Under the pieces are notes generated by a model, which saw only the letters and a program-made list of their open reading frames with translations, had not been told where the DNA came from and made no database searches. Both the position numbers and the translations under genes were made by a program. A stretch of DNA of 64,000 nt from Bremerella volcania (lineage in GTDB: Bacteria > Planctomycetota > Planctomycetia > Pirellulales > Pirellulaceae): contig NZ_CP036289.1 of NCBI RefSeq assembly GCF_007748115.1, forward strand, positions 5,146,001 through 5,210,000, written 5' to 3'. Shown here one piece after another: positions 1 to 64,000 of the stretch (within the stretch, counting starts at the first letter, position 1; each line of letters begins with the position of its first letter).

Positions 1-249
1 CAGTGGGAATCGCGTTTCCACCAGATCAAGGCGCAGCTTCCCGGCGGGCTGGTTCCCACCGAAGTTTGCGCGGAAAGCTGGCCAGGTCAACGGTTGGAAG
101 ACGCCGCGATCGAATGCGTTCGCAGCTGGCGACATTCGTCCGGCCACTGGTCGGCCGTCAGCGACAGTAATGTTTACTACGGCTACGACATGAAGCGTGG
201 CCGCAACGGCATCTGGTATGCGACCGGCATCTTTGCTCGCAACCGCTAA
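1..249 (+). CDS. C-terminal end of a CAP/SCP-like domain protein (5' truncated by window)
   Basis: The frame beginning at base 1 is open to a TAA at 247-249 and gives the last 82 residues of a protein whose start lies outside the window. The tail contains a Trp-x-x-Ser-x-Gly-His stretch (RSWRHSSGHW) and, further on, GIWYATGIFARNR. This order, a W..S.GH segment followed by a G.WY.T..F strand near the C-terminus, is the C-terminal half of the CAP (SCP/PR-1) fold, usually a secreted domain. The assignment is by pattern only; the N-terminal half with the first metal-binding His and Glu is not visible. A strong hairpin terminator follows 30 bp after the stop, so this is the last gene of its transcript. 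Confidence 0.6.
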   Translation, partial: QWESRFHQIKAQLPGGLVPTEVCAESWPGQRLEDAAIECVRSWRHSSGHWSAVSDSNVYYGYDMKRGRNGIWYATGIFARNR

Positions 250-279
250 GCCGCTGCCGCTTCAATCGGAATAACCATG

Positions 280-323
280 ACGACCCGTGTCGTTCGCGTA
301 ACCACACGGGTCGTGTTGTTTTT
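280..323 (+). terminator. Rho-independent terminator after the CAP-like gene
   Basis: Perfect 11-bp inverted repeat ACGACCCGTGT (280-290) and ACACGGGTCGT (304-314) with a 13-nt loop, followed by GTTGTTTTTT. It lies 30 bp after the stop of the first gene and well before the next start at 443. Confidence 0.85.
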
Positions 324-442
324 TCTCAACATCGCATGATGAAAAAACACCGCATGTTGCCTAACCGCGTGCTAAGTTTTCACGGCTTGTCATTCTGGGC
401 AAGCTACGTCGGGAACTCCACGTCTGAGTTTTGGAAACAGTC

Positions 443-2953
443 ATGCGGTGGTCAACTAGCACGAAGCGAATGTTGCTCCTTACGACGCTATGGATTGCGA
501 TCGTCAGCTCAGGCTGCGCGCCGCTTCGCGTCCCTCGCATCGATCCGACAGGACAGCGTATCTTCGCCCAGGACACAACCCCGGTCGATTGCAACTTGGG
601 CTGTTTCAATCAGCAGCCTGCGTTCCAGCAGCCAGCTCCTCTTTCCCCCTGCCCCGCCCCTGGTGTCACGCCCCTGACACCCCTGCCTGCTCCCCCCAAG
701 GGCCTTGTCGATACTGAGGCCCTACAGCTTTCCCCTTCGCGCGTCGTCGCTCCGGTCGGTACTGAAGTGGTGCTGGTTGCTGGTCTAAACCGTAAGAAGC
801 ACCTGCACGAAGCAGGCCGCCCGGTGAATTGGATTCTGTCGCGTGAGAGCGTCGGCTATATCACCGAAGTGGGCAAAGACTCGAACATGTTCGACCTGGT
901 GTCGAACCGAAACTACGGCGTGCAAGGCCCGGACTTCGCGACCAGCAGCACCCTGCTTTGCGATAAAACGATTGACCGCGGCACCGAACTTCCCGGTGAC
1001 GATGTGCGCGTGTTGAAGGGGCAAACCTGGATGTCGGTCAGTTCCGCTTCCCCTGGTGTGAGCCGCGTGACCGCTTTGGCGCCGACCTTCGAGAACTGGC
1101 CGGCACGCCAACAAACGGCAACCATCTATTGGGTCGACGCCCAGTGGCAATTCCCTGCCCCGGTCGTCGTTCCCGCAGGCGACAAGGCCGTGCTCACCAC
1201 GACGGTGCTGCGTCAAACCAATCGCCAGCCGGTCGAAGGATGGAAGGTTCAATACGAAGTCCTCGATGGCCCAGCTTCCGCGTTCCTGGTCAATGGTCGC
1301 CCTGCCGAACAAGGGGCTCCAATCGAAACGCGCAGCGATGCCAACGGTTTCGCCACGGTCGAACTGGCACCTCTTTCCAATCAGCCAGGTACCGCCCAGG
1401 TACGTGTGACGATCATTCAGCCTAACTTGGATCCTGAGAGCAACGCCGAGAACCTGATGCTTGGCTCCAGCGTGACGACCGTCACGTGGAGTGCTCCGCA
1501 GTTGGCCGTCGACATGACCGGTCCGCAGGTTGCCGAGTTCAACGCCCAGGCCGTTTACAATATCAACGTCCAGAACGCCGGCGACGTCGCCGCACGCAAC
1601 ACCTTAGTCAGCGTGATCCTGCCGCCTGGGCTGGCGTACGAATCGAGTGTTCCGGCCGCTCAGCAAATGGGTAACCGCTTGGAATGGGCGATCGGCGACC
1701 TCGAGGCCCGCGGCTTCCGCCAGATCTCGCTGACGACCCGCGTCCAGCAATCCGGCACCATTCAAAACTGCGTGACCGCCACCGCCGAGCCAGGACTGCG
1801 AAGCGAAGATTGCACCAGCACGCAAATCTCGGTCGATGCGATTCACCTGGAAATGACCGGCCCCGAAGCCGTTACCGTGGGCGACCCCGTCGTGTACGAA
1901 GTGACGATCCAGAACACCGGTGACAGGCCGCTGACCAATTTGAAGTTGGAAGACGTCTTCGACGATGGTTTGCTTTATCCAAACCAGCAGAGCCCAATCT
2001 TCAACGACCTGGGTACGCTCGGTATCGGCCAGGCCAAGAAGATTCGCTTGAACTTCCAAACCCAGACGCCAGGACGCTTCTGCCACCGATTGACGGTCTC
2101 GGCCGACGGGGTGCAAGGGAAGTCTTCCACGGCCTGTGTTTCCGTCAATCCACCACCTCCGGAACCGACCTTCACACTGGAACTGCGAGCCCCAGCCAGC
2201 CGCGAAGTAGGCCAACCGATCCTGTTCCGTGCGGTGCTAACCAATACCGGTGCGACGCCACTGACCAACGTGGTGGTCGAGGAACTGATCGATCCCGAGT
2301 TCCAAATCACGGGACGAACCGATCCGGCCCGCGACGAACAGAACAAGGTGATCTGGACGTTCCCGCGCATCCTGCCAAACCAACAGGCCATCCTGGAAGT
2401 TCAGTGCCAGGCCAATCGCCCCGTGGGTCAGGCATGCAATCGCATCTCGGCTCGAACCGATGAGGGGATTACGCAGAACGCCCAGACATGCACGTCGGTC
2501 ACGCCGTCTAGCCAGCCAGCCGCCGAACCTCCACCGGCGGTTGGTCAGAACGGACAGAATGGTGGCGGCGGCAATCAGCCCGTCACCGGCCAACTGGAAG
2601 TGACCCTCACCGAACTGCAAGACGGCATCCCGGCCGGACAGAATGTTCGCTACTATCTGACGATCAAGAACGGTCGTAACGTCGACGATCAGAACGTTCA
2701 GATCATGCTGCGACTTGGCGAGGGGATGCGGTTCCTAAGGCTCAACGGTCCGGTGAATCCGCAAGTATCGCAATCGCCGGATGGACTGACCGTGGGCGTG
2801 CAGCCGCTGCAATACCTCCGGGCCGGAGAGGCGGTCAGTTTCCAGGTCGATATCCAGACCGCCACGCCTGGCAAGAAGATCGTCAAGGTTGAAGTTCGCA
2901 GCCAACGATCCCCGCAAGGAGTTTCGGTCCAGGAAGATACGACCGTATACTGA
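443..2953 (+). CDS. DUF11-repeat exported lipoprotein
   Basis: An 836-aa protein predicted to be exported and lipidated. After MRWSTSTKR comes a hydrophobic segment ending in VSSGC, a lipobox-like site with Cys near residue 22. The N-terminal ~350 residues look like Ig-like/invasin-type beta modules. They are followed by several copies of the DUF11 conserved repeat, recognised by recurring GPxxVxxGxPVxYxVxxxNxG and 'L.NV.V.E..D' patterns at roughly residues 355-470, 475-580, 590-690 and 725-830. A low-complexity Pro/Gly/Gln linker near residues 700-725 separates the last copy. DUF11 repeats build extended cell-envelope proteins; no enzymatic motif is seen. The ATG at 443 is preferred over a TTG at 431 because GGAAA lies 5 nt before it and the signal peptide then starts normally. 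The same strand continues 4 bp later with the next gene. Confidence 0.85.
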   Translation: MRWSTSTKRMLLLTTLWIAIVSSGCAPLRVPRIDPTGQRIFAQDTTPVDCNLGCFNQQPAFQQPAPLSPCPAPGVTPLTPLPAPPKGLVDTEALQLSPSRVVAPVGTEVVLVAGLNRKKHLHEAGRPVNWILSRESVGYITEVGKDSNMFDLVSNRNYGVQGPDFATSSTLLCDKTIDRGTELPGDDVRVLKGQTWMSVSSASPGVSRVTALAPTFENWPARQQTATIYWVDAQWQFPAPVVVPAGDKAVLTTTVLRQTNRQPVEGWKVQYEVLDGPASAFLVNGRPAEQGAPIETRSDANGFATVELAPLSNQPGTAQVRVTIIQPNLDPESNAENLMLGSSVTTVTWSAPQLAVDMTGPQVAEFNAQAVYNINVQNAGDVAARNTLVSVILPPGLAYESSVPAAQQMGNRLEWAIGDLEARGFRQISLTTRVQQSGTIQNCVTATAEPGLRSEDCTSTQISVDAIHLEMTGPEAVTVGDPVVYEVTIQNTGDRPLTNLKLEDVFDDGLLYPNQQSPIFNDLGTLGIGQAKKIRLNFQTQTPGRFCHRLTVSADGVQGKSSTACVSVNPPPPEPTFTLELRAPASREVGQPILFRAVLTNTGATPLTNVVVEELIDPEFQITGRTDPARDEQNKVIWTFPRILPNQQAILEVQCQANRPVGQACNRISARTDEGITQNAQTCTSVTPSSQPAAEPPPAVGQNGQNGGGGNQPVTGQLEVTLTELQDGIPAGQNVRYYLTIKNGRNVDDQNVQIMLRLGEGMRFLRLNGPVNPQVSQSPDGLTVGVQPLQYLRAGEAVSFQVDIQTATPGKKIVKVEVRSQRSPQGVSVQEDTTVY

Positions 2954-2957
2954 TACC

Positions 2958-3329
2958 ATGCCTCGCTTCGCCATCCTGCACCACATCACGCCTGAGAATG
3001 CTGAGAAGCCGGATCATTACGATCTGCTTCTCGAAGATGGGGACGTGCTGAAGACCTACACGCTCTGGAACTTCCCCAGCGTGGGCGAGCCGGCGACGGC
3101 GATTGCCGACTTCGATCACCGGATGATCTATCTTGATTACGAAGGCCCGATCTCCGACAACCGCGGCGAAGTGACCCGGGCCGACGAAGGGACGTTCAAC
3201 TGGATCATTCGGCAAGACGACCTGGTAACGGTTCACCTGCAAGGCGCGCGGCTGCAGGGGCGATTGATTCTGCAGGTTCAAGATTCCGAAGGGGGCTCTA
3301 GCAGCGGCGACGGCTCAGGCGCGTCTTGA
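2958..3329 (+). CDS. Stand-alone LigD 3'-phosphoesterase-like domain protein
   Basis: A 123-aa protein starting at ATG 2958, 4 bp after the preceding stop, so probably co-transcribed with the DUF11 gene. The order FAILHH, HYDLLLEDGDVLKTY, FDHRMIYLDYEGPIS and GEVTRADEGTF follows the phosphoesterase (PE) domain of bacterial DNA ligase D, where the His of HYDL and a downstream His act at a 3'-phosphate or ribonucleotide end. Here the domain is a single short protein without polymerase or ligase parts. The second conserved His may be that of DHRMIYLDY. The C-terminus is a Ser/Gly-rich tail. It overlaps the 3' end of the convergent gene by 52 bp. The fold assignment is fairly secure; activity on DNA ends is an inference from the family. 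Confidence 0.75.
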   Translation: MPRFAILHHITPENAEKPDHYDLLLEDGDVLKTYTLWNFPSVGEPATAIADFDHRMIYLDYEGPISDNRGEVTRADEGTFNWIIRQDDLVTVHLQGARLQGRLILQVQDSEGGSSSGDGSGAS

Positions 3330-4039
3330 TTGGCCCCTTCGACCACTTTTTCTTTCAGTTCTTCTTTGGTCTTGATCGTTTCGCCGGAGAGTAAGATCTC
3401 GCCGTCCTTGAACTCGAGGGCGTCGATCCGGATTTCCCCTTCGATCTCCTTACCGGTGCTGGGGATCGTAATCAAAGCCACCGGGTCCCCATCGCGCTGC
3501 TGCCAGCGGATCGGGATTTCGGCCTTATTAGCATAGGTATCGATTTCAGAAAGAAGCTGACCAATCGGGATCGGCAAGGCTCCGGCCGTTACGTTGTGAA
3601 GCTGGACCCCGACGACGTTGGGCTCTCCTTCGACCAGGAAACAATCGAGCGAGACGGCCAGAATCGAATTGAGCGACTGTCCGTTGTATTTGCACCCGAC
3701 CAAGAGCGTCTTCCCTTTCACGGCGATACGGGGATCTTCGATGTGCTCAGGCAGAAGCTCGGGGAACTTCTCTTTCAGATCGGCAGCCAGCCAACTGTTG
3801 ATCTGCCTGTCGGTCAGACGCAACGACCAAGTTCGAGGTTTTTTCACCTGGTTGGAAAACGCAAAGACTTGCTCTTCCAGAACTTCGCCCGTTTCATGAG
3901 CGGTGGTCGGCTCGACGTAGAGGGCTTCGGTGTAGAAGTCAGGCACGTGCTGCGTGGCGTTGTAGACCGAACCGGCCACCGCCGCGATCAACACGGCCGC
4001 TACAACGAACACCACTAAAAACGTTTTCTTGCGCGCCAC
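3278..4039 (-). CDS. Membrane-anchored protein of unknown function
   Basis: A 253-aa protein from a GTG at 4039. Residues 6-27 form one hydrophobic segment (TFLVVFVVAAVLIAAVAGS) that would anchor it or act as a signal peptide. The rest is soluble, with 'TDRQINSWL' near residue 80, a beta-rich middle, and 'ALPIPIGQLL' near residue 150. The 'L+..QIN.WL' opening followed by a lipid-carrier-like beta region is common in uncharacterised planctomycete exoproteins, but I recognise no named family with confidence. The C-terminal 50 residues are rich in Glu and Lys. Its 3' end overlaps the convergent LigD-PE-like gene by 52 bp. Confidence 0.7.
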   Translation of the reverse strand: MARKKTFLVVFVVAAVLIAAVAGSVYNATQHVPDFYTEALYVEPTTAHETGEVLEEQVFAFSNQVKKPRTWSLRLTDRQINSWLAADLKEKFPELLPEHIEDPRIAVKGKTLLVGCKYNGQSLNSILAVSLDCFLVEGEPNVVGVQLHNVTAGALPIPIGQLLSEIDTYANKAEIPIRWQQRDGDPVALITIPSTGKEIEGEIRIDALEFKDGEILLSGETIKTKEELKEKVVEGANQDAPEPSPLLEPPSES

Positions 4040-4214
4040 CGTCGACCTAGCTGTCAGGGAGAATGCCCCACCCCAAAACCGAACCGCCTGCGGGAATGGT
4101 AGGAGTTTGACAGGCCGTCGTCAATTTGAATCGGCGGATCGCTAGCAGCTTTATCGAGTCCAAGAGGGACTCTTAAGGCCTGGAAGGCCCTTAGGATATA
4201 AGTGCCGACAAACC

Positions 4215-5552
4215 TTAGGCAAATCGCAGCAAGGCGTATTTCTTCTTCCCGCTGCGAAGCACCATGACGGTTTCGCTGGCCAGGTCTTCGGTTCCCAGAG
4301 ACTTCTCGACCTCTTCCACGCGGCGGTTGTTGACGTAGGCTCCGCCCTGCGAAATCGTTCGACGGGCATCCCCTTTACTTTTGCAGAGGCCTGATTCGAC
4401 CAACGCATCGACGATGTTCAATCCATCATCACTGGTCAATCGATCACGACTCAACTCTTGGCTCGGAACGTCCGCGAAGATCTCGATGAGCTGCTTGTCG
4501 CTCAGGTTGTCGATTTCACCCCCGAAAAAAATCTCGGTCGCGCGCTGGGCACTTGTTACCCCTTCGGCGCCATGCACCAGTTCGGTCAGCGCTTCGGCCA
4601 ATCGCTTCTGGCTTTCCCGCTTGTGCGGTTCTTCCTGACGAGCTTTATCGAGCGATTCAATCTCTTCGCGATTAAGCTCGGTCAGAAAACGCAAGCACTT
4701 GCCGGCATCCTCATCGGCGACGTTGATCCAATATTGGTAGAACGCGTAGGGGCTCGTGCGATCAGGCGAAAGCCAAAGGGCACCTGACTCGGTCTTGCCC
4801 ATCTTCGTTCCGTCGCTTTTGGTCAGCAGGGGACAGGTCATGCCTTGCAGCTGAGCCGATCGCATGCGACGTCCCAGGTCGATCCCGGCGGTGATGTTCC
4901 CCCACTGATCACTTCCGCCGATTTGCAGCGTGCAGCCATGTTTGTCGAACAGGTGCACGAAGTCGTATGCCTGAAGCAGCATGTAGCTGAATTCGGTGTA
5001 GCTGAGCCCGGCGTCGTCCCGCTCCAAGCGACCTTTGACTGAGTCCTTCGCCATCATGACGTTGACCGGGAAGTTCTTCCCGATGTCACGCAGGAAGTCG
5101 AGGTAGCTGAAGCTTTGCATCCAGTCAAAGTTGTTGACCAGCACGGCACCGCTGCCTGATTCATCGAAGTCGAGGAACTGCCCCATTTGGACCTTGATCG
5201 CCTCGACGTTGGCTCGCAGTTGTTCGACCGACAGCAGATTACGTTCGGCGCTCTTGCCACTGGGATCGCCGATCATACCGGTCGCACCACCGACCAAAGC
5301 GATCGGCTTATGCCCGGCGGCTTGAAAGCGGCGAAGCAGCATCAGCGGCAGCATATGCCCCACGTGCAGGCTCTCGGCCGTTGGGTCGAACCCAGCGTAG
5401 ACGGTGCGCGGCTGCTCATTCAGCCAGGAGCCGAACGAGTCGTCCCCGGTCGTTTGATTGATCAGACCACGCCACGAGAGTTCTGCGAAAATATCGTTCA
5501 TCTGCCCAGGATCGCCGCCGTTAAGGGTTTCATTGCCATTAGAAACGGGCAT
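4215..5552 (-). CDS. tyrS: Tyrosyl-tRNA synthetase
   Basis: A cytoplasmic enzyme that charges tRNA-Tyr with tyrosine, about 428-445 aa. The class I signature motifs are visible: HVGHM (HIGH-type) about 60 residues in, and KMGKTESG (KMSKS-type) near residue 250. The tyrosine-pocket region GGSDQWGNITAG lies between them. The C-terminal ~65 residues form an S4 RNA-binding domain (CKSKGDARRTISQGGAYVNN). Length is normal for bacterial TyrRS. The long form starts at ATG 5552; an internal ATG at 5501 (MNDIFAELSWRG) matches the usual TyrRS beginning better and may be the real start. Neither has a strong Shine-Dalgarno sequence. It lies 56 bp downstream of ispD on the same strand. Confidence 0.97.
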   Translation of the reverse strand: MPVSNGNETLNGGDPGQMNDIFAELSWRGLINQTTGDDSFGSWLNEQPRTVYAGFDPTAESLHVGHMLPLMLLRRFQAAGHKPIALVGGATGMIGDPSGKSAERNLLSVEQLRANVEAIKVQMGQFLDFDESGSGAVLVNNFDWMQSFSYLDFLRDIGKNFPVNVMMAKDSVKGRLERDDAGLSYTEFSYMLLQAYDFVHLFDKHGCTLQIGGSDQWGNITAGIDLGRRMRSAQLQGMTCPLLTKSDGTKMGKTESGALWLSPDRTSPYAFYQYWINVADEDAGKCLRFLTELNREEIESLDKARQEEPHKRESQKRLAEALTELVHGAEGVTSAQRATEIFFGGEIDNLSDKQLIEIFADVPSQELSRDRLTSDDGLNIVDALVESGLCKSKGDARRTISQGGAYVNNRRVEEVEKSLGTEDLASETVMVLRSGKKKYALLRFA

Positions 5553-5608
5553 TCTAAGAAAAATTGCCCCAAGGAACTACGGGACGACACCGAAACAGCT
5601 TCCCAGGT

Positions 5609-6334
5609 TCAACTTAGGTCGGCCAGAAGCCGCTCGGCCACGGCCAGATCCTCCTTGGTGGTGATCTTCAGATTCTTCATCCCACCGCGAACCACCGACA
5701 CCTGGTGCCCCAGGCGTTCGACCAGGCTGGCATCGTCGGTGGCAGGCTCACGACGAAACTTATCGTACGCCTCGAGAATCAACTGCCGCCGGAAGACCTG
5801 GGGAGTTTGCGCCTCCCAGATCCCTTCGCGAGGAACCGTTTCGACGATCTTCCCTTCGATCGAAACGCGTTTGAGCGTGCCTGGTACCGGCAAAGCAAGG
5901 ATCGCGGCCCCGCTGCCTGCTGCGCTGTTGAATACCGCGTCGATCATTGCGTCGTCGATGCCAGGCCGGGCCGCATCGTGAATGGCGATGAACTCGCTAA
6001 GGGAGTCCAACGCGTCGATTCCATGGGCGATCGAGTCGGTGCGGGTTTCTCCTCCCAAAACGATCTGAATGCCTAGCTCATCACAGACGCCACCGAACTG
6101 TTCGCGGAAGTACGACTCGTCATCCTGAGAAATGACGATGACCACGCCACTCACGTCAGGCCGCGCGGCAAACCGCCTGGCACTGTGCAGCCAGACTGGC
6201 TGGCCGAGTAGCGGCACATAGACTTTCTTCAGCTGGCCGCCGCCGAAACGAGTACTACGGCCGGCGGCAGGTAGAATGACACTGAATTTGATCAACGATG
6301 CGGTCCTTTCAAGTAACGAGTCGTTACTTATCAT
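5609..6334 (-). CDS. ispD: 2-C-methyl-D-erythritol 4-phosphate cytidylyltransferase
   Basis: A 241-aa cytoplasmic enzyme of the MEP isoprenoid pathway that couples CTP to methylerythritol 4-phosphate. The N-terminus carries the nucleotide-binding loop [15 protein letters not shown] followed by [22 protein letters not shown] and [11 protein letters not shown] mark the CTP and substrate pocket, and the C-terminal TDDASLVE and [10 protein letters not shown] elements complete the family pattern. Length fits the family. The ATG at 6334 overlaps the end of the acyl-CoA dehydrogenase gene by 11 bp, which implies translational coupling and places a housekeeping isoprenoid gene at the end of a beta-oxidation transcript. 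Confidence 0.95.
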
Positions 6335-8249
6335 ACCGCATCAGGATTTCGTCTGGGGGAGCGCTGACGCCAGGAAAGTTTCCTTCGGCGACCATTCCCC
6401 CCACTTCCGACACGCGACGGAAGTAGCGATCGCTCGGCCGGGTGAGCAGAATCTTCCGCTTCAAATCGCGACAAGCAATATCGGCCGCGGCGCGGATCGT
6501 TTCGTTCTCTTGCTTCGCCGCATACAGCGCGGTGCACAGAATCGTCATCAGGTCCTGCACGTTTGAGGACAGGTACGACATGCGGCACTGACGGTCTGCC
6601 AGCTTCAGTTGATGCTTCCGCATCGTGCCGGAGATATGCAGCGGCATGTCTTGCAGGCGATCGGCCGCGAACTGGGCGTGGGCCTTCAGGTCTTCTGGCA
6701 TCTGCGGGAACTTCGGCCGCGGCTTGCCTCCCATGTATTCCTTCATCATCCAGCTGGCATACGGAGCCAAAGCCCCCTTGAGCGCCCAGGCATGAGCCGG
6801 ATTCAGCGGGTTGGGCTTCTTAATGCCGGCTTCGTGCAGGGCCTTGCCGATCGGCTCGAAGAACTGCGTGCCGTGCTTCTTCACCAGCGACTTGAAGAAC
6901 GCCATGCCGAGCATCTCCCCTTCCCCTTCGTAGATGCAAGGAGCGAGGTACTCGTGGACGTTGTCGCCAAACATGTGCCCGTGCAGGAACGAACGTCCGC
7001 CGTGCGTTTTCATGAACAGTTCGATCGCCGCTTCCTTCTGCGATTCGCTCCCGAAAATCTTGGCAATGATGCATTCCATCTCGCCGCGGTAGCCAGCATC
7101 GATCAGCGTGCTGCACCAGGCCACCAGGGCATCCGAAGCGACGATCATTCCGGCGAGCTTACCCAAGCGGCGCTGCACCAGTTCTCGCTTGGCGATCGGC
7201 TCGCCATACGTTTCGCGGAAATGAACCCACGGAATCATGCTGGCCATCATCAGACGCATCGTACCGGCCGCGTTGGCACATAGGCTGATGCGGCCGAGGT
7301 TGAGCCCGTGATAGGCGATCGTCAGACCATTTCCCTTACCCGGCAGCAGCAAGTTCTCTTTTGGCACGCGAAAGTCTTTGAAGATGATGCCCTGGTTGTA
7401 GGTATGCTTGAGGGCCCAAATGCCGTACTTTCGCAGCTGGAAGTTATCGTTCTCCTCCGGCGGTAGATCGACGACCAGCACCGCCGGCACCTGGTCGATC
7501 AAACAGACCACGCCGATCGTTCGCCCTGGCACCACGTTGGTGATGAAGAGCTTCTCACCATTGAGCACGTAACTGTCGCCATCGAGCTTGGCCGTCGTTC
7601 GCAGCGCGGTCAGGTCAGAACCGGCACACGGTTCGGTAAGCGCGAACGCCGAGAGCTTCTCGCCGCTGGCCAGCTTCGGCAGATAGCGCTGCTTCTGCTC
7701 TTCGTTGCCAAAAGTGCTGACCGGATCGACCGCCCCAATACAGCCGTGGACCGAAGCCAGGCCGGCGAGGGTCGGATCGACCATCGCCATCTCGGTCAGA
7801 AAAGGGGCGAACGCACGAAATGGCGTGCCGCTACCGCCGTACTTTTTATCGACCAGCAACCCCCAATAGCCTGCATCGGCGAGCCCTTGAAAGACCTCGT
7901 CGCGGATCTTTCCTTTCTCGTCGGTGATGGTTTTGCTCTTGCGAAAGCCGCGCACGACCTCCAGGCTGTCATCCATCACCTTGCGGATTTCCGGCGGCGC
8001 TGCAATCGGATCGGCTTCGAACAGCTCGACCGGAATACCACGATCCCACACGGCGCGATGCGCTGGGCTGTTGGCCGTTTGATACTCCGGCTGAAAGAGC
8101 TTCTCGACTTGATCGTCGGCGGAATCGATCGCCCCGGTGCGCCGTGCTTCGTCTTCGCTTTTACCACCGAGCTTGAGGGCCGTTTCGGCGAACGAAATTT
8201 CTTCCGGCTTGTCATCCGAAACCGATGGATTGGTCGTGTCACTGCTCAT
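6324..8249 (-). CDS. Acyl-CoA dehydrogenase, long form
   Basis: A 641-aa FAD enzyme that oxidises acyl-CoA to trans-2-enoyl-CoA, the first step of beta-oxidation. The FAD/substrate signatures [17 protein letters not shown] and [10 protein letters not shown] lie near residues 200-230. The catalytic glutamate is probably in [10 protein letters not shown] near residue 440, where most relatives have YEG-T/S-NE. The protein has ~60 extra residues at the N-terminus and about 180 after the catalytic region. That two-part layout resembles very-long-chain (VLCAD/ACAD9-type) dehydrogenases rather than the 380-aa short form. AGGAG lies 9 nt before the ATG. It sits between the acyl-CoA ligase upstream and ispD downstream, which it overlaps by 11 bp. 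Confidence 0.92.
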
Positions 8250-8402
8250 CGTTGCTGCTCCTGCCGGGGTTCGAGTGGACGCGTAACGAGGGACTTACCC
8301 CCATTAGCAATGCTTCCTGGCTACCTAACTCTACCTTATTTTCGTTCAACCGGCTGCCCGCGGGCAGCCAGGATTCACCATAACTTATTACAAAACAAGC
8401 GA

Positions 8403-10115
8403 TTACGACGCCCAGAACTGCCACCAGGGCGGCGACACTTCCGGAGGCTTGTACATTTGCTCGATCGCAAAGTGGTGATTTTTCATGATCGCATCGCGCC
8501 GCAGGCTGAGCTTGGTGGTCATTTCACCGGTGGCCGGCGTGAAGCCTTGGCCGAGGATGGTGAACGGTCCAACCTGTTCGTAGTCGGCGCGATTAGCCAG
8601 CTGACAGTCGAGAACGTCGCGATACCAAGCACGGACCGCCGGATGCTGCAGGGCTTGTCGTTTGGAAAAGACCCACAGCCGAGCTTCCTTGATGCGCTGA
8701 CGTAGTTGATTGGGATCGGGCACTATGAGGGCCGACAGACACTTGCGTCCTTCCCCGCAAACCACTACCTGAGCGACGAGCGGATCGCTGACAATGGCCA
8801 GTTCGAGCGCATCCGGATTGACCTTCCGACCGGTCGAAAGGACGAGCATCTCCTTGTGCCGACCGGTGATCCAGAGGAAGCCCTCGTCGTCGATCATGCC
8901 GATATCGCCGGTCCGCAGCCAGTCGCCATCCATCACCTGCTGCGTGGCTGCTTCGTCTTGGTAGTATCCCTTCATCACGTGCGGGCCGCGGGTTTCGAGT
9001 TCGCCTTGCTCGGAGATGCGGACCTCGATCCCTTCAAGCTTCTTGCCAACGCTCCCGGCACGATGGGCCCCTTCGGTCGAAACCGAGATCACCGGCGAGG
9101 CTTCGGTCATGCCGTACCCTTCCAGCAGTGAAAGGCCCTGCTTGGCAAACGCTTCAATCACCCAGCCGGCCAACGGTGCGCCCCCGCTGGCACACATGCG
9201 GACCTCGCCGCCTAGTGCGGTTTGCAGTGCACCAGGCATATCGAGCTTGCCATTGGCTTTCAGCCCCTCGACCACCTTTTGATAGAAGTAGGGCACGCCA
9301 TTGATCAGCGTTGGCTTGATGGCCTGGCAGTCGGCCAGGATCGTCTCACGAGAGTGGGCCAAGGCCAACTGCGATCCGCGGGCCATCCACGTATAAACAT
9401 CGCAGGTTCGGGCATACAAATGGCTGAACGGCAGAAAGCTCAGCCGTTTGTCGGCCGGCTTCTCTTCATACGCGTGCACGACCGCCATGGCATTGAAGGC
9501 CAGATTGCGATGCGTCAGCATCACCCCCTTGGGCGGCCCGGTCGTGCCGCTGGTGTAGACTAGCGAGCAGACGTCGTCCGGGTTGATCTGTTCCGCGCGG
9601 TGCTGCAGATCAGCCAATGCCAGTTCTACCGTCGTAGGAAGAATGGCGACGAGATCCGACAGGGTCCGCGACGGCCATAGGCCGTCATCGTCGTAAGCAA
9701 GCGTCTTGACGCAGTCGGCGGCCTGCTTGGCGATCCATCCGTCTTTGTGCGTCGACTCGACGACGATCATCGCCGGGTCGCAATGCTCCAGGATCTGACG
9801 AATTTGGCTTGGGGATGCGTGCGTGCTGATCGGCACATGCCAGGCCCCGAGAAACTGCAAGGCCAGATCGAGCGTAATCCACTCGCGGCGGTTTTCGCTG
9901 AGCTGAACGACCCGCGTGCCTTGGGTAACGCCTTGCTCGGCGAGGGCCGCGGCCGTGCTGGCGACTTCCAGCAGAAGCCCTTCCCAGGTGCTTGACTGAT
10001 ACGCCGTATTTGCCGTTCGCGTCCACAAAGCGGGCGACTTCAAGTCGGTACGTACCCGCTCTAGAAAGATGGCCGCGATCGAATCGGTTTGCTGGATCTC
10101 TCCCCCCGTATCCAT
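8403..10115 (-). CDS. Long-chain fatty-acid-CoA ligase (AMP-forming)
   Basis: A 570-aa enzyme that activates fatty acids to acyl-CoA through an acyl-adenylate. Motifs in order are the P-loop-like YTSGTTGPPKGVMLTH near residue 195, GYGMTEASPVIS near residue 340, and the hinge region WLRTGDIGMIDDEGF / GRHKEMLVLSTGRKV near residues 410-440. The C-terminal domain carries a short insertion before the usual catalytic Lys region, as in long-chain (FadD15/FACL-type) ligases. The ATG at 10115 is chosen because GGAG lies just before it; longer upstream frames would overlap the thiolase. The gap to the thiolase stop is only 20 bp, so the two genes are one transcript. Confidence 0.93.
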   Translation of the reverse strand: MDTGGEIQQTDSIAAIFLERVRTDLKSPALWTRTANTAYQSSTWEGLLLEVASTAAALAEQGVTQGTRVVQLSENRREWITLDLALQFLGAWHVPISTHASPSQIRQILEHCDPAMIVVESTHKDGWIAKQAADCVKTLAYDDDGLWPSRTLSDLVAILPTTVELALADLQHRAEQINPDDVCSLVYTSGTTGPPKGVMLTHRNLAFNAMAVVHAYEEKPADKRLSFLPFSHLYARTCDVYTWMARGSQLALAHSRETILADCQAIKPTLINGVPYFYQKVVEGLKANGKLDMPGALQTALGGEVRMCASGGAPLAGWVIEAFAKQGLSLLEGYGMTEASPVISVSTEGAHRAGSVGKKLEGIEVRISEQGELETRGPHVMKGYYQDEAATQQVMDGDWLRTGDIGMIDDEGFLWITGRHKEMLVLSTGRKVNPDALELAIVSDPLVAQVVVCGEGRKCLSALIVPDPNQLRQRIKEARLWVFSKRQALQHPAVRAWYRDVLDCQLANRADYEQVGPFTILGQGFTPATGEMTTKLSLRRDAIMKNHHFAIEQMYKPPEVSPPWWQFWAS

Positions 10116-10135
10116 CCGAGATCTCCGGCCTGGCG

Positions 10136-11296
10136 TTAGTCGATTCGCTCGAAGATGGTGGCGATCCCCTGGCCGACACCAATACACATGGTCGCCAGGC
10201 CGAAGCGGGCACCACGATCACACATCGCGTGCAGCAGCGTCGTACTGATGCGCGCGCCCGAGCAGCCCAGCGGGTGCCCAATCGCAATCGCTCCACCGTG
10301 GACGTTGACCTTTTCGATATCCAACTTGAGCCCGCGAATGCAGGCGAGCGACTGGGACGCGAACGCTTCGTTCAATTCGATGAGGTCGATCTGATCGAGC
10401 GTCATTCCGGCCCGTTTCAGGACTTTGTGCGTAGCCGGGATTGGACCGGTTCCCATCACCGACGGCTCGACGCCAGCCACCGCGGTGGCAACCACCTTGG
10501 CCATGGGCTTCAAGTCCAACCGCTTGGCGGCCGTGTCCGACATCATGAGCATTGCACACGCGCCGTCGTTGATGGGTGAAGCGTTGCCGGCGGTGACCGT
10601 TCCGCCGTCGGGCATGAACACGGGACGCAGTGCCGACAGGGCCTCGATACTGGTATCGTCGCGAATGCACTGATCGGTCGTGAGGAGTTGCCGCTGACCG
10701 TCTTCGGCGCGACCGTGCGTGGGGATGATCTCCTGGTTGAATTTACCGGCATCCGTTGCGGCGATCGCCTTTTGATGGCTGGCCAGTGCAAACTGGTCCT
10801 GATCTTTCCGCGAGATTCCCTGCGTCTGGGCGAGGAACTCGGCCGTGATTCCCATATGCAGGGCCGCTTCCGACGTGTAGCGGTATAGCTTGGGATTCAC
10901 GTCGAGCGCATGATCCATGGGGACATGCGTCATATGTTCCAGACCGCCAACGATCTGAACGTCTTCGCCCCCGGCAATGATACTGTGCGCGGCCTGGTTG
11001 ATCGCTTGGAGACTACTTCCGCAAAGCCGATTGATGGTGGTCCCTGCCGCGGTGACCGGCAGGCCCGCGGTCAGCCCGATAATGCGAGCGACGTTCAGGC
11101 CTTGTTCCAGCGTCTGCTGGGTGTTGCCGAACAAAACGTCTTCGATCTCACGGGGATCGATCCCGGTTCGCTCAACCAGCGCCTGCACGCAGTGCACGGC
11201 CAAATCGTCGCTGCGGACGTCACGATAGTAGCCGCGCTCGGGGTGGGCTCGACCGATCGGAGTTCGCAAACAGTCAATGATTACCGCCTGATTCAT
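10136..11296 (-). CDS. Acetyl-CoA acyltransferase (thiolase)
   Basis: A 386-aa thiolase that cleaves 3-ketoacyl-CoA in the last beta-oxidation step. It starts with VIIDCLRTPIGRA. The nucleophilic Cys is in NRLCGSSLQAI near residue 90, and the second catalytic pair is in the C-terminal motifs GGAIAIGHPLGCSG and MCIGVGQGIA, giving the classical Cys/His/Cys set. It lies 30 bp downstream of the multifunctional FadJ-like gene and 20 bp upstream of the acyl-CoA ligase. That arrangement supports a degradative (FadA/FadI-type) rather than a biosynthetic role. Confidence 0.94.
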   Translation of the reverse strand: MNQAVIIDCLRTPIGRAHPERGYYRDVRSDDLAVHCVQALVERTGIDPREIEDVLFGNTQQTLEQGLNVARIIGLTAGLPVTAAGTTINRLCGSSLQAINQAAHSIIAGGEDVQIVGGLEHMTHVPMDHALDVNPKLYRYTSEAALHMGITAEFLAQTQGISRKDQDQFALASHQKAIAATDAGKFNQEIIPTHGRAEDGQRQLLTTDQCIRDDTSIEALSALRPVFMPDGGTVTAGNASPINDGACAMLMMSDTAAKRLDLKPMAKVVATAVAGVEPSVMGTGPIPATHKVLKRAGMTLDQIDLIELNEAFASQSLACIRGLKLDIEKVNVHGGAIAIGHPLGCSGARISTTLLHAMCDRGARFGLATMCIGVGQGIATIFERID

Positions 11297-11326
11297 GATG
11301 ATGCTTTCTCTCTTTTCCTCGTGCGA

Positions 11327-13483
11327 TTAGTCCGAGGACCGGTCGTAAAACTTGCTATCCGTTTTGGCCATCTCCAGAAGCATTTCCGTGGGAGCGAACC
11401 GGTTACCCAGTTCCTGCAGCGGCTGAAGCCACTCGATCAGCGTCTTCGCGCCGACGGTATCGGCCCAGAACAGCAGGCCTCCTTTGAATGGTGGGAACCC
11501 AATGCCAAAGACTAAACCAAGGTCGACGTCGCGCGGATCGCGGACGACCCCTTCGTCCAGGGCCCGCGTCGCCTCCAACAGCATCGGCAAGATCAGACGG
11601 TGCTGGATTTCTTCGTCGGTGATTTCACGCTCAGGTGCTTCGACGTATTTGGCGATCAGCTCTAGCGCCATTGGATCTGGCTCGGGGCGTCCCTTCTTCT
11701 TTTCGTGATTGTAGAACCCGTACCCCTTCTTCGTGCCGAGCCGTTCATTCTTGATCAATGCCGGCAGAATCGGCGAGACGAGGGTCCGTTCCGGGAATGC
11801 GTCGTACATCGTTCGTCCCGCGTAGAAGGACGTATCGATGCCGACCATGTCGTACAGCGCGACCGGCCCCATCGGCATGCCAAACTTCGTGGCGATTTTG
11901 TCGATCCGCTTCATGTCGACGCCGTCTTGCAGCAGCTGCGTCGCTTCGTTCATGTAGGGGAAGAGCAGCCGATTGACCAAAAAGCCAGGCCCATCGTTGA
12001 CGACGATCGGGAACTTACCCAGGCCCTTGGCATAGGCGACGGCGGTGGCAGCGGTTTCGTCGGAGGTATGCTCGCCGCGGATCACTTCCACAAGCTTCAT
12101 CTTGCGGACCGGATTGAAGAAGTGAATCCCGACGAAACGCTCCGGGTGCTTCAGGTTTTCGGCCAGCTTGGTAATGGGCAGCGTCGACGTATTGCTGGCC
12201 AGGATCGTCTCGGCGGGAAGCTTCTCTTCCAGTCCGGCGAAGATCTTGCGTTTGAGTTCCAGGTTCTCGACGACCGCTTCGATGATGATGTCGGAGCCAA
12301 GTAGTTCGTCGCCGCTGGTGGTGCTGTGAAGTCGGCCGGCGTAGTGAATCGCTCGCTCGACATTCTTGCTGCGGGTTTCCTTGTCGAACGACACTTCATC
12401 GAGCACCGCGCTGGCACCACGCTGGAGAGCTTCAGGGTTGGCGTCATTCAGCGTGACGGTCAGCCCTCGCTTCAGATTCGCCGCGGCGATGCCGCTTCCC
12501 ATAATGCCAGCCCCGATGACGCTGGCCGACTCAAGCTTGCGCGGCTTCGGGCCTTCTCCTTCGACGCCGCTATCCTTCTTGTTGCGATCGGTCAGCAGGA
12601 AGACGTTGATCAGGGCCGCGTTGACCGGCGTGCCGAACAGCTTGGCCATTCCTTGTGCTTCGGCTTCCAGCGCCGACTGAGCGTCGACCATGGCGCCGCC
12701 GAGCAGCGTTTCCAAAGCCGCGAGGGGGGCGGGATATTGTCCCTTGGTCTGCTGCTGAATGTAGGCCGAGGCGGTGGCACCGAGGAAGCCAAGTTCGGTC
12801 TCGTTGATCGCGATCGGCTTGATGCGCTGGGCGCGATCGTTCAGGTACTGGCCTGTTTTCTGTTCTTCGCGAATCATCGAGATCGCGGCCGGCACCAACT
12901 TTTCGGCAGGGACGACGTCGTCGGCCAGTCCCAACTCCAGGGCCTTCTGGGGCGAGACACTTTCACCGGAGGTGATCATTTTGACCGCGTTGCCAAGGCC
13001 GACCAGCCGCGACAAGCGAACCGTTCCACCCCAACCGGGATAGATCCCCAGCTTCACCTCGGGCAGCCCGATTTCGGTTTTCTCGTGGGTCGAGACGATC
13101 CGGCGATCGCAGCCCAGTGCCAGTTCCGTTCCGCCGCCAACGCACGTTCCGTTGATCGCCGCGACGGTCAGCCACTTGTTGGCATGTAGCCTGCCGAACA
13201 GGTCCTGTCCCCAGCGGCACATCTCGTAGGTTCGCTTCTCGTCGACTTCCATCGAGGCGGCGAACTCGTTGATGTCGGCACCGGCGATGAAGATGCTGGG
13301 CTTCGCCGAGTCGATAATGACGCCGACGATGTCGTCGCGTTGGGCCAATGTATCGAGGTAACCGGCAAGTTCTTCCATGACGGGACGGCTCAGAATGTTC
13401 GCTCCCTTGTCAGGCAGGTCGAACGTCAGGCAGGCAATGTCCTGTTCGGGGAAGCTAAGCTTGATGTTGGAATTGGGGGCCAT
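11327..13483 (-). CDS. Enoyl-CoA hydratase / 3-hydroxyacyl-CoA dehydrogenase fusion
   Basis: A 718-aa multifunctional beta-oxidation enzyme of FadB/FadJ type. The N-terminal crotonase domain (about residues 10-190) shows the oxyanion-hole segments FIAGADI and GTCVGGGTELALGCD, with EVKLGIYPGWGGT carrying the catalytic Glu region. The central NAD-binding domain (from about 300) has VIGAGIMGSGIAAANL. The dehydrogenase signature HFFNPVRKMKLVEV lies near 450, and two 3HCDH C-terminal domains complete the protein. The ATG at 13483 has GGAA 7 nt upstream; a GTG at 13510 in the same frame is less likely. This is the first gene of the beta-oxidation cluster, with thiolase following after 30 bp. Confidence 0.94.
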   Translation of the reverse strand: MAPNSNIKLSFPEQDIACLTFDLPDKGANILSRPVMEELAGYLDTLAQRDDIVGVIIDSAKPSIFIAGADINEFAASMEVDEKRTYEMCRWGQDLFGRLHANKWLTVAAINGTCVGGGTELALGCDRRIVSTHEKTEIGLPEVKLGIYPGWGGTVRLSRLVGLGNAVKMITSGESVSPQKALELGLADDVVPAEKLVPAAISMIREEQKTGQYLNDRAQRIKPIAINETELGFLGATASAYIQQQTKGQYPAPLAALETLLGGAMVDAQSALEAEAQGMAKLFGTPVNAALINVFLLTDRNKKDSGVEGEGPKPRKLESASVIGAGIMGSGIAAANLKRGLTVTLNDANPEALQRGASAVLDEVSFDKETRSKNVERAIHYAGRLHSTTSGDELLGSDIIIEAVVENLELKRKIFAGLEEKLPAETILASNTSTLPITKLAENLKHPERFVGIHFFNPVRKMKLVEVIRGEHTSDETAATAVAYAKGLGKFPIVVNDGPGFLVNRLLFPYMNEATQLLQDGVDMKRIDKIATKFGMPMGPVALYDMVGIDTSFYAGRTMYDAFPERTLVSPILPALIKNERLGTKKGYGFYNHEKKKGRPEPDPMALELIAKYVEAPEREITDEEIQHRLILPMLLEATRALDEGVVRDPRDVDLGLVFGIGFPPFKGGLLFWADTVGAKTLIEWLQPLQELGNRFAPTEMLLEMAKTDSKFYDRSSD

Positions 13484-13594
13484 GTCTGGTTCCGTTTCGT
13501 CCCGGGTCACACAAGAACGGCTCGTTGGACCACGTAACTAATCTAGGGGAGCGCAAACATGTGGGGTGCTCCCAGACGCTGGAATTATAACGCG

Positions 13595-15922
13595 CTAGAG
13601 CCCTGAGGGTTGAGTGGGTTCGCCGGCGGGGGATAAGAATCCGTTTTGACTATGGCTGGCTTGACGGTCGAACCAGTTTTTCCAGGCAGCACACTTCGCT
13701 TCCAGAGAAATGGAGTCCGAAATTGCCTCAGGCCATCGATCTTTCGCGACGATACTGGACAGTCCGTCCAGTGCCGCCGCGCGAATCGACGTTTCGTCAT
13801 CCAGAACACGAATGAGAACGGGGACGTCGCTGGAGCTTTTTCTGGCGGCAATGGCCTGCACCGCTTTCAGGCGGACCGATTTCGACGACGAATAGGTCAT
13901 GCGGCTCAAGTGATCGATTCCGCGCGGGTCGTTGTGGGCATCCAGCGCCTTGCACGCGGCCATCTGCACATCGATGTCGCTGTCGGTGAGTCGATCGACA
14001 AAATCGTTGATGCTGGTGGCTCCATTAACGCTTGCCAGGGCCTCGACCGCGGCCATGCGAACGTTGGGCATCTCGTGATGAAGTCCGTCCCGGATCTGTG
14101 ACTTCACATCGTCCAAGGGAAAGTCAACAACGTAGCGATAGGCGGCGATGCGCACTTGAGGGGAATCGTGCGCCAAAGCCCGTCGAACGATTGGTCGAGC
14201 GGCCTCGCGCTGATCGTTGCGAATCACTTCCATCAGCACCGGCCAGGTCATCGGCGTGAACTGCTCGACGTGCGACGCCAGACGCCACACGACAAGTTCC
14301 GGCACGATGGCCTGGCGGGACAGCTCTTCCAGCTTTCGCAGCGCCGAAAGGATCAGCTTGGGATCGTCTGAGGTCGCCTCTTGCAGGGTGCGGTAGGCCG
14401 GATCGCACTGGGGAAGCAGTACGTCAAACAGGTAAGGGTTATCGTACGAGGCCAACGGCTTGGCGGCCTGGTCGACGGCGGCCAGCACAGCTTCTGGCTG
14501 CAAAAGCAAGGCCCGTCGGGCTTCGGTGCGTTCCGATTCGGCTGCGGCGTGCTCTGCTTTTTCGATCAGGTCGAGAAGGGTCATCGCCTCTTCGGCGGTC
14601 AGCTTCGGAATCTCTTTTCTCTTCGCCGTCAGCGGGACTTCTTCTGGCCGTTTCTGCTGGGCTACCAGCTCTGGCGAACGCTGGATCATTGCCTCGCGGA
14701 CCTGACGACTATTGTCTTCTTTCAACCGTGCGAAGACGTCTCGATACTTCGACTCGAGCGGGACCAACTGGGCAACGGCCAGGCGTACTCGCCACGACGA
14801 AGCCTCGGAAAGACGCTGCCACTCGTCGTGACCAGGGATAAGACTCCAGGCAAAGACCGCGGCGACCTGAACCAGGGCGGGATCCTTGTCGGCGATCTCT
14901 TTCAGCATCGCTTGAGCCGCGGCCGATCCGTCGCGGCCGAGCCCGATGGTAGCGCTTTCCCGCGTGGGGAATTCCGCCGAGCGTGTCTGCGCGATGAGCG
15001 TTTCCAGGGGAGCCACACTACGCAGGTAAGGCTCCCAGAGCTTGAGCCTGCGGATGGCCTGGGGCGATAGTTGATCGAAGTGCTGGGTGATCGCGTCACT
15101 CTCGGCCGATCGATGAAACAAAAGCAGATCGAGGAGCGTACCTTGTAGCTCAGGCGATGCTTGCGCGAAGCTTTCCGTTAGCACGGATACTTGTTGGTCT
15201 TCGGGAAGCACCATCGCCAGCGATATCCAGAACTGCTGCCCCAGGGCTGCCGAAGCGGCTTCGTCGGTTGTTTGCGCATCGCCACTCAGCGTTGCTCGTT
15301 CCTGGAAGAGTTGCTCAATAACCGGCCGAGCCTGTTTGGGGGGCATCATGGCCAGGGCTTCCAGCAGAGCGGCTTTGGTGGTGAACGCGACCTCTTGCCT
15401 CTCGATCAAATCCGCCAATCTTCGCGGATCAACCGAGTACCCGCTGCGTATCAAACCGACCAGCGCGGTGGCGGCGATCTCGGGGTTGGTCGACTTTGTT
15501 CCGCTTTCCAACGTCGTTTGTGGTGATTCTGGCTGATCCAACAGCGACTCGAGCGCCGAGTGACGCCAGCGTGTGCTTCCTTGAGCCACCGCCAGGTAGA
15601 CCGGTACGCTGTGATCGAGATACCAACCACGCGACTCGACGTGTTGTGGGCGGAGGGCCGTTTCCGAGGTTTGAACGACGTTGGCGGCCAGCACCGTTTC
15701 GGCCGCTTCGACGGCTGGGTCTTTTACAGGGGGAAGCTCGGTAGAAGAGCGTTGGGACGTCTTCTCAGGCTTCGACCTTGGTGGTGTCGATGAAAGCTCG
15801 GGCAGGTCCCTTGTACCATCGATGACGCTACGACAGCCTGAACCTGCGGCAAGGGCCAGGGAAAGAGTCACTGCTAGCAGTGCAGTAAGAGTCGGGTGGT
15901 TGCGAACGTAATCAGCGGTCAT
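13595..15922 (-). CDS. HEAT-repeat exported lipoprotein
   Basis: A 775-aa protein with a hydrophobic N-terminal segment ending in AAGSGC (Cys near 30), typical of a lipoprotein signal. The first ~150 residues are Ser/Pro/Thr-rich linker; the rest is helical with recurrent HEAT-like units. The clearest are at residues 590-730, where 'D.VR..A...L' patterns such as SPQVRIAAYRYV, MPNVRMAAVEAL, DIDVQMAACKAL and SKSVRLKAVQAI recur about every 30 residues. HEAT solenoids act as protein-interaction scaffolds; no catalytic motif is seen. The ATG directly abuts a 7-bp hairpin in the leader (15923-15947). It lies 59 bp downstream of another secreted helical-repeat protein on the same strand. Confidence 0.85.
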   Translation of the reverse strand: MTADYVRNHPTLTALLAVTLSLALAAGSGCRSVIDGTRDLPELSSTPPRSKPEKTSQRSSTELPPVKDPAVEAAETVLAANVVQTSETALRPQHVESRGWYLDHSVPVYLAVAQGSTRWRHSALESLLDQPESPQTTLESGTKSTNPEIAATALVGLIRSGYSVDPRRLADLIERQEVAFTTKAALLEALAMMPPKQARPVIEQLFQERATLSGDAQTTDEAASAALGQQFWISLAMVLPEDQQVSVLTESFAQASPELQGTLLDLLLFHRSAESDAITQHFDQLSPQAIRRLKLWEPYLRSVAPLETLIAQTRSAEFPTRESATIGLGRDGSAAAQAMLKEIADKDPALVQVAAVFAWSLIPGHDEWQRLSEASSWRVRLAVAQLVPLESKYRDVFARLKEDNSRQVREAMIQRSPELVAQQKRPEEVPLTAKRKEIPKLTAEEAMTLLDLIEKAEHAAAESERTEARRALLLQPEAVLAAVDQAAKPLASYDNPYLFDVLLPQCDPAYRTLQEATSDDPKLILSALRKLEELSRQAIVPELVVWRLASHVEQFTPMTWPVLMEVIRNDQREAARPIVRRALAHDSPQVRIAAYRYVVDFPLDDVKSQIRDGLHHEMPNVRMAAVEALASVNGATSINDFVDRLTDSDIDVQMAACKALDAHNDPRGIDHLSRMTYSSSKSVRLKAVQAIAARKSSSDVPVLIRVLDDETSIRAAALDGLSSIVAKDRWPEAISDSISLEAKCAAWKNWFDRQASHSQNGFLSPAGEPTQPSGL

Positions 15923-15947
15923 GCCGCTGCTTTTAGCTGGCAGCGGC
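15923..15947 (-). promoter_or_regulatory. Hairpin abutting a start codon
   Basis: The inverted repeat GCCGCTG (15923-15929) and CAGCGGC (15941-15947) has an 11-nt loop. On the minus strand the 3' arm ends at the base immediately before the ATG of the HEAT-repeat gene (15920-15922). The hairpin therefore occupies the position where a ribosome binding site would lie. There is no U-run, so it does not look like a terminator. Confidence 0.4.
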
Positions 15948-15981
15948 AGCTACGACAAGATCATTCCCGCGTCCGCTGACG

Positions 15982-17784
15982 TTAGTTGGGAACATCCGCG
16001 GCGGGAGCACCCGGTACGTCTTCGGCAGGTGCAGCGGCAGCACCAGGAACATCTGCAGGCGCCCCACCCGGAACGTCCGCCGGAGCGGTACCGCCAGGAA
16101 TATCGGCCGGAGCTGCCCCAGGAACGTCTTCGGACGCGGCTCCAGGAATATCCGCTGGAGCGGCTCCTGGGACGTCATCGCCAGGCACATCGGCACCTCC
16201 GGGGACATCAGGAGCCACGGCACCACCTGGGACGTCGTCGGCAGGCTTGGTAGCGGTGTCCGCTTCAGGCGGAGTGATGTCGACGGCCGCTTTGGCGGCC
16301 AGCTTCTGGGCGGCGACCGTTAGCGTCTCGAGACGCGTTTTGGAATTCTTAAGCAGTTCATCTTCCCATAGCTCGTCGTTATCGACAGTGGCCAGCATGT
16401 TGTACATCGACTTGGCCAGACCGACGATCACTTCTCGGTCCTCCGCGTTTTTAGCATAGCGAATGAGTCCTACTCGGATCGAGCTTCCATCATCGGTGAT
16501 TTGCGTCGTCGAACCGACCAGACCTTGCATGCAGTCGTCGAGATGCGTCTTCACGCGACGGCGGAAGAGAGTTTCCATCCGGACGACCAACGGATCGCGA
16601 ATGATCTCTGGCTCCATCATCTCTTCGTCGTATTCACCGAATTCGCCGGGCCCCATCGGGTTGCGGCCACGCGAACGCGACGAGGGACGGGAAGGAGGCC
16701 GCGAAGTTGGACGCGGCGTTGGCTGCATCATCGGGCCACTCATGCCGTATTCGCTTCCCATCATGCCAGAGCCGCCGGGGCCCATCAGTGCCTTGTAGTA
16801 CTCGGTGATCGCGTTGTCGTACCAGGCAACGTCAGAGGAAACCGCTTCCAGAGCCACCTTGCCAATCTCCGCCGATTCCTTCGCGACGTCAAGTTTGGCA
16901 GCCGTTTGCGCGTCGTAATTCAGATGGCCTTTCGCCGCGATGGCATTGCATCGCATTTCGATCGGCAGGCTCTCGTCGAGAATGATGATGTTCAGGGCAT
17001 TGGCTAAAGCTCCGTCACGTCCGGCGTTACCAATGCTGCGTGCCACGTCGATGGCCCGCTTCCGCATCCAGGTGTGGGCATCGGCGCCACGACCTTTTGG
17101 AGGAGCTTTCTCGCTCAACGTCTTAACGACCAGGTCCATCACCTTGGTCTTCTCGGCACCGGCCATCGACCCCAAATTCACGCCGTACAGCTGACACTGT
17201 TCCATCAGACCAATCCAGGCGCCAACCTTCACGGCGTCGCTTTGATTGGGATCTTCCAGAGTGGAAAGCAGGATGGCCGTTGCTGGCGCATAAGGGATCT
17301 CAGGAGTTTGGTTGATGTTGTCCATTTCCTTCGACCGCAGATCACCCAACAACAAAATCGCGTTGTAACGCAGTACCGGGTGATAATTCGGCTTGATGTA
17401 TTCGCGCATAAACTCGACCATGATTTCATTAACCATGGCGCGAGACGTTGGCTCGGAGTAGAGTGGGCCGTAGTAGGCTCGCAGGAACTCTTGCCGCTTG
17501 GCACCGGCCTGGGTCCAGTTCCCTTTGCGAGTCCAACTCTTCAGGTAGGCATCGCGGAAGAACTTGCGAATCAGTGCCCGGCCTTGCTCGTCCATCGTTT
17601 TACCACTGAGGTATTCGCGAACGGCGGCTTGAGCCTGACCGAAACGGATGCGTGTTTGCGTATCACGCGAATCAGGATCGATATCGGTGGCCGTAACCGG
17701 AATCTCGTTGTACTGAGCCCAGCTGGTTTGCCCGCAACAGGCCATGATGGCGAGTACCAGGGTCGAGACAGCAACTCGTTTCAT
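15982..17784 (-). CDS. Secreted helical protein with Pro/Gly-rich repeat tail
   Basis: A 600-aa protein with a cleavable signal peptide (VAVSTLVLAIMACCGQTSWA, cut near AQY). Residues 25-330 are mostly helical with HEAT-like character ('ILLGDLRSKE', 'MRCNAIAAKGHL'). A Pro/Arg/Ser-rich linker at about 360-385 holds the run PRPTSRPPSRPSSRSRGR. A second helical part follows at 390-505. The last ~90 residues (15986-16255) are a degenerate repeat of DVPG-G/A units separated by Ala/Pro, which looks like an extended surface or wall linker. The function is not recognised. AGGAAAA precedes the ATG. Together with the downstream HEAT lipoprotein it may form a two-gene envelope unit. Confidence 0.8.
   Translation of the reverse strand: MKRVAVSTLVLAIMACCGQTSWAQYNEIPVTATDIDPDSRDTQTRIRFGQAQAAVREYLSGKTMDEQGRALIRKFFRDAYLKSWTRKGNWTQAGAKRQEFLRAYYGPLYSEPTSRAMVNEIMVEFMREYIKPNYHPVLRYNAILLLGDLRSKEMDNINQTPEIPYAPATAILLSTLEDPNQSDAVKVGAWIGLMEQCQLYGVNLGSMAGAEKTKVMDLVVKTLSEKAPPKGRGADAHTWMRKRAIDVARSIGNAGRDGALANALNIIILDESLPIEMRCNAIAAKGHLNYDAQTAAKLDVAKESAEIGKVALEAVSSDVAWYDNAITEYYKALMGPGGSGMMGSEYGMSGPMMQPTPRPTSRPPSRPSSRSRGRNPMGPGEFGEYDEEMMEPEIIRDPLVVRMETLFRRRVKTHLDDCMQGLVGSTTQITDDGSSIRVGLIRYAKNAEDREVIVGLAKSMYNMLATVDNDELWEDELLKNSKTRLETLTVAAQKLAAKAAVDITPPEADTATKPADDVPGGAVAPDVPGGADVPGDDVPGAAPADIPGAASEDVPGAAPADIPGGTAPADVPGGAPADVPGAAAAPAEDVPGAPAADVPN
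15986..16255 (-). repeat. DVPG-type coding repeat array
   Basis: The 3' end of the gene is built of short degenerate in-frame units encoding D-V/I-P-G-G/A, often spaced as 'APADIPGAA' or 'APADVPGG'. Roughly a dozen units are present. On the opposite strand the same repeat reads as Pro/Gly/Thr-rich nonsense frames, which are artefacts of the repeat. Confidence 0.8.
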
Positions 17785-17817
17785 GCCACGGTTTTCCTAT
17801 GAATGAGAGTCTTCCCA

Positions 17818-17834
17818 CCTCAGGCATCCTGAGG
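17818..17834. promoter_or_regulatory. Inverted repeat upstream of the DVPG-tail gene
   Basis: CCTCAGG-CAT-CCTGAGG, a perfect 7-bp inverted repeat with a 3-nt spacer, 34 bp upstream of the ATG at 17784. It could be an operator or a 5'-UTR hairpin; nothing in the sequence decides which. Confidence 0.3.
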
Positions 17835-17996
17835 CAAAGCATCGATGAGATGAGCGAGGGATTTAAGGGAGCACTTTCCCCCAATCGACGAGTTATTTAA
17901 TCATACCCTCTGACATCGCTTTGGTTAAGAATAGTTGCTCCCACGATTTTGTGTCAACGAATTCGCACACTCCCCCCAGAAGAGCCAACCCCGGCA

Positions 17997-18950
17997 ATGA
18001 CCAGCCTGCTTTACTACCACGATCGCTATCTTCTGCACGAAACCGGCAAACATCCGGAATGTCCGCTGCGCCTGACGACGTGTGCCACGCAGCTTCGTGA
18101 CAAAAAAATCTGGGAAAAATGGACCGCTCCGACCTTCGAGGCGGCTACTTTCGACCAGATCGCCATGGTTCACGACCGCGACATGATCGCCCAAACCCGC
18201 GAACTGGCCGAAAATGGCGGGGGAAACCTCGACGCCGATACGGTCGTTTCCGCGGAATCGTACAAGGTTGCCTTGCTCGCGGCCGGCGCGGCGATTGATG
18301 CGACGCGGAAGGTCGTCCAGGGAGATGCAGCGAACGCATTCTGCATGATTCGCCCGCCTGGTCACCACGCGACTAATGATAAGGCGATGGGATTCTGCCT
18401 GATGAACAACATTGCCATCGCGGCGGCCGTGGCGGTCAAGGAATTGGATGTTCCCAAGGTGCTGATCGTCGACTGGGACGTGCATCACGGGAATGGCACG
18501 CAAGACATTTTCTGGCGCGACGAGAACGTGGCGTTCTTTTCCATGCACCGTTATCCCTTCTATCCCGGCTCAGGCGATCGCGATGCCGTAGGAGAAGGGC
18601 CTGGAAAAGGGGCCACGTGGAATTTACCGGTCTCGTACGGGACCGATCGCATGGCCACGCTTACGACCTTCGAGTACCAACTGCAAGAGTTTGCCGAACG
18701 CGTTCAACCAGATCTGGTGATGATCAGCGCCGGCTTCGATGCGCACAAAGATGACCCGGTGGGTGACCTGGGACTGGAAACAGAAGACTTCGCCACGCTG
18801 ACCAACATCGTTCAGGAGATCGCCAACACCTGGTGCCAGGGGCGCGTCGTCAGCATGCTGGAAGGGGGATACAATCCGCCGCGGCTGGCCGACTCGATCG
18901 AAGTCCACCTTCGTGAATTGGCCAACGCTGCGGCGAAGAAAACTTCCTAG
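17997..18950 (+). CDS. Histone deacetylase-family (acetylpolyamine/acetyl-lysine) deacetylase
   Basis: A 317-aa zinc hydrolase of the HDAC/AcuC/AphA superfamily, removing acetyl groups from lysine, polyamines or similar amides in the cytoplasm. The catalytic His pair is in RPPGHHATNDKAMGF. The zinc ligands are in VDWDVHHGNGTQD (Asp, His) and SAGFDAHKDDP (Asp), and the transition-state Tyr is in MLEGGYN. MHRYPFYPGSGD resembles class II HDACs rather than AcuC. The ATG at 17997 is chosen because MTSLLYYHDRY is the normal family start. The gene stands alone between divergent and convergent neighbours, so its substrate cannot be told from context. Confidence 0.92.
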   Translation: MTSLLYYHDRYLLHETGKHPECPLRLTTCATQLRDKKIWEKWTAPTFEAATFDQIAMVHDRDMIAQTRELAENGGGNLDADTVVSAESYKVALLAAGAAIDATRKVVQGDAANAFCMIRPPGHHATNDKAMGFCLMNNIAIAAAVAVKELDVPKVLIVDWDVHHGNGTQDIFWRDENVAFFSMHRYPFYPGSGDRDAVGEGPGKGATWNLPVSYGTDRMATLTTFEYQLQEFAERVQPDLVMISAGFDAHKDDPVGDLGLETEDFATLTNIVQEIANTWCQGRVVSMLEGGYNPPRLADSIEVHLRELANAAAKKTS

Positions 18951-19370
18951 CGCATCTGGCTACTCAAACTCGTCCCCATCAGAAATCTCGTCCGCCACGC
19001 TAAGCATCTTGAGCAACACCACGACATAAGGCATGTTAGGGTGCGGATTCGGGGGAAGCGGCCGCGAGAATGATTCCAGTTCCACGTCAGCGCTGGAACG
19101 GGACTGAGGCCACTGGAAGTGGTTGACGTTGCAAACCATCGATGCGTCTTTCAACTAACCGGGAAGACCAGGGGGGAGATTGATCGCTGTAACTTGCAAC
19201 CGGAGTGCCAAATTCCTGAAATGACGCCCGAAATTGTCTCAAGTCGCTGATATGCGTGAATCTGGATGTTAGCCAGCCGCCGGCATATCTTGCCCGGTTT
19301 TCGCTTTCGTAATAGTCGCTCTGGCCGATGGAAGAAATTGCAAATCACCTTTGCAAATCGTACCAAACGC
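18951..19370. other. 420-bp spacer without a convincing gene
   Basis: Short open frames occur on the minus strand (18960-19154 and 19151-19390), but neither has a clear ribosome binding site, a recognisable motif or planctomycete-like composition. No strong hairpin terminator was seen for either flanking convergent gene. Confidence 0.5.
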
Positions 19371-20687
19371 TTACTTCTTCGCCTCTTCAATCACTTCGAT
19401 CGCCAACTGCAACTGAGGGTCTTTAAAGTCGAGCAGTTCCTGCTCCTCCTCCGAGATTTCTCGCTTTGTGGCCTGGTCAGGGTTCGAGAAGTTGGTTCGA
19501 TCGACGTCGTGCAAACGCCTCGCCTTGATGACTTTCGTCAACGTCTGATCATCCAGTTCCAGTTCTTTCCCCTCGTCGGGACTCACGCCCCAATCGTCTT
19601 CTTCCTTGGAATCGGGAAAACGGTGAATGTTGCTTCCGTTGGGGCGCCAGTAGGTAGCCGTGGTGATCTTCATGGCCCGGCGATCTCCATCGAGCGGGAA
19701 GATACTTTGCACGGTGCCTTTGCCGAAAGAGCGTTCGCCGACGACCGTCGCTCGCCCGTGATCTTGCAAGGCTGCCGCGAAAATCTCGCTCGCACTGGCG
19801 CTAAAGCGGTTCACCATCACCACCACCGGAAGACTCTTGGGGACGATCGTCGCCCCGGACGATGCCTCGTAGACGTCTCGAATGCGGTTGTTGCGGGTAC
19901 GCGTCGTGACGATGTCCCCTTTGTCGAGGAACATGTCGACCATCTGAATCGCCGCCGTCAAATAACCGCCGGCGTTGCCGCGCATGTCGATGATAAGTCC
20001 TTCGGCATCATTACCAATCTGATCCAAGGCTGCTTCAAAGTCTTCGGCCGTTCGATCTCCAAACGAGTCGACCCGGATGTATCCGATCTTCGGGTTGCTC
20101 GCGAGATGGAAGTCCCATTTCCCCCCTGCGCCGTGCGTGTCGCCCATGACCGACTCGACCATGATGTTGGCCCGGGTCATCGTGATATCGACAGGCTCTT
20201 CCTGTCCGATGTGCTTTACGGTCAAAGTAACCGGCGTGCCGGTTTCGCCGTGCAGACGCTCGAGCGACTTGTCGAAGTCTTCGCCATTCAGCTGGACACC
20301 GTCAATCGCCAGGACGATATCCCCGGCTTGGATACCGGCCTCGTAGGCAGGCGCACCAGCCAAAGGCGTAATGATCACCATCTCGCGGGTTTCTTCATCG
20401 AAATCGACATGCACGCCGATCCCGCCAAACTCTTGACCAAGTTCGCGGCGGAAATTGGAATAGCGGGGCGGTGCGATATAGACCGAGTTCTGATCCAGCG
20501 GCGCGGTCAGCCCTTCCATCGCCGCGTTGAAAAGATCTTCGTCTTCAACCGGACGTACATAGAAATCGGAGATCGTTCGCAGACCCTGCTGGAACATCAA
20601 CGCATAACGCGATTGAGCCGCTGACTGGTAACAAATCAACGCCACCACGAAGGCGACACAAATCACGATCAGGTTTCCACGCGGCAT
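19371..20687 (-). CDS. S41 (C-terminal processing) serine protease with PDZ domain
   Basis: A 438-aa exported protease of the CtpA/tail-specific family. An N-terminal membrane segment (LIVICVAFVVALICYQSAA) is followed by a helical region. A PDZ domain lies at about 95-185 (GGIGVHVDFDEE... APAYEAGIQAGDIVLAIDG). The S41 catalytic core has GNAGGYL near 300, the nucleophile in NRFSASASEI, and the Lys base in SFGKGTVQSIFPL. The Ser/Lys pair with the usual spacing suggests an active enzyme acting on envelope or periplasmic proteins. The ATG at 20687 (MPRGN) is preferred over a TTG four codons upstream. The C-terminus is rich in Glu/Asp. Confidence 0.92.
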   Translation of the reverse strand: MPRGNLIVICVAFVVALICYQSAAQSRYALMFQQGLRTISDFYVRPVEDEDLFNAAMEGLTAPLDQNSVYIAPPRYSNFRRELGQEFGGIGVHVDFDEETREMVIITPLAGAPAYEAGIQAGDIVLAIDGVQLNGEDFDKSLERLHGETGTPVTLTVKHIGQEEPVDITMTRANIMVESVMGDTHGAGGKWDFHLASNPKIGYIRVDSFGDRTAEDFEAALDQIGNDAEGLIIDMRGNAGGYLTAAIQMVDMFLDKGDIVTTRTRNNRIRDVYEASSGATIVPKSLPVVVMVNRFSASASEIFAAALQDHGRATVVGERSFGKGTVQSIFPLDGDRRAMKITTATYWRPNGSNIHRFPDSKEEDDWGVSPDEGKELELDDQTLTKVIKARRLHDVDRTNFSNPDQATKREISEEEQELLDFKDPQLQLAIEVIEEAKK

Positions 20688-20789
20688 GGAACACTTCAAC
20701 CTAAGAGCAGGAAAAGAGACGAACCGATGGTTCTATCGTACCCCTTTGCCGGGGACGGTCCTAGTGCCAACGCCTGGTGGAAACCAGAG

Positions 20790-22028
20790 CTAGGCCCCCA
20801 AAAATGGTACCGGTACCAGAAACGCGTGCTGCTCCAACAGGCTATCCGCCCCGCGCCACGAAATGTACAAGAATAAGTACATGAAGAAGATGTACGACAC
20901 CACCACCGGAATCGCGGCCAGGCGGCTCATCCAACGCCAGACGAAGTGGGCCGGCTTCTCGCGTTTCTTGGATACGGCAACTGCCCAGCCCGATAGCATG
21001 CGGGCCGGGAAGATGAAGATCACAAAGAACAAGCTCGGCAGCCAGGCAATCTCGCGATCGATCATTTCGATCTTCAGCAGATACAGCGGCAGAGCGAACA
21101 GCAGCGTAATGAACAGCGCCAGCCACCAAGCCAGGGGTGCCTGACGAAACAGCCCACGAATCGCTCGCACTTCAAACAAAGCCTTGAAGCGGTTCTCGGC
21201 GGCGAAGCGAGCTTGCAGAAACGGCAGATACAAAAGCACAAACGCAAACACGAGCATGCCCGGCAAGCTCACCACGAAGGCAGCCCCCGGATCATTGATC
21301 TGCCGAGCCCCAATCATCCAAACCACCGGCACCAAAAGCCACAGTAGCGTGCCGACGAATCCTCGAGCTCCCAGCGAGAAATAGTACCACAGGTGCAGTT
21401 CTTTAATGAAGGCCAGCGTTCCTTCCCGGGCCTGAGCATACATGCCGCCGTGGAAGATCGTTTTGAAGAACTTAACCGGCGCCGGCCAGATGAAATGCCG
21501 TAGTCGGCCACCTCGATAACATGCCCATGCCACGTGCAAGCTGACAGCAACCGTCGCGACCATCGTGACAATCCACAGGTTACGCGTTTGCACGCTCTGC
21601 GGATCGATCAGCCAGGCGCTTTGCCAGGCATCGGATAACAGCCGCAGCGGCAAGAACATCAACCAGGCCCCGGCGACGATACTCCCGATACGGGCCGCTT
21701 TGCGAATGCCGACAAACCCTTGCGTGAACTTGCCGGTCCGAGCGATTCGCCCGCTCACTTCCAACAAATAGCCCAGGCTCATCAAATTCAAAATGGGGAC
21801 GGTCGCGAGAAAGGCGAGAATCACGATCATCGAGACGACGCCAAAGCACCACTCCCAGGCACTCATCAGCCCATCGGCGATCCGCCAGACGATATTCTTT
21901 TTTGGTGGCTGGGCAGCCTCGACCAGGGTTTCGCTGTCGTGCCCAGGGCATGCTTCGTCGATCGGGGCAACAAGTTCCTCGGAAGGAACCAATGCTTCGT
22001 CATGCCAGGTTGAGTTGACCACAGACAT
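20790..22028 (-). CDS. Polytopic membrane protein of unknown function
   Basis: A 412-aa protein with a ~55-residue acidic cytoplasmic N-terminus, then about seven or eight hydrophobic segments. The clearest are near residues 60-90, 115-135, 150-170, 225-245, 255-280, 305-325, 335-355 and 375-395. Short basic loops lie between them. Re-entrant, Gly/Ala-rich segments resemble DUF4013-type membrane proteins, but I cannot assign a family securely. It lies 102 bp upstream of the S41 protease on the same strand and may share a transcript with it. Confidence 0.75.
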   Translation of the reverse strand: MSVVNSTWHDEALVPSEELVAPIDEACPGHDSETLVEAAQPPKKNIVWRIADGLMSAWEWCFGVVSMIVILAFLATVPILNLMSLGYLLEVSGRIARTGKFTQGFVGIRKAARIGSIVAGAWLMFLPLRLLSDAWQSAWLIDPQSVQTRNLWIVTMVATVAVSLHVAWACYRGGRLRHFIWPAPVKFFKTIFHGGMYAQAREGTLAFIKELHLWYYFSLGARGFVGTLLWLLVPVVWMIGARQINDPGAAFVVSLPGMLVFAFVLLYLPFLQARFAAENRFKALFEVRAIRGLFRQAPLAWWLALFITLLFALPLYLLKIEMIDREIAWLPSLFFVIFIFPARMLSGWAVAVSKKREKPAHFVWRWMSRLAAIPVVVSYIFFMYLFLYISWRGADSLLEQHAFLVPVPFLGA

Positions 22029-22233
22029 TGGGGAAATCCAGGAATCGATGAGAAGGGAATCAGCGTAATTCCTTATGTTTGTTCTACCTAACGCGACGTG
22101 GGCTTGGTTTTGATAATTCCGCGAAAACCGAAAGATTTCTCGACAACAGGAAACAAATATGCCTCAGCCCCGGTAAGAATAGGTACTTAGACGTCCCTTT
22201 TCTATTGTCGCGGGTCTCAGAGCGAGTCTCCCT

Positions 22234-23868
22234 ATGTGGCTAAAGAATATTGCTTTCATCGCCCTCGCCACCGTCGTCTTGGCATCTCTGGCCAATTGGC
22301 TGCTAGCGCCTCCTAAAGTCGAAGCGCTCGACGATCCGGTCGTCGTGGTCTCGGATGACTTCCAAACGACGAAAGAGGCCATTGATGCTCAGTTTCGGGA
22401 AGTTTGGAAATCTCGAGAACTGGAGCCGGCCCCCAAAGCCGACGACCTCACGATCGCCCGCCGCATCTCGCTGGGACTGACCGGCTCGATTCCTTCGCTG
22501 GAAGAAATTCGCCTGCTCGAGAATCGCCCGAAAGAAGATCGCCTGGCATGGTGGGTCAACCACTTGCTGGAAGATCGTCGCTATGGCGACTACATGGCCG
22601 AGCGGCTTTCACGTGCCTATGTCGGCACAGAAAACGGTCCCTTCCTGATCTTCCGCAAGCGGCGATTCGTGACCTGGCTCAGCGACCAGCTGATGGCCAA
22701 TCGACCTTACAACGAGTTGACTCAAGACCTGATCGCCGAGTCAGGCCTTTGGACCGATCACCCCGCGGTCAACTTCATCACCGCCACCGTCGACCAAGAC
22801 GGCACGAAGGAGCCTGACGTGGCGATGCTGGCCGGCCGCGTGACCCGGGCCTTCCTGGCGACGCGCATCGACTGCGTGCAGTGCCACGACGACAACCTCG
22901 GCGGCGATCTCAAGCAGACCGACTTTCACGAGTTGGCCTCGTTCTTTCGCGAAGCCCAGAACTCGTTCGTCGGCATCATGGACCAGAAGGGGAAACCGTA
23001 CGAGTACAAGTATCTGCATGCCGAAGAAGAAACGACCGTGCCCGCCCAGGTACCTTTCAATCAGCACTTGCTCGAAGAATCTGGCGGAACGCTGCGCGAT
23101 CGCCTGGCAGGCTGGGTCACGCATCCTGAAAACAAACCGTTTTCCCGAGCAATCGTCAATCGCGTCTGGGCGGTGATGACGGGGCGGCCGCTGGTCGAGC
23201 CGGTCGACAACATTCCACTCAATGGAAGCTTCGAGAAAGGCAATTTCCCGGCGGGACTCGATCCGCTGGTCGATGACTTCATCGCGCACAATTTCGACCT
23301 CAAGCGATTGATTCGTCTGATTGCTTCGACGGAAGCCTTCCAACGCGATAGTCGTGCCGACCACGAGCTAACCGCCCGGCACGAACAGGCCTGGGCCTCG
23401 TATCCCGTGACGCGACTTCGGCCCGAACAGATCATCGGCAGCATCAATCAGGCTTCTTCCTTGAGCACGCTCAATGCCGACAGTCACGTGCTGACCAAGC
23501 TGGTGACCTTCGGCGAAACGAACGATTTCCTTAAACGGTACGGAGACGCCGGCGAAGACGAGTTCAGCATGGACGGCGGCACCATCCCGCAGCGGCTGCT
23601 GATGATGAACGGCAACCTGGTGACCGAGCGGACCAAGAACAACTTCGTCCGCAACGCCGCCACACGTATTTCGCAGCTGTCCCCTAACAACGAAACCGGG
23701 GTCGAAACGGCCTTCCTCTGCGTTCTCACACGGCGACCAACGGAAAAAGAGCTCGAACACTTCGTCAACAAGCTGGAAAGTGACGAAGTGAAATCGAACC
23801 GTACCCAAGACTTTGAAGACATTTACTGGGCTTTGATGAACTGCACCGAGTTCGCCTGGAATCACTAG
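22234..23868 (+). CDS. DUF1549/DUF1553 domain protein with CxxCH motif
   Basis: A 544-aa protein with an N-terminal membrane or signal segment (IAFIALATVVLASLANWLLA). DUF1549 spans roughly residues 55-250 (ARRISLGLTGSIPSLEEI, MAERLSRAYVG). It contains the single CVQCHDD (CxxCH) site near residue 212 that is typical of the family and could hold haem c. A DUF1553-like part follows, with WVTHPENKPFSRAIVNRVW near 300 and HNFDLKRLIRLIASTEAFQ near 350. In planctomycetes these proteins occur next to DUF1501 proteins; their biochemical role is undefined. The next gene starts 8 bp later, so the two form an operon. Confidence 0.9.
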   Translation: MWLKNIAFIALATVVLASLANWLLAPPKVEALDDPVVVVSDDFQTTKEAIDAQFREVWKSRELEPAPKADDLTIARRISLGLTGSIPSLEEIRLLENRPKEDRLAWWVNHLLEDRRYGDYMAERLSRAYVGTENGPFLIFRKRRFVTWLSDQLMANRPYNELTQDLIAESGLWTDHPAVNFITATVDQDGTKEPDVAMLAGRVTRAFLATRIDCVQCHDDNLGGDLKQTDFHELASFFREAQNSFVGIMDQKGKPYEYKYLHAEEETTVPAQVPFNQHLLEESGGTLRDRLAGWVTHPENKPFSRAIVNRVWAVMTGRPLVEPVDNIPLNGSFEKGNFPAGLDPLVDDFIAHNFDLKRLIRLIASTEAFQRDSRADHELTARHEQAWASYPVTRLRPEQIIGSINQASSLSTLNADSHVLTKLVTFGETNDFLKRYGDAGEDEFSMDGGTIPQRLLMMNGNLVTERTKNNFVRNAATRISQLSPNNETGVETAFLCVLTRRPTEKELEHFVNKLESDEVKSNRTQDFEDIYWALMNCTEFAWNH

Positions 23869-23876
23869 GAACTGCC

Positions 23877-25193
23877 ATGAAACGCTTTCAACATCTTCTC
23901 GGTCCCGAAGGTTGCGGCACACGTGCACACTTCAACCGCCGCACGCTGCTGGGTGCCGGTGCAGGGTTGGCCTGGCTGACGCCTCTTTCCCAACTATTGG
24001 CCGCCTCATCGGAAGAGAAATCGAACAAGGGACGCCCCAAATCGGTGATCGTCCTCTGGATGCAAGGGGGCCCCAGCCAGTTGGAAACCTGGGACCCACA
24101 TCCCGGCAAGATGATCGGCGGCGATACCAAAGCGATCGATACCTCGGTGAAAGGGCTGAAGATCGCCGACACCATGCCGCATACCGCCGAAGTGATGCAC
24201 GAGATGGCCCTGCTGCGCTGCGTGACCAGCAAGGAAGGAGATCACGAGCGGGCCACCTACAACATGCAGACCGGCTACCGGCCTGACCCCACGCTAATTC
24301 ACCCGTCGATCGGAGCAATTCTCTGTCACGAGCTTTCAGCCGAAGGGGTCGAAATCCCTCGTCACGTGTCGATCTTCCCCTCGGCGTTCCCGTCGCGGGG
24401 AGGCTTCCTGGGGAACCAGTACGACGCGTTCAAGATGTACGATCCCACAGGCCCGCTGCCAGACCTTCCGCGGCGTGTCCCGGAGGATCGCTTCGAGGCC
24501 CGGCTCAGCGATTTGGACATCCTCGAATCAAGCTTTTCCAAAGGTCGCCGATTCGATCTGGAACAGAACAAGACCCTGCACCGCAAAACAGTCGATCGTG
24601 CCACCACGATGATGACTTCCGACCAGATCGATGCGTTCAACATCGACGGCGTGCCGACCGAAGTGAAAGAGCAGTTCGGCGATACTCCGTTCGGCCGAGG
24701 CTGCTTGTGCGCGACGCAGCTCATCGAGACTGGCGTCCGCTGCGTGCAAGTCACGCTTAGCGGCTGGGACACGCACGCCAACAATCACGAGTTGCAATCG
24801 GCCCGGGCCGGTGATCTCGATGCCGCGTTGAGCGCGACCATCAAGCATCTTAAGGAGCGTGATCGACTCGAAGACACCATCGTCCTGTGCGGCGGCGAGT
24901 TCGGCCGAACCCCCAAAATCAATCCCGCCGCTGGTCGCGATCACTGGCCGCACGGCTTCAGCGTGGCCTTGGCCGGGGGTGGAATTCGCAAAGGGGTTTT
25001 CCTCGGAGAAACCGACCCCGAAGGGGAAAAGATCACGCCCGAAACGAAGCACGCGGTTCGTGTCGAGGATATCCACGCCACGATCCACAGCGCCCTGGGC
25101 ATTAATATCCACAAGGACTATCAGACCCCGATCGGCCGCCCGATGGCCATTTGCCAGGGGACGCCCATTTCCAAAATTGTCGCCGACGCCTAA
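23877..25193 (+). CDS. DUF1501 protein with twin-arginine signal
   Basis: A 438-aa sulfatase/alkaline-phosphatase-fold protein of the DUF1501 family. The N-terminus has a Tat-type signal (FNRRTLLGAGAGLAWL), implying export in folded form. Family motifs are VLWMQGGPSQLETWDPHPG near residue 60, LSGWDTHANN near 300 and VLCGGEFGRTP near 340, with the C-terminal GRDHWPHGF and YQTPIGRPM. The conserved Asp/His/Glu residues suggest a metal site, but no substrate is established. It is the second gene of the DUF1549-DUF1501 pair. Its stop overlaps the convergent gene by 4 bp. Confidence 0.92.
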   Translation: MKRFQHLLGPEGCGTRAHFNRRTLLGAGAGLAWLTPLSQLLAASSEEKSNKGRPKSVIVLWMQGGPSQLETWDPHPGKMIGGDTKAIDTSVKGLKIADTMPHTAEVMHEMALLRCVTSKEGDHERATYNMQTGYRPDPTLIHPSIGAILCHELSAEGVEIPRHVSIFPSAFPSRGGFLGNQYDAFKMYDPTGPLPDLPRRVPEDRFEARLSDLDILESSFSKGRRFDLEQNKTLHRKTVDRATTMMTSDQIDAFNIDGVPTEVKEQFGDTPFGRGCLCATQLIETGVRCVQVTLSGWDTHANNHELQSARAGDLDAALSATIKHLKERDRLEDTIVLCGGEFGRTPKINPAAGRDHWPHGFSVALAGGGIRKGVFLGETDPEGEKITPETKHAVRVEDIHATIHSALGINIHKDYQTPIGRPMAICQGTPISKIVADA

Positions 25194-26662
25194 TCAATCG
25201 GGCGGTGCTTCTCGAACTCGAGAATCGCGTCGAGCGTCATGTTCGATTGTTGATATTCGATGACTTTCAGCTGCGGCTGCTTCAGTAGCGTTTCGATGGA
25301 AGCATTGGTGACCGGCGTGTCGGTTAGCCCAATCCCCACTAGCTTCGGCAAAAGCGGCAAACGTTTCAGGTCTTCATCCGTCACTTCGCAGCCCCCCAGG
25401 TTGATCTGCTCGAGATTCGGCAGCCCTGCCAGCATCTCTAGCAGTTCCGGTCGATATCGCTGGGGAGGAATCTCGACGGCATAGATCGTGGACTGTTCCT
25501 CACGGCGGACTTTCTTCACGCCGGCGCGCGCCAATAGAAAATGAATTCGCCGGTTCTCGACCTCCATGCCGTAGACTTCATTGTCACTTCCCTGAATGAA
25601 CTGCTCGCGCGTTTGTTCGACCAGGTTGCCATCAGCATCAAGGACAAAGTACTTGTCCCCCAGCCAAGGCCGAGGCTCCGACACGTGCAGCTTATCCCCA
25701 GGCTGCGACGACCGCTGAAAGTACAACGCCAGTAGTCTCCGCTCGTTGGGAAACGGGACGCGGAGATCTCCCCAGCCCGAGATCTTCTCGGTGCCTTCTT
25801 TCGTGGTGATCATCCCTTCCGGCAGGTGATTCGAGTACAGCACGCTGGCGATCCCATGATCGACCAGGCCCAGGTAAAACCCAGCCGGATAAACCAACAG
25901 CACCGCCGCGACGATCCATTCCCAACGACGCTGCGGCCGGATGCTCGGGGCATTCCACATCACCCAGCACCCAATCGTTGCCGTGGCCAGGTTCCACGGG
26001 ACCACGCTGACGTTGTGGTTATAAAACAGGGGGGACAGAAAGATGACGATCCCCACATGCATCAGCACACACGGGATCGCCGCCCAGCGAGGCCGAAAGA
26101 TGGCCAGCAGGCCAACCGAGATCTCGCCTAGCGCAACGCCGTAGGCAAACAGCATCTGGAAGTCTTCCGGATTCACATGCAGCGACTGCACCATGTACCA
26201 CGATCCGAACGAAAACCAATCGGGCGATAACAGCTTATGCGTCCCTGCCCACAGCCATAGCGACGCGAGAAACCACCGCACGATCACCACGCCGACGTTC
26301 TCGATCGTCGCCAGCATCAACACGGCATTGGCAATGAATTGCGGCTGCGTGCGGTACTGATCGAATACGAACGAAAGCAGCAGCGAAGCCACATGCACGG
26401 CCAGCCCCATCCGGGGTCGGATCAGCACCAGAATCAGGGTGGCCAGCATCCACCCGCCAAAAGGTATCTGCGGCAGATCGACCAGCGGCATGTGAACCGG
26501 CGTTTCGCGAACCTGCCACAACGGCCACGTAATCAGAATCGTCGCGGCCTGGGCAATCACGGCCACGACCAATAGGCCGTAACGCACCGTCGGCAACCCC
26601 AGCACCATCGGCTGGGCCCCCGTCAAGACGTCGGCGGTTTCTGAATTGGTGGCGGTTGCCAT
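25190..26662 (-). CDS. MauE/DoxX/HTTM-like membrane protein with LRR-like tail
   Basis: A 490-aa protein starting at ATG 26662, with GGAA upstream. The first ~280 residues hold about eight hydrophobic helices with FDQYRTQPQF, LASLWLWAGTHKLL and VLMHVGIVIFLSPLF, resembling the four-helix DoxX/MauE/HTTM type of membrane redox or carboxylase-like domains. A soluble part follows at about 285-420. The C-terminal ~70 residues have two to three leucine-rich units (LPNLEQINLGGCEVTDEDL, LPKLVGIGLTDTPVTNASI) like LRRs in planctomycete proteins. The membrane part is clearly paralogous to the protein at 56104-57390. No catalytic residue can be named. The gene is convergent with the DUF1501 gene (4-bp overlap). 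Confidence 0.8.
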   Translation of the reverse strand: MATATNSETADVLTGAQPMVLGLPTVRYGLLVVAVIAQAATILITWPLWQVRETPVHMPLVDLPQIPFGGWMLATLILVLIRPRMGLAVHVASLLLSFVFDQYRTQPQFIANAVLMLATIENVGVVIVRWFLASLWLWAGTHKLLSPDWFSFGSWYMVQSLHVNPEDFQMLFAYGVALGEISVGLLAIFRPRWAAIPCVLMHVGIVIFLSPLFYNHNVSVVPWNLATATIGCWVMWNAPSIRPQRRWEWIVAAVLLVYPAGFYLGLVDHGIASVLYSNHLPEGMITTKEGTEKISGWGDLRVPFPNERRLLALYFQRSSQPGDKLHVSEPRPWLGDKYFVLDADGNLVEQTREQFIQGSDNEVYGMEVENRRIHFLLARAGVKKVRREEQSTIYAVEIPPQRYRPELLEMLAGLPNLEQINLGGCEVTDEDLKRLPLLPKLVGIGLTDTPVTNASIETLLKQPQLKVIEYQQSNMTLDAILEFEKHRPID

Positions 26663-26835
26663 GGTTCCGATCGCACGTTGGATATTCGGTATAACCCTTA
26701 ACCATAGCACACAAACGGCCATTTCCCCGCCCGTCGAGAAATCCTGATGAATGGCTTGCCAGAGGGGTGCGAGGCATCACACAATGGGGGACACCTCCAA
26801 GCAGTCCATCCAATGGCGACGACAAGGAATTCGGC

Positions 26836-28371
26836 ATGCTGGCTCAACTACGCACCTACTCGATGGCCGGCATCGATGCGATTCCCGTGGAAGTCGAAGT
26901 CGACGTTTCCCCCACGGCACTTCCCAAAACGGTTCTGGTCGGCCTGCCGGAAGCGGCGGTGAAAGAGAGCGTCCACCGCATCGAACGGGCCATCGTCAAC
27001 TCCGGCTTCTTCTGCCCGCGGGATCGCGTGGTGATCAACCTGGCTCCGGCCGAACTTCCCAAGAACGCCGCTTCGTTCGACTTGCCCATCACGCTGGGCA
27101 TTCTGCTGGGCAGCGGTCAACTCGTCAGCGATCGGCTCAGCGATTACGCCATCGTCGGCGAACTGGCACTCGACGGCAACACGCGTCCCATCCGCGGCAT
27201 TCTTTCCAAGGCAATGGAAACCGAAAAACAGCAGCTGCGGGGCATCATCGTGCCGGCCGAAAATGCCCGGGAGGCGGCCGTCGTGGAAGGGATCGAGGTC
27301 ATCCCGGTCGCCAGCCTGACCGAAGCGGTCGGCTTCCTTTCGGGCCAGCTCGATATCGAACCGGTCCCACCGCAAATCCACGCCTTGCTGGAAGAGCACT
27401 CCACCTACGAAGTCGACTTCGCCGACGTTCGCGGCCAGGAACTCGCCAAACGAGCCGCTACGATCGCCGCGGCCGGGATGCACAATCTTCTGCTCGTCGG
27501 GCCGCCTGGCTCGGGCAAGACGATGGTCGCCAAGCGAGTCCGAACGATCCTGCCCGAACTGACGCCGATTGAATCGGTCGAAACGACCCGCATCTACAGC
27601 GCCACCGGCCGCCTGGCCACCAACCAGCCGCTGCTGGCGACCCGTCCGTTTCGTTCGCCGCATCATACGATCTCCGAGGCTGGCCTCGTCGGAGGCGGCA
27701 GCAACCCGGCCCCTGGCGAGATCAGCCTGTCGCACAACGGCATCCTGTTTCTGGACGAACTGCCGGAGTTCAATCGCCGCACGCTGGAACTGATGCGGCA
27801 GCCGCTGGAAGATCGGCAGGTCACCATCAGCCGGGCCTTGCGTAGCGTCACCTTCCCGGCCGACTTCATGCTGGTCGCGGCGATGAATCCGTGCCCGTGC
27901 GGTTTCCGCAACGACCCCCGTCGCGATTGCCGCTGCACCGTTCCCCAGGTCGAGAAATACGTCGGGAAGATCTCCGGTCCTTTGCTCGACCGGATCGACA
28001 TCCAGATCGAAGTCCCGGCGGTCCCCTACCAGGAACTGGCCAGCCAGACCGATGGCACCAGCAGCACCGAACTGAAGGAGATGGTCATCGCGGCCCGCAA
28101 AATCCAAACCCGCCGTTTCGTCGGTAGCCGCACCCGCTACAACGCCCAAATGAGCAGCCGCGAAGTCCGCAAGTTCTGCCACGTGGAAGAAGAAGGGGCG
28201 ACGCTGATGAAGCAAAGCATCAGCAACTTCGGGCTCAGTGCCAGGGCGTACGATAAGATCTTGCGCCTGGCGAGAACGATCGCCGACTTGGAATCGGCCA
28301 CGGTGATCTCGGCGGATCACGTTTGCGAGGCAATAAACTATCGGATGTTGGATCGGAGTTTGGTGGGGTAG
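26836..28371 (+). CDS. comM: YifB/ComM-family Mg-chelatase-like AAA+ ATPase
   Basis: A 511-aa AAA+ protein of the ComM family, hexameric branch-migration helicases that help integrate donor DNA during natural transformation. The N-terminal Lon-substrate-like domain (MLAQLRTYSMAGIDAIPVEV ... GLPEAAVKESVHRIERA) is complete. The AAA core has Walker A GPPGSGKTMVAK near residue 220 and Walker B ILFLDELPEFNR near 305. The Cys-containing NPCPCGFRNDPRRDC segment lies near 350. The C-terminal helical domain ends in MLDRSLVG. AAGGA lies 7 nt before ATG 26836. The last ~100 bp of the gene are duplicated, in diverged form, at 28962-29063. Confidence 0.94.
   Translation: MLAQLRTYSMAGIDAIPVEVEVDVSPTALPKTVLVGLPEAAVKESVHRIERAIVNSGFFCPRDRVVINLAPAELPKNAASFDLPITLGILLGSGQLVSDRLSDYAIVGELALDGNTRPIRGILSKAMETEKQQLRGIIVPAENAREAAVVEGIEVIPVASLTEAVGFLSGQLDIEPVPPQIHALLEEHSTYEVDFADVRGQELAKRAATIAAAGMHNLLLVGPPGSGKTMVAKRVRTILPELTPIESVETTRIYSATGRLATNQPLLATRPFRSPHHTISEAGLVGGGSNPAPGEISLSHNGILFLDELPEFNRRTLELMRQPLEDRQVTISRALRSVTFPADFMLVAAMNPCPCGFRNDPRRDCRCTVPQVEKYVGKISGPLLDRIDIQIEVPAVPYQELASQTDGTSSTELKEMVIAARKIQTRRFVGSRTRYNAQMSSREVRKFCHVEEEGATLMKQSISNFGLSARAYDKILRLARTIADLESATVISADHVCEAINYRMLDRSLVG
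28270..28371 (+). repeat. Direct repeat copy A: 3' end of comM
   Basis: These 102 bp encode the last 33 residues of ComM and its TAG stop. The same stretch recurs in the same orientation at 28962-29063 with about a dozen mismatches in 99 bp (near 88% identity), most of them C/T transitions. Confidence 0.9.
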
Positions 28372-28422
28372 AACGATCCGACATGTCCCTTGAAACCAAT
28401 CATTCCTAGAGGAAGCCCCGTC

Positions 28423-28905
28423 ATGCCCCAGAAAAAAGCAAGCAACACCAAGAGGACCACACCTCTTGCGGATGTGATCAATGATCGTGTCCTGGGTAAG
28501 CTTGTCTTCTCGACGGCCCTCGACCAGACGGTCGAGTTCCAGGGAAAGGTCAAACTCAGTGGGCGCACGGTCACCATGGATCTTTATACGGACGCCGAGG
28601 GGAAACTTGGTCCCTGCATCCTGCGGGCACGTCGCATCGTCGAGAATTTCCCGGCGATAGAAATCAAAATGCAGAATTACATCGCCAAGAAGATTTTCCC
28701 TTCGTACAACGAAACGTTCCGACCAGGCAAAAAGCCATTCGCCCTCGATCAACTACTTTCCAAACTTAAGCTTCGCTTCGTCACCACGCATCCCGAACCA
28801 AGAGCAACTTTCTGGTTCGAGGCCGGCAACGCATTCGCAGGGCACGGTCTGCAGCTCTTCATGGCCGAAAGAAACCGCATCGTCGATCATGACATGCCGG
28901 GATAA
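28423..28905 (+). CDS. DUF2262-like small protein
   Basis: A 160-aa cytoplasmic protein starting at ATG 28423, with AGAGGAAG about 8 nt upstream. The N-terminus is Lys/Thr-rich (QKKASNTKRTTP). Then come RVLGKLVFSTALDQTVEFQG, a middle section ending AKKIFPSYNETFR, and a C-terminal ATFWFEAGNAFAGHGLQLFM. The order 'D..LG.L.F...L......G.V.L', '..L..L...WN', 'F.FD.GDLFWGH.I.V' is that of DUF2262 proteins, which often occur as accessory, possibly immunity-type genes. The match is by pattern and moderate. It lies between comM and a second copy of the comM 3' end, so it was probably added to this locus. Confidence 0.6.
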   Translation: MPQKKASNTKRTTPLADVINDRVLGKLVFSTALDQTVEFQGKVKLSGRTVTMDLYTDAEGKLGPCILRARRIVENFPAIEIKMQNYIAKKIFPSYNETFRPGKKPFALDQLLSKLKLRFVTTHPEPRATFWFEAGNAFAGHGLQLFMAERNRIVDHDMPG

Positions 28906-28961
28906 GTTTCGTTGGCCAGTTGGACAGAAAAAGAGGGGGACGTGGGGCTCTTCTGTTTCTA

Positions 28962-29063
28962 GCGAGAACGATTGTTGATTTGGAATCGGCCACGGTGATT
29001 TTGGCGGATCATGTTTGCGAAGCGATTAACGATTGGATGTTGGATCGGAGTTTGGTGGGGTGA
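28962..29063 (+). pseudogene. Diverged remnant of the comM 3' end (direct repeat copy B)
   Basis: This stretch translates in one frame to ARTIVDLESATVILADHVC followed by EAINDWMLDRSLVG and TGA, matching the ComM C-terminus (ARTIADLESATVISADHVC, EAINYRMLDRSLVG) residue for residue except for four changes. Weak similarity continues a few codons upstream (LFLAR versus LRLAR) and then stops. There is no start codon and no upstream comM sequence, so it is a remnant. Together with copy A it brackets the DUF2262-like gene. Confidence 0.85.
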
Positions 29064-29332
29064 GATGGGACACTCTGTTCGCTATAATGAATCGCCGGTG
29101 TCACGGTCAATGTTATTGATGTCTGCGCCCTAAATCGAATGCCTCTGCCAGCCATTTTGCCACGAATTCCGGGACTTCCCTTGGTCGCCCCTATCGGATT
29201 GGATGCGCAGACGTCAATAGATTGTTTCTGCTGGTCTCACAGGCCCTTTCATGGCTTCGACACTTTTCGACTGACAGTGCATACCACATAGGTTTGTCGC
29301 ACCTCTTAAATATACCTTCGTTCGCCACAAAA
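29064..29332. other. Spacer between comM remnant and the AT-rich membrane gene
   Basis: No gene or strong hairpin was seen. Base composition shifts toward AT from about 29280 onward. The upstream frame of the next gene can be extended to a TTG at 29222, but the stretch before 29333 has no coding character. Confidence 0.5.
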
Positions 29333-30094
29333 ATGGAACAGATACTAGAACAATACGGTACGTTAATCACCATTTTCAGTATGGCAGTAACCGTCATCAC
29401 ATCACTAACAGCGATCTACCTTTGGTTCAATCCCAGCAAAGCAAGAAAACGGCTGTTTGTTACATCTAGACATCTCAACTTGATCCACGAGAAGTCCGAT
29501 TCATTTCCTGACATCTCAATATCGTTCAAGGGTATTGGCGAAACGCTACAGAATGTCTCCGTCACCACATTCTGGATTTGGTGCCAGAATTCCGATATCA
29601 CAAAAGCGGATTTCGCAAAAAATGGTAGCCTAAAAATACAGGCAGAAGAAGACGCTGAAATCCTCTCGTGTAGCGTCATTAGACAAAGCCATGAGGGGAA
29701 CGCAGTTTGTGTCCAACGATCTCAGGATCGGAAGCAGATAAGCGTTAGCTTTGACCATCTTAACGAAAACGAGGGTGCGGAAATCCGAGTGTTTCATACG
29801 GCGAGAAGCAATGGTCTTCTAAACGCAACGGGAAAGATTCGAGGCGGAGAAATTGTTCAAGCACCTAATAGTCTTCGGCGAAAGCACTACGTTGTACCGA
29901 GTATCATAACAATACCTTTAATATTAATATCTCTCGCCATTCCATTTGCTAGATATTTAGACCAAAACGAAACTGTCAAACAGGTAGCTGAAATATTTCT
30001 ATACGCATTCGTTGGTCTACAATGGCTTGTTTGGGGAACACTAATTATTCGAATATACCTTAGTCCGGTAATCCCCACGGCGATTGCGCCATGA
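29333..30094 (+). CDS. Membrane protein with C-terminus replaced by IS insertion
   Basis: A 253-aa protein of unknown function from ATG 29333 (MEQILEQYGTLITIF). One membrane helix lies near residues 9-30 (LITIFSMAVTVITSLTAIYL) and two near the C-terminus (VVPSIITIPLILISLAIPF; FLYAFVGLQWLVWGTLIIRI). A soluble ~150-residue domain between them has a beta-rich look. Codon use is markedly AT-rich (many ATA, TTA, AAA), unlike the neighbours, which suggests recent transfer. An ISAs1-type element has inserted at 30076. The last six residues (PTAIAP) and the stop are IS-encoded. Without the IS the frame reads on through 31345-31408 to give a 268-aa protein ending DDVIQLIARR. Whether the truncated form works is unknown. 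Confidence 0.7.
   Translation: MEQILEQYGTLITIFSMAVTVITSLTAIYLWFNPSKARKRLFVTSRHLNLIHEKSDSFPDISISFKGIGETLQNVSVTTFWIWCQNSDITKADFAKNGSLKIQAEEDAEILSCSVIRQSHEGNAVCVQRSQDRKQISVSFDHLNENEGAEIRVFHTARSNGLLNATGKIRGGEIVQAPNSLRRKHYVVPSIITIPLILISLAIPFARYLDQNETVKQVAEIFLYAFVGLQWLVWGTLIIRIYLSPVIPTAIAP
30066..30075 (+). repeat. Target-site duplication, left copy
   Basis: CGGTAATCCC immediately outside the left end of the IS, identical to 31335-31344. The 10-bp length fits the 8-10 bp duplications known for ISAs1-family elements. Confidence 0.9.
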
Positions 30095-31334
30095 TGGGTT
30101 ATCTGCGACACTGAGGCAATGGCGGTCAGGCGATTTTGTGACGGAGGTTGTCGCGGCCTGATCCGGTGTTCTCAGGTGCCTTTCTCATGTCGTCACGTTC
30201 GCCTGTTTCCCTTCAAGAGTGCTTTGCCGATCTGACCGATCCGCGGACTCGCAAGGTGACTTATCCGTTAACGAATATCGTGACCATCGCGCTGTGTGCG
30301 GTGATGAGTGGGGCGGATGATTTTGTGGCTATCGCCGACTGGGCCGAGATGAAGAAGGAGTGGCTGGGTAAGTTCCTTGATTTGAGTTCCGGCATCCCTT
30401 CGCACGATCGCTTTAATGCGATCTTGGCTTCGCTGAATCCGGCTGAGTTTGAGAAGTGTTTGCTGACTTGGATCACCGCCTTACACGAAATCACCGACGG
30501 GCAGATCATCGCGATTGACGGCAAGACGCTGCGGCGGAGTTTCGACAAGGCCAGCAGCAAGGCGGCCATTCACATGGTCAGTGCCTGGGCGACTGCCAAT
30601 CATGTGAGTCTCGGCCAGGTAGTAACCGACGCGAAGAGCAACGAGATCACCGCCATTCCCAAACTGCTTGAAATCGTCGAGGTTTCCGGCAGTTTAGTGA
30701 CGATTGACGCTCAAGGTTGCCAACAGGACATCGCTCAGAAGATCGTCGACCAGGGAGCCGATTATTGCCTGGCCGTGAAGCGCAATCAGCCGACCCTCCA
30801 CGATTCGATCGAAGATTTTTTTGTCGCGCAGCAGGAAAGCAATTTCAAGCGAGCCAAAGTACACCGTCACGAAACGCACGAGAAAGGGCATGGTCGCGAG
30901 GAGTCGCGTTCCTATTATATCTGCCCTGTGAACGACGAGATCATCACACGAGATCGTTGGTCGAACTTGAGGGCGATCGGGATGACGATCAATATCGTGA
31001 AGCAAGGCGGGAACGAGACGAGCGAGGTGCGATACTATATCCTGAGCAAGTACCTTTCCGGCAAGCGTTTCGCCGAGGCCGTTCGCGGTCATTGGGGCAT
31101 TGAAAACAGCCTGCACTGGCAACTGGACGTGACGTTCGGTGAAGATCAATCTCGCATCCGCAAAGGGCACGCCGACGCCAACTTTAGCCTGCTACGAAGG
31201 ACGAGCCTGAGCCTGCTGAAGAACAACAAGACAGCCAAGGTCGGCGTGAAGAACAAACGATTAAAATGCGGCTGGGGCGATGACTACCGCATGGAAGTCC
31301 TGCTGGGACGGTGAGTTATGGTGCAATCGCCGTG
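30076..31334 (+). mobile_element. Complete ISAs1-family insertion sequence (1259 bp)
   Basis: The ends are imperfect terminal inverted repeats: left CACGGCGATTGCGCCATG (30076-30093), right, read outward-in on the minus strand, CACGGCGATTGCACCATA (31334-31317), with 2 mismatches in 18. Ten-bp direct repeats CGGTAATCCC flank both ends. One transposase gene fills the element. Because the duplication is perfect and the transposase is intact, the insertion looks recent. It disrupts the 3' end of the AT-rich membrane-protein gene. Confidence 0.93.
30187..31314 (+). CDS. ISAs1-family DDE transposase
   Basis: A 375-aa transposase. The N-terminal DUF4372/H_repeat-like region (CFADLTDPRTRKVTYPL, VMSGADDFVAIADWAE) is followed by the DDE core. 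The first Asp is in IIAIDGKTLRRS near residue 112, the second in LVTIDAQGCQ near 175, and the Glu in HWGIENSLHWQLDVTF near 310. FGEDQSRIRKGHADANFSLL completes the family signature. The start at ATG 30187 (MSSRSPVSLQE) gives the standard length for ISAs1 proteins; an upstream GTG in the same frame would begin inside the IS leader. No frameshift or internal stop is present, so the element should be mobile-competent. Confidence 0.95.
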   Translation: MSSRSPVSLQECFADLTDPRTRKVTYPLTNIVTIALCAVMSGADDFVAIADWAEMKKEWLGKFLDLSSGIPSHDRFNAILASLNPAEFEKCLLTWITALHEITDGQIIAIDGKTLRRSFDKASSKAAIHMVSAWATANHVSLGQVVTDAKSNEITAIPKLLEIVEVSGSLVTIDAQGCQQDIAQKIVDQGADYCLAVKRNQPTLHDSIEDFFVAQQESNFKRAKVHRHETHEKGHGREESRSYYICPVNDEIITRDRWSNLRAIGMTINIVKQGGNETSEVRYYILSKYLSGKRFAEAVRGHWGIENSLHWQLDVTFGEDQSRIRKGHADANFSLLRRTSLSLLKNNKTAKVGVKNKRLKCGWGDDYRMEVLLGR

Positions 31335-31344
31335 CGGTAATCCC
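31335..31344 (+). repeat. Target-site duplication, right copy
   Basis: CGGTAATCCC directly after the right IS end, matching 30066-30075. Joining the two flanks at this site restores the open frame of the interrupted gene. Confidence 0.9.
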
Positions 31345-31408
31345 TAAGGCGATTCAATCTAATGATGATCACCTGGACGATGTCATCCAATTAATCGCCC
31401 GTCGATAA
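31345..31408 (+). pseudogene. Severed 3' end of the membrane-protein gene
   Basis: If the IS and one copy of the duplication are removed, the frame of the 29333 gene runs from GTA-ATC-CCT-AAG through here to TAA at 31406-31408. That adds PKAIQSNDDHLDDVIQLIARR in place of the IS-encoded PTAIAP. The acidic/amphipathic tail was therefore lost from the current product. Confidence 0.85.
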
Positions 31409-31526
31409 CCATCTTGCTTTTAGGTGACATCCCCTAAGCCAACAACAATCTGAAGGAGAAAGAAAAGAGAAGGGGAGATTATTCCGGCGAAGAGTTTCAT
31501 ATGCCCGTTTTCCGTAGGCCTCCCCC

Positions 31527-32168
31527 CTACTCCCCCAAAACACGCAGCTCAATCTTCCGAATCTCCGCCGAACTCTGCCAAGCCGCAAAACCCATCGGGT
31601 GCGATAGGTCCACCTCGTTCCGCGTCGAGATCTTCTTCCCCTCAATCTTCGCGTCGATCACCTTTTTTTCGTCGATCCAGGCTTCGATTTTTTTATCGGT
31701 CACGCGGACTTTGAATTGGTACCACTGGTCGTCTTTGAAGGCGATGTAGGTAGTCGTTTCGTTTTCCGAGGCGTCTTCGCCGTTGATGTTGCTCAGGCCG
31801 ACGACTGCTCCGCCCCAGCCGCCGGGGATGAAGCTGCAGTGGCTGTCTTTCACGGGGAACGTGGCGGCGGCGAAGAAGTCGATGCCCATCGTGCGCCGGG
31901 CTTCCCAGGTCAGCTCGTAATTGGTTTTCGGGAAGTCATCACGCTTGTAGGTAATGCCGGTCAGCATCGCCCCTTGCCCCATGGTGATCACGCCGTCTTT
32001 GACCTCAACGGCCCCTTCCCCGCCGAACTGCGGGACCTCGAAGTGCTCGAGGCTCTTGCCATCGAACAGAGACTTGGTCTTCGGCTTCTCTGGGGCTTCC
32101 TCGGCCAAAATCGGCAGGGCCAACAGAAGGAGAGCCAACAGGGCGAGAGCGGGGGTGATGGTGCGCAT
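31527..32168 (-). CDS. Exported DUF1080 (3-keto-disaccharide hydrolase-like) protein
   Basis: A 213-aa secreted protein with a clear signal peptide (ALALLALLLLALPILA, cleavage near AEEA). The single domain is the concanavalin-like DUF1080 fold: SLFDGKSLEHFEVP at the start, then VITMGQGAMLTG, YELTWEARRTMGIDFF, SFIPGGWGGAVVGLSN, and the C-terminal FAAWQSSAEIRKIEL. Members act on carbohydrates and some are 3-keto-glycoside hydrolases; planctomycetes carry many paralogues. The ATG at 32168 is chosen because the frame upstream adds an Arg/Thr-rich stretch before the signal. Confidence 0.9.
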   Translation of the reverse strand: MRTITPALALLALLLLALPILAEEAPEKPKTKSLFDGKSLEHFEVPQFGGEGAVEVKDGVITMGQGAMLTGITYKRDDFPKTNYELTWEARRTMGIDFFAAATFPVKDSHCSFIPGGWGGAVVGLSNINGEDASENETTTYIAFKDDQWYQFKVRVTDKKIEAWIDEKKVIDAKIEGKKISTRNEVDLSHPMGFAAWQSSAEIRKIELRVLGE

Positions 32169-32264
32169 GGCGTGGGTTACTTGGGTGGCGATGGTTGATC
32201 GAAACGGTTTTCGCGTCCGCACCGCGGACCCTATTAGGGTACCAAGCCGCTCACGCCGATTCCA

Positions 32265-33221
32265 TTAGCCGTGCCAGCTGCGGAACCAATCGACGTATTC
32301 CTGGATGCCGTCCTCGATCAGCACCTTCGGGCCGTATCCCAGCAGCTTCTCTGCTTTTTCGAGGTTGGCGTAGGTGATCGGCAGGTCCTCAGGCCGCTCG
32401 GGCTGATAGTCGATGACGGCCTTCTTGCCGAACGACTTTTCGAGAAGCTCGATCAGGCGCCGCATCTCGATCGGGTCGCTGTGCCCCAGGTTAATCTCTT
32501 GCCCCACGACCCCTTCCGCCGTGAGTGCGACAATCAAACCTTGGCAGATGTCGCTTACGTGGGTGAAGTCGCGGCGGATGCTGCCGTCGCCGAACAAGGG
32601 AATCGGGGTCCCTTCGTGGACGGCCTTGGCGAAAATGGTCAGGGCCAGGTCAGGCCGCAGCCGCGGTCCATACACGCTGAACGGACGCAGGCACGCCGCC
32701 GGCACGCCGTGCAGCTGATGATAGGTCAGGCACAACAGTTCGGCGGCCCGCTTCGTGGCGCCGTACGGACTGGCCGGAATCCCTAGCGGGGCATCTTCCC
32801 GAAACGGAACGCCAGCCCCTTTGCCATATACGGTGGAAGACGACGCCAGCAGAAACCGCTTCACCGGATGATGCCGGGCAGCTTCCAAGAGACTCAAGGT
32901 CCCGGCGACGTTGGCTTGCTGGTACATCTCAGGCTTCTGCACGCTGATCCGCACGCCAGCCATCGCGCCCAGGTGGACCACCTGATCGATATCGTGCTCG
33001 TCGAACAGCCGCTTCATCGCGGCCGAGTCGCAGAAGTCCCCTTCGATCAGGGTTACGCGCGGCTCGTTGGCCACCGGCTTCACGTTTTCTCGCTTTAGCG
33101 CCGGATCGTAGTAGTCGTTGAAGTTGTCGATCGTGACGAGCTTGGCGTCCGACTGCTTCAGAAGGATCTGCGTCAGGTGACTACCAATGAAACCGGCTCC
33201 GCCGGTAATAAGAATGGCCAT
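32265..33221 (-). CDS. NAD-dependent nucleotide-sugar epimerase (UDP-glucuronate 4-epimerase-like)
   Basis: A 318-aa short-chain dehydrogenase of the extended type. The N-terminal NAD loop ILITGGAGFIGSHLTQ is complete. The active-site Ser/Thr and Tyr-x-x-x-Lys are in LLASSSTVYGKG near residue 125 and ASPYGATKRAAE near 150. The C-terminal half has RPFSVYGPRLRPDLAL and the substrate-binding IRRDFTHVSDICQG. This order is that of GalE/UDP-glucuronate 4-epimerases, which supply sugars for envelope polysaccharide. The exact sugar cannot be read from the sequence. Confidence 0.9.
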   Translation of the reverse strand: MAILITGGAGFIGSHLTQILLKQSDAKLVTIDNFNDYYDPALKRENVKPVANEPRVTLIEGDFCDSAAMKRLFDEHDIDQVVHLGAMAGVRISVQKPEMYQQANVAGTLSLLEAARHHPVKRFLLASSSTVYGKGAGVPFREDAPLGIPASPYGATKRAAELLCLTYHQLHGVPAACLRPFSVYGPRLRPDLALTIFAKAVHEGTPIPLFGDGSIRRDFTHVSDICQGLIVALTAEGVVGQEINLGHSDPIEMRRLIELLEKSFGKKAVIDYQPERPEDLPITYANLEKAEKLLGYGPKVLIEDGIQEYVDWFRSWHG

Positions 33222-33390
33222 GCGCTAGTTGGGGGTTGTGCGTACGAACAGGAAAATTGCCCAGAACCTATAATCGCTACAAACGATACTCAATTCGGGG
33301 CGATTCTCGCAAGACACAACGTGGTTGTGGGTGCCTGAGGCGTCGATTAGTCTGAAGACTCCTTGTTTCCATCCGCCGGGAAAGCATTTG

Positions 33391-33798
33391 ATGTCGCTGC
33401 GAAAAGTGCCCCTGATAGCCACACTCGTCCTGTTTGGACTATGGGCGATCGCTTTCACGGCAACGCACTGGCCGATGGAGCCGGATAACGATCCCTTGTT
33501 TCCGCACGTCGATAAGTTCGTCCATGCAGGCATCTACGCCATTCTGGCCATCACGGCCCTCTTCGCGGCGACGGCCTGGAACTATCGCTGGTCGCTTCTG
33601 CTGGCAGTCACCGTCGCCCTGGCCCTGGTGGGGGTAGGCATGTTCGACGAGTTGACCCAGTTGTTCGTCGCTGGTCGAACGGCCGACCCGCTGGATCTTG
33701 TGGCCGACACGTTTGGGGCGGTCGTGGGGATCTCGCTGTATGGCTTGGTGCGAGGCGGTCGTGGGAGTGAGGAACTTTCTGCTAGCGAGTCCCCCTGA
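33391..33798 (+). CDS. VanZ-like membrane protein
   Basis: A 135-aa protein with about four membrane helices (PLIATLVLFGLWAIAFTATHW; IYAILAITALFAAT; LLAVTVALALVGVGMFDELTQLF; LVADTFGAVVGISLYGLV). The pattern 'D K.. H...Y..L', 'DE..Q.F...R..D..D...D..G...G' (VDKFVHAGIY, FDELTQLFVAGRTADPLDL) is the VanZ family. Its biochemical role is unknown outside teicoplanin resistance. ATG 33391 has GGGAAAG upstream. The next gene begins 18 bp after its stop, so they may be co-transcribed. Confidence 0.85.
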   Translation: MSLRKVPLIATLVLFGLWAIAFTATHWPMEPDNDPLFPHVDKFVHAGIYAILAITALFAATAWNYRWSLLLAVTVALALVGVGMFDELTQLFVAGRTADPLDLVADTFGAVVGISLYGLVRGGRGSEELSASESP

Positions 33799-33816
33799 AG
33801 CTAGAGTCTGCCCCGG

Positions 33817-34839
33817 ATGGCCCACCTTGATCTTAGCGAAGTTGCTGACGCGTTCGCCGCGGGAATTCCCAGCATCATCGGCCAGGTCGATCAGCTGGTG
33901 CGTGCGATCCCGCCTGGCTCGGTGACCACCTATGGCGACCTGGCGAAATCACTGGGCGATTCGGCCGCGAGCCGCTGGGTGGCGACCTATCTGCTTGATC
34001 CGGCCTGCGGCGTGGCCGATCTCTCGCATCGTGTCGTGCGATCGACCGGGGAAATTGGTCTGCACTGCTCTGGCAGCAGCGAAACGAAGACGCAGCTGCT
34101 GCGTGGCGAAGGGGTGGTGATCAACCGCGGCACTATCGACCTGGAAACGCACCGTCTCCAATTGCCGCCGATGGTTGCGTCCCTCTCGAAGCTAAAAGCC
34201 TGGCAGCGTGATTTTGCTTGCCCGGGAGAACAGGCGTTCCACCTTTCTAACGTCAAATCGATCGGTGGGATCGACGTCTCGTATGGGAAGGAGCAAGCCA
34301 TATCGGCCTGTGCTCGTATGCAGGCCGACGGGCAAACGAAGATCGGTACGCACACTTGTACTGGCGAAGCGAAGTTCCCCTATATCACCGGCTACCTGGC
34401 GTTTCGCGAGATCCCTCTGCATCTGCATCTGTTGGCGGAAATGCAGGCCGCCGGCAAGTTGCCAGACGTGCTGCTGGTCGATGGCAACGGGCGGCTGCAT
34501 CCGCGACGGATGGGAATCGCGACGATGTTGGGGGGACTCACCGGCATCCCGACGATAGGGGTGGCCAAGAAGCTTATTTGCGGCGTCGTCCAGGCTCCGG
34601 AGCTGAAAGTTGGCAAGTGGGAACCGATTATCGCTTCTCAAGATGCGCCTGACGAGATCCTCGGTTACGCCATCATGCCGCACACCAAGACGAAGCACCC
34701 GATCTACGTTTCGCGCGGCTTTGGTATCGATGACACGTCGATGAAAGAGGTCGTCGATCGCTGCCTGGCAGGGCATCGCTTGCCGGAGCCGATCTATTGG
34801 GCCGATCGCGAAAGCCGCCAGCTTGCTAGCACGCGGTAA
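33817..34839 (+). CDS. Alkyltransferase-like / endonuclease V fusion protein
   Basis: A 340-aa fusion of two DNA-repair domains. Residues ~18-115 match the C-terminal DNA-binding domain of O6-alkylguanine-DNA alkyltransferase (IPPGSVTTYGDLAKSLGDSAASR, LSHRVVRSTGEIG, LLRGEGV). The acceptor motif PCHRV reads LSHRV here, so the alkyl-accepting Cys is Ser, as in catalytically dead ATL-type proteins. Residues ~125-340 are endonuclease V, which nicks DNA or RNA at inosine. Its acidic site residues are in IGGIDVSYG (Asp), YLAFREIP (Glu) and LLVDGNGRLHPRR (Asp, His), with the Lys in IGVAKKLICG. The nuclease should be active, with the ATL domain perhaps targeting lesions. Confidence 0.9.
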   Translation: MAHLDLSEVADAFAAGIPSIIGQVDQLVRAIPPGSVTTYGDLAKSLGDSAASRWVATYLLDPACGVADLSHRVVRSTGEIGLHCSGSSETKTQLLRGEGVVINRGTIDLETHRLQLPPMVASLSKLKAWQRDFACPGEQAFHLSNVKSIGGIDVSYGKEQAISACARMQADGQTKIGTHTCTGEAKFPYITGYLAFREIPLHLHLLAEMQAAGKLPDVLLVDGNGRLHPRRMGIATMLGGLTGIPTIGVAKKLICGVVQAPELKVGKWEPIIASQDAPDEILGYAIMPHTKTKHPIYVSRGFGIDDTSMKEVVDRCLAGHRLPEPIYWADRESRQLASTR

Positions 34840-34936
34840 GCGATTCATCTGGACCTCAGGCCCATGGTTTAGGTATGGTTCGCGGCAATCGTAGCTTTCC
34901 CACCAGTACGACTCTTTCGCCGAGCTGATCGAACCC

Positions 34937-35707
34937 GTGAAAACTGCATCGCTTTCGACCGCCGTCTTGACCGCCTGGGCTTCTTTCGTGTGCGTGAGTG
35001 CCGCAGCTGACTTTGAAGTGACCTCGCAGATCTTCCGGGGCAATGCCCGGATCCCTGCCGTCACCTATGAGACGGTTTTTAAAGGGGCGAAGGTCTACGA
35101 CGTGGTCACCACGCCACCGCGGCAGGCCACGATCATCGATTATGACTCGGGACAAATCACGTTGCTCGATCCGCAGCGACAAGTCAAACTCACGCTGACC
35201 ATCCAGGATGTGCTGCAGCACTCGGCCTATTTCAAGTCGCATGCGAATTTCCCCGAAGGCCCGCTGTGGACGTTCCTTCGCAATCCCAAGTTCGAGGCCA
35301 GTTACGATCCCCAAACCCAGGTGCTGAAGCTGGCCGGCGATCCGCTGACCTACGAAGCGGACCTGAACAAGATCCAAAATCAGCCGGCGGTCGACGACTA
35401 CGCGCGTTTCTGCGATTGGTCTTCGATGTTGAATTTCATCTGTGCCGGCGGCGATTTGCCCCAGGCACGCATCGAACTGAACAACCAGATCCGCGCCAAA
35501 GAAGCGGTTCCGGCCGAAGTTCGCAAGACGATCCGCCACGCTGACCCCACCAAAAGCATCTCTCTTCGCAGCACGCATGAATACCGCTGGAAGCTACAGG
35601 AAGAAGACGCCAAGCTGATCGAGTCGATCGAGACCGATCTGGCGAAAGCCAAGGCCGTTTCGTTCGATCAATACGTGAAACCAGCGTTCTCCACCGCCCA
35701 AAAGTAG
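34937..35707 (+). CDS. Secreted protein of unknown function
   Basis: A 256-aa protein starting at GTG 34937 with a signal peptide (TAVLTAWASFVCVSAAA, cleavage near ADF). The mature part opens with a beta-rich domain (residues 25-140: FKGAKVYDVVTTPPRQATII, ITLLDPQRQVKLTLT) and becomes helical toward the C-terminus. No Cys pair, metal motif or known domain was recognised. Similar 'evkG..vYDv......it..D....' exported proteins are common hypotheticals in planctomycetes. It lies 97 bp after the ATL-EndoV gene on the same strand. Confidence 0.7.
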   Translation: MKTASLSTAVLTAWASFVCVSAAADFEVTSQIFRGNARIPAVTYETVFKGAKVYDVVTTPPRQATIIDYDSGQITLLDPQRQVKLTLTIQDVLQHSAYFKSHANFPEGPLWTFLRNPKFEASYDPQTQVLKLAGDPLTYEADLNKIQNQPAVDDYARFCDWSSMLNFICAGGDLPQARIELNNQIRAKEAVPAEVRKTIRHADPTKSISLRSTHEYRWKLQEEDAKLIESIETDLAKAKAVSFDQYVKPAFSTAQK

Positions 35708-35799
35708 TGGGTTGCTGGATTGCGGAATATCTCTCAGGTAAGATGAGAACAGTTCTCTAGAGTTTGACTGTTCCCCCATCCCACCTGATTTCGAAGGAT

Positions 35800-36747
35800 A
35801 TGCCGCGCATGATCCGTCTGTTTAGCATTCTATTGCTGCTTGGCTTTTCGTCTGCCTGTTTCGCTGAAACGTATGAAATCGTCCAAGAGGACGACGGCTT
35901 GACCGTTCATTACGACGGCAAGTTACTGACTCGTTACCTGATCAAGAGCGGCGCGAAGCCGATTCTCTATCCCCTTCTAGGCCCTGACGGCCTGCCGATG
36001 ACGCGTCGTTATCCGATCGAGTCGGTCGGCGAAAGCGAACGAGACGATCATCCGCACCATCGCAGCGTCTGGTTCACCCACGGCAACGTCAACGGAACCG
36101 ACTTCTGGCTGGAAAAAGAAGGGGTCGGCGGTCAGATCATTCACGAAAAATTCGAGAAGGTCACCGACGGCGAGAACGCCCAGATCGTGTCGCTCAACCG
36201 CTGGGAAACGCCTGAGGGCAAGGTCCTTTGCCGCGATCGCCGCAGCATCACGTTCGGCCAAGACGAAGGGCGTCAGTACTTTGATTTCGACATCACCGTT
36301 ACCGCCGGGGACGAGCCGGTCACCTTTGGCGATACTAAGGAAGGGGCGTTCGGTATTCGTGTCCCTGGGACGATGAAAGTCGACGCCAAGAAGGGGGGCA
36401 CCATCGTCAACGACAGCGGTCAGAAGAATAAAGATGCATGGGGCAAGAAGTCTTCGTGGGTCGATTACTACGGCCCGGTGAAGGACAAGACAGTCGGCAT
36501 CACGATCATGAATCACCCCTCCAGCTATGGTTATCCGACCTACTGGCACGTTCGCACGTACGGACTGTTCGCCGCGAATCCTTTTGGCATCCATGACTTC
36601 GTCGGTAAGAACGTCGAGTCAGGCGACCACACGATTGAGCCTGGCAAGTCGATGAACCTTCGCTATCGCGTTCTGCTGCACGAAGGGACGACCGAAGATG
36701 CCAACATCACCGCTGCTTTTGCTCGCTACGAGAAGGTCAAAAAGTAG
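35800..36747 (+). CDS. Exported DUF6807 (PmoA-like) protein
   Basis: A 315-aa secreted protein with a signal peptide (LFSILLLLGFSSACFA). The DUF6807/PmoA fold is recognised from DHPHHRSVWFTHGNVNG near residue 85, a His-rich motif conserved in the family. Other marks are GAFGIRVPGTMKVDAKKGG, KKSSWVDYYGPVKDKTVGI, NHPSSYGYPTYWHVRTYGL and the C-terminal LRYRVLLHEG. Despite its name the family has no proven link to methane oxidation in planctomycetes; it is usually secreted and found with sugar-related genes. Two ATGs (35800, 35809) follow AAGGA; the first is listed. A strong terminator follows 47 bp after the stop. Confidence 0.88.
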   Translation: MPRMIRLFSILLLLGFSSACFAETYEIVQEDDGLTVHYDGKLLTRYLIKSGAKPILYPLLGPDGLPMTRRYPIESVGESERDDHPHHRSVWFTHGNVNGTDFWLEKEGVGGQIIHEKFEKVTDGENAQIVSLNRWETPEGKVLCRDRRSITFGQDEGRQYFDFDITVTAGDEPVTFGDTKEGAFGIRVPGTMKVDAKKGGTIVNDSGQKNKDAWGKKSSWVDYYGPVKDKTVGITIMNHPSSYGYPTYWHVRTYGLFAANPFGIHDFVGKNVESGDHTIEPGKSMNLRYRVLLHEGTTEDANITAAFARYEKVKK

Positions 36748-36794
36748 GACGTAACAGCGCGTATTTCTCTCAAATTCTGCGGAAATAGATCAAA

Positions 36795-36824
36795 GCCCAG
36801 GCAATTCTGTTGCCTGGGCTTTTT
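36795..36824 (+). terminator. Rho-independent terminator after the DUF6807 gene
   Basis: Perfect 10-bp inverted repeat GCCCAGGCAA (36795-36804) / TTGCCTGGGC (36810-36819), loop TTCTG, then TTTTT. Confidence 0.93.
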
Positions 36825-36878
36825 GCTTGCGCACAACAATCAAATTTCCCATACTTCCTAGTCTATCTATGTCAAACT

Positions 36879-36907
36879 TTGACGCGCACACTGCCGATAC
36901 CTAACTT
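36879..36907 (+). promoter_or_regulatory. Candidate sigma70-type promoter for the small gene/csrA unit
   Basis: TTGACG (36879-36884), 17-bp spacer, TAACTT (36902-36907). It lies between the terminator at 36824 and the start at 36995, the expected place for a promoter of this unit. Confidence 0.4.
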
Positions 36908-36994
36908 TGCAAACACTTAACCCAAGTTACCCAACCAGCCTACTCTCGATGGCGATTGAGATGTGGCCGGATAGATACGGAGCATCCCCAACCT

Positions 36995-37288
36995 ATGGCC
37001 GCTGAATCCCCGTGTTTCACTCAGCTGGAACACCTTCGGCAGTACATTTACCAGATTCTATGTGACAAAGAACAACTAGAGCCGGGCGTATTCCCCATGA
37101 CCGAGCGTGTCATCGTGCGGGCACAAGATCCTTGTGGGATCTATTTTTGCTTGCATGGACCACGCAGCGTCAAATGCACGGCGATCTGGGAAACGGATAC
37201 CAACACGATTTTGTTCTATGGAGCCAGTGGCGAACGGTTCCTCAGAACACAACTGTCGAGTGCTTCCGCCTTGCAGGTGGCTGCCTGA
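36995..37288 (+). CDS. Small protein of unknown function upstream of csrA
   Basis: A 97-aa soluble protein (MAAESPCFTQLEHLRQYIY...). It has a helical opening, then a beta-rich core with MTERVIVRAQDPCGIYFC, GPRSVKCTAIWETDTNTI and LFYGASGERFL. The region looks like a small folded domain with three Cys residues but matches no family I recognise. It ends 96 bp before csrA on the same strand and shares the only promoter-like sequence upstream, so it is probably co-transcribed. That pairing suggests, without proof, a role linked to CsrA. Confidence 0.6.
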   Translation: MAAESPCFTQLEHLRQYIYQILCDKEQLEPGVFPMTERVIVRAQDPCGIYFCLHGPRSVKCTAIWETDTNTILFYGASGERFLRTQLSSASALQVAA

Positions 37289-37384
37289 TATTCAGGAGCC
37301 TCGGTCAATGGATTGGCCGAACGTCACAGGATCGCTGGATCAACATTTCATCTTAGAACCGCATAAACATGGAGGTTTATTCAT

Positions 37385-37630
37385 ATGCTAGTGCTCTCCC
37401 GCAAGGAAGGTGAGAAGCTTCGACTCGGCGAAGAGATCTTGATCACCGTCGTTAAAGTCGGTGCCGACAAGGTTCGCCTGGGAATTCAAGCCCCTTCGAA
37501 TTTGCTGATTCTGCGCGACGAGTTGGAGTTGCACGATCAGATTGAGGCCGAAGAAGAAGAACGCATCACGCTGGTTTTCACGCAGGAAATCAACCAGCCG
37601 GTTACTAAACCGATGCGGATCGCGGCCTAG
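37385..37630 (+). CDS. csrA: Carbon storage regulator CsrA
   Basis: An 81-aa RNA-binding regulator that dimerises and binds GGA motifs in mRNA leaders to block translation. The N-terminus MLVLSRKEGEKLRLGEEI is nearly canonical. ITVVKVGADKVRLGIQAP follows, carrying beta strands 2-4. The second RNA-binding region reads LLILRDELEL, where many relatives have 'V.V.R.E'; the Arg is retained. The C-terminal 25 residues (EERITLVFTQEINQPVTKP) are longer than in the 61-aa enterobacterial protein, as in many planctomycetes. GGAGG lies 9 nt before the ATG. Confidence 0.95.
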   Translation: MLVLSRKEGEKLRLGEEILITVVKVGADKVRLGIQAPSNLLILRDELELHDQIEAEEEERITLVFTQEINQPVTKPMRIAA

Positions 37631-37892
37631 AGCGATTCCATGCAAGGCGATAGCGACTTGGACGCAGGCGAGGCAAACCAGGTCGCTACGCATGATCGTG
37701 GAAACGCTCACATCATGCCGGCGACGGGCATGATTGCAGAACACGTAGGGTGGCTACAGCCTGACACGAGCGAATGCCATCGTCCCAGTTTGGTGCGTCA
37801 GGCGGACGAAATGATGGCCGTCCGCCATAACGCTGGTAGCCATCCTACGAGACGTGCGAGCATTGAGAATCAACCTTGGACATCGCATCAGC
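37631..37892. other. Spacer after csrA
   Basis: No convincing gene. An open frame (37640-38077, plus) runs through it and across the minus-strand small gene, but its composition is random-like. No csrA terminator with a U-run on the plus strand was seen. Confidence 0.5.
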
Positions 37893-37927
37893 GCATAAAA
37901 AATGAGGGGTATAGTCCACCCCTCATT
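37893..37927 (-). terminator. Rho-independent terminator of the 74-aa gene
   Basis: Perfect 10-bp inverted repeat AATGAGGGGT (37901-37910) / ACCCCTCATT (37918-37927). On the minus strand the stem is followed by a run of T (complement of 37895-37900). It ends 33 bp after the stop of the small minus-strand gene. Confidence 0.88.
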
Positions 37928-37960
37928 CATCCTGTATCATCCGATACGTTCTCGCTGAGT

Positions 37961-38185
37961 TTACTCGCGAGGACGGATGGCACCCGTCAAACCGGAGTAA
38001 TCGCAACGGTCTTCGTCGTGCCACAGTGGCAGACCTTGCTCGACGCGGCGGCGAAGAACTTCAATCTTAGCTTCTGAGCCAGCAGGAGCGTCGGTCGGGA
38101 TAAACTCATCACCAGCATCAGGGACAAAGTCTTCATCGTGGCCGAACTTCAGGATGGCATCGAAAACGTTCTTGATCTTTTGCAT
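37961..38185 (-). CDS. Small conserved-looking acidic protein
   Basis: A 74-aa protein (MQKIKNVFDAILKFGHDEDF...). The N-terminal half is acidic, and the C-terminal half has 'AGSEAKIEVLRRRVEQG' followed by LPLWHDEDRCDYSGL. The 'L+RRVE.G.PLWH..D' pattern is, to my knowledge, found in small planctomycete proteins without assigned function. The tight own terminator and a clean spacer on both sides support a real single-gene transcript. No membrane segment is present; one Cys and two His near the C-terminus could bind a metal, but this is a guess. Confidence 0.75.
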   Translation of the reverse strand: MQKIKNVFDAILKFGHDEDFVPDAGDEFIPTDAPAGSEAKIEVLRRRVEQGLPLWHDEDRCDYSGLTGAIRPRE

Positions 38186-38879
38186 CTTGATTAATACCTA
38201 CTTTCCAAACAGGGGCGCACTAGGCGTGATTCGGGTACGGCTTACTCAGCCGGGTGGTTCGTATCGATCAAGGTCAAACTCGGTAAATACTACCGGATGA
38301 CCTTTTACGGGTATTGAGAGCAATATCCATTCGCTCGTGAGACAGCATGCTGCCGCTTCCGCTTCATGACGCCGGGGTCATTCAAGCAGCGAACTTAAGG
38401 GCTCCAGACCCAAACAGTTCTCGGCTTGCGGTGCTGACGACCTCCACTTCGACCATTAAAAATCAATAAATTCTTTGTGGGCCGCAGTGTCTTGAGATTT
38501 GGTCGCTGATCTTCCTTAAGGATCCTCCCAAGGTCTGATCAAGCACACGATTATTTATCGATCGCTTAACGTGTCAATAGAATTTTCTGCGCCTTGCCGC
38601 AAGGCGACTTTTCCTACTAAGGTCAAACGTCTCAGTACCTTCCGATCTAAAGGATATGTTTGATTTGCCAAAAGGCAAAAAACTTCCAAAAACCTGCAGG
38701 CAGACCAGCCTTAGCTTCTCGTTAATGGAGACTTAACTTGCATTGGTGGTTCGCTGCACGGGTTGCCGAAACTAGGCCGATCCGTGAAGCTGTATCGTTT
38801 AACCGGCAAGGCCCCTTGCCAAAACTTTTTTCCTTGCTCTGAAATTTTCCTCGCCCAGCGGTCCACTTGGGGGGCCAAA
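38186..38879. other. 694-bp spacer with small hairpins, no assigned gene
   Basis: The leader between the divergent 74-aa gene and yjbQ-like gene is unusually long. A short perfect inverted repeat CGCCTTGC-C-GCAAGGCG lies at 38592-38608, and TTTGCC/GGCAAA surrounds AAAA at about 38666-38681. A 26-codon frame (38656-38736, plus) follows AAGGA but only 1-2 nt away, so it is doubtful. A structured RNA or long 5' leader is possible; nothing decisive is seen. Confidence 0.4.
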
Positions 38880-39305
38880 ATGACCTGGATCCAAAAAGAA
38901 ATCATGCTCCGAGCGCGTTCGCGGGGTTTCCACCTGGTGACCCATGAAGTCGAACAGCAGCTGCCGGAACTGCGCGAAATCTCGGTCGGATTGCTGAATA
39001 TCTTTATCCAGCACACGTCAGCCAGCATTAGCATCAACGAGAACGCCGACCCGGACGTGCGCGTCGACCTGGAAATGGGCTTTTCGAAGATCGTCCCCGA
39101 GGATTTCCCTTACGTGCATACGATCGAGGGCCCCGACGACATGCCTGCCCACATCAAAGCGGCTATGATCGGCAACAGCCTGACCATTCCCATCACCGAC
39201 GGGCGCTTGAACCTGGGTACCTGGCAGGGGATCTATCTTTGCGAGCACCGCAACCGTGCTAGCGGTCGCCGTTTAGTGCTGACCATCCAAGGCGAACGCC
39301 GCTAG
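38880..39305 (+). CDS. YjbQ-family (UPF0047) protein
   Basis: A 141-aa protein of the YjbQ family; the family fold is known and some members have weak thiamine-phosphate synthase activity. Signature segments are present: LLNIFIQHTSASISINENAD, with the conserved His and Asn-Glu-Asn, EDFPYVHTIEGPDDMPAHIK and LNLGTWQGIYLCEHR. The His/Glu/Asp residues form the known metal or anion site. The start at ATG 38880 (MTWIQKEIML) gives the normal length; upstream frame residues are not family-like. The 3' end overlaps the convergent macro-domain gene by 4 bp. Confidence 0.93.
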   Translation: MTWIQKEIMLRARSRGFHLVTHEVEQQLPELREISVGLLNIFIQHTSASISINENADPDVRVDLEMGFSKIVPEDFPYVHTIEGPDDMPAHIKAAMIGNSLTIPITDGRLNLGTWQGIYLCEHRNRASGRRLVLTIQGERR

Positions 39306-39922
39306 TGCTTCACGACCTGTTGCTTGCCGTCGTAGCAGATCCCTTTTTGCCGGCTGATGACCCAGTCCCAGTCCAGGCGATGGGGTGGATTGAGGAAATG
39401 GCGATAGGCAGCAGCCATTTGCCGGGCAACTTCCGAATAAGCCACACCCCCGAAACCGGCACCAAACGCTGGGAAAGCAATCGTTTCGATCTTCTCAGCG
39501 TTTGAGGCATTATGGTTGTAAACGGCCAGAAACGCTGCCCAGGTCGCCGCATAGATCTTATCAGTTCCATCGATTCCACCAGGCACCCGCATCGTGGGAG
39601 CGTGGCAGACATAGGGGATGGCCGGGTGCTCGGTTTCGACGAGAAACGCTGTTCCGACCGGCTGCTCGCCGAGATACTCGTTCATGATCCGGAACTGAAC
39701 TCGCTCCATTAGTTGTTCACCGAAATAGCGAACCACTGCGGCATCGATCCCGGCACTCATGATTCCGAAAGAGTTTGCCGCGGTCACAAAACAGTCGTGA
39801 GGCGGAAGGTCTTCAAAGTAAGTGGCGAAGACTTGGACGTTTGGCAAATCAGCAAACCGCTCGCGAAATGCCTGGCACATTTGCTCGTCGGGATGGACGA
39901 GCCACAGGTTAAGAGAATTCAT
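39302..39922 (-). CDS. Stand-alone macro-domain protein
   Basis: A 206-aa soluble protein that is one macro domain, the fold that binds or hydrolyses ADP-ribose derivatives. The N-terminal part has CFVTAANSFGIMSAGIDAAV, the substrate loop with the AAN motif and the following G.D. The phosphate-binding loop is IAFPAFGAGFGGVAYSEVA near residue 165. Between them lies MRVPGGIDGTDKIYAATWAA. It resembles the phage-type/Poa1p-like macro branch more than MacroD. No signal peptide. Its 3' end overlaps yjbQ by 4 bp, and a divergent partner is absent, so context does not reveal the substrate. Confidence 0.88.
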   Translation of the reverse strand: MNSLNLWLVHPDEQMCQAFRERFADLPNVQVFATYFEDLPPHDCFVTAANSFGIMSAGIDAAVVRYFGEQLMERVQFRIMNEYLGEQPVGTAFLVETEHPAIPYVCHAPTMRVPGGIDGTDKIYAATWAAFLAVYNHNASNAEKIETIAFPAFGAGFGGVAYSEVARQMAAAYRHFLNPPHRLDWDWVISRQKGICYDGKQQVVKH

Positions 39923-39975
39923 GTCCAGATTCTACGCTGCGATCGGCTTCGCGGTAGGGCCAAATTCTCACTCAG

Positions 39976-40007
39976 CCAACAAAAAAGAGGTCCCTATGGC
40001 GGACCTC
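39976..40007 (-). terminator. Rho-independent terminator of the SYLF gene
   Basis: Inverted repeat GAGGTCC (39987-39993) / GGACCTC (40001-40007) with a 7-nt loop. On the minus strand it is followed by TTTTTTGTTGG. It lies 34 bp past the minus-strand stop at 40042. Confidence 0.88.
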
Positions 40008-40041
40008 CTTCGTAATGATCTCTGTTTAATGCTTAGGATGG

Positions 40042-41148
40042 CTACGGCTGAGCTGGTGCCTGCATCGGCGGCGGAGGCAGCTTGATCGCTCCGTTTTCGG
40101 CAGCCATCGCGGAAAGAGCATCGGTGTAGGTGATCAGAAGCCCATGCACGTGCTGGAAGTCAGGACGTTGCGTCAGCTGGGCGTAATTGGCGTTGCCGGC
40201 AACCTGGTCGTAGCGAGCAATGCAAGCCTGCAGAATCTGCGGATTGGGGTGCGGGCCTTGCTCGTAGATCTGCTTGGGAAGTCCGAGATACGCTTTCCAC
40301 TGGTCGTCAAGCATGCTTCCCAGTCGATTCGATGCGGCGGCTAACTCCATGCGAAGCTGATCGACGCTGATGCTGCTTTGCGGCGGCATGGCCGGGTTCA
40401 GTTCCACGGCTTGCTGAGGAACCTCATAGGCACCGACCTGTTGCGGCTCGACCAGGACGTTGTCCGAATACTTCGTCAGCGTCGTCAGCAGTTCCGCCGC
40501 CGAAGCCGGCAGCACCGGCGTAATGGTTGCCGGCTGTCCGGTAGGGGTGAGGCCGGTGCTGGCGTAGTAGTTCCGATTCGCGGCCGGATCTATCTGCAGC
40601 GAGCTTCCATCGACCGAAGCTCCCACGAAAAGTCCACGGCTGCGACTATACGAGTAAATCTCGCTCTTCAGAGTTAAATCGGTCCCAGCAGAAGCATTTC
40701 GGCCGACAGGCCCAGCGGCAGCGGCTGCATCGACGCCGATGGTGAACTTGCCGTTGAGCAGACCCTGAATGCTGTTGCGGGTCATGAACACTAGGACCAC
40801 GTCGGTGGCCTGAATGCCAGCTTGCCAACCAACGCTTCCGCCCGTCATGGTGACGAACTGGGGAGGCTGCCAGGCCCGGTTTTCATCGCGAATCAGCACG
40901 ACGCCGCGGCCGTGACGAACTCCAACAACGAAGCCACCCTTGATCATGTTGGGGATGATGACCACTCCTTCCGCCTTGGCCAACATCGACTGAGGAATCC
41001 CGCTGGCCGGGATGGCCATGATCTCATTCAAGACGCCGGTCGACTGACGTACGATCAGGTCTTCGCGTCCTTGCTGGGCAAGGGCACTATGTGCGGTAAG
41101 CAATGAAAGGGTCAGTGCCGCGAGCGCGACCGATGTGTGCCGGGTCAT
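40042..41148 (-). CDS. Exported SYLF (YSC84-like) domain protein
   Basis: A 368-aa protein with a signal peptide (ALAALTLSLLTAHSALA, cleavage near AQQG). The SYLF domain, which binds phosphoinositide-like lipids in eukaryotes, spans roughly residues 45-215. It shows IPQSMLAKAEGVVIIPNMIK, GGFVVGVRHGRGVVL, GGSVGWQAGIQATDVVLVFM and SYSRSRGLFVGASVDGSSL. The C-terminal ~150 residues are helical with a Pro-rich tail and are not typical of the domain. GGAGGAGG lies 6 nt before the ATG, an unusually strong site for this window. Its job in the bacterial envelope is unknown. Confidence 0.9.
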   Translation of the reverse strand: MTRHTSVALAALTLSLLTAHSALAQQGREDLIVRQSTGVLNEIMAIPASGIPQSMLAKAEGVVIIPNMIKGGFVVGVRHGRGVVLIRDENRAWQPPQFVTMTGGSVGWQAGIQATDVVLVFMTRNSIQGLLNGKFTIGVDAAAAAGPVGRNASAGTDLTLKSEIYSYSRSRGLFVGASVDGSSLQIDPAANRNYYASTGLTPTGQPATITPVLPASAAELLTTLTKYSDNVLVEPQQVGAYEVPQQAVELNPAMPPQSSISVDQLRMELAAASNRLGSMLDDQWKAYLGLPKQIYEQGPHPNPQILQACIARYDQVAGNANYAQLTQRPDFQHVHGLLITYTDALSAMAAENGAIKLPPPPMQAPAQP

Positions 41149-41315
41149 TTTCAATCCTCCTCCGTGAACGTGGACAGCTGCTAGCAGTGAGGCAACTGCC
41201 TGGGTTTGCCCAATGTATCGCAGCAGCCACGAAGGACAAACCTCGATTTGCCACGAATGAGTGAGCCTGATTCCTATCAAGTAGTACGAATCGCGGACCG
41301 ATCCGTTCATTACGG

Positions 41316-42542
41316 CTACTTTGCGGCGTCCTGTTTCTCGACGTACTTCTTCAACTTCGACTCGATGCCGGGGATCACCTTCACGGCGTTTTCGTGGTAG
41401 ATCTTCTTCAAAACATCATCAGGCAAGCCGATCCCGTAGATGCACCACAGCCCTTGCGGCGGCGGAACTTTCTCGGAATAAGGGAAATACTCGTCAAAGG
41501 TCTCGAAGAACCGCCAGTAGTAGTGCAAACGTTCTTCCGGCCAGGGACCATCGGTGCCGAACAAAATCCGATCCTGATACTTCAGCACGAACTCGCGCGA
41601 CGTGTACGGCTGGCGTCCCAGTTCGGAAATACGGGACGCCGGCTCGACGTAAAGATTGGGATATTTGTCCAACCACTGCGCGACGACGGCCAAGTCCTCC
41701 GAGTTATTCGCCATGTGTGCGCCGATGAAGATCGTCTCGGGGTGACGCTCGATCACGCGGTTACGCGCCGCCAGCAACTGCTGGCACGAGGGAAACTTGT
41801 CGCCGTAGAAACTCCAATCGGGATGGCGCGAGAGCTCTTCCCAGCGTTCATTCGTTTTGTCGATCGGCTCGAAGAAAGCCACCGGGTCGGCCGTATGAAT
41901 GATCACCGGCAGACCAAGCTTGCCGCATGCTTCCCAGATCGGGTCCCAGCGGGGATCATCGATTTTCAAAAGCGAGCCGTCCGCATCTCGGTAACCCAGA
42001 CCGAACTGCTTGAAGAGCTTGAGACCGCTGGCTCCCTTCTTTTTCACTTCGGCCAGTTCCAGGGCCATTCGCCGACCAAACTCAGGCCGCTGGCAAGCCC
42101 ATGTCTCAGGCTTGTCCGGGTCCCCCTCCCCCTGCCAGTCGATGTTCGCGTAAATCAGAAACCGATCGGGGTACTTGGTCCACAGGTATTTGGCGTGGGC
42201 ATCGAATTCGTCCCCCAGCTTTCCGTCGAGACTCACGCATAACGCGATATTATTGCGATCCATCACCTCGACGAAGTCGTCTAGTTGTTCAGGCGAATGC
42301 TTCAAGCGATAGCGAAAGTGGGTGTGATCATCCACCACGGGGAACTTGGCGTGGGTCAGATTCGTCTGACGAACTTTCAGGGTCGCCTCGGGGCGAAACT
42401 CGCCGATGGCCAGTGGCCGCCCATCTTCACCATCCAACGGTGGGTCTGCTTCGCCTGTCTGGGCCTGAGCAAGGCTCACGCTGCTGGCCAAACCAACCAG
42501 CAGCCAAACCAGCGATCGTACATGGTGAGTGGGACAGATCAT
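41316..42542 (-). CDS. Exported amidohydrolase (amidohydrolase_2 family)
   Basis: A 408-aa secreted TIM-barrel metal hydrolase. The signal peptide is SLVWLLVGLASSVSLAQA. Metal-binding residues are in VDDHTHFRYR (HxH) near residue 90, GLKLFKQFGLG near 195, VIIHTADP near 230, FIGAHMANN near 290 and ILFGTDGPWPEER near 340. This is the pattern of the decarboxylase/lactonase-like PF04909 group, not urease-like amidohydrolases. AAAGGAAAG precedes the ATG. Its 3' end faces the SYLF gene, 168 bp from that gene's start on the same strand. Confidence 0.9.
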   Translation of the reverse strand: MICPTHHVRSLVWLLVGLASSVSLAQAQTGEADPPLDGEDGRPLAIGEFRPEATLKVRQTNLTHAKFPVVDDHTHFRYRLKHSPEQLDDFVEVMDRNNIALCVSLDGKLGDEFDAHAKYLWTKYPDRFLIYANIDWQGEGDPDKPETWACQRPEFGRRMALELAEVKKKGASGLKLFKQFGLGYRDADGSLLKIDDPRWDPIWEACGKLGLPVIIHTADPVAFFEPIDKTNERWEELSRHPDWSFYGDKFPSCQQLLAARNRVIERHPETIFIGAHMANNSEDLAVVAQWLDKYPNLYVEPASRISELGRQPYTSREFVLKYQDRILFGTDGPWPEERLHYYWRFFETFDEYFPYSEKVPPPQGLWCIYGIGLPDDVLKKIYHENAVKVIPGIESKLKKYVEKQDAAK

Positions 42543-42702
42543 GAAACTTTCCTTTCGTTGTCAACTTTTTTTGCCTGATGCGGATAACCCTATCAAGGCA
42601 TTTTTGCTTGTCTGGCGGCAAGGGGGATAGTAACGATTGGTACGGAGGCATTTAAGCCGTAAAATGTGGCGATCGACCCAATCTTCGAACTCTTGTAATG
42701 TT

Positions 42703-44904
42703 ATGAGCCTGGACGAAACGCAACGACAAACTCCGGGGCAGCTAAGTGCGGCGAAACATTTGAGCCGCCCCAAGGGACGCCCCCCTTGCGACATACCTGG
42801 CTACGACATGGATTCGTTGCTGGGGCGAGGAGCCTATGGCGAGGTCTGGGTCGCCACCGACCAAAACACAGGCCGCCGGGTCGCCATCAAAATCTACCAC
42901 CATCGTGGGGCCCTGGACGAAAGCCTGATCGCGGCGGAAGTCGAAAAGCTCGTCTTCCTCTCGGCCGATCGCTACGTGGTCCAATTGCTGGAAGTAGGTT
43001 GGAACGCGGAACCTCCCTACTATGTCATGGAATATCTCCCCAATGGTTCGCTGGAAGATCTCCTGCGGCGGGGTGGAGCCATGGATGTCGAGGACGCGAT
43101 CCAAAAATTCAAGGACGTGGTCATTGGTCTGTTGCATGCACATGGGAAAGGCATTTTCCATTGTGATCTGAAGCCGGCCAATATCCTACTCGATCAAGAT
43201 GGCAAGGCTCGCATTGCCGACTTCGGCCAATCGCGGCTCTCGAACGATCAGCGGCCGGCCCTGGGCACATTGTTCTTCATGGCCCCGGAACAAGCCGACA
43301 TCGAGGCCTCGCCAGACGTCCGCTGGGATGTCTACGCGCTGGGGGCACTGCTCTATACGATGCTCGTCGGGGAGCCTCCGTTTCGCTCTTCTTCCAGTGT
43401 CGGACAAATTGACTCGACGTCCGGGCTGCGCGATCGACTGGAAAAATACCGCCATGTGATCGCGATTTCTCCTCCACCAGACGCGCACAAAAAGATACGA
43501 GGGATCGACCGAGAACTGATCCAGATCATCGATCGGGCCATCGCCGTCAACCCGCGCGAGCGATATCGCAACGTTCAGGAAATCTTCGATGCGCTCAATG
43601 AGCGCGAACGCAATCGTTACCGTCGCCCGTTGATCATGCTGGGGATCCTGGGCCCGGCGATTTTGCTGACCATTGGCTTGTTCTTCGGCTGGCAGAACTA
43701 CAAGGCCGTCATGCGCACCAGCGAAAACGCCATGATTGCCAAGACGTACGAAAGCAACCGATTCGCTGCCGAGTTGGCGGCAACTAACGTTTCCAATGCG
43801 ATCGAAGACCGATTCAAAGAGGTGGAGCGTCTCGCGGCCGATCCCGAGTTCATTGACCTTTACTTAAACACGATCGACGATCCGCAGCTGAGTGAGCTAC
43901 TGGATAAGCTTCATGCGGAACGGGCCACCGGATCGAACCAAACGCCAGAACGTCTCGCGTTTCAATCGCATCCAAAACGACAGCCCCTGCAGCAGCGGAT
44001 CCGCGCCCAGTTCGAGCTTCCTTCGCAGAAGAATACGGCCAGTTGGTTCGTGACTGATGCCCAGGGATTCCATATCGCCTCGTCGTTCGACTCGGATCCA
44101 TCTGTCTCGCCAATTGGGGGCTATTTCGGCTATCGAACGTATTTCCAAGGGGGTAGCTCCGATCTCGCGCCGACCGATCCCACCCCCAAGCCGATTCAAG
44201 ATACGCACCTCTCGGCAGTGTTTCTCAGCACGGCCTCTGGCACATGGAAGGTCGCCATGTCGACCCCCCTGCGTTCTCAGGGGAAAGTCGTGGGGATCGT
44301 GGCCATGTCGATTGACGTGGGCAAGTTCACGAGTCTCGATCCGGCCGAACATCAGTTTGCGGTGCTGGTCGATGGACGCGATGCCCCCACGCAAGGCGTC
44401 ATCCTGCAGCATCCCCTGTTCGACAAGCTGCTTGAAGGGGGCGATATCGTTCCGATCCGCTTCTCGGAAGAGGACAAGTACCGCGTGAAGCTCGGCAAGT
44501 TTGAAGCCGGGGTTCCAGTCGTTGGCCAGGACCCCATCGGCCGCGACGAGTTAGGAAAAGAGTACGACAAATCGTGGATCTTCGCCGCCAAGCGTGTGTC
44601 GCTCCCTCATCGAAGTCAAAAAAACGAAGACGACCCGGGAGACACCGGCCTGGTGGTCGTGGTGCAGGAAGACCATCGATTCGCGGTGAAACCGATCTAC
44701 GAGCTTGGCGATCAACTTTCGCGCCAGGCAATCCTGGCTGCCAGCCTGATTATTCTCGTGGTCCTGACGCTATGGTATTTTGTGGTAAGGGCTCTGCGTC
44801 GCGTGAAAGTCGGAGCCATGGCCATCGGCGACACAAGCAGTGTTATTCCACCGCATGAATTGACGACCATCATCGCGCCGGCCAAGACGGGTACCAAATC
44901 ATAA
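42703..44904 (+). CDS. Transmembrane Ser/Thr protein kinase with extracytoplasmic sensor
   Basis: A 733-aa receptor-like kinase. The N-terminal kinase domain (residues ~33-305) has the P-loop LLGRGAYGEVWVA, the Lys in VAIKIYHH, the catalytic loop HCDLKPANILL, DFGQSRLS and APEQADIEASPDVRWDVYALG. The Arg of the usual HRD motif is Cys, making it a non-RD-type kinase. A helix at ~312-334 crosses the membrane. The following ~340 residues form a sensor, with a fold like a dCache domain (GGYFGYRTYFQGG, KVAMSTPLRSQGKVVGIVAMSIDV). A second helix lies at ~675-697, with a short basic end. The FHA-cyclase gene starts 13 bp later, strongly suggesting one signalling unit. Confidence 0.92.
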   Translation: MSLDETQRQTPGQLSAAKHLSRPKGRPPCDIPGYDMDSLLGRGAYGEVWVATDQNTGRRVAIKIYHHRGALDESLIAAEVEKLVFLSADRYVVQLLEVGWNAEPPYYVMEYLPNGSLEDLLRRGGAMDVEDAIQKFKDVVIGLLHAHGKGIFHCDLKPANILLDQDGKARIADFGQSRLSNDQRPALGTLFFMAPEQADIEASPDVRWDVYALGALLYTMLVGEPPFRSSSSVGQIDSTSGLRDRLEKYRHVIAISPPPDAHKKIRGIDRELIQIIDRAIAVNPRERYRNVQEIFDALNERERNRYRRPLIMLGILGPAILLTIGLFFGWQNYKAVMRTSENAMIAKTYESNRFAAELAATNVSNAIEDRFKEVERLAADPEFIDLYLNTIDDPQLSELLDKLHAERATGSNQTPERLAFQSHPKRQPLQQRIRAQFELPSQKNTASWFVTDAQGFHIASSFDSDPSVSPIGGYFGYRTYFQGGSSDLAPTDPTPKPIQDTHLSAVFLSTASGTWKVAMSTPLRSQGKVVGIVAMSIDVGKFTSLDPAEHQFAVLVDGRDAPTQGVILQHPLFDKLLEGGDIVPIRFSEEDKYRVKLGKFEAGVPVVGQDPIGRDELGKEYDKSWIFAAKRVSLPHRSQKNEDDPGDTGLVVVVQEDHRFAVKPIYELGDQLSRQAILAASLIILVVLTLWYFVVRALRRVKVGAMAIGDTSSVIPPHELTTIIAPAKTGTKS

Positions 44905-44917
44905 ATCAGGGGCCAGA

Positions 44918-46660
44918 ATGGCTGAATTGTTCGCCCGAGACACGCTCTCCTCGCAGCGATGGCGTCGACGATTGGTTCCCAATCAGCCATTTGTCCTGGG
45001 ACGTACGACCCCCAAATTCCCGATTGGCTGGGACAAGCAAATCTCTTCCAAGCACGCTCAGCTGAACTGGAACGGCGTGCAGCTGGAAATCCGCAAGTTT
45101 GAAGAAGCGGCCAATCCCATCTTCTTCGACTCACGTCCGCGGATCTCGTTCATGCTCGATCCAGGCCAGCACTTCGTGATCGGGCATACCGAATTCCTGC
45201 TGGAAGACTCCGAGCCGACGATGCCGCTGCCCCATCGCAGTCCTCGCACGGAAGTCACGATTCGCCCGGAAGAGATCCGCCGCACCTCCTTCCGGAAGAC
45301 GCCTGGCCGTATCGAACTGTTGACCGAGTTGGTCTCGAAGATGACCGCTTCGACCGACCACGACCAGCTGATTACCATCACCCTGCAGCAGCTCTTGCAT
45401 GGGATACCCCACGCGACCGACGTCCAGTTGCTCGAGCAAACGAAATACGAGAACTCGCAGAGCTTCACGCCGATTGCCTGGGATAGCCGCGACGGTGTCT
45501 CGACGCCCGGCGGATCGAGCCAAAGCCTGATCGAAAACGCCACCAGCTCAGAGATGTGCGTGTTGCATGTCTGGCCCAACGAACCTGATCCGGCCGATGC
45601 TAACTTCACGCAAATCGCCGGGCACGATTGGGCGATGTGTATTCCGCTGGAGATCAAGCTGCATCAGGTGGCGGCGCTGTACATCTCGGGCAAGCGAGCA
45701 CGGCTTGAGGGAAATCTGACCGAGGTCGAGATCCTGCAGGACGACATTAAGTTTGCCGAACTGGTCGGCTCGACGTTCGCCAACCTTTCGCGCAACATGG
45801 CTCTGGAGCGCCGGCAGTCACAGCTGAATCAGTTCTTTACGCCGGGCCTTCTGGATCATGTTTCGAGCGATATCGATAGTTACCTGGCTCCGCGCGAGGC
45901 GGGACTGATGGTCCTGTTTTGCGATCTGCGGGGCTTCTCGGCCGCGACCGAAGAGAACATCGACCGGCTGATTCCTTACCTGCATCAGACTAGCGAAACG
46001 CTTTCGATCATTACCTCGGCAATCCTGGCCCAACAGGGAGTCATTGGCGACTTCCATGGAGACGCGGTGATGGGCTTTTGGGGCTGGCCGGTGGCAGCAT
46101 CCGAAAACCCCCTGGGCTGCATCCAAGCTGCCTGGGAAATCGTCCAGGCATTGGCCGGAACCGAATTCCTCTGCAGCGAGGCGCCTGCCAAAGCCGGCAT
46201 TGGCATCGCCGCCGGCCAGGCCGTCGCGGGCATGATCGGAAGTCGCGATCAAGTCAAAGTGACCGCGTTTGGTCCTCCGGTAAACCTGGCATCGCGAATT
46301 GAAGGAATGACCAAACATCTGGGCATTCCCCTTCTGTTAGACGAACAGGCCGTCACCCAGTTGCAGAGCCATCCGTCGATGCCTCCCAATACGTTCTTAC
46401 GCCTGGGAAGCTTTCGCTTGTCGGGGCTGCGTCAGGCGACGCAGCTATTCACGGTCAATTCCGGCGAACTCACCTGGCTGCCGATGTTCTCGCAGGCACT
46501 CATCCAGTTCGAGGAAGGGCACTGGGCTCAAGCGATTCCGATGCTCGAATCGCTTCCCGCACCGTTTGGTCCCAGAAACCTCCTATTGCAGTTCGTGCAA
46601 GAACACGAGAACCGCTGCCCAACTGACTGGAACGGCACGATCCACCGGCACACCAAGTAG
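44918..46660 (+). CDS. FHA-GAF-class III nucleotide cyclase
   Basis: A 580-aa cytoplasmic protein. Residues ~20-95 are an FHA domain ([20 protein letters not shown]), which binds phospho-threonine peptides. Residues ~125-300 resemble a GAF sensor domain. Residues ~325-510 are a class III adenylate/guanylate cyclase catalytic domain: [12 protein letters not shown] supplies the metal Asp, [16 protein letters not shown] the second Asp, and [19 protein letters not shown] the Asn/Arg pair. The position that is usually Lys in the 'dKf.GD' motif is Asp here, so base specificity is unclear. Its place 13 bp behind a kinase suggests that kinase activity controls the cyclase through FHA. Confidence 0.93.
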
Positions 46661-48136
46661 CTACCGTGTCGCCGGGGAAGTCGCCGCTTGCGTATTCGCA
46701 CCAATCTCGCGCCAGAAACGCTTGAACTCGGCCGCGATAAAGAACGAGCCGGTCACGACCAAGACATCTTCCTTGTCCATCGCGGCCAGGGCTTCATGGA
46801 ATGCGACCTTGGCTTCTTCCGTGGTATGAATGGGCAGCGAAGGGTCGTACTCAATCGAGTCGATCACTTTCAAAAGCTGCTGCGGACTGGCGGCCCGGCT
46901 GCTGAAGCCATACTTGGTGAACCACACCTGCTGGAACACGCCCAACAGTTGCGAGAGGACCGCGGCATGATCCTTATCGCCGCTGGAGGCGAACACCAGG
47001 TGACGCCGTCGATCGGGGAAATGCTTCTGCAGCACGCTGACCAGCGCCTCGGCGGACGCATCGTTGTGGGCAGCGTCGACAATGACCACCGGTTGCTCGG
47101 ATAAACACTCGATTCGGGCAGGTAGCTGGGTCGTCTTCAGGCCTTCCTGCAAGGCTTCCGGCGAAATCTCGTGCCCCTGCTCGCGCAGCTTCTCGACGGC
47201 TGCCACCGCCAGACCGGCATTGGCGACCTGGTGGTCCCCTTTCACGCTGATCGTCAGTTGCTGCCTGGCGCTTGCCTGCCACTGAAATTCAAACCCCTGC
47301 TGAAAGAGCCCCGCGGCATCGGTCTGCTGCCAACAGTCTGACAGCGGAACGCTGGTAAACTGATCATCGAGTTGATCGAGGGTCGCATGACTGTGTGCCG
47401 CGACGTCGGCAATCACCTTTTGAGCTTCCGGGGCCATCACTCCGCTGATGACCGGGACGCCTGGTTTGATGATCCCGGCCTTCTCACCGGCGATTTCCGC
47501 CAACGTGTTTCCCAGCAGGGCGGTGTGATCGCGGCTGATGCTGGTAATGATGCACAGTTGAGGTTGGCACACATTGGTCGAATCAAGCCTGCCGCCGAGA
47601 CCTACTTCAATCACCGCAAAATCGACGTCACGCTCGGCGAACAGCAGAAAGCTCATGGCCGTGGTGATCTCGAAGAACGTCAGGCGATCTTCCACACTGG
47701 CATTCTCATCCATCTGGGCCACGACCGGTCGGATGGCGTCGACCAATTGGACAATGTCGTGATCGCTGCAACTGTCGCCATCGAGCCAATAGCGTTCTTC
47801 CAGACGTTCCAAGTGGGGTGAGGTGAATCGCCCCACGTGGTAGCCAGCTTTCCACAGAATGTTGGAAAGAAACGCCGAGGTCGAACCCTTTCCCTTGGTG
47901 CCGGCCACGTGCACGATCTTCAGGCGGTCTTGCGGATTGCCCAGCCGCTGCAGGAAGGCCTGCATCCGATCGAGCTTGAAGTTCCTCGATCGGTAAGGGA
48001 TGTCGGTGGTGCGCTCGTAATTGATCCGCTGGAACAACCAGTCCAGGGCCTCCTGGTACTGGGGCGAATCAGAATCAACTTGGCTGGCGTCCAACGAGGT
48101 GACTTTCTCGGAAGCGTAAGCGGGCAATGGAAGCAA
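46661..48136 (-). CDS. folC: Folylpolyglutamate synthase / dihydrofolate synthase
   Basis: A 491-aa Mur-ligase-fold enzyme that adds glutamate to folate and, in many bacteria, makes dihydrofolate from dihydropteroate. The ATP loop VAGTKGKGSTSAFLSNIL lies near residue 85, followed by SPHLERLEERYWLDG. The middle has VEVGLGGRLDSTN and SRDHTALLGNTLAEIAGEKA. The C-terminal domain has VDAAHNDASA. Length is a little longer than E. coli FolC because of a ~45-residue N-terminal extension. The start is uncertain: TTG at 48136 is the furthest plausible. It abuts the convergent cyclase gene with no gap. Confidence 0.93.
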   Translation of the reverse strand: MLPLPAYASEKVTSLDASQVDSDSPQYQEALDWLFQRINYERTTDIPYRSRNFKLDRMQAFLQRLGNPQDRLKIVHVAGTKGKGSTSAFLSNILWKAGYHVGRFTSPHLERLEERYWLDGDSCSDHDIVQLVDAIRPVVAQMDENASVEDRLTFFEITTAMSFLLFAERDVDFAVIEVGLGGRLDSTNVCQPQLCIITSISRDHTALLGNTLAEIAGEKAGIIKPGVPVISGVMAPEAQKVIADVAAHSHATLDQLDDQFTSVPLSDCWQQTDAAGLFQQGFEFQWQASARQQLTISVKGDHQVANAGLAVAAVEKLREQGHEISPEALQEGLKTTQLPARIECLSEQPVVIVDAAHNDASAEALVSVLQKHFPDRRRHLVFASSGDKDHAAVLSQLLGVFQQVWFTKYGFSSRAASPQQLLKVIDSIEYDPSLPIHTTEEAKVAFHEALAAMDKEDVLVVTGSFFIAAEFKRFWREIGANTQAATSPATR

Positions 48137-48230
48137 TAACCACCCATATCTTAACGAAAAAGCGATACGCCCCCACCGGCATCGACTGTTCCCCTGCTGA
48201 AAACAGAAAACTGGATACGAGAATCAAGAA

Positions 48231-48268
48231 CAAAAAAAAAGGCCGGTTCACTGCGGGGTGAACCGGCC
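48231..48268 (-). terminator. Strong minus-strand terminator
   Basis: Perfect 11-bp inverted repeat GGCCGGTTCAC (48241-48251) / GTGAACCGGCC (48258-48268), loop TGCGGG. On the minus strand it is followed by nine or more T. It would stop read-through from the DUF1559 gene before folC, or end an unannotated minus-strand RNA. Confidence 0.9.
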
Positions 48269-48305
48269 TGAGTCAGGAGACGGACGTTTTTGCTTTCAAC
48301 GGGGG

Positions 48306-48332
48306 CTCGTTTCGTTGGACAGACGAAACGAG
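48306..48332 (+). promoter_or_regulatory. Hairpin just upstream of the 49-aa gene's Shine-Dalgarno
   Basis: Perfect 10-bp inverted repeat CTCGTTTCGT (48306-48315) / ACGAAACGAG (48323-48332), 7-nt loop. It ends 5 nt before GGAGG (48338-48342), the probable ribosome binding site of the small gene. It could protect the 5' end or regulate translation. Confidence 0.6.
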
Positions 48333-48349
48333 AAGTTGGAGGTTGCACG

Positions 48350-48499
48350 ATGACGTTCGGGGGAACATTTCGTACGAGCTTGTTTGGAAGTAAAGCACTA
48401 GGCGTGCCAATTCGACCAATAAACTTTTCGAGAAAAACGCAAACCATGCACGGGAAAGCAGTTACAGATTATCCCAAGAAATTTTTGCTAGCAGAGTAA
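48350..48499 (+). CDS. Probable 49-aa basic protein, unknown
   Basis: ATG 48350 follows GGAGG by 7 nt, one of the best Shine-Dalgarno sites in the window. The product starts MTFGGTFRTSLFGSK and ends VTDYPKKFLLAE. It is basic (several Lys/Arg), has one short aromatic/Leu stretch and no clear membrane helix. A perfect 11-bp hairpin with a short U-run begins 4 bp after the stop, and another hairpin stands directly upstream of the ribosome site. This self-contained layout argues for a real small gene, although no family is recognised. Alternatively the locus is a structured RNA that happens to contain the frame. Confidence 0.5.
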   Translation: MTFGGTFRTSLFGSKALGVPIRPINFSRKTQTMHGKAVTDYPKKFLLAE

Positions 48500-48503
48500 G
48501 CGT

Positions 48504-48543
48504 GCCGGTTTGTAACGATTGCAATTTGTACAAACCGGCTTTT
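48504..48543 (+). terminator. Hairpin after the 49-aa gene (probable terminator)
   Basis: Perfect 11-bp inverted repeat GCCGGTTTGTA (48504-48514) / TACAAACCGGC (48529-48539), then TTTT on the plus strand. The U-run is short. The same stem lies 37 bp past the minus-strand DUF1559 stop and could serve both convergent genes. Confidence 0.6.
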
Positions 48544-48576
48544 GAAGTTCCTACCGTTGGCCAGGCAGTGGGACGA

Positions 48577-49590
48577 CTACAACTTGTTCCGCAGCGAGAC
48601 CTCGCCACCGAATCGAGTGGCGACCGTGCGGTAGACGTTCAAGTCGACCGTTTCGGTGACTTTGCTTACGCTTCCGTCAGCGAACGCCACGTTGACCACG
48701 CCGGGGTGGAAACTGCGGGCCGTGACGGCGGCCATGCAAGGGTTCTGATCGACGTCTCCTGCCCCTTCGCTGTTGTTCACGAAGTCGGCCGGCTGCAAAC
48801 GACCATCGATGTTGAAGATGGTGTTGGGGGTGAAAAACGCGGTGTAGCCGGTTTGCTGGACGTTACCACTGACCCACTGCGTGTGCCCGCTGGGGGCCGT
48901 ACTTGAAGTCACATTGCTGTTGATCTCGCCAGCGACGGCCGACAAGGCTGGGATGCCGGTGGAATTGTCGTACACCGAAGCACTATGAAACCGCGTGAAC
49001 GTGTTCACCTCCGAGAGAGCCATCGTGTTGCTCGTCCCGTCGGCGAATTCCGCGATCCGGGTAAACCGATTGGCCCCAAATGCACCGTCGCCAGACTGGG
49101 CACCGTCGTAGACCAAAAAAGTGCCAATCGATAACGCGTAGTTCGAAGGAAAGTGGTCTGGCACGCCGTCTCCAGTAACGTCAACCGATCGCAAGTTGAC
49201 TTCAGAGGGGCATTTGAACATATCGAGTTCCACCGCCGGCAGCGGTACGCCGACGTTCAATATGTTCGAGGCGGAACCGTTCGACTGGTATGCCGTGTAG
49301 GAGGTTCCCCAGTCGATCGCCGCTTCCAGGGGACCTTGTTCGATAAATGGCAACAACCGAGCAAGCCCTGACCATTGCCCACCACCGTCCCAGGATGGGG
49401 GAAACGACCCGTATGTGTCGTGATAGGTGTGAGTTGCCAGGGAAAGCTGCTTCAGGTTATTGGTGCACTGCATTCGTCGAGCAGATTCGCGTGCTTGTTG
49501 CACGGCCGGCATGAGCAATCCGACCAGCACGCCAATAATAGCGATCACCACCAACAATTCGACAAGCGTGAAACCGTGACGATGTTTCAT
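48577..49590 (-). CDS. DUF1559 prepilin-like protein (copy 1)
   Basis: A 337-aa protein of the planctomycete DUF1559 family. The N-terminus is a type IV prepilin signal: [20 protein letters not shown], with cleavage expected after Gly before Phe. RRMQCTNNLKQLSLATHTYHD follows, typical of the family. The large C-terminal beta domain carries [21 protein letters not shown] near residue 300, the 'H.GGvnv.faDGSV' signature. Members are exported by a type II/IV-like machinery and expand hugely in planctomycetes; their function is unknown. AAAGG precedes the ATG. It is a close tandem paralogue of the gene at 49827-50837. Confidence 0.95.
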   Translation of the reverse strand: MKHRHGFTLVELLVVIAIIGVLVGLLMPAVQQARESARRMQCTNNLKQLSLATHTYHDTYGSFPPSWDGGGQWSGLARLLPFIEQGPLEAAIDWGTSYTAYQSNGSASNILNVGVPLPAVELDMFKCPSEVNLRSVDVTGDGVPDHFPSNYALSIGTFLVYDGAQSGDGAFGANRFTRIAEFADGTSNTMALSEVNTFTRFHSASVYDNSTGIPALSAVAGEINSNVTSSTAPSGHTQWVSGNVQQTGYTAFFTPNTIFNIDGRLQPADFVNNSEGAGDVDQNPCMAAVTARSFHPGVVNVAFADGSVSKVTETVDLNVYRTVATRFGGEVSLRNKL

Positions 49591-49750
49591 TCGAGACGAC
49601 CTTTGGAAAAGCTCTGGCAGGGAATAGGGAGGAACGGGAATACTTCCCCCGCGCTAGATACCTGAATGATACCCACCTGTGCGCCATAAACCGAGTGATT
49701 TTGCCACGTTTTTCGTCTTATTTTGCGTAACGACGCCGCTTCAGGCCTTA

Positions 49751-49784
49751 AAAAACGCCGCCTCGGAATGATTCGCGGGCGGCG
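49751..49784 (-). terminator. Rho-independent terminator of DUF1559 copy 2
   Basis: Stem CGCCGCC (49756-49762) / GGCGGCG (49778-49784), 15-nt loop; on the minus strand followed by TTTTT. It lies 42 bp past the stop at 49827. Confidence 0.75.
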
Positions 49785-49826
49785 CTGTTGATTTTCAGGC
49801 TCAGAATCGATCTCAATAAGAGCGTA

Positions 49827-50837
49827 CTACAAATCGTTCCGATTCAAGACTTCACCACCATTGCGGGTCGCCGCGGCGCGGTAGACGTTCAGGTTCACGG
49901 TGTCGGTCACCCGCGAAACCGATCCGTCCATGAACGCGACATTCACGACGCCCGGATGGAAACTGCGAGCCGTCACCGCGGCAAGCGTCGGGTTCGAGCT
50001 GAGCCCGCTCTGGTCCTCACGCTTGTTGGTGAAGTCGGCCGGGGTTGGTCGGCCAGCGCCAATGTTGAAGTCGGTGTTCGGTGCGAAAAAAGCGGTGAAA
50101 CCCGTTTGATGCGTCTTGCCGTCGACCCACTCGGTGTGCCCGGAATTGCGAGTCGAGGTGGTCACGTTCGATTCAATATAGGAAGCAACATCGGGAAACG
50201 TGGTAATCTCAGCCGTTCCGTAAGGAGCATTATCTCGATCGTAGTGGGTGTAGGCTTTCACCTCGGAGAAACCCATCGTGTTGCTCGTGCCGTCGGTCAA
50301 ATCCGCCATCCGCAGATACTTACCAGGAGCGAACGCCCCTTCACCCCCGTTGGAACCATTGTAGACGTACCAGACGCCCATATTGATGGCATAGTTGAGG
50401 GGATAGTTCTCAGGCTGACCTGAACTATCAACGCGCTGCTGGTCCTTCACCTCCGACGGACAAAGCAGGGCGTCAATTCGCAAGGCAGGCAGGGGAATGC
50501 CGTTGATCAGCGTTTCATGCGAGCCACCGTAGTGGTACTCGTGGTAGTCCACGCTGTAGTCGATTTCAGTTTCGATGGCCTTCTGCTCCAGGAAAGGAAG
50601 CAAGCGAGCCTGAGCGGACCACTGGTTGTTTCCCCCCTGAAAACTGGTCGGAAACTTGGTGAACGTGTCGTGATAGTTGTGCGTGGCGAGGATCCACTGC
50701 TTGAGTTGGTTGGTGCACTGCATCCGCCGCGCGGCTTCGCGGGCTTGCTGCACGGCAGGCAAAAGAAGGGCAATCAGGATTCCGATGATGGCAATCACCA
50801 CCAACAATTCAACGAGGGTAAAACCATTTCTCTTCAT
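49827..50837 (-). CDS. DUF1559 prepilin-like protein (copy 2)
   Basis: A 336-aa paralogue of the neighbouring gene. It has the prepilin signal [20 protein letters not shown] and [21 protein letters not shown]. The C-terminal signature is [21 protein letters not shown]. The order of segments and the last ~60 residues match copy 1 closely, while the central region (residues 70-250) diverges, as expected if it carries a variable surface. ATG 50837 is chosen because the prepilin signal then starts at residue 4. Own terminator at 49751-49784 indicates separate transcripts for the two copies. Confidence 0.95.
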
Positions 50838-51329
50838 CCGGCGGGGACCTTCTCTATTCGGGATCAGTAACCTGAGAACTTGATAGGCCAACAAAGCAGG
50901 GCTTTATGATACAAAGTCTCAGTCCATCTTCTAGGCCCGGCGGGGGATTCTTACCTAATTAATCTCCAAGTATTCCCTTGCGCCCCTACCGGCAATGTGC
51001 ATGACCTAAACCTCGAACAGGCCCCTATAAGCGGTAGAAGTGGGACATTAAGTAGGGAAGATCTTGTGAAGTCCTTACCCTCTGTCAGCTTGGTTCCTTG
51101 TCACGTTGCATCAGTGGATTTATAGTCGGACTTTTCCCTCTTTTGTTCTTCCCTGGGTAGAAGGAAAGAGAAAAGCAGGCACCGCTAGCCGAACCAAGCT
51201 GGCTGAACTGCGTAAACAGGGGATATCGGGTCGAAATGCTCTGTTTTTAGGGGGCAGCGGCTCGCCATCATTCATTGCAAACCTTTTCTTACTCACTATT
51301 AAGCACCACCGTGGCTTGAAACAGGTTCC
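50838..51329. other. 492-bp spacer upstream of the ABC operon
   Basis: Contains the divergent control region between the DUF1559 gene and the ABC operon. A candidate promoter lies at 51275-51302. Short open frames are present but have no coding character. No strong inverted repeat was noted. Confidence 0.5.
51275..51302 (+). promoter_or_regulatory. Candidate promoter of the ABC operon
   Basis: TTGCAA (51275-51280), 16-bp spacer, TATTAA (51297-51302), about 28 bp before the ATG at 51330. Confidence 0.4.
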
Positions 51330-52259
51330 ATGGCATCGGTAGAAACGCAACCGCAATCGTCTAAATCCTCGTCCGACAACGAAGTCATTATCGAAACGCG
51401 TAATCTGACCAAGATTTACCGCGACTTCTGGGGGCGTCAAAAAGTCCGAGCCCTGAAAGCACTCGACCTGGAAGTGCGTCGCGGCGAAATCTTCGGCCTG
51501 TTGGGTCCGAATGGTTCCGGCAAGTCGACGACCATGAAGCTTCTGCTGGGGCTGCTCTTTCCGACCAGCGGCCAGGCTCTGGTCTTCGGCCAAGACCCGA
51601 CCAGTATCGCCACCAAGGAACGCATCGGCTATCTGCCGGAAGAGTCGTACCTCTACCGATTTCTCGATGCCCGAGAAACGCTCAACTTTTACGGCCAACT
51701 GTTCAACATGCCTGCCGATGTTCGCCAGAAGCGGGTCAACGACCTGATCGAGATGGTCGGACTCAAATGGGCCGAACGCCGTCAGTTGAAGGAATACTCC
51801 AAGGGTATGACCCGCCGTATTGGTCTGGCCCAGGCCCTGATCAACGATCCCGAACTGATCTTCCTCGACGAACCAACCACCGGCTTAGACCCCATCGGTA
51901 TTCGCGAGATGAAGGACCTGATCCTGAAGCTGAAGGAAGAAGGCAAAACGGTTCTGGTGACCAGCCACCAGCTGGCCGACCTGCAGGACGTTGCCGACCG
52001 AATCGCCATTCTGCATCAAGGCGAACTGAAAGAACTGGGGCGCGTCGACGCCCTTTTGAAGGTGAGTGACGAAACTCAGATCCGCGCCAAAGGGGTCAGC
52101 GAAGAAGCCAAGGCCGAGATCCGAGCGATCCTCGAACGGGAGCATGCCGAGAACATCTCGGTCGAGAACCCAACCACCACGCTGGAAGAACTCTTCCTGA
52201 ACATCGTCCGCGAGAGTGAAGCCCGACCTGGTCGCCGTGCCGGCTCGGACCGTTCTTAG
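51330..52259 (+). CDS. ABC transporter ATP-binding protein
   Basis: A 309-aa ATPase of the ABC-2/drug-exporter (DrrA/CcmA-like) group. Walker A is [19 protein letters not shown] near residue 60; the signature is [15 protein letters not shown] near 155 (S-K-G-M). Walker B is [16 protein letters not shown] near 178, and the H-loop is LVTSHQ. The C-terminal ~80 residues carry an accessory domain typical of this export group. It is the first gene of a four-gene unit whose second gene encodes the membrane partner. Substrate cannot be inferred. Confidence 0.94.
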
Positions 52260-52322
52260 TCCCGTTGCCTACGCACCTAGGCCCAACCTTCCACGCGAAT
52301 CATCGATTAAGAAATAGTCACC

Positions 52323-54191
52323 ATGGGGATTGAAGATACCATCCAGCCGCTCAGCGAGTGGCTCCTTCCCATCCCGGGGCAGCAACTCGGTGGGCTTCTC
52401 ACGTTCCTGATTGCCCTGGTTATCCTGATCGTCTGCGGTCTGGTATTCGGGTTTATCGTGTCGGTGTTCCGCAATGGTCCGTTCGAGGCCTTCTATGCGG
52501 TGTTCGGCACCGCCGTGAAATCGGTTCCGGAACTCCTCTCGATCTCACCCCGCCGCGTCTGGGCAATGACCTGGCTCGCATTTCAGGAAGCGATTCGCAA
52601 AAAGGCGCTGCTGGTCTTCGCCCTGTTTATGGTCGTGCTGCTGTTCGCCGGTTGGTACATCAATCCCAGTGCCGAGCAGCCCGTTCGTCTTTATCTCACC
52701 TTCGTGCTGACCTTTCCCAAGTGGCTCGTTCTGCTGCTGGTGATCGCGCTGAGCGTGTTCAGTCTGCCGGATGACATCAAGCGCCGCACTATTTACACCA
52801 TCTACACGAAGCCGGTCCTGCCGAGCGAATTGTTCCTCGGGCGCTTGTTCGGTTTCGTGGGCGTCGGAACGATCGTCTTGTTCGCCATGGCATTGGTCTC
52901 CTATATCTTCCTGCTGCAAGGCTTCAACCACACGCATTACATCAATGCGGACGAGCTTGTGGCCGGTGAGAATGGCACGCTCATCGGCGAAACGACCGAA
53001 GCGGCAGGTCACAAGCATGCCGTCACCATCTATCCCGACGGCAACGGCGAGACCGACCGCACGCACGAACACCGCCACGCGATCAGCACCAACGAAGGTG
53101 CCAGCGGCGACGAAAAGTACACGGTGCACGGCCCGACCGACATGTTCCAGGCCCGCGTGCGTCACATCGGCACGGTCCGCTTCCTGGATCGCTCCGGGAA
53201 AAACGCAGCCCCGCGCGGCATCAACGTCGGCAAGGAATGGGAATACTTCAGCTACATCGAAGGGGGCTCGTTCGGCGCCGCCATCTTCACCTTCGAAGAC
53301 ATCAATGAAGGGATGCTCACCGAAGTCACCGAAGGGGACGAAACGAAGCATATGCTGCCGGTTGAATTCAACCTGAGCGTCTTCCGAACTTACAAAGGGA
53401 TCATCACCGAAGGTATCCGCGGGAACTACTACTTCAAGAATCCCGAGACGGGCGCTCGCAGCATCGCGATCCCCTTCACGGCGAAGGAAGTGTCCGACCT
53501 GCACTATATTCCTCGCACGCTGTCGAACTTCAAGGCCGACTCCGAGAAACCGGAACTCGATCTCCTGGAAGATCTGACCACCGAGGATGGTGGCCGATTG
53601 GAACTGTGGATCCAGTGCGTCGAGCCAGGCCAGTACTTTGGCGTCGCTCAGAACACCGTCTACATCCTGGAAGCCAACCGTAATTTCACGATGAACTACG
53701 TCAAATGCTACTTGGGCATTTGGTTCCAGGTGATCCTGGTCATCACGTTCGGCCTGGTCTTCAGCACCTTCCTGAATGGTCCGGTCGCTTTGTTGGCTTC
53801 GTTCCTCGCCCTGGGCTACGGCAGCATCGCCGGAGAGGTGAAAGGCCTGGCCCGAAATGTGATCTTCGGTGAGAAAACCGGCTGGTACGGGGGTGGTCCC
53901 GCGGAAGCCATGGTGCGACTATTCACCCAGAAGAACATCATGACGGAACTGGGCGACTACTTCTGGGTAGACGTCGTCAAAGGGATCGATATGGTCTTCG
54001 CCTTCATGATTTACGCATTCGTGAACATGCTGCCTGATTACGGCATGTTCGATACGCAAGGTTTCGTCGTCGACGGATACAATATTCCTATCGCCGTCGT
54101 TGCGGAACAACTCGTCACGGTTCTCGGCTTCCTGATCGCACTGGTGGCGGTCGGTTACTTCTTTCTGAAATCGAAAGAAATCGCGGCATGA
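52323..54191 (+). CDS. ABC-2-type permease with large extracytoplasmic His-rich insert
   Basis: A 622-aa membrane protein, the probable partner of the ATPase 63 bp upstream. Helices are clear near residues 19-45, 95-112, 123-148 and 175-200, and again at ~455-500, 555-575 and 590-615. Between them is a ~230-residue soluble region predicted to face outside. It begins with a His-rich stretch around residues 229-255 (HKHAVTI, DRTHEHRHAI) that could bind metal. The size of the loop is unusual for ABC-2 permeases. The gene overlaps the next one by 4 bp (ATGA), so the products are translationally coupled. Confidence 0.85.
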   Translation: MGIEDTIQPLSEWLLPIPGQQLGGLLTFLIALVILIVCGLVFGFIVSVFRNGPFEAFYAVFGTAVKSVPELLSISPRRVWAMTWLAFQEAIRKKALLVFALFMVVLLFAGWYINPSAEQPVRLYLTFVLTFPKWLVLLLVIALSVFSLPDDIKRRTIYTIYTKPVLPSELFLGRLFGFVGVGTIVLFAMALVSYIFLLQGFNHTHYINADELVAGENGTLIGETTEAAGHKHAVTIYPDGNGETDRTHEHRHAISTNEGASGDEKYTVHGPTDMFQARVRHIGTVRFLDRSGKNAAPRGINVGKEWEYFSYIEGGSFGAAIFTFEDINEGMLTEVTEGDETKHMLPVEFNLSVFRTYKGIITEGIRGNYYFKNPETGARSIAIPFTAKEVSDLHYIPRTLSNFKADSEKPELDLLEDLTTEDGGRLELWIQCVEPGQYFGVAQNTVYILEANRNFTMNYVKCYLGIWFQVILVITFGLVFSTFLNGPVALLASFLALGYGSIAGEVKGLARNVIFGEKTGWYGGGPAEAMVRLFTQKNIMTELGDYFWVDVVKGIDMVFAFMIYAFVNMLPDYGMFDTQGFVVDGYNIPIAVVAEQLVTVLGFLIALVAVGYFFLKSKEIAA

Positions 54192-56092
54192 ACAAGAACA
54201 AATCTTTTCAACATAAAGTTATCTACGGCGTTTGCATGATCGTGATTCTGATCGCGGTCTCGTTGATCAGCCGTCCGGCGACGTCCGATCAACCCGGCGG
54301 GATGCTCGCCCAGATGCGTCGCGACTATCACATTTCAGATGCCCAACTCGGTAAGGTCGACCCGGCCAGTGAAGCGATGCGGCTCTCGCTGTTGGGTCTC
54401 GACGGCGTGGCGATCACGTTCCTGTGGAGCAACCTGAACGAGTACCAGAAGACCGAGCAGTACACCCTGATGGAGGCCACCGCCAAGACCATCTCGTACT
54501 TGAATCCCCACCTCTTGAAGGTTTGGGAATTCCAGGCCTGGAACCTCTCGTACAACGTTTCCCGCGAGTTCGACAATTACGAACACCGCTACCTGTGGGT
54601 CAAACGTGGCATCAACTACCACATGGACGGGACCGAGTACAACTACAACGAACCCCGCATGATGAACTCGATTGCCCACTTCTTCGGCAACAAGTTTGGT
54701 AACGCCGACGAAAAGGAACAATACCGCGAGATCTTCCCCGAAGACGATCTCTTCCACGACGAAATCCAAAAGCACCTCGAAGGCACCGTTTACTCGGTAA
54801 CCGAAGATGCCGAAGGGGTCCAGGAAGGCAAACCCGATCACTGGCTGGTCGCTCGTCTATGGGATAAGTGGGCGACCGAAGTGGTCGACAACGGTCTGGG
54901 AAGCATTGGCGCGATGTCGCCGACGATCTTTTACCAGTATCCGGCCAAGCGTCTGATGAACTTCGGCGAGGCCATCGAAAAAGAAGGGCACATCTCAGAA
55001 AAGGCGCAAGCCGCTTGGGCTCAGGCCCACGAAGAGTGGAGAGAATACGGCGACCACGAACTTCCTTCCACCTACGGCATTCCGATCAAGCTGAACGACT
55101 CGGACCGTCTGGGTAAGGAAATCGAAGAAGCCAATGCCAACTTCGATAACGCCTACGACAAGTACGCCGCAGAAGTCAAACAAGAGAAAATCTCGAAGCT
55201 TCCCGAAACGACCCGAGAGGCCCTCGATACGCCGGAGGCAGATCGCACCGAAGAACAGGTTCAACTGGTCAAAGCGGCTCAGAGCGCGTTGCAGCTTTCA
55301 CGAATCGAAGTCGTGAAGCACATCCAGGACAAAGCCAATGCTTTGAAGAAAGAATCGGCGGACTCCCCCGAAGCCAAAGAGCTGGCACAGTCCGCTCTGG
55401 AAGCCTCTCGGGAAGCAAACCGCCTGGGCGAGATGGAATTCCTGAAAGGGGTCATCGACCGCCAGAAGGACATCGTCGCGTTCAACTACTGGCAAACGCG
55501 TGCCCTGTCGGAAAGTACCGATCGTACGGTCGCAGCGCGTCGCCTGGTCTACGAAGCCCACGAAGCCTACAAGGATGCCAACCTGGTCAAGGCTCGGGAA
55601 CTTTACGAGCAAGCCTGGGACAAATGGATCGCGATCTACGAAGACTATCCCGAACTGCGTGAAGATGCATCGGCCGACGTTTTGTCCGATTCCATCAAAG
55701 AATACCGAGCCCTGCTGAATCAGTTCGACCAGGACATTTCGCCGAACTTCCCGCTGATCGATATCCTGCGTTCCAACTCGGACGTGTTCATCGAGCCGGT
55801 CTGGAACCCGGATGACGCTCCAGCATCGGAAGACAAGCCAGAAGAAAAGGCCGACAGCGAAACGGATGATTCGGCTTCCAAGCCGATGGATGCAGAAAAG
55901 CCAGCGGCCGAAACGGAAGCCAAGCCGATGGAAGCCGAAGCCAAGGAAGAACCTTCCACGGAACCAGTCGCCGAAAAACCAGCTGAACCTACGGCCGAGC
56001 CGGAAGCGACCGACGCCAAACCGGCGGAAGAGCCGGCGGAAACCAGCGAAGAAGCTTCACCAACCGAAGAAACGACTGAGGCCGATTCGTAA
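54188..56092 (+). CDS. Membrane-anchored helical protein of the ABC operon
   Basis: A 634-aa protein with one N-terminal membrane helix (VIYGVCMIVILIAVSLIS) and then a long, mostly alpha-helical region likely outside the cytoplasm. The first part (residues 40-230) is rich in Trp and Tyr (LWSNLNEYQKTEQYTLMEA, KVWEFQAWNLSYNVSREF), with TPR-like helical pairs. Residues 310-420 look like coiled coil. The last ~85 residues are low-complexity Glu/Pro/Ala/Lys. No known enzyme domain is seen. The 4-bp overlap with the permease gene and the following MauE-like gene place it in the same complex or pathway. Confidence 0.8.
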   Translation: MNKNKSFQHKVIYGVCMIVILIAVSLISRPATSDQPGGMLAQMRRDYHISDAQLGKVDPASEAMRLSLLGLDGVAITFLWSNLNEYQKTEQYTLMEATAKTISYLNPHLLKVWEFQAWNLSYNVSREFDNYEHRYLWVKRGINYHMDGTEYNYNEPRMMNSIAHFFGNKFGNADEKEQYREIFPEDDLFHDEIQKHLEGTVYSVTEDAEGVQEGKPDHWLVARLWDKWATEVVDNGLGSIGAMSPTIFYQYPAKRLMNFGEAIEKEGHISEKAQAAWAQAHEEWREYGDHELPSTYGIPIKLNDSDRLGKEIEEANANFDNAYDKYAAEVKQEKISKLPETTREALDTPEADRTEEQVQLVKAAQSALQLSRIEVVKHIQDKANALKKESADSPEAKELAQSALEASREANRLGEMEFLKGVIDRQKDIVAFNYWQTRALSESTDRTVAARRLVYEAHEAYKDANLVKARELYEQAWDKWIAIYEDYPELREDASADVLSDSIKEYRALLNQFDQDISPNFPLIDILRSNSDVFIEPVWNPDDAPASEDKPEEKADSETDDSASKPMDAEKPAAETEAKPMEAEAKEEPSTEPVAEKPAEPTAEPEATDAKPAEEPAETSEEASPTEETTEADS

Positions 56093-56103
56093 GGCTTTCC
56101 CGA

Positions 56104-57390
56104 GTGAGTACAATCCCTCCAGAATCTTATGAGGCTCGATCCGCGACGGATCGGGCCTTCTTGCTTTACCAGCGGGCAGTCCCCTTCTTTCTTCTTATCC
56201 TGGTCGCCGTGACCTATCCCTTGTGGATCGATCAGACCGCATTCCCAGCAGTTCCGATTATTGCCGAGCTATGCCCTGTCCCAGGCTTGGTCGACATCCT
56301 GCTGTTGGCAACCCTCACTGCGATCTTGATGACCGTTCAGATTATCGGGCCTCAATCGCCGAAGGCTTCCGCGCCGTGGATCGCTTGCTCCATCATTCTG
56401 GTGCTCTGCTTCTGTCTGAATCAACATCGCTTCCAACCATGGGCCTATCAATTCGCTGTATTGGGATTTATCTTTGGCTTGGCCCCACCCAGAAATGCCC
56501 GGCAAATGGCAATGTGGATCTCGCTGAGCATCTATTTCTACTCGGCGCTCTCCAAGCTAAACCCTTCGTTCGTCAACGAACTGGGCTCGGACTTCCTGGT
56601 GACCTTCAGCTCGATCGGGGGCATGTCGTTGTCCCCCGATCAACTGGCAGCCTGGAAGTGGTTGGCACTTGGATTCCCGCTGTTTGAACTGCTGGCGTTC
56701 GTCCTGCTGTTGATGCCGCGAACGAGAAAGCTCGGCGTGGTCGCGGCGTGCATGATGCATGTCGGCCTGATCGTGGTGCTGGGTCCGCTGGGCCTCTCCC
56801 ACAGTTGGGGCGTGCTGCTGTGGAACGTCTTCTTCTTCACCCAGGCCATCCTCCTGTTTGGCTTTTCCGAACCAGCCCAGGAAGAAGAAACAGCACCGGC
56901 AGGCACCGCTGGCCTGCGTGTCGCGCAAGTCATCTGCGGCTGCGTGATCCTCTTCCCGACGCTCGAACTGGTAGGGCTCGGCGATCCTTGGCCAGCCTGG
57001 GGACTGTATGCTTCGCACGTCGGTCGAACGCACCTTTTCCTTTCCCGACATGCCGTCGATCGTCTGCCAGAGCCACTGCGAGCGTACGTCGACACCGAAT
57101 CGTCCGACGACTTGTTCGTTCCGTTCCGCTTGGAACAGTGGTCGCTCGAGACGACCGGGGCCCCCATTTACCCGGGTCAACGTTTCTCGCTCGCCGCGGC
57201 ACGTGCGCTGGTCAACAAAACCGATACGGCCAGCGCCGCGCGACTAGTCCTCGAGTCTCCCGCTGGTCGGCTTCAAGACGACCGGGAAGCCGACACGTTC
57301 TCCGGGGACAAAATCGCCATGGAAGCCGATCGACGTTTCTGGCTGAACACCAAGCCGCGGGATGCGTTCCTGCAGGATCGAGATCGCTAA
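56104..57390 (+). CDS. MauE/DoxX/HTTM-like membrane protein of the ABC operon
   Basis: A 428-aa protein from GTG 56104, 11 bp after the preceding stop, so part of the operon. The first ~270 residues contain about eight membrane helices with LNQHRFQPWAYQFAVLGFIF, ISLSIYFYSALSKL and AACMMHVGLIVVLGPLGLSH. These line up with the same segments of the protein at 25190-26662 and define a shared domain of DoxX/MauE/HTTM type. The C-terminal ~150 residues are soluble and differ from that protein: no leucine-rich repeats. The neighbours suggest a role in export or envelope chemistry. Its end overlaps the convergent methyltransferase gene by 4 bp. Confidence 0.82.
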   Translation: MSTIPPESYEARSATDRAFLLYQRAVPFFLLILVAVTYPLWIDQTAFPAVPIIAELCPVPGLVDILLLATLTAILMTVQIIGPQSPKASAPWIACSIILVLCFCLNQHRFQPWAYQFAVLGFIFGLAPPRNARQMAMWISLSIYFYSALSKLNPSFVNELGSDFLVTFSSIGGMSLSPDQLAAWKWLALGFPLFELLAFVLLLMPRTRKLGVVAACMMHVGLIVVLGPLGLSHSWGVLLWNVFFFTQAILLFGFSEPAQEEETAPAGTAGLRVAQVICGCVILFPTLELVGLGDPWPAWGLYASHVGRTHLFLSRHAVDRLPEPLRAYVDTESSDDLFVPFRLEQWSLETTGAPIYPGQRFSLAAARALVNKTDTASAARLVLESPAGRLQDDREADTFSGDKIAMEADRRFWLNTKPRDAFLQDRDR

Positions 57391-58058
57391 TTCTTTTGGC
57401 CTGCGAACAGCGCCACCGAGCCGACCTGCTCGATCTCAACATTCGTTAAACAGGTTTCGAGCACTTCCCGGAGCGAGGCCTCTGTATCGTGCTCGTTGCC
57501 AAAGATTCCTTTCCGGTTATACGAGGCCATCACATGCCGTCCCAACCATGAACTGGGACCCGGCTGCCCCAAGATGGTCGCGCCGAAGAGCTTGCCATCT
57601 GCCTCTAAAGCGGCACTGGCGTGCTGAATGACTCGCTTGCGAAACTCGGGATCGCCTGGCAAGCAGTGCAGCACATACATCAGCGAAACCGACGAGAACT
57701 GGGCCATTGCCTCCTTAAACGGCTCGGCCAGATTGGCCTCGTACGTTTCTGGCTTGTATCGCTTTAACTGCTTGGCAGCGGCGGCCAGGCAGTTGGGGTT
57801 CGCATCCAACAGGCCGATCCGGGCATCATCGGAAAACACCGAACAGTGGTCGAGAAAGTAGCCGGTTCCCACGCCGATATCCAAATGATTGCTGGTCGCG
57901 TGCTCGTCGAACCAGGCGATCAACAGCTGCGTCGGGCAACTCCAGAACCAACGATTCGACACCCCATGCACGATCAAGTCGTACCACCGCAACAGTCGCG
58001 GCGTGTAGACCTGATGTCCGGAATGGATATCCCAATTGTCGGTGTTTACGGAAGCCAC
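57387..58058 (-). CDS. Class I SAM-dependent methyltransferase
   Basis: A 223-aa cytoplasmic protein from GTG 58058. The SAM-binding motif I is LDIGVGTGYFLDHC near residue 60, the acidic motif II end is IGLLDANPNCLAAA near 82, and motif IV-like SVSLMYVLHCLPGD lies near 125. The N-terminus opens with HSGHQVYTPRLLRWYDLIVHG, typical of a small group of uncharacterised methyltransferases. No substrate-binding domain is attached. It is convergent with the ABC operon (4-bp overlap) and transcribed divergently from the kinase-macro gene. Confidence 0.88.
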   Translation of the reverse strand: MASVNTDNWDIHSGHQVYTPRLLRWYDLIVHGVSNRWFWSCPTQLLIAWFDEHATSNHLDIGVGTGYFLDHCSVFSDDARIGLLDANPNCLAAAAKQLKRYKPETYEANLAEPFKEAMAQFSSVSLMYVLHCLPGDPEFRKRVIQHASAALEADGKLFGATILGQPGPSSWLGRHVMASYNRKGIFGNEHDTEASLREVLETCLTNVEIEQVGSVALFAGQKN

Positions 58059-58198
58059 GTGAAAACGCCCCGTTTTCCAGATTTGATGGAGGAAAGCAGA
58101 AACAATCCGTTGATTTTCCTAACAAATTGGTGTCTGCTGATAGGATACCCCCGCTTTTGAGCTAATAGCATGCGACAACATCTTGTCGCGCATCCACG

Positions 58199-60046
58199 AT
58201 GAAAGACGATACCACGAGGGGAGTCTGGTTCCCTTTGTATCAAGAATTCGTAGAGCGTTGGGCCGCGGACTCTCCGCCGGACCTGGGGAACTTCATATCC
58301 CGTGTTGCCCCGGACGAACGTTTTGATCTGTTTCGTCAGCTCATCATGCTTGATGTGTGCGAGCGACAGAAGCGCGGGCTCGAAGCAGGCAGGGCCTACT
58401 ACAGCGGTAAATTTCCCGAATTCCAACCCCTCATTGAAAACGTCTTTGAGCGCATCGTTGAGCAACTCGGCGAAACACGTGGGTCTGGCTCGTCCTCGCG
58501 CGATACCCATACGAACTTCTCGCTGGATCAAACCGCTTCCCACGGAGAGCCTCATGCCCAGCACCTTTGGGAAGCCTTGCAAGACTGTCAGGCTCATCCC
58601 AACGAAGTGATCGGGCTGCAAGCTGGCGAATACCAGTTCCTGGAACTGATCGCCCAAGGTGGCATGGGAACCGTTTACCGTGCTCGCCATCGGACGCTCG
58701 ACCGCCTGGCCGCCATCAAGCTGATGCGTCCCGAGGCATCGACCGATCGCTTCATTCGCGAAGCTAAACTCCTGGCCCGCATCCGCTCGCCCCACGTCGT
58801 TTCCGTCTACGACTTTTCGGTGCTTCCCAAGGGATCGCCCTTGATCGTGATGGAATGGATTGATGGCATCGATCTCAAACGCATCATCAAGGAAAGCTCC
58901 GAACTGATCTCGGAAGAAAAGATCGTCCAGTGGATGCAGCAGGTATGCGAAGGGATGAACGCCGCGGCGAAGTTGGGGGTGACCCATCGCGACGTGAAGC
59001 CCTCAAACATCCTGATCGACCGCGACGGCTACGCTCTGGTAGCCGACTTTGGCCTGGCCCGCAGCGGGATCTCGTCGACCGACTTCTCGATCTCCGGCAA
59101 CATGATGGGCACTCCGCTTTACATGGCGCCCGAGCAGGCCGAAGATCCCCGCAACGTCGACGTGCGTAGCGATATCTACGCATTCGGCGGAACGTTTTAC
59201 CACGCGGTGACCGGCAAGCCTCCGTTCGTCGGAGAGACGGCGTTCAGCATCTTGTTCAAACACAAGATGGAACCGATCGTTCCTCCCAAAACCCACAACC
59301 CGAACATCTCCGACCGCGTGAACGACATCATCGAACGCTGCCTGGCCAAGAGTCCACGGGACAGGTTCCAGTCATTCGACGAAATCCTCGTGCAACTGCG
59401 TGACCCGGCCGATAGCGTTTCGCCGTGGCAGTTCAGCGACAGCAAGATCCTCCAGTCGTTCCGGGCGATGTTCGAGGACCAGAAAGAAGATTACATCCGC
59501 AAACCTGAGAAGTTCATGCGGCCTGACCCATACTATTTGCCCAACGGCCGCCGCCTGGAAATCGTGTGCGGAGACGTCACCAAGCAGCATGTTGACGCCA
59601 TCGTCAGCTCGACTGACTGTCGACTTTCGCTCGATATGGGCCTGGCCAAAGCGGTCAGCGAAGCAGGCGGGCCGCTGATCGAGTTCGACGTGCGTAGGCT
59701 AGGCATCAACCGCGTGCCGCCAGGACGTGTCGTCGTGACGCCTGGCAGCGAACTACCGGCGCTATACGTCTTCCATTCGGTCACGCGCAGCGAAGTCACC
59801 GGCGTGACCCCAAGCCGCGACTTGATCTCTGAAATCGTTTCGAACTGCATGTACAACGCGACGACGCTCGGTATCGAATCGATCGCGTTCCCTTTGATCG
59901 GTACCGGCATCAGCCGATTCACGGCAGAGGTTTGCCTCGATACGCTCTTCCGCAATCTGGTCCGCCGACTTCTGTACGAGCCCACCAGCTTGAAGGTGGC
60001 CCGCATCGTCATCCGGCCCACGCAAGACAAAGAGCAAATCGTCTAG
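58199..60046 (+). CDS. Ser/Thr protein kinase fused to a C-terminal macro domain
   Basis: A 615-aa cytoplasmic protein with an uncommon domain pairing. Residues 1-~135 form the leader typical of planctomycete kinases (FPLYQEFVERWAADSPPDLG, YYSGKFPEF). The kinase (~145-405) is complete: LIAQGGMGTVYRARH, VAK-type Lys in AAIKLMRP, THRDVKPSNILI, DFGLARSG, GTPLYMAPEQAED. Residues ~450-605 are a macro domain: EIVCGDVTKQHVDAIVSSTD, then SLDMGLAKAVSEAGGPLIE and IESIAFPLIGTGISRFTAE. The usual N-A-N and GGGVAGAI residues are replaced by S-S-T-D and LDMGLAKA, so ADP-ribose hydrolysis is doubtful though binding may remain. It may let an ADP-ribose-type ligand steer kinase output. Confidence 0.9.
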   Translation: MKDDTTRGVWFPLYQEFVERWAADSPPDLGNFISRVAPDERFDLFRQLIMLDVCERQKRGLEAGRAYYSGKFPEFQPLIENVFERIVEQLGETRGSGSSSRDTHTNFSLDQTASHGEPHAQHLWEALQDCQAHPNEVIGLQAGEYQFLELIAQGGMGTVYRARHRTLDRLAAIKLMRPEASTDRFIREAKLLARIRSPHVVSVYDFSVLPKGSPLIVMEWIDGIDLKRIIKESSELISEEKIVQWMQQVCEGMNAAAKLGVTHRDVKPSNILIDRDGYALVADFGLARSGISSTDFSISGNMMGTPLYMAPEQAEDPRNVDVRSDIYAFGGTFYHAVTGKPPFVGETAFSILFKHKMEPIVPPKTHNPNISDRVNDIIERCLAKSPRDRFQSFDEILVQLRDPADSVSPWQFSDSKILQSFRAMFEDQKEDYIRKPEKFMRPDPYYLPNGRRLEIVCGDVTKQHVDAIVSSTDCRLSLDMGLAKAVSEAGGPLIEFDVRRLGINRVPPGRVVVTPGSELPALYVFHSVTRSEVTGVTPSRDLISEIVSNCMYNATTLGIESIAFPLIGTGISRFTAEVCLDTLFRNLVRRLLYEPTSLKVARIVIRPTQDKEQIV

Positions 60047-60179
60047 CTCTTCTTGCGGTGTGATCTGGCGCGGTTGTAGCGATTGCGCAGCCTGTTGCTA
60101 CTTGTAGGCGACTTTGAGCTACCCCATTCTCTGTTGCACGCCCGTCGGGATTGCATCTTTTGCGACCTATGGTTGACCA

Positions 60180-61985
60180 ATGGGTCTGTCCCCTGCGAAC
60201 CATCAGGTCCTCGAAAACGTGCAAGATTCGTCTCTCAATCCGAACACTACCGCGCCGCGATCCTGGTCGGCGTGGGCCATTGTCGCCGCAACGATGTTGG
60301 CAGCCGCCATCGCCGTCAGCCCCAATGGAGCCGATCCCGATTTGTGGGGGCACGTTCAATACGGACGAGACGCTCTGCAGGAAGGCCTGGCCCGCACGAC
60401 CACCTACAGCTACACCGCCAACGGCTACCGCTGGATCAATCACGAGAACCTCAGCGAGTTGGCCCTGGCGATCGGCGTCGACACGATCGGCCCCGCTGGT
60501 CTGCTGGTTCTCAAGACACTGCTGGGCCTGGCGATTTGCCTGGTGCCGTTCTGGAAAGCGAAAGACTTTGCCAAGAACCCGCTGCCGGTCGTCGTGGTCT
60601 CGCTGCTGATCGCGGTGAACCTGACCAATCATTGGAACGTTCGGCCGCAGCTGTTCAGCTTCGGGTTCTTCGCCCTGCTCTTGCTATTGATCGAATTCGC
60701 GTTCACCGGCTGGCAGGGGCACTGGAACTTGCCCTGGCTGACCTCGCTTCGCCGAGGTGAACCGGCCGACGCGCTGAGTTGGAATCACCGCTGGGTGAAG
60801 TTGATGTGGCTGGCCGTTCCGCTGTGCTTCCTATGGACCAACACCCACGGCGGCTTCATGGCGGGCGTCGGCGTTCTCTGCGTTTACCTGGCGTGCCGCA
60901 TGATCGAAGCCGCCACCATGCACCGGTGGAAGGCCTCCGGAATGCTACGCCGATTGGCGCTCATGATCGTCGTCGCACTCCTCGCCACACTGATCAATCC
61001 GTACAGCTTTGGGCTGCATCAATGGTTGCTCGCAGCCCTTGGCGAGCCGCGTCCCGAAATCACCGAATGGCACCCGCTTTACTCGCTCGACATGTTCAGC
61101 ATTGCGTTTGTGGCGATGGTGGGCGTGATCGTGTTGTCGCTCACGTTTTCTCGCAAACCGCTCGACTTCACGCAGATAGTCGTCTTGCTACTGGTCGCCG
61201 CGCAAGCCGTCATGCACCAGCGTCACGCCCCTTTTCTCGCCATGCTGTGCGGGTTCTGGGTCACGCCGCACGTGGTAAGTGTCTGGCAGCGCGTCATGCA
61301 GCGAGCCTACCAGAGCGAAAAGAGCCCTCACCCGGCCATTGCCTGGGGTGTGGTGGTGATCGGCGGAATGCTGTTTGCCTTGCCGATGTTTCATCGCCTG
61401 AGCGTGATGCCAGTCTACCGCGATACATACCCAGTCTCGGCGATGGAGTTCCTCGACGAGCACAACCTGCACGGCAAGACGATCGTTTCCTACAACTGGG
61501 CGCAGTATTTCATTGCGGCGCGCTGCAGCGCTGGCGACTCCAGCGTTCAGTTCGACGGGCGATTCCGCACCTGTTATCCGCAAGCGGTTGTCGATCGTCA
61601 TTTCGACTTCATCCTGGGTGACGAGCCTAGCATGCGAAATCGCAAACTCGCAGGCCCCGTCGATCCCACGGCCGCCCTGATCGAAGGAGACCCGAAGCTG
61701 GTTCTCTTGGATCGCGGCCAGCCTCATTCCGAACACGTGATGCAGGAAGTCACCGGCTGGACGCTTCTGTATCAAGATTCACTGGCACAAATCTGGGGAC
61801 GCAGCGACTTGTTCGACGAACCCCAGTCTCCCGAATACCTCGCCCCACAACAGCGTTCGATTTCGAATGCTGAGCAAATTGGCTATGTTGCCTGGCCTGC
61901 GATACCCAAGCATGACGGCAACAACCACCCATCATCGCACTTGGCCCGTGCCAACGGCACGACAACCACACGAGGGCAACCATGA
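60180..61985 (+). CDS. Polytopic membrane protein, GT-C-like
   Basis: A 601-aa protein with about ten membrane helices spread over residues 30-410 and a soluble C-terminal part. After the first helix comes GADPDLWGHVQYGRDAL, then HENLSELALAIGV. The 'DPDLW.H...G' motif followed by 'W..HE.L.E' is common in GT-C-type or PMT-like bacterial membrane proteins that handle lipid-linked sugars, with the Asp pair as the likely catalytic site. The gene overlaps the following glycosyltransferase by 4 bp, supporting a joint role in sugar transfer to lipid or protein at the membrane. No signal for a specific substrate. Confidence 0.75.
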   Translation: MGLSPANHQVLENVQDSSLNPNTTAPRSWSAWAIVAATMLAAAIAVSPNGADPDLWGHVQYGRDALQEGLARTTTYSYTANGYRWINHENLSELALAIGVDTIGPAGLLVLKTLLGLAICLVPFWKAKDFAKNPLPVVVVSLLIAVNLTNHWNVRPQLFSFGFFALLLLLIEFAFTGWQGHWNLPWLTSLRRGEPADALSWNHRWVKLMWLAVPLCFLWTNTHGGFMAGVGVLCVYLACRMIEAATMHRWKASGMLRRLALMIVVALLATLINPYSFGLHQWLLAALGEPRPEITEWHPLYSLDMFSIAFVAMVGVIVLSLTFSRKPLDFTQIVVLLLVAAQAVMHQRHAPFLAMLCGFWVTPHVVSVWQRVMQRAYQSEKSPHPAIAWGVVVIGGMLFALPMFHRLSVMPVYRDTYPVSAMEFLDEHNLHGKTIVSYNWAQYFIAARCSAGDSSVQFDGRFRTCYPQAVVDRHFDFILGDEPSMRNRKLAGPVDPTAALIEGDPKLVLLDRGQPHSEHVMQEVTGWTLLYQDSLAQIWGRSDLFDEPQSPEYLAPQQRSISNAEQIGYVAWPAIPKHDGNNHPSSHLARANGTTTTRGQP

Positions 61986-62848
61986 GCACCAGCTTACTGA
62001 CACCAAACTGCGGAGCATCGACCTGGGAACCAATCGACGATCATCCGCTCGATTTGGCGCCGTACGAATTTCGACTGGCCGATGCCCAGTCTTTGGCCGA
62101 AGAGATGCTGTCGGATGCTGATCAGGCAACCGTCGTCGACTACCAACTCCCGCACGACTTCCGCTTGTCGGTGATCGTGCCGGTTTACAACGAAGAGTCG
62201 ACTGTCGCTGCCGTGATTCAGCGGCTGATGCAGTTGCCATTTCGCACCGAAATCGCCATCGTCGACGACGGCAGCACCGACGCAACACGTGACGTGCTAA
62301 CCCGCCTGGCGCACTTCTGCGATTTGAAGATCTTCTATCACCAAACCAACCAAGGCAAAGGCGCCGCGATCCGCACCGCTTTGCCCGAAGTGACCGGCGA
62401 CGTGGTCGTCATTCAAGATGCCGACCTCGAATACGATCCTCAGGATCTGGTGCAGGTCATTCGCCCGATCGTGACGGGCGAAGCCGATGTCGCCTACGGA
62501 TCGCGATTTCTGGCGCACGATGGCAAGTCGAAGGAGACCTCTTGGATCCGACAACTCGGCAATCAAACGCTGACCTGTATTTCCAACTGCCTGACCGGCT
62601 TGCACCTGACCGACATGCAGACCGCGCTGAAGGCCTTTCCACGCAAGGTCATCCAACAGGTCCAGTTGCAAGAGAGCCGCTTCGGCATCGAACCGGAAAT
62701 CACCGCCAAGCTGGCCAAGCGAAACTATCGCTTCGTCGAACGCCCAGTCACCTACAACGCCCAGGACTGGTCGGCCAGCAACAAGATCACCTGGAAAGAC
62801 GGCCTCGCAGCCCTCTGGTGCATCCTACGCTACCGCCTGGCCGACTAA
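61982..62848 (+). CDS. GT2-family glycosyltransferase (polyprenyl-phosphate-sugar synthase-like)
   Basis: A 288-aa cytoplasmic glycosyltransferase. The first ~55 residues are an extension. The GT-A core has LSVIVPVYNEESTVAAVI, IAIVDDGSTDATRD, HQTNQGKGAAIRTAL, VVVIQDADLEYDPQDL (the DxD) and ADVAYGSRFL. The C-terminal segment FGIEPEITAKLAKR and WKDGLAALWCIL completes the dolichyl-phosphate mannose synthase (DPM1-like) pattern, here without membrane helices. Such enzymes load sugars onto undecaprenyl phosphate. The start overlaps the stop of the GT-C-like gene (ATGA), so the two are coupled and probably supply and use the same lipid-linked sugar. Confidence 0.92.
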   Translation: MSTSLLTPNCGASTWEPIDDHPLDLAPYEFRLADAQSLAEEMLSDADQATVVDYQLPHDFRLSVIVPVYNEESTVAAVIQRLMQLPFRTEIAIVDDGSTDATRDVLTRLAHFCDLKIFYHQTNQGKGAAIRTALPEVTGDVVVIQDADLEYDPQDLVQVIRPIVTGEADVAYGSRFLAHDGKSKETSWIRQLGNQTLTCISNCLTGLHLTDMQTALKAFPRKVIQQVQLQESRFGIEPEITAKLAKRNYRFVERPVTYNAQDWSASNKITWKDGLAALWCILRYRLAD

Positions 62849-63231
62849 CCAACGACCCAGACCTTCTCCCCTCGCACGGAGAGGGACTGCAGGGCGCTGC
62901 GCGAATCGAAGAACCTGAGATCGATCTTTGCACTCGCTATAAGATCGTCGCATGTCTATTCGTAAATATCCGCGCAACTCAACGTGAACATTCCTACCCG
63001 AGACCCTCCAAATACCCTGTTTTAGTGGTTTTCCGCACCTGAAAACGGCCTGATTCGGTTGAACCTCGGGCCGTAGTTGCCTATCCTTATAGTTTGGACC
63101 AATATCCCCGGACTCCGTCTACGGGCATAGGGCCTTTTGATCACGGGATTCAGGCAATCCATACCGCGCGTGCACGGTTTGCACCTGGATTGGGTCCAAT
63201 CGGAATCTGTTTCAATCACCGGAGAAAATCT
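62849..63231. other. 383-bp spacer with leader of ilvB
   Basis: A candidate promoter is at 63059-63087. A degenerate inverted stretch (TCCCCTC ... GAGAGGGA, about 62866-62888) follows the glycosyltransferase stop and could be a weak hairpin. No coding signal, leader peptide or T-box-like element was recognised in the ~140-nt leader. Confidence 0.5.
63059..63087 (+). promoter_or_regulatory. Candidate promoter of ilvB
   Basis: TTGAAC (63059-63064), 17-bp spacer, TATCCT (63082-63087). TATAGT at 63088-63093 is an alternative -10 with a different -35. About 140 bp lie between it and the GTG start. Confidence 0.35.
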
Positions 63232-64000
63232 GTGAGTACTTCGACTGAAAAATCTACGAAAAACCAAGTCATGCTAGGCGCCGACATCATGATCGAATCG
63301 CTGGTACGACATGGCGTAGAAGTACTCTTCGCATATCCCGGCGGTTGCAGCATGCCGCTGCACCAGGCGCTGACGCGTTACAAAGACAAGATCCGCACGA
63401 TCCTCCCTCGTCACGAACAAGGCGGCTGCTTCGCGGCTCAGGGGCTCGCACGGTCGACCGGCAAGGTCGGTGCCGCCATGGCCACTAGCGGTCCGGGCGC
63501 GACGAACCTCGTCACCGCCATCGCCGATGCCAAGCTCGACAGCATTCCGCTGATCGCCATCAGTGCCCAGGTTCCGCGTGCCGTGATCGGTAGCGACGCG
63601 TTCCAGGAAACGCCGATCGTCGAAGTTTGTCGCGGCATCACCAAGCACCATTACCTGGTGACCGACATCAAGGACCTGTGTCGGATTATGAAGGAAGCGT
63701 TCCACATCGCCACGACCGGCCGACCAGGCCCCGTGCTGATCGACATTCCGAAAGACGTCCAACTCGAACAAACGGTTCCCGATTGGGACTGCGAAATGGA
63801 CCTGCCGGGCTACAACGTCACTTCTCGAATCGCCAAGCCAGAACAAATTCGCCAGGTTGCCGCCGCGATCAAGCGTGCCAAACGCCCAATCATTTACGCC
63901 GGTGGAGGTATCATCACCTCGGAAGCTTCCGAAGAACTGCGTGAGTTGATCAAGAAGACCGGCATCCCAACCACGATGACCGTGATGGGGCTGGGTGCGT
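63232..64000 (+). CDS. ilvB: Acetolactate synthase large subunit (3' truncated by window)
   Basis: The first ~256 residues of a thiamine-diphosphate enzyme that joins two pyruvates, or pyruvate and 2-ketobutyrate, in valine/leucine/isoleucine synthesis. After a Thr/Lys-rich leader, [20 protein letters not shown] starts the family domain. The catalytic Glu region is [14 protein letters not shown], then [39 protein letters not shown] and [15 protein letters not shown]. The Pyr domain is complete and the central domain has begun (PIIYAGGGI). The GTG at 63232 has GGAGA 9 nt upstream; a later ATG is less well placed. The rest of the gene lies outside the window. Confidence 0.95.

Follow-up and report, generated by a model that had tools for sequence, protein, structure and literature searches.

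The macro domains of macroH2A and PARP14 are non-catalytic binders, and those of the Thoeris protein ThsA, in which a macro receiver is joined to a transmembrane effector part, bind ADPR and IAD (PMC11204291). Macro domains are also mentioned among the many variable C-termini of a conflict system (PMC8195603), and Macro is named among NAD-linked domains (PMC7159879). Planctomycetes possess many Ser/Thr kinases (STKs), of which typically 70–80% contain transmembrane regions, and 105 accessory domain groups were distinguished in a survey of these kinases (PMC11032199). The adjacency of STK and ECF sigma factor genes is known as well, the EcfP/PknT and EcfK/PknS pairs being backed by experiment (PMC8999054, PMC13147305). 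A fusion of kinase and macro domain is not named in the titles or abstract openings of the macro domain and kinase literature that we found, and in the main text of the planctomycete kinase survey 'macro' occurs solely within 'macromolecules' (PMC11032199).

The gene described here lies in the window, i.e. the whole stretch of 64,000 nucleotides analyzed from the 6.5 Mb genome of Bremerella volcania, and encodes a kinase followed by a macro domain (Table 1). The best fold matches of the macro domain are macroH2A (7ny7) and the second macro domains of PARP9 and PARP14, but these are eukaryotic, share ~20–26% identity with it in the fold alignments, and no kinase fusion of them was found here. 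The closest bacterial sequence of solved structure, TTHA0132 (2dx6, E 1.5e-16), has the same core, but belongs to the standalone bacterial macro proteins, keeps NAAN and falls on the opposite side of the macro tree. ThsA differs in that its effector is transmembrane rather than a kinase; the ThsA_Macro profile scores below its cut-off on the window protein (12.2 bits vs 25, E 0.15), which also lacks the N-terminal transmembrane segments of ThsA (hydropathy at most 1.28). As in the PknS-EcfK and PknT-EcfP pairs and the planctomycete groups ECF59, 61, 62, and 217, an STK gene of this kind adjoins an ECF gene in a sister genus (g285). However, PknS is described as a transmembrane kinase, whereas the kinase-macro proteins carry a putative macro input and no transmembrane segments, and no sigma factor gene adjoins the one in the window.

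Table 1. Features of the kinase-macro gene and its neighbours (positions in the window).
Feature	Position	Strand	Basis or remark
Kinase-macro gene	58199..60046	+	Open frame, 615 codons plus stop; also one frame in G205, G327, G381
N-terminal region, residues 1–140	58199..58618	+	Without Pfam match
Hanks-type Ser/Thr kinase domain, residues 145–394	58631..59380	+	PF00069, E 1.1e-46
HRD catalytic triplet, residues 263–265	58985..58993	+	Translation and family alignment
Kinase-to-macro linker, residues 401–444	59399..59530	+	Read from translations
Macro domain, residues 445–615 as used here (Pfam core 469–580)	59531..60043	+	PF01661, AlphaFold, Foldseek
SSTD motif, residues 470–473, at NAAN position	59606..59617	+	D473 aligned with OiMacroD N30
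Phosphate-binding loop 2 PLIGTG, residues 565–570	59891..59908	+	G568 and G570 conserved in fused rows
Upstream neighbour, methyltransferase	57387..58058	-	Left flank of the site found empty in 5/9 genus genomes
Downstream neighbour, membrane-type protein (by reading)	60180..61985	+	No Pfam match; right flank of the same site

The kinase-macro protein

The initial annotation of this gene claimed a complete Hanks-type kinase followed by a macro domain, and both parts are borne out by Pfam, with a Pkinase match (Table 1) and a PF01661 match of 61.3 bits (cut-off 22; E 1.1e-16), each well above its threshold. The gene is present in four of the nine genomes of the window's genus (g1), and the three other copies (G205, G327, and G381) are single frames of 613–615 aa that are 94% identical over the full length. 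Among the four copies, dN/dS amounts to 0.019–0.037 for the macro part and 0.015–0.029 for the kinase, at dS values of ~0.8 to 1.4 that are hence partly saturated, and the gene is under strong purifying selection. A frameshift joining two separate genes, the error that the annotation had allowed for, or a chimaera is ruled out by these single-frame copies together with dN/dS of about 0.02–0.04 over the macro part.

All 20 members of the family described below hold the Lys, Glu, HRD, Asn, and DFG residues of Hanks-type kinases, K174, E188, H263, D265, N270, and D283 being identical throughout. In a hydropathy scan of 21 kinase-fused frames, including one duplicate and three cut short, no 19-residue window with a mean hydropathy of 1.6 was observed, the highest value being 1.57 (L103), and the simplest reading is that the kinase-macro proteins are cytosolic and soluble. 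No Pfam family matches the N-terminal residues 1–144 at E<=0.01; by reading, a similar stretch is present in three relatives (L103, L120, and L121) and absent from the others. The linker holds a SPW...Y..(R)R..Y-like pattern that, as read from the translations, is common to several relatives and is not seen in g285. Among the PADLOC matches listed (25 of 36), the best was PDLC04042 (E 5.6e-77), while nothing was found with the macro part alone. A defence kinase of the PD-T4-6 type was considered and rejected, the match being confined to the generic kinase domain (residues 142–406).

Fold and pocket of the macro domain

Searches with residues 418–615 against PDB sequences (phmmer) returned 59 distinct sequences at E<=1, with the macro domains of PARP14 (3vfq, 2.1e-21) ahead of TTHA0132. 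An AlphaFold model of residues 441–615, built on a six-sequence alignment, has a macro fold as the initial annotation predicted (mean pLDDT 81.3, pTM 0.81), and its best Foldseek match is macroH2A with ADP-ribose (7ny7, E 2.0e-14, TM 0.80). In the best 50 rows, 31 are macroH2A (including some carrier fusions), PARP9, or PARP14; ranks 1–19 are all macroH2A or PARP9, and the hydrolase OiMacroD appears from rank 20. A chance match to the macro domain is ruled out by the Pfam, phmmer, and Foldseek results. Inside the model, confidence is lowest (pLDDT <50) in the loop directly following SSTD (model residues 34–40, protein residues 474–480), so that the model does not show the pocket. A model of the full-length protein (pLDDT 56.5) was too poor to use, including for contacts between kinase and macro domain, and was discarded.

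For the sequence comparison, 126 distinct macro rows were classed by sequence pattern as 21 kinase-fused, one TIR-fused, six CHAT-fused, and 98 other; one of the kinase-fused rows is a partial copy and was dropped, leaving 20. The underlying loci were picked as matches to the window or family profiles, and the sample is thus not random. At D459, the position of the adenine-contacting Asp, 17 of the 21 kinase- and TIR-fused rows have D (N in two, A and S in one each); D83 of ThsA, which contacts adenine, occupies the matching position, as does presumably the adenine-contacting Asp of Af1521. G481 and G568 are found in 21/21 of these rows and G570 in 20/21.

The window protein does have the SSTD and LDMGLAKA quoted in the initial annotation; the corresponding stretches of TTHA0132 are NAAN and GAGVAGAI. 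By sequence, this altered loop is a mark of the kinase-macro family and not of the window gene alone, since NAAN is absent in 20/20 kinase-fused rows, which have SSDD (eight, L172 by eye), VCDD (five), SSTD (four), SSDT (two), or SSTN (one). The TIR-fused row has SSDD and the CHAT-fused rows SSEN or NSEN, while 97 of the 98 other rows have N-x-x-N (95 by pattern, plus two with NAAN that the pattern did not read) and the remaining one, likewise missed by the pattern, HAIN. The window macro domain is itself derived at this loop, with LSLDM vs LSMGG in many relatives.

In OiMacroD, N30 and D40 bind the 2''-OH of the distal ribose, and kcat is 0.41 vs 0.48 per s for N30A and about a quarter, 0.11, for D40A (PMC5413906). 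The window protein has D473 and A483 in place of this Asn and Asp. Across the 21 fused rows, the N30 position holds D in 18, T in two, and N in one, and the D40 position A in 14 and S in seven; A or S at the latter is no mark of fusion, since 20 of 35 unfused macro rows have them too. The initial annotation took the altered loop to point to a sensor rather than a hydrolase. A sensor does seem the likelier role and a MacroD-type hydrolase unlikely, but the loop by itself goes less far than was claimed: as the single mutants of OiMacroD stay partly active, loss of residues of the N30 and D40 type would lower hydrolysis but not abolish it.

Distribution of the family

Searches across planctomycetes showed that the architecture is not unique to the window: the kinase-macro family comprises 20 proteins in 19 Planctomycetota genomes, three long macro frames (G065:C393, G178:C50, and G044:C123) being left out of the count. 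A Pfam scan of the window protein and seven relatives gave both Pkinase and Macro in each, and the other twelve members were assigned by the family profile where its frame also had both a motif and a match of a kinase. Bare co-occurrence of Pkinase and Macro may well be listed in the supplementary tables of the planctomycete kinase survey or in domain databases.

A profile built from seven macro domains (A2) matched 17 of the 241 genomes of the window's taxonomic family at E<=1e-15. Macro and kinase share one frame in 13 of these (four of genus g1, seven of g285, G707, and G839), and the remaining four have macro frames of 183–263 aa. Among 297 genomes covered class-wide, nine were matched at E<=1e-22, all with a kinase in frame, namely the four of the window's genus and G887, G902, G911, G919, and G1033, the last with two copies. 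Phylum-wide, 112 of 392 genomes matched a wider profile (A6) at E<=1e-22, and reading of 30 of these loci gave one further kinase fusion, in G158 (L172). With regard to long macro frames, a kinase in the macro frame was found in 0/20 loci of a first batch (among the matches listed) and in 3/12 loci of a second, all from g285.

A first scan of genome contigs gave no match, and a second gave L111–L115. Of these, L114, from a Bacteroidaceae MAG, encodes a protein in which a TIR domain comes after an SSDD-type macro domain (5950-7065, +; Macro E 5.7e-18, TIR_2 E 1e-20). Among 326 genomes drawn from its phylum, its own stands alone with a match of 9.6e-57, the next being 1.5e-33, and 59 genomes were matched at E<=1e-22; in the best 30 of the 59 loci, the 29 besides that of L114 have N-x-x-N domains and no kinase or TIR motif in frame. 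A kinase-macro-SpoIIE protein is encoded by a single frame of 777 aa in L123 (2906-5236, -), with the PP2C-type phosphatase-like SpoIIE part at the C-terminus. A phage or plasmid origin was rejected, as no related locus was found in viral contigs and no DNA match in phage records, and plasmid matches were weak, with 27 records for the window macro domain (at most 38% identity among the 25 listed) and 12 for that of L114 (none above 32%).

Phylogeny

The macro tree comprised 62 rows, i.e. 20 kinase-fused, one TIR-fused, and six CHAT-fused rows, 34 drawn at random from the 98 others, and TTHA0132. Nineteen of the 20 kinase-fused rows form one clade (100/96), while L172 and the TIR row L114, both on long branches, join each other, and all 21 lie on one side of a branch (100/93). 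A single clade of all 20 kinase-fused macro domains is compatible with the data (AU p 0.27) and is recovered once L114 is left out. In a kinase tree of 38 rows (20 from the family, 17 from the window's genome, and one from G1033), the same 19 form a clade (98/94) that could still be broken by adding kinases of other genomes, and L172 lies outside it at a place that is not settled. Since the same 19 form a clade in both trees, the two domains were probably fused long ago and passed on together; a second fusion event may account for L172. After removal of the four motif columns, a quick tree still requires three changes for the four groups, the minimum, with two instead of one for the unfused rows.

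Genomic context

In five of the nine genus genomes, the methyltransferase and membrane-protein genes that flank the window gene are adjacent, and the 4.7–4.8 kb read holds no kinase match. The site in these genomes is empty or emptied, and gain and loss fit alike. In g285, the gene order is kinase-macro, ECF sigma factor, and SSB in 7/7 genomes, with 0–2 bp from the stop codon of the kinase-macro gene to the ECF start where starts were taken (L082, L083, L084, and L130). The ECF proteins were identified as PF07638 by Pfam in L083, L082, and L130 and by similarity in the rest, and SSB by Pfam in L083. In the window's genus, the g285 sigma factors had no match at E<=1e-4 in the window or in L055–L058, and they had none in the loci read of other genera.

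In G839, ~485 bp separate a KptA gene from the kinase-macro gene. KptA as the maker of the ligand was rejected, with KptA matches in 9/19 genomes that have the family vs 9/15 that do not, one fragment in each group. One kinase-macro gene adjoins a gene (L122:5145-10001, +) for a kinase-nSTAND1-DUF4062-FGE-sulfatase protein, an architecture of the conflict-system type.

Proposed function

We propose, with a probability of roughly 0.6 for the reading as a whole, that these proteins are soluble Hanks-type Ser/Thr kinases whose C-terminal macro domain would receive an ADP-ribose-type ligand as input. As judged from the sequences and the fold model, the ligand is most likely ADP-ribose, either free or on a protein, or a derivative formed from NAD, and the macro domain would not turn it over in the MacroD manner. 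Binding would change the activity of the kinase or its partners, with output on Ser/Thr, and in g285 the ECF sigma factor of the next gene downstream is the most likely output. The domains, their fold, the intact kinase residues, the loss of both MacroD distal-ribose residues, the joint inheritance, and the sigma gene order of g285 are observed, and to these the reading adds a ligand class, a direction of control, and a substrate in the window's genus, which we infer. An ADP-ribose-type ligand is suggested by the fold and by the known macro proteins, among them ThsA, and since kinase and macro domain stay paired in the relatives with the binding motif altered, an NAD-derived molecule probably switches the kinase. 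Counted against this reading are the variation at D459, the presence of OiMacroD among the best 50 Foldseek rows, the derived loop of the window macro domain, and the DAED-type region of the linked g285 sigma factors, which is not clearly lost.

To our knowledge, the inputs of most planctomycete Ser/Thr kinases are unknown. A kinase with a macro domain offers a short and testable list of ligands, i.e. ADP-ribose and its relatives, and if the proposed function is true, NAD or ADP-ribose status would be linked directly to phosphorylation in a bacterium. Furthermore, the replacement of NAAN by SSDD throughout the family would make it possible to recognize, by sequence, macro domains whose role may be signal reception and not bond cleavage. 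Taken further, and more tentatively, the macro domains with SSDD for NAAN could be a subfamily in which an enzyme has turned into a signal receiver, plugged into kinases (in one case with a phosphatase-like SpoIIE domain added) and into a TIR protein. It would then be a cytosolic switch from an NAD-derived nucleotide to phosphorylation and, in one lineage, on to transcription through a sigma factor, and the added acids by the distal ribose would favour a ligand positively charged at this place, examples being NAD+, ADP-ribosyl-arginine, and ADP-ribose that bears an imidazole or histidine. We consider this wider scheme possible, though doubtful.

Alternatively, the macro domain might aim the kinase, holding ADP-ribosylated proteins or nucleic acids and bringing the kinase to them with no allosteric switch. 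The place of PARP9, PARP14, and macroH2A domains among the best structural relatives and a linker that varies from lineage to lineage would suit such an arrangement, whereas several relatives have a linker pattern in common, a hint of fixed geometry, and apart from the KptA of G839 no ADP-ribosyltransferase was noticed beside the gene (loci by reading, with selected neighbours scanned); we regard it as rather unlikely. It is less probable still that the macro domain receives an NAD-derived defence signal, like that of the Thoeris TM-macro ThsA, with the kinase as effector. The SSDD subtype is joined to TIR in L114, which shares one side of the supported branch with the kinase-fused rows, and one copy adjoins the kinase-nSTAND1-FGE gene of L122. 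However, the TIR link consists of one sequence on a long branch, neither the ThsA_Macro profile nor PADLOC recognizes the macro part, reading around the window copy and scans of three neighbours gave no TIR gene, and the setting in the genus is ordinary, with conserved genes on both sides. That the macro domain is an active eraser stripping ADP-ribose from the kinase or its targets agrees with the residual activity of OiMacroD N30A and D40A and with the presence of this enzyme in the best 50 fold matches, but is highly improbable with N absent at the N30 position in 20/21 and D absent at the D40 position in 21/21 fused rows, and with only macroH2A or PARP9 as the first 19 fold matches.

Other macro domain and kinase genes

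Several further genes were noted in the course of the analysis. A standalone macro gene of 206 aa (39302-39922, -; PF01661, 64.6 bits) lies ~19 kb from the kinase-macro gene and is the sole other PF01661 match in the window's genome at E<=0.001. In six planctomycete genomes (L035, L036, L037, L038, L039, and L043), the macro domain is followed in one frame by a CHAT-protease-like domain, identified with E 1.8e-24 in L038 and by motif in the other five. L086 (203-1846, +) encodes a DHH/DHHA1 phosphoesterase that carries a macro domain at its C-terminus (Macro E 8.8e-41), and in L088 and L089 a macro domain shares one frame with a C-terminal part that by eye is methyltransferase-like. Also by eye, a kinase whose C-terminal part is long (755 aa) is encoded in the window at 42637-46660 (+), with a protein resembling FHA plus class III cyclase (580 aa) directly after it.
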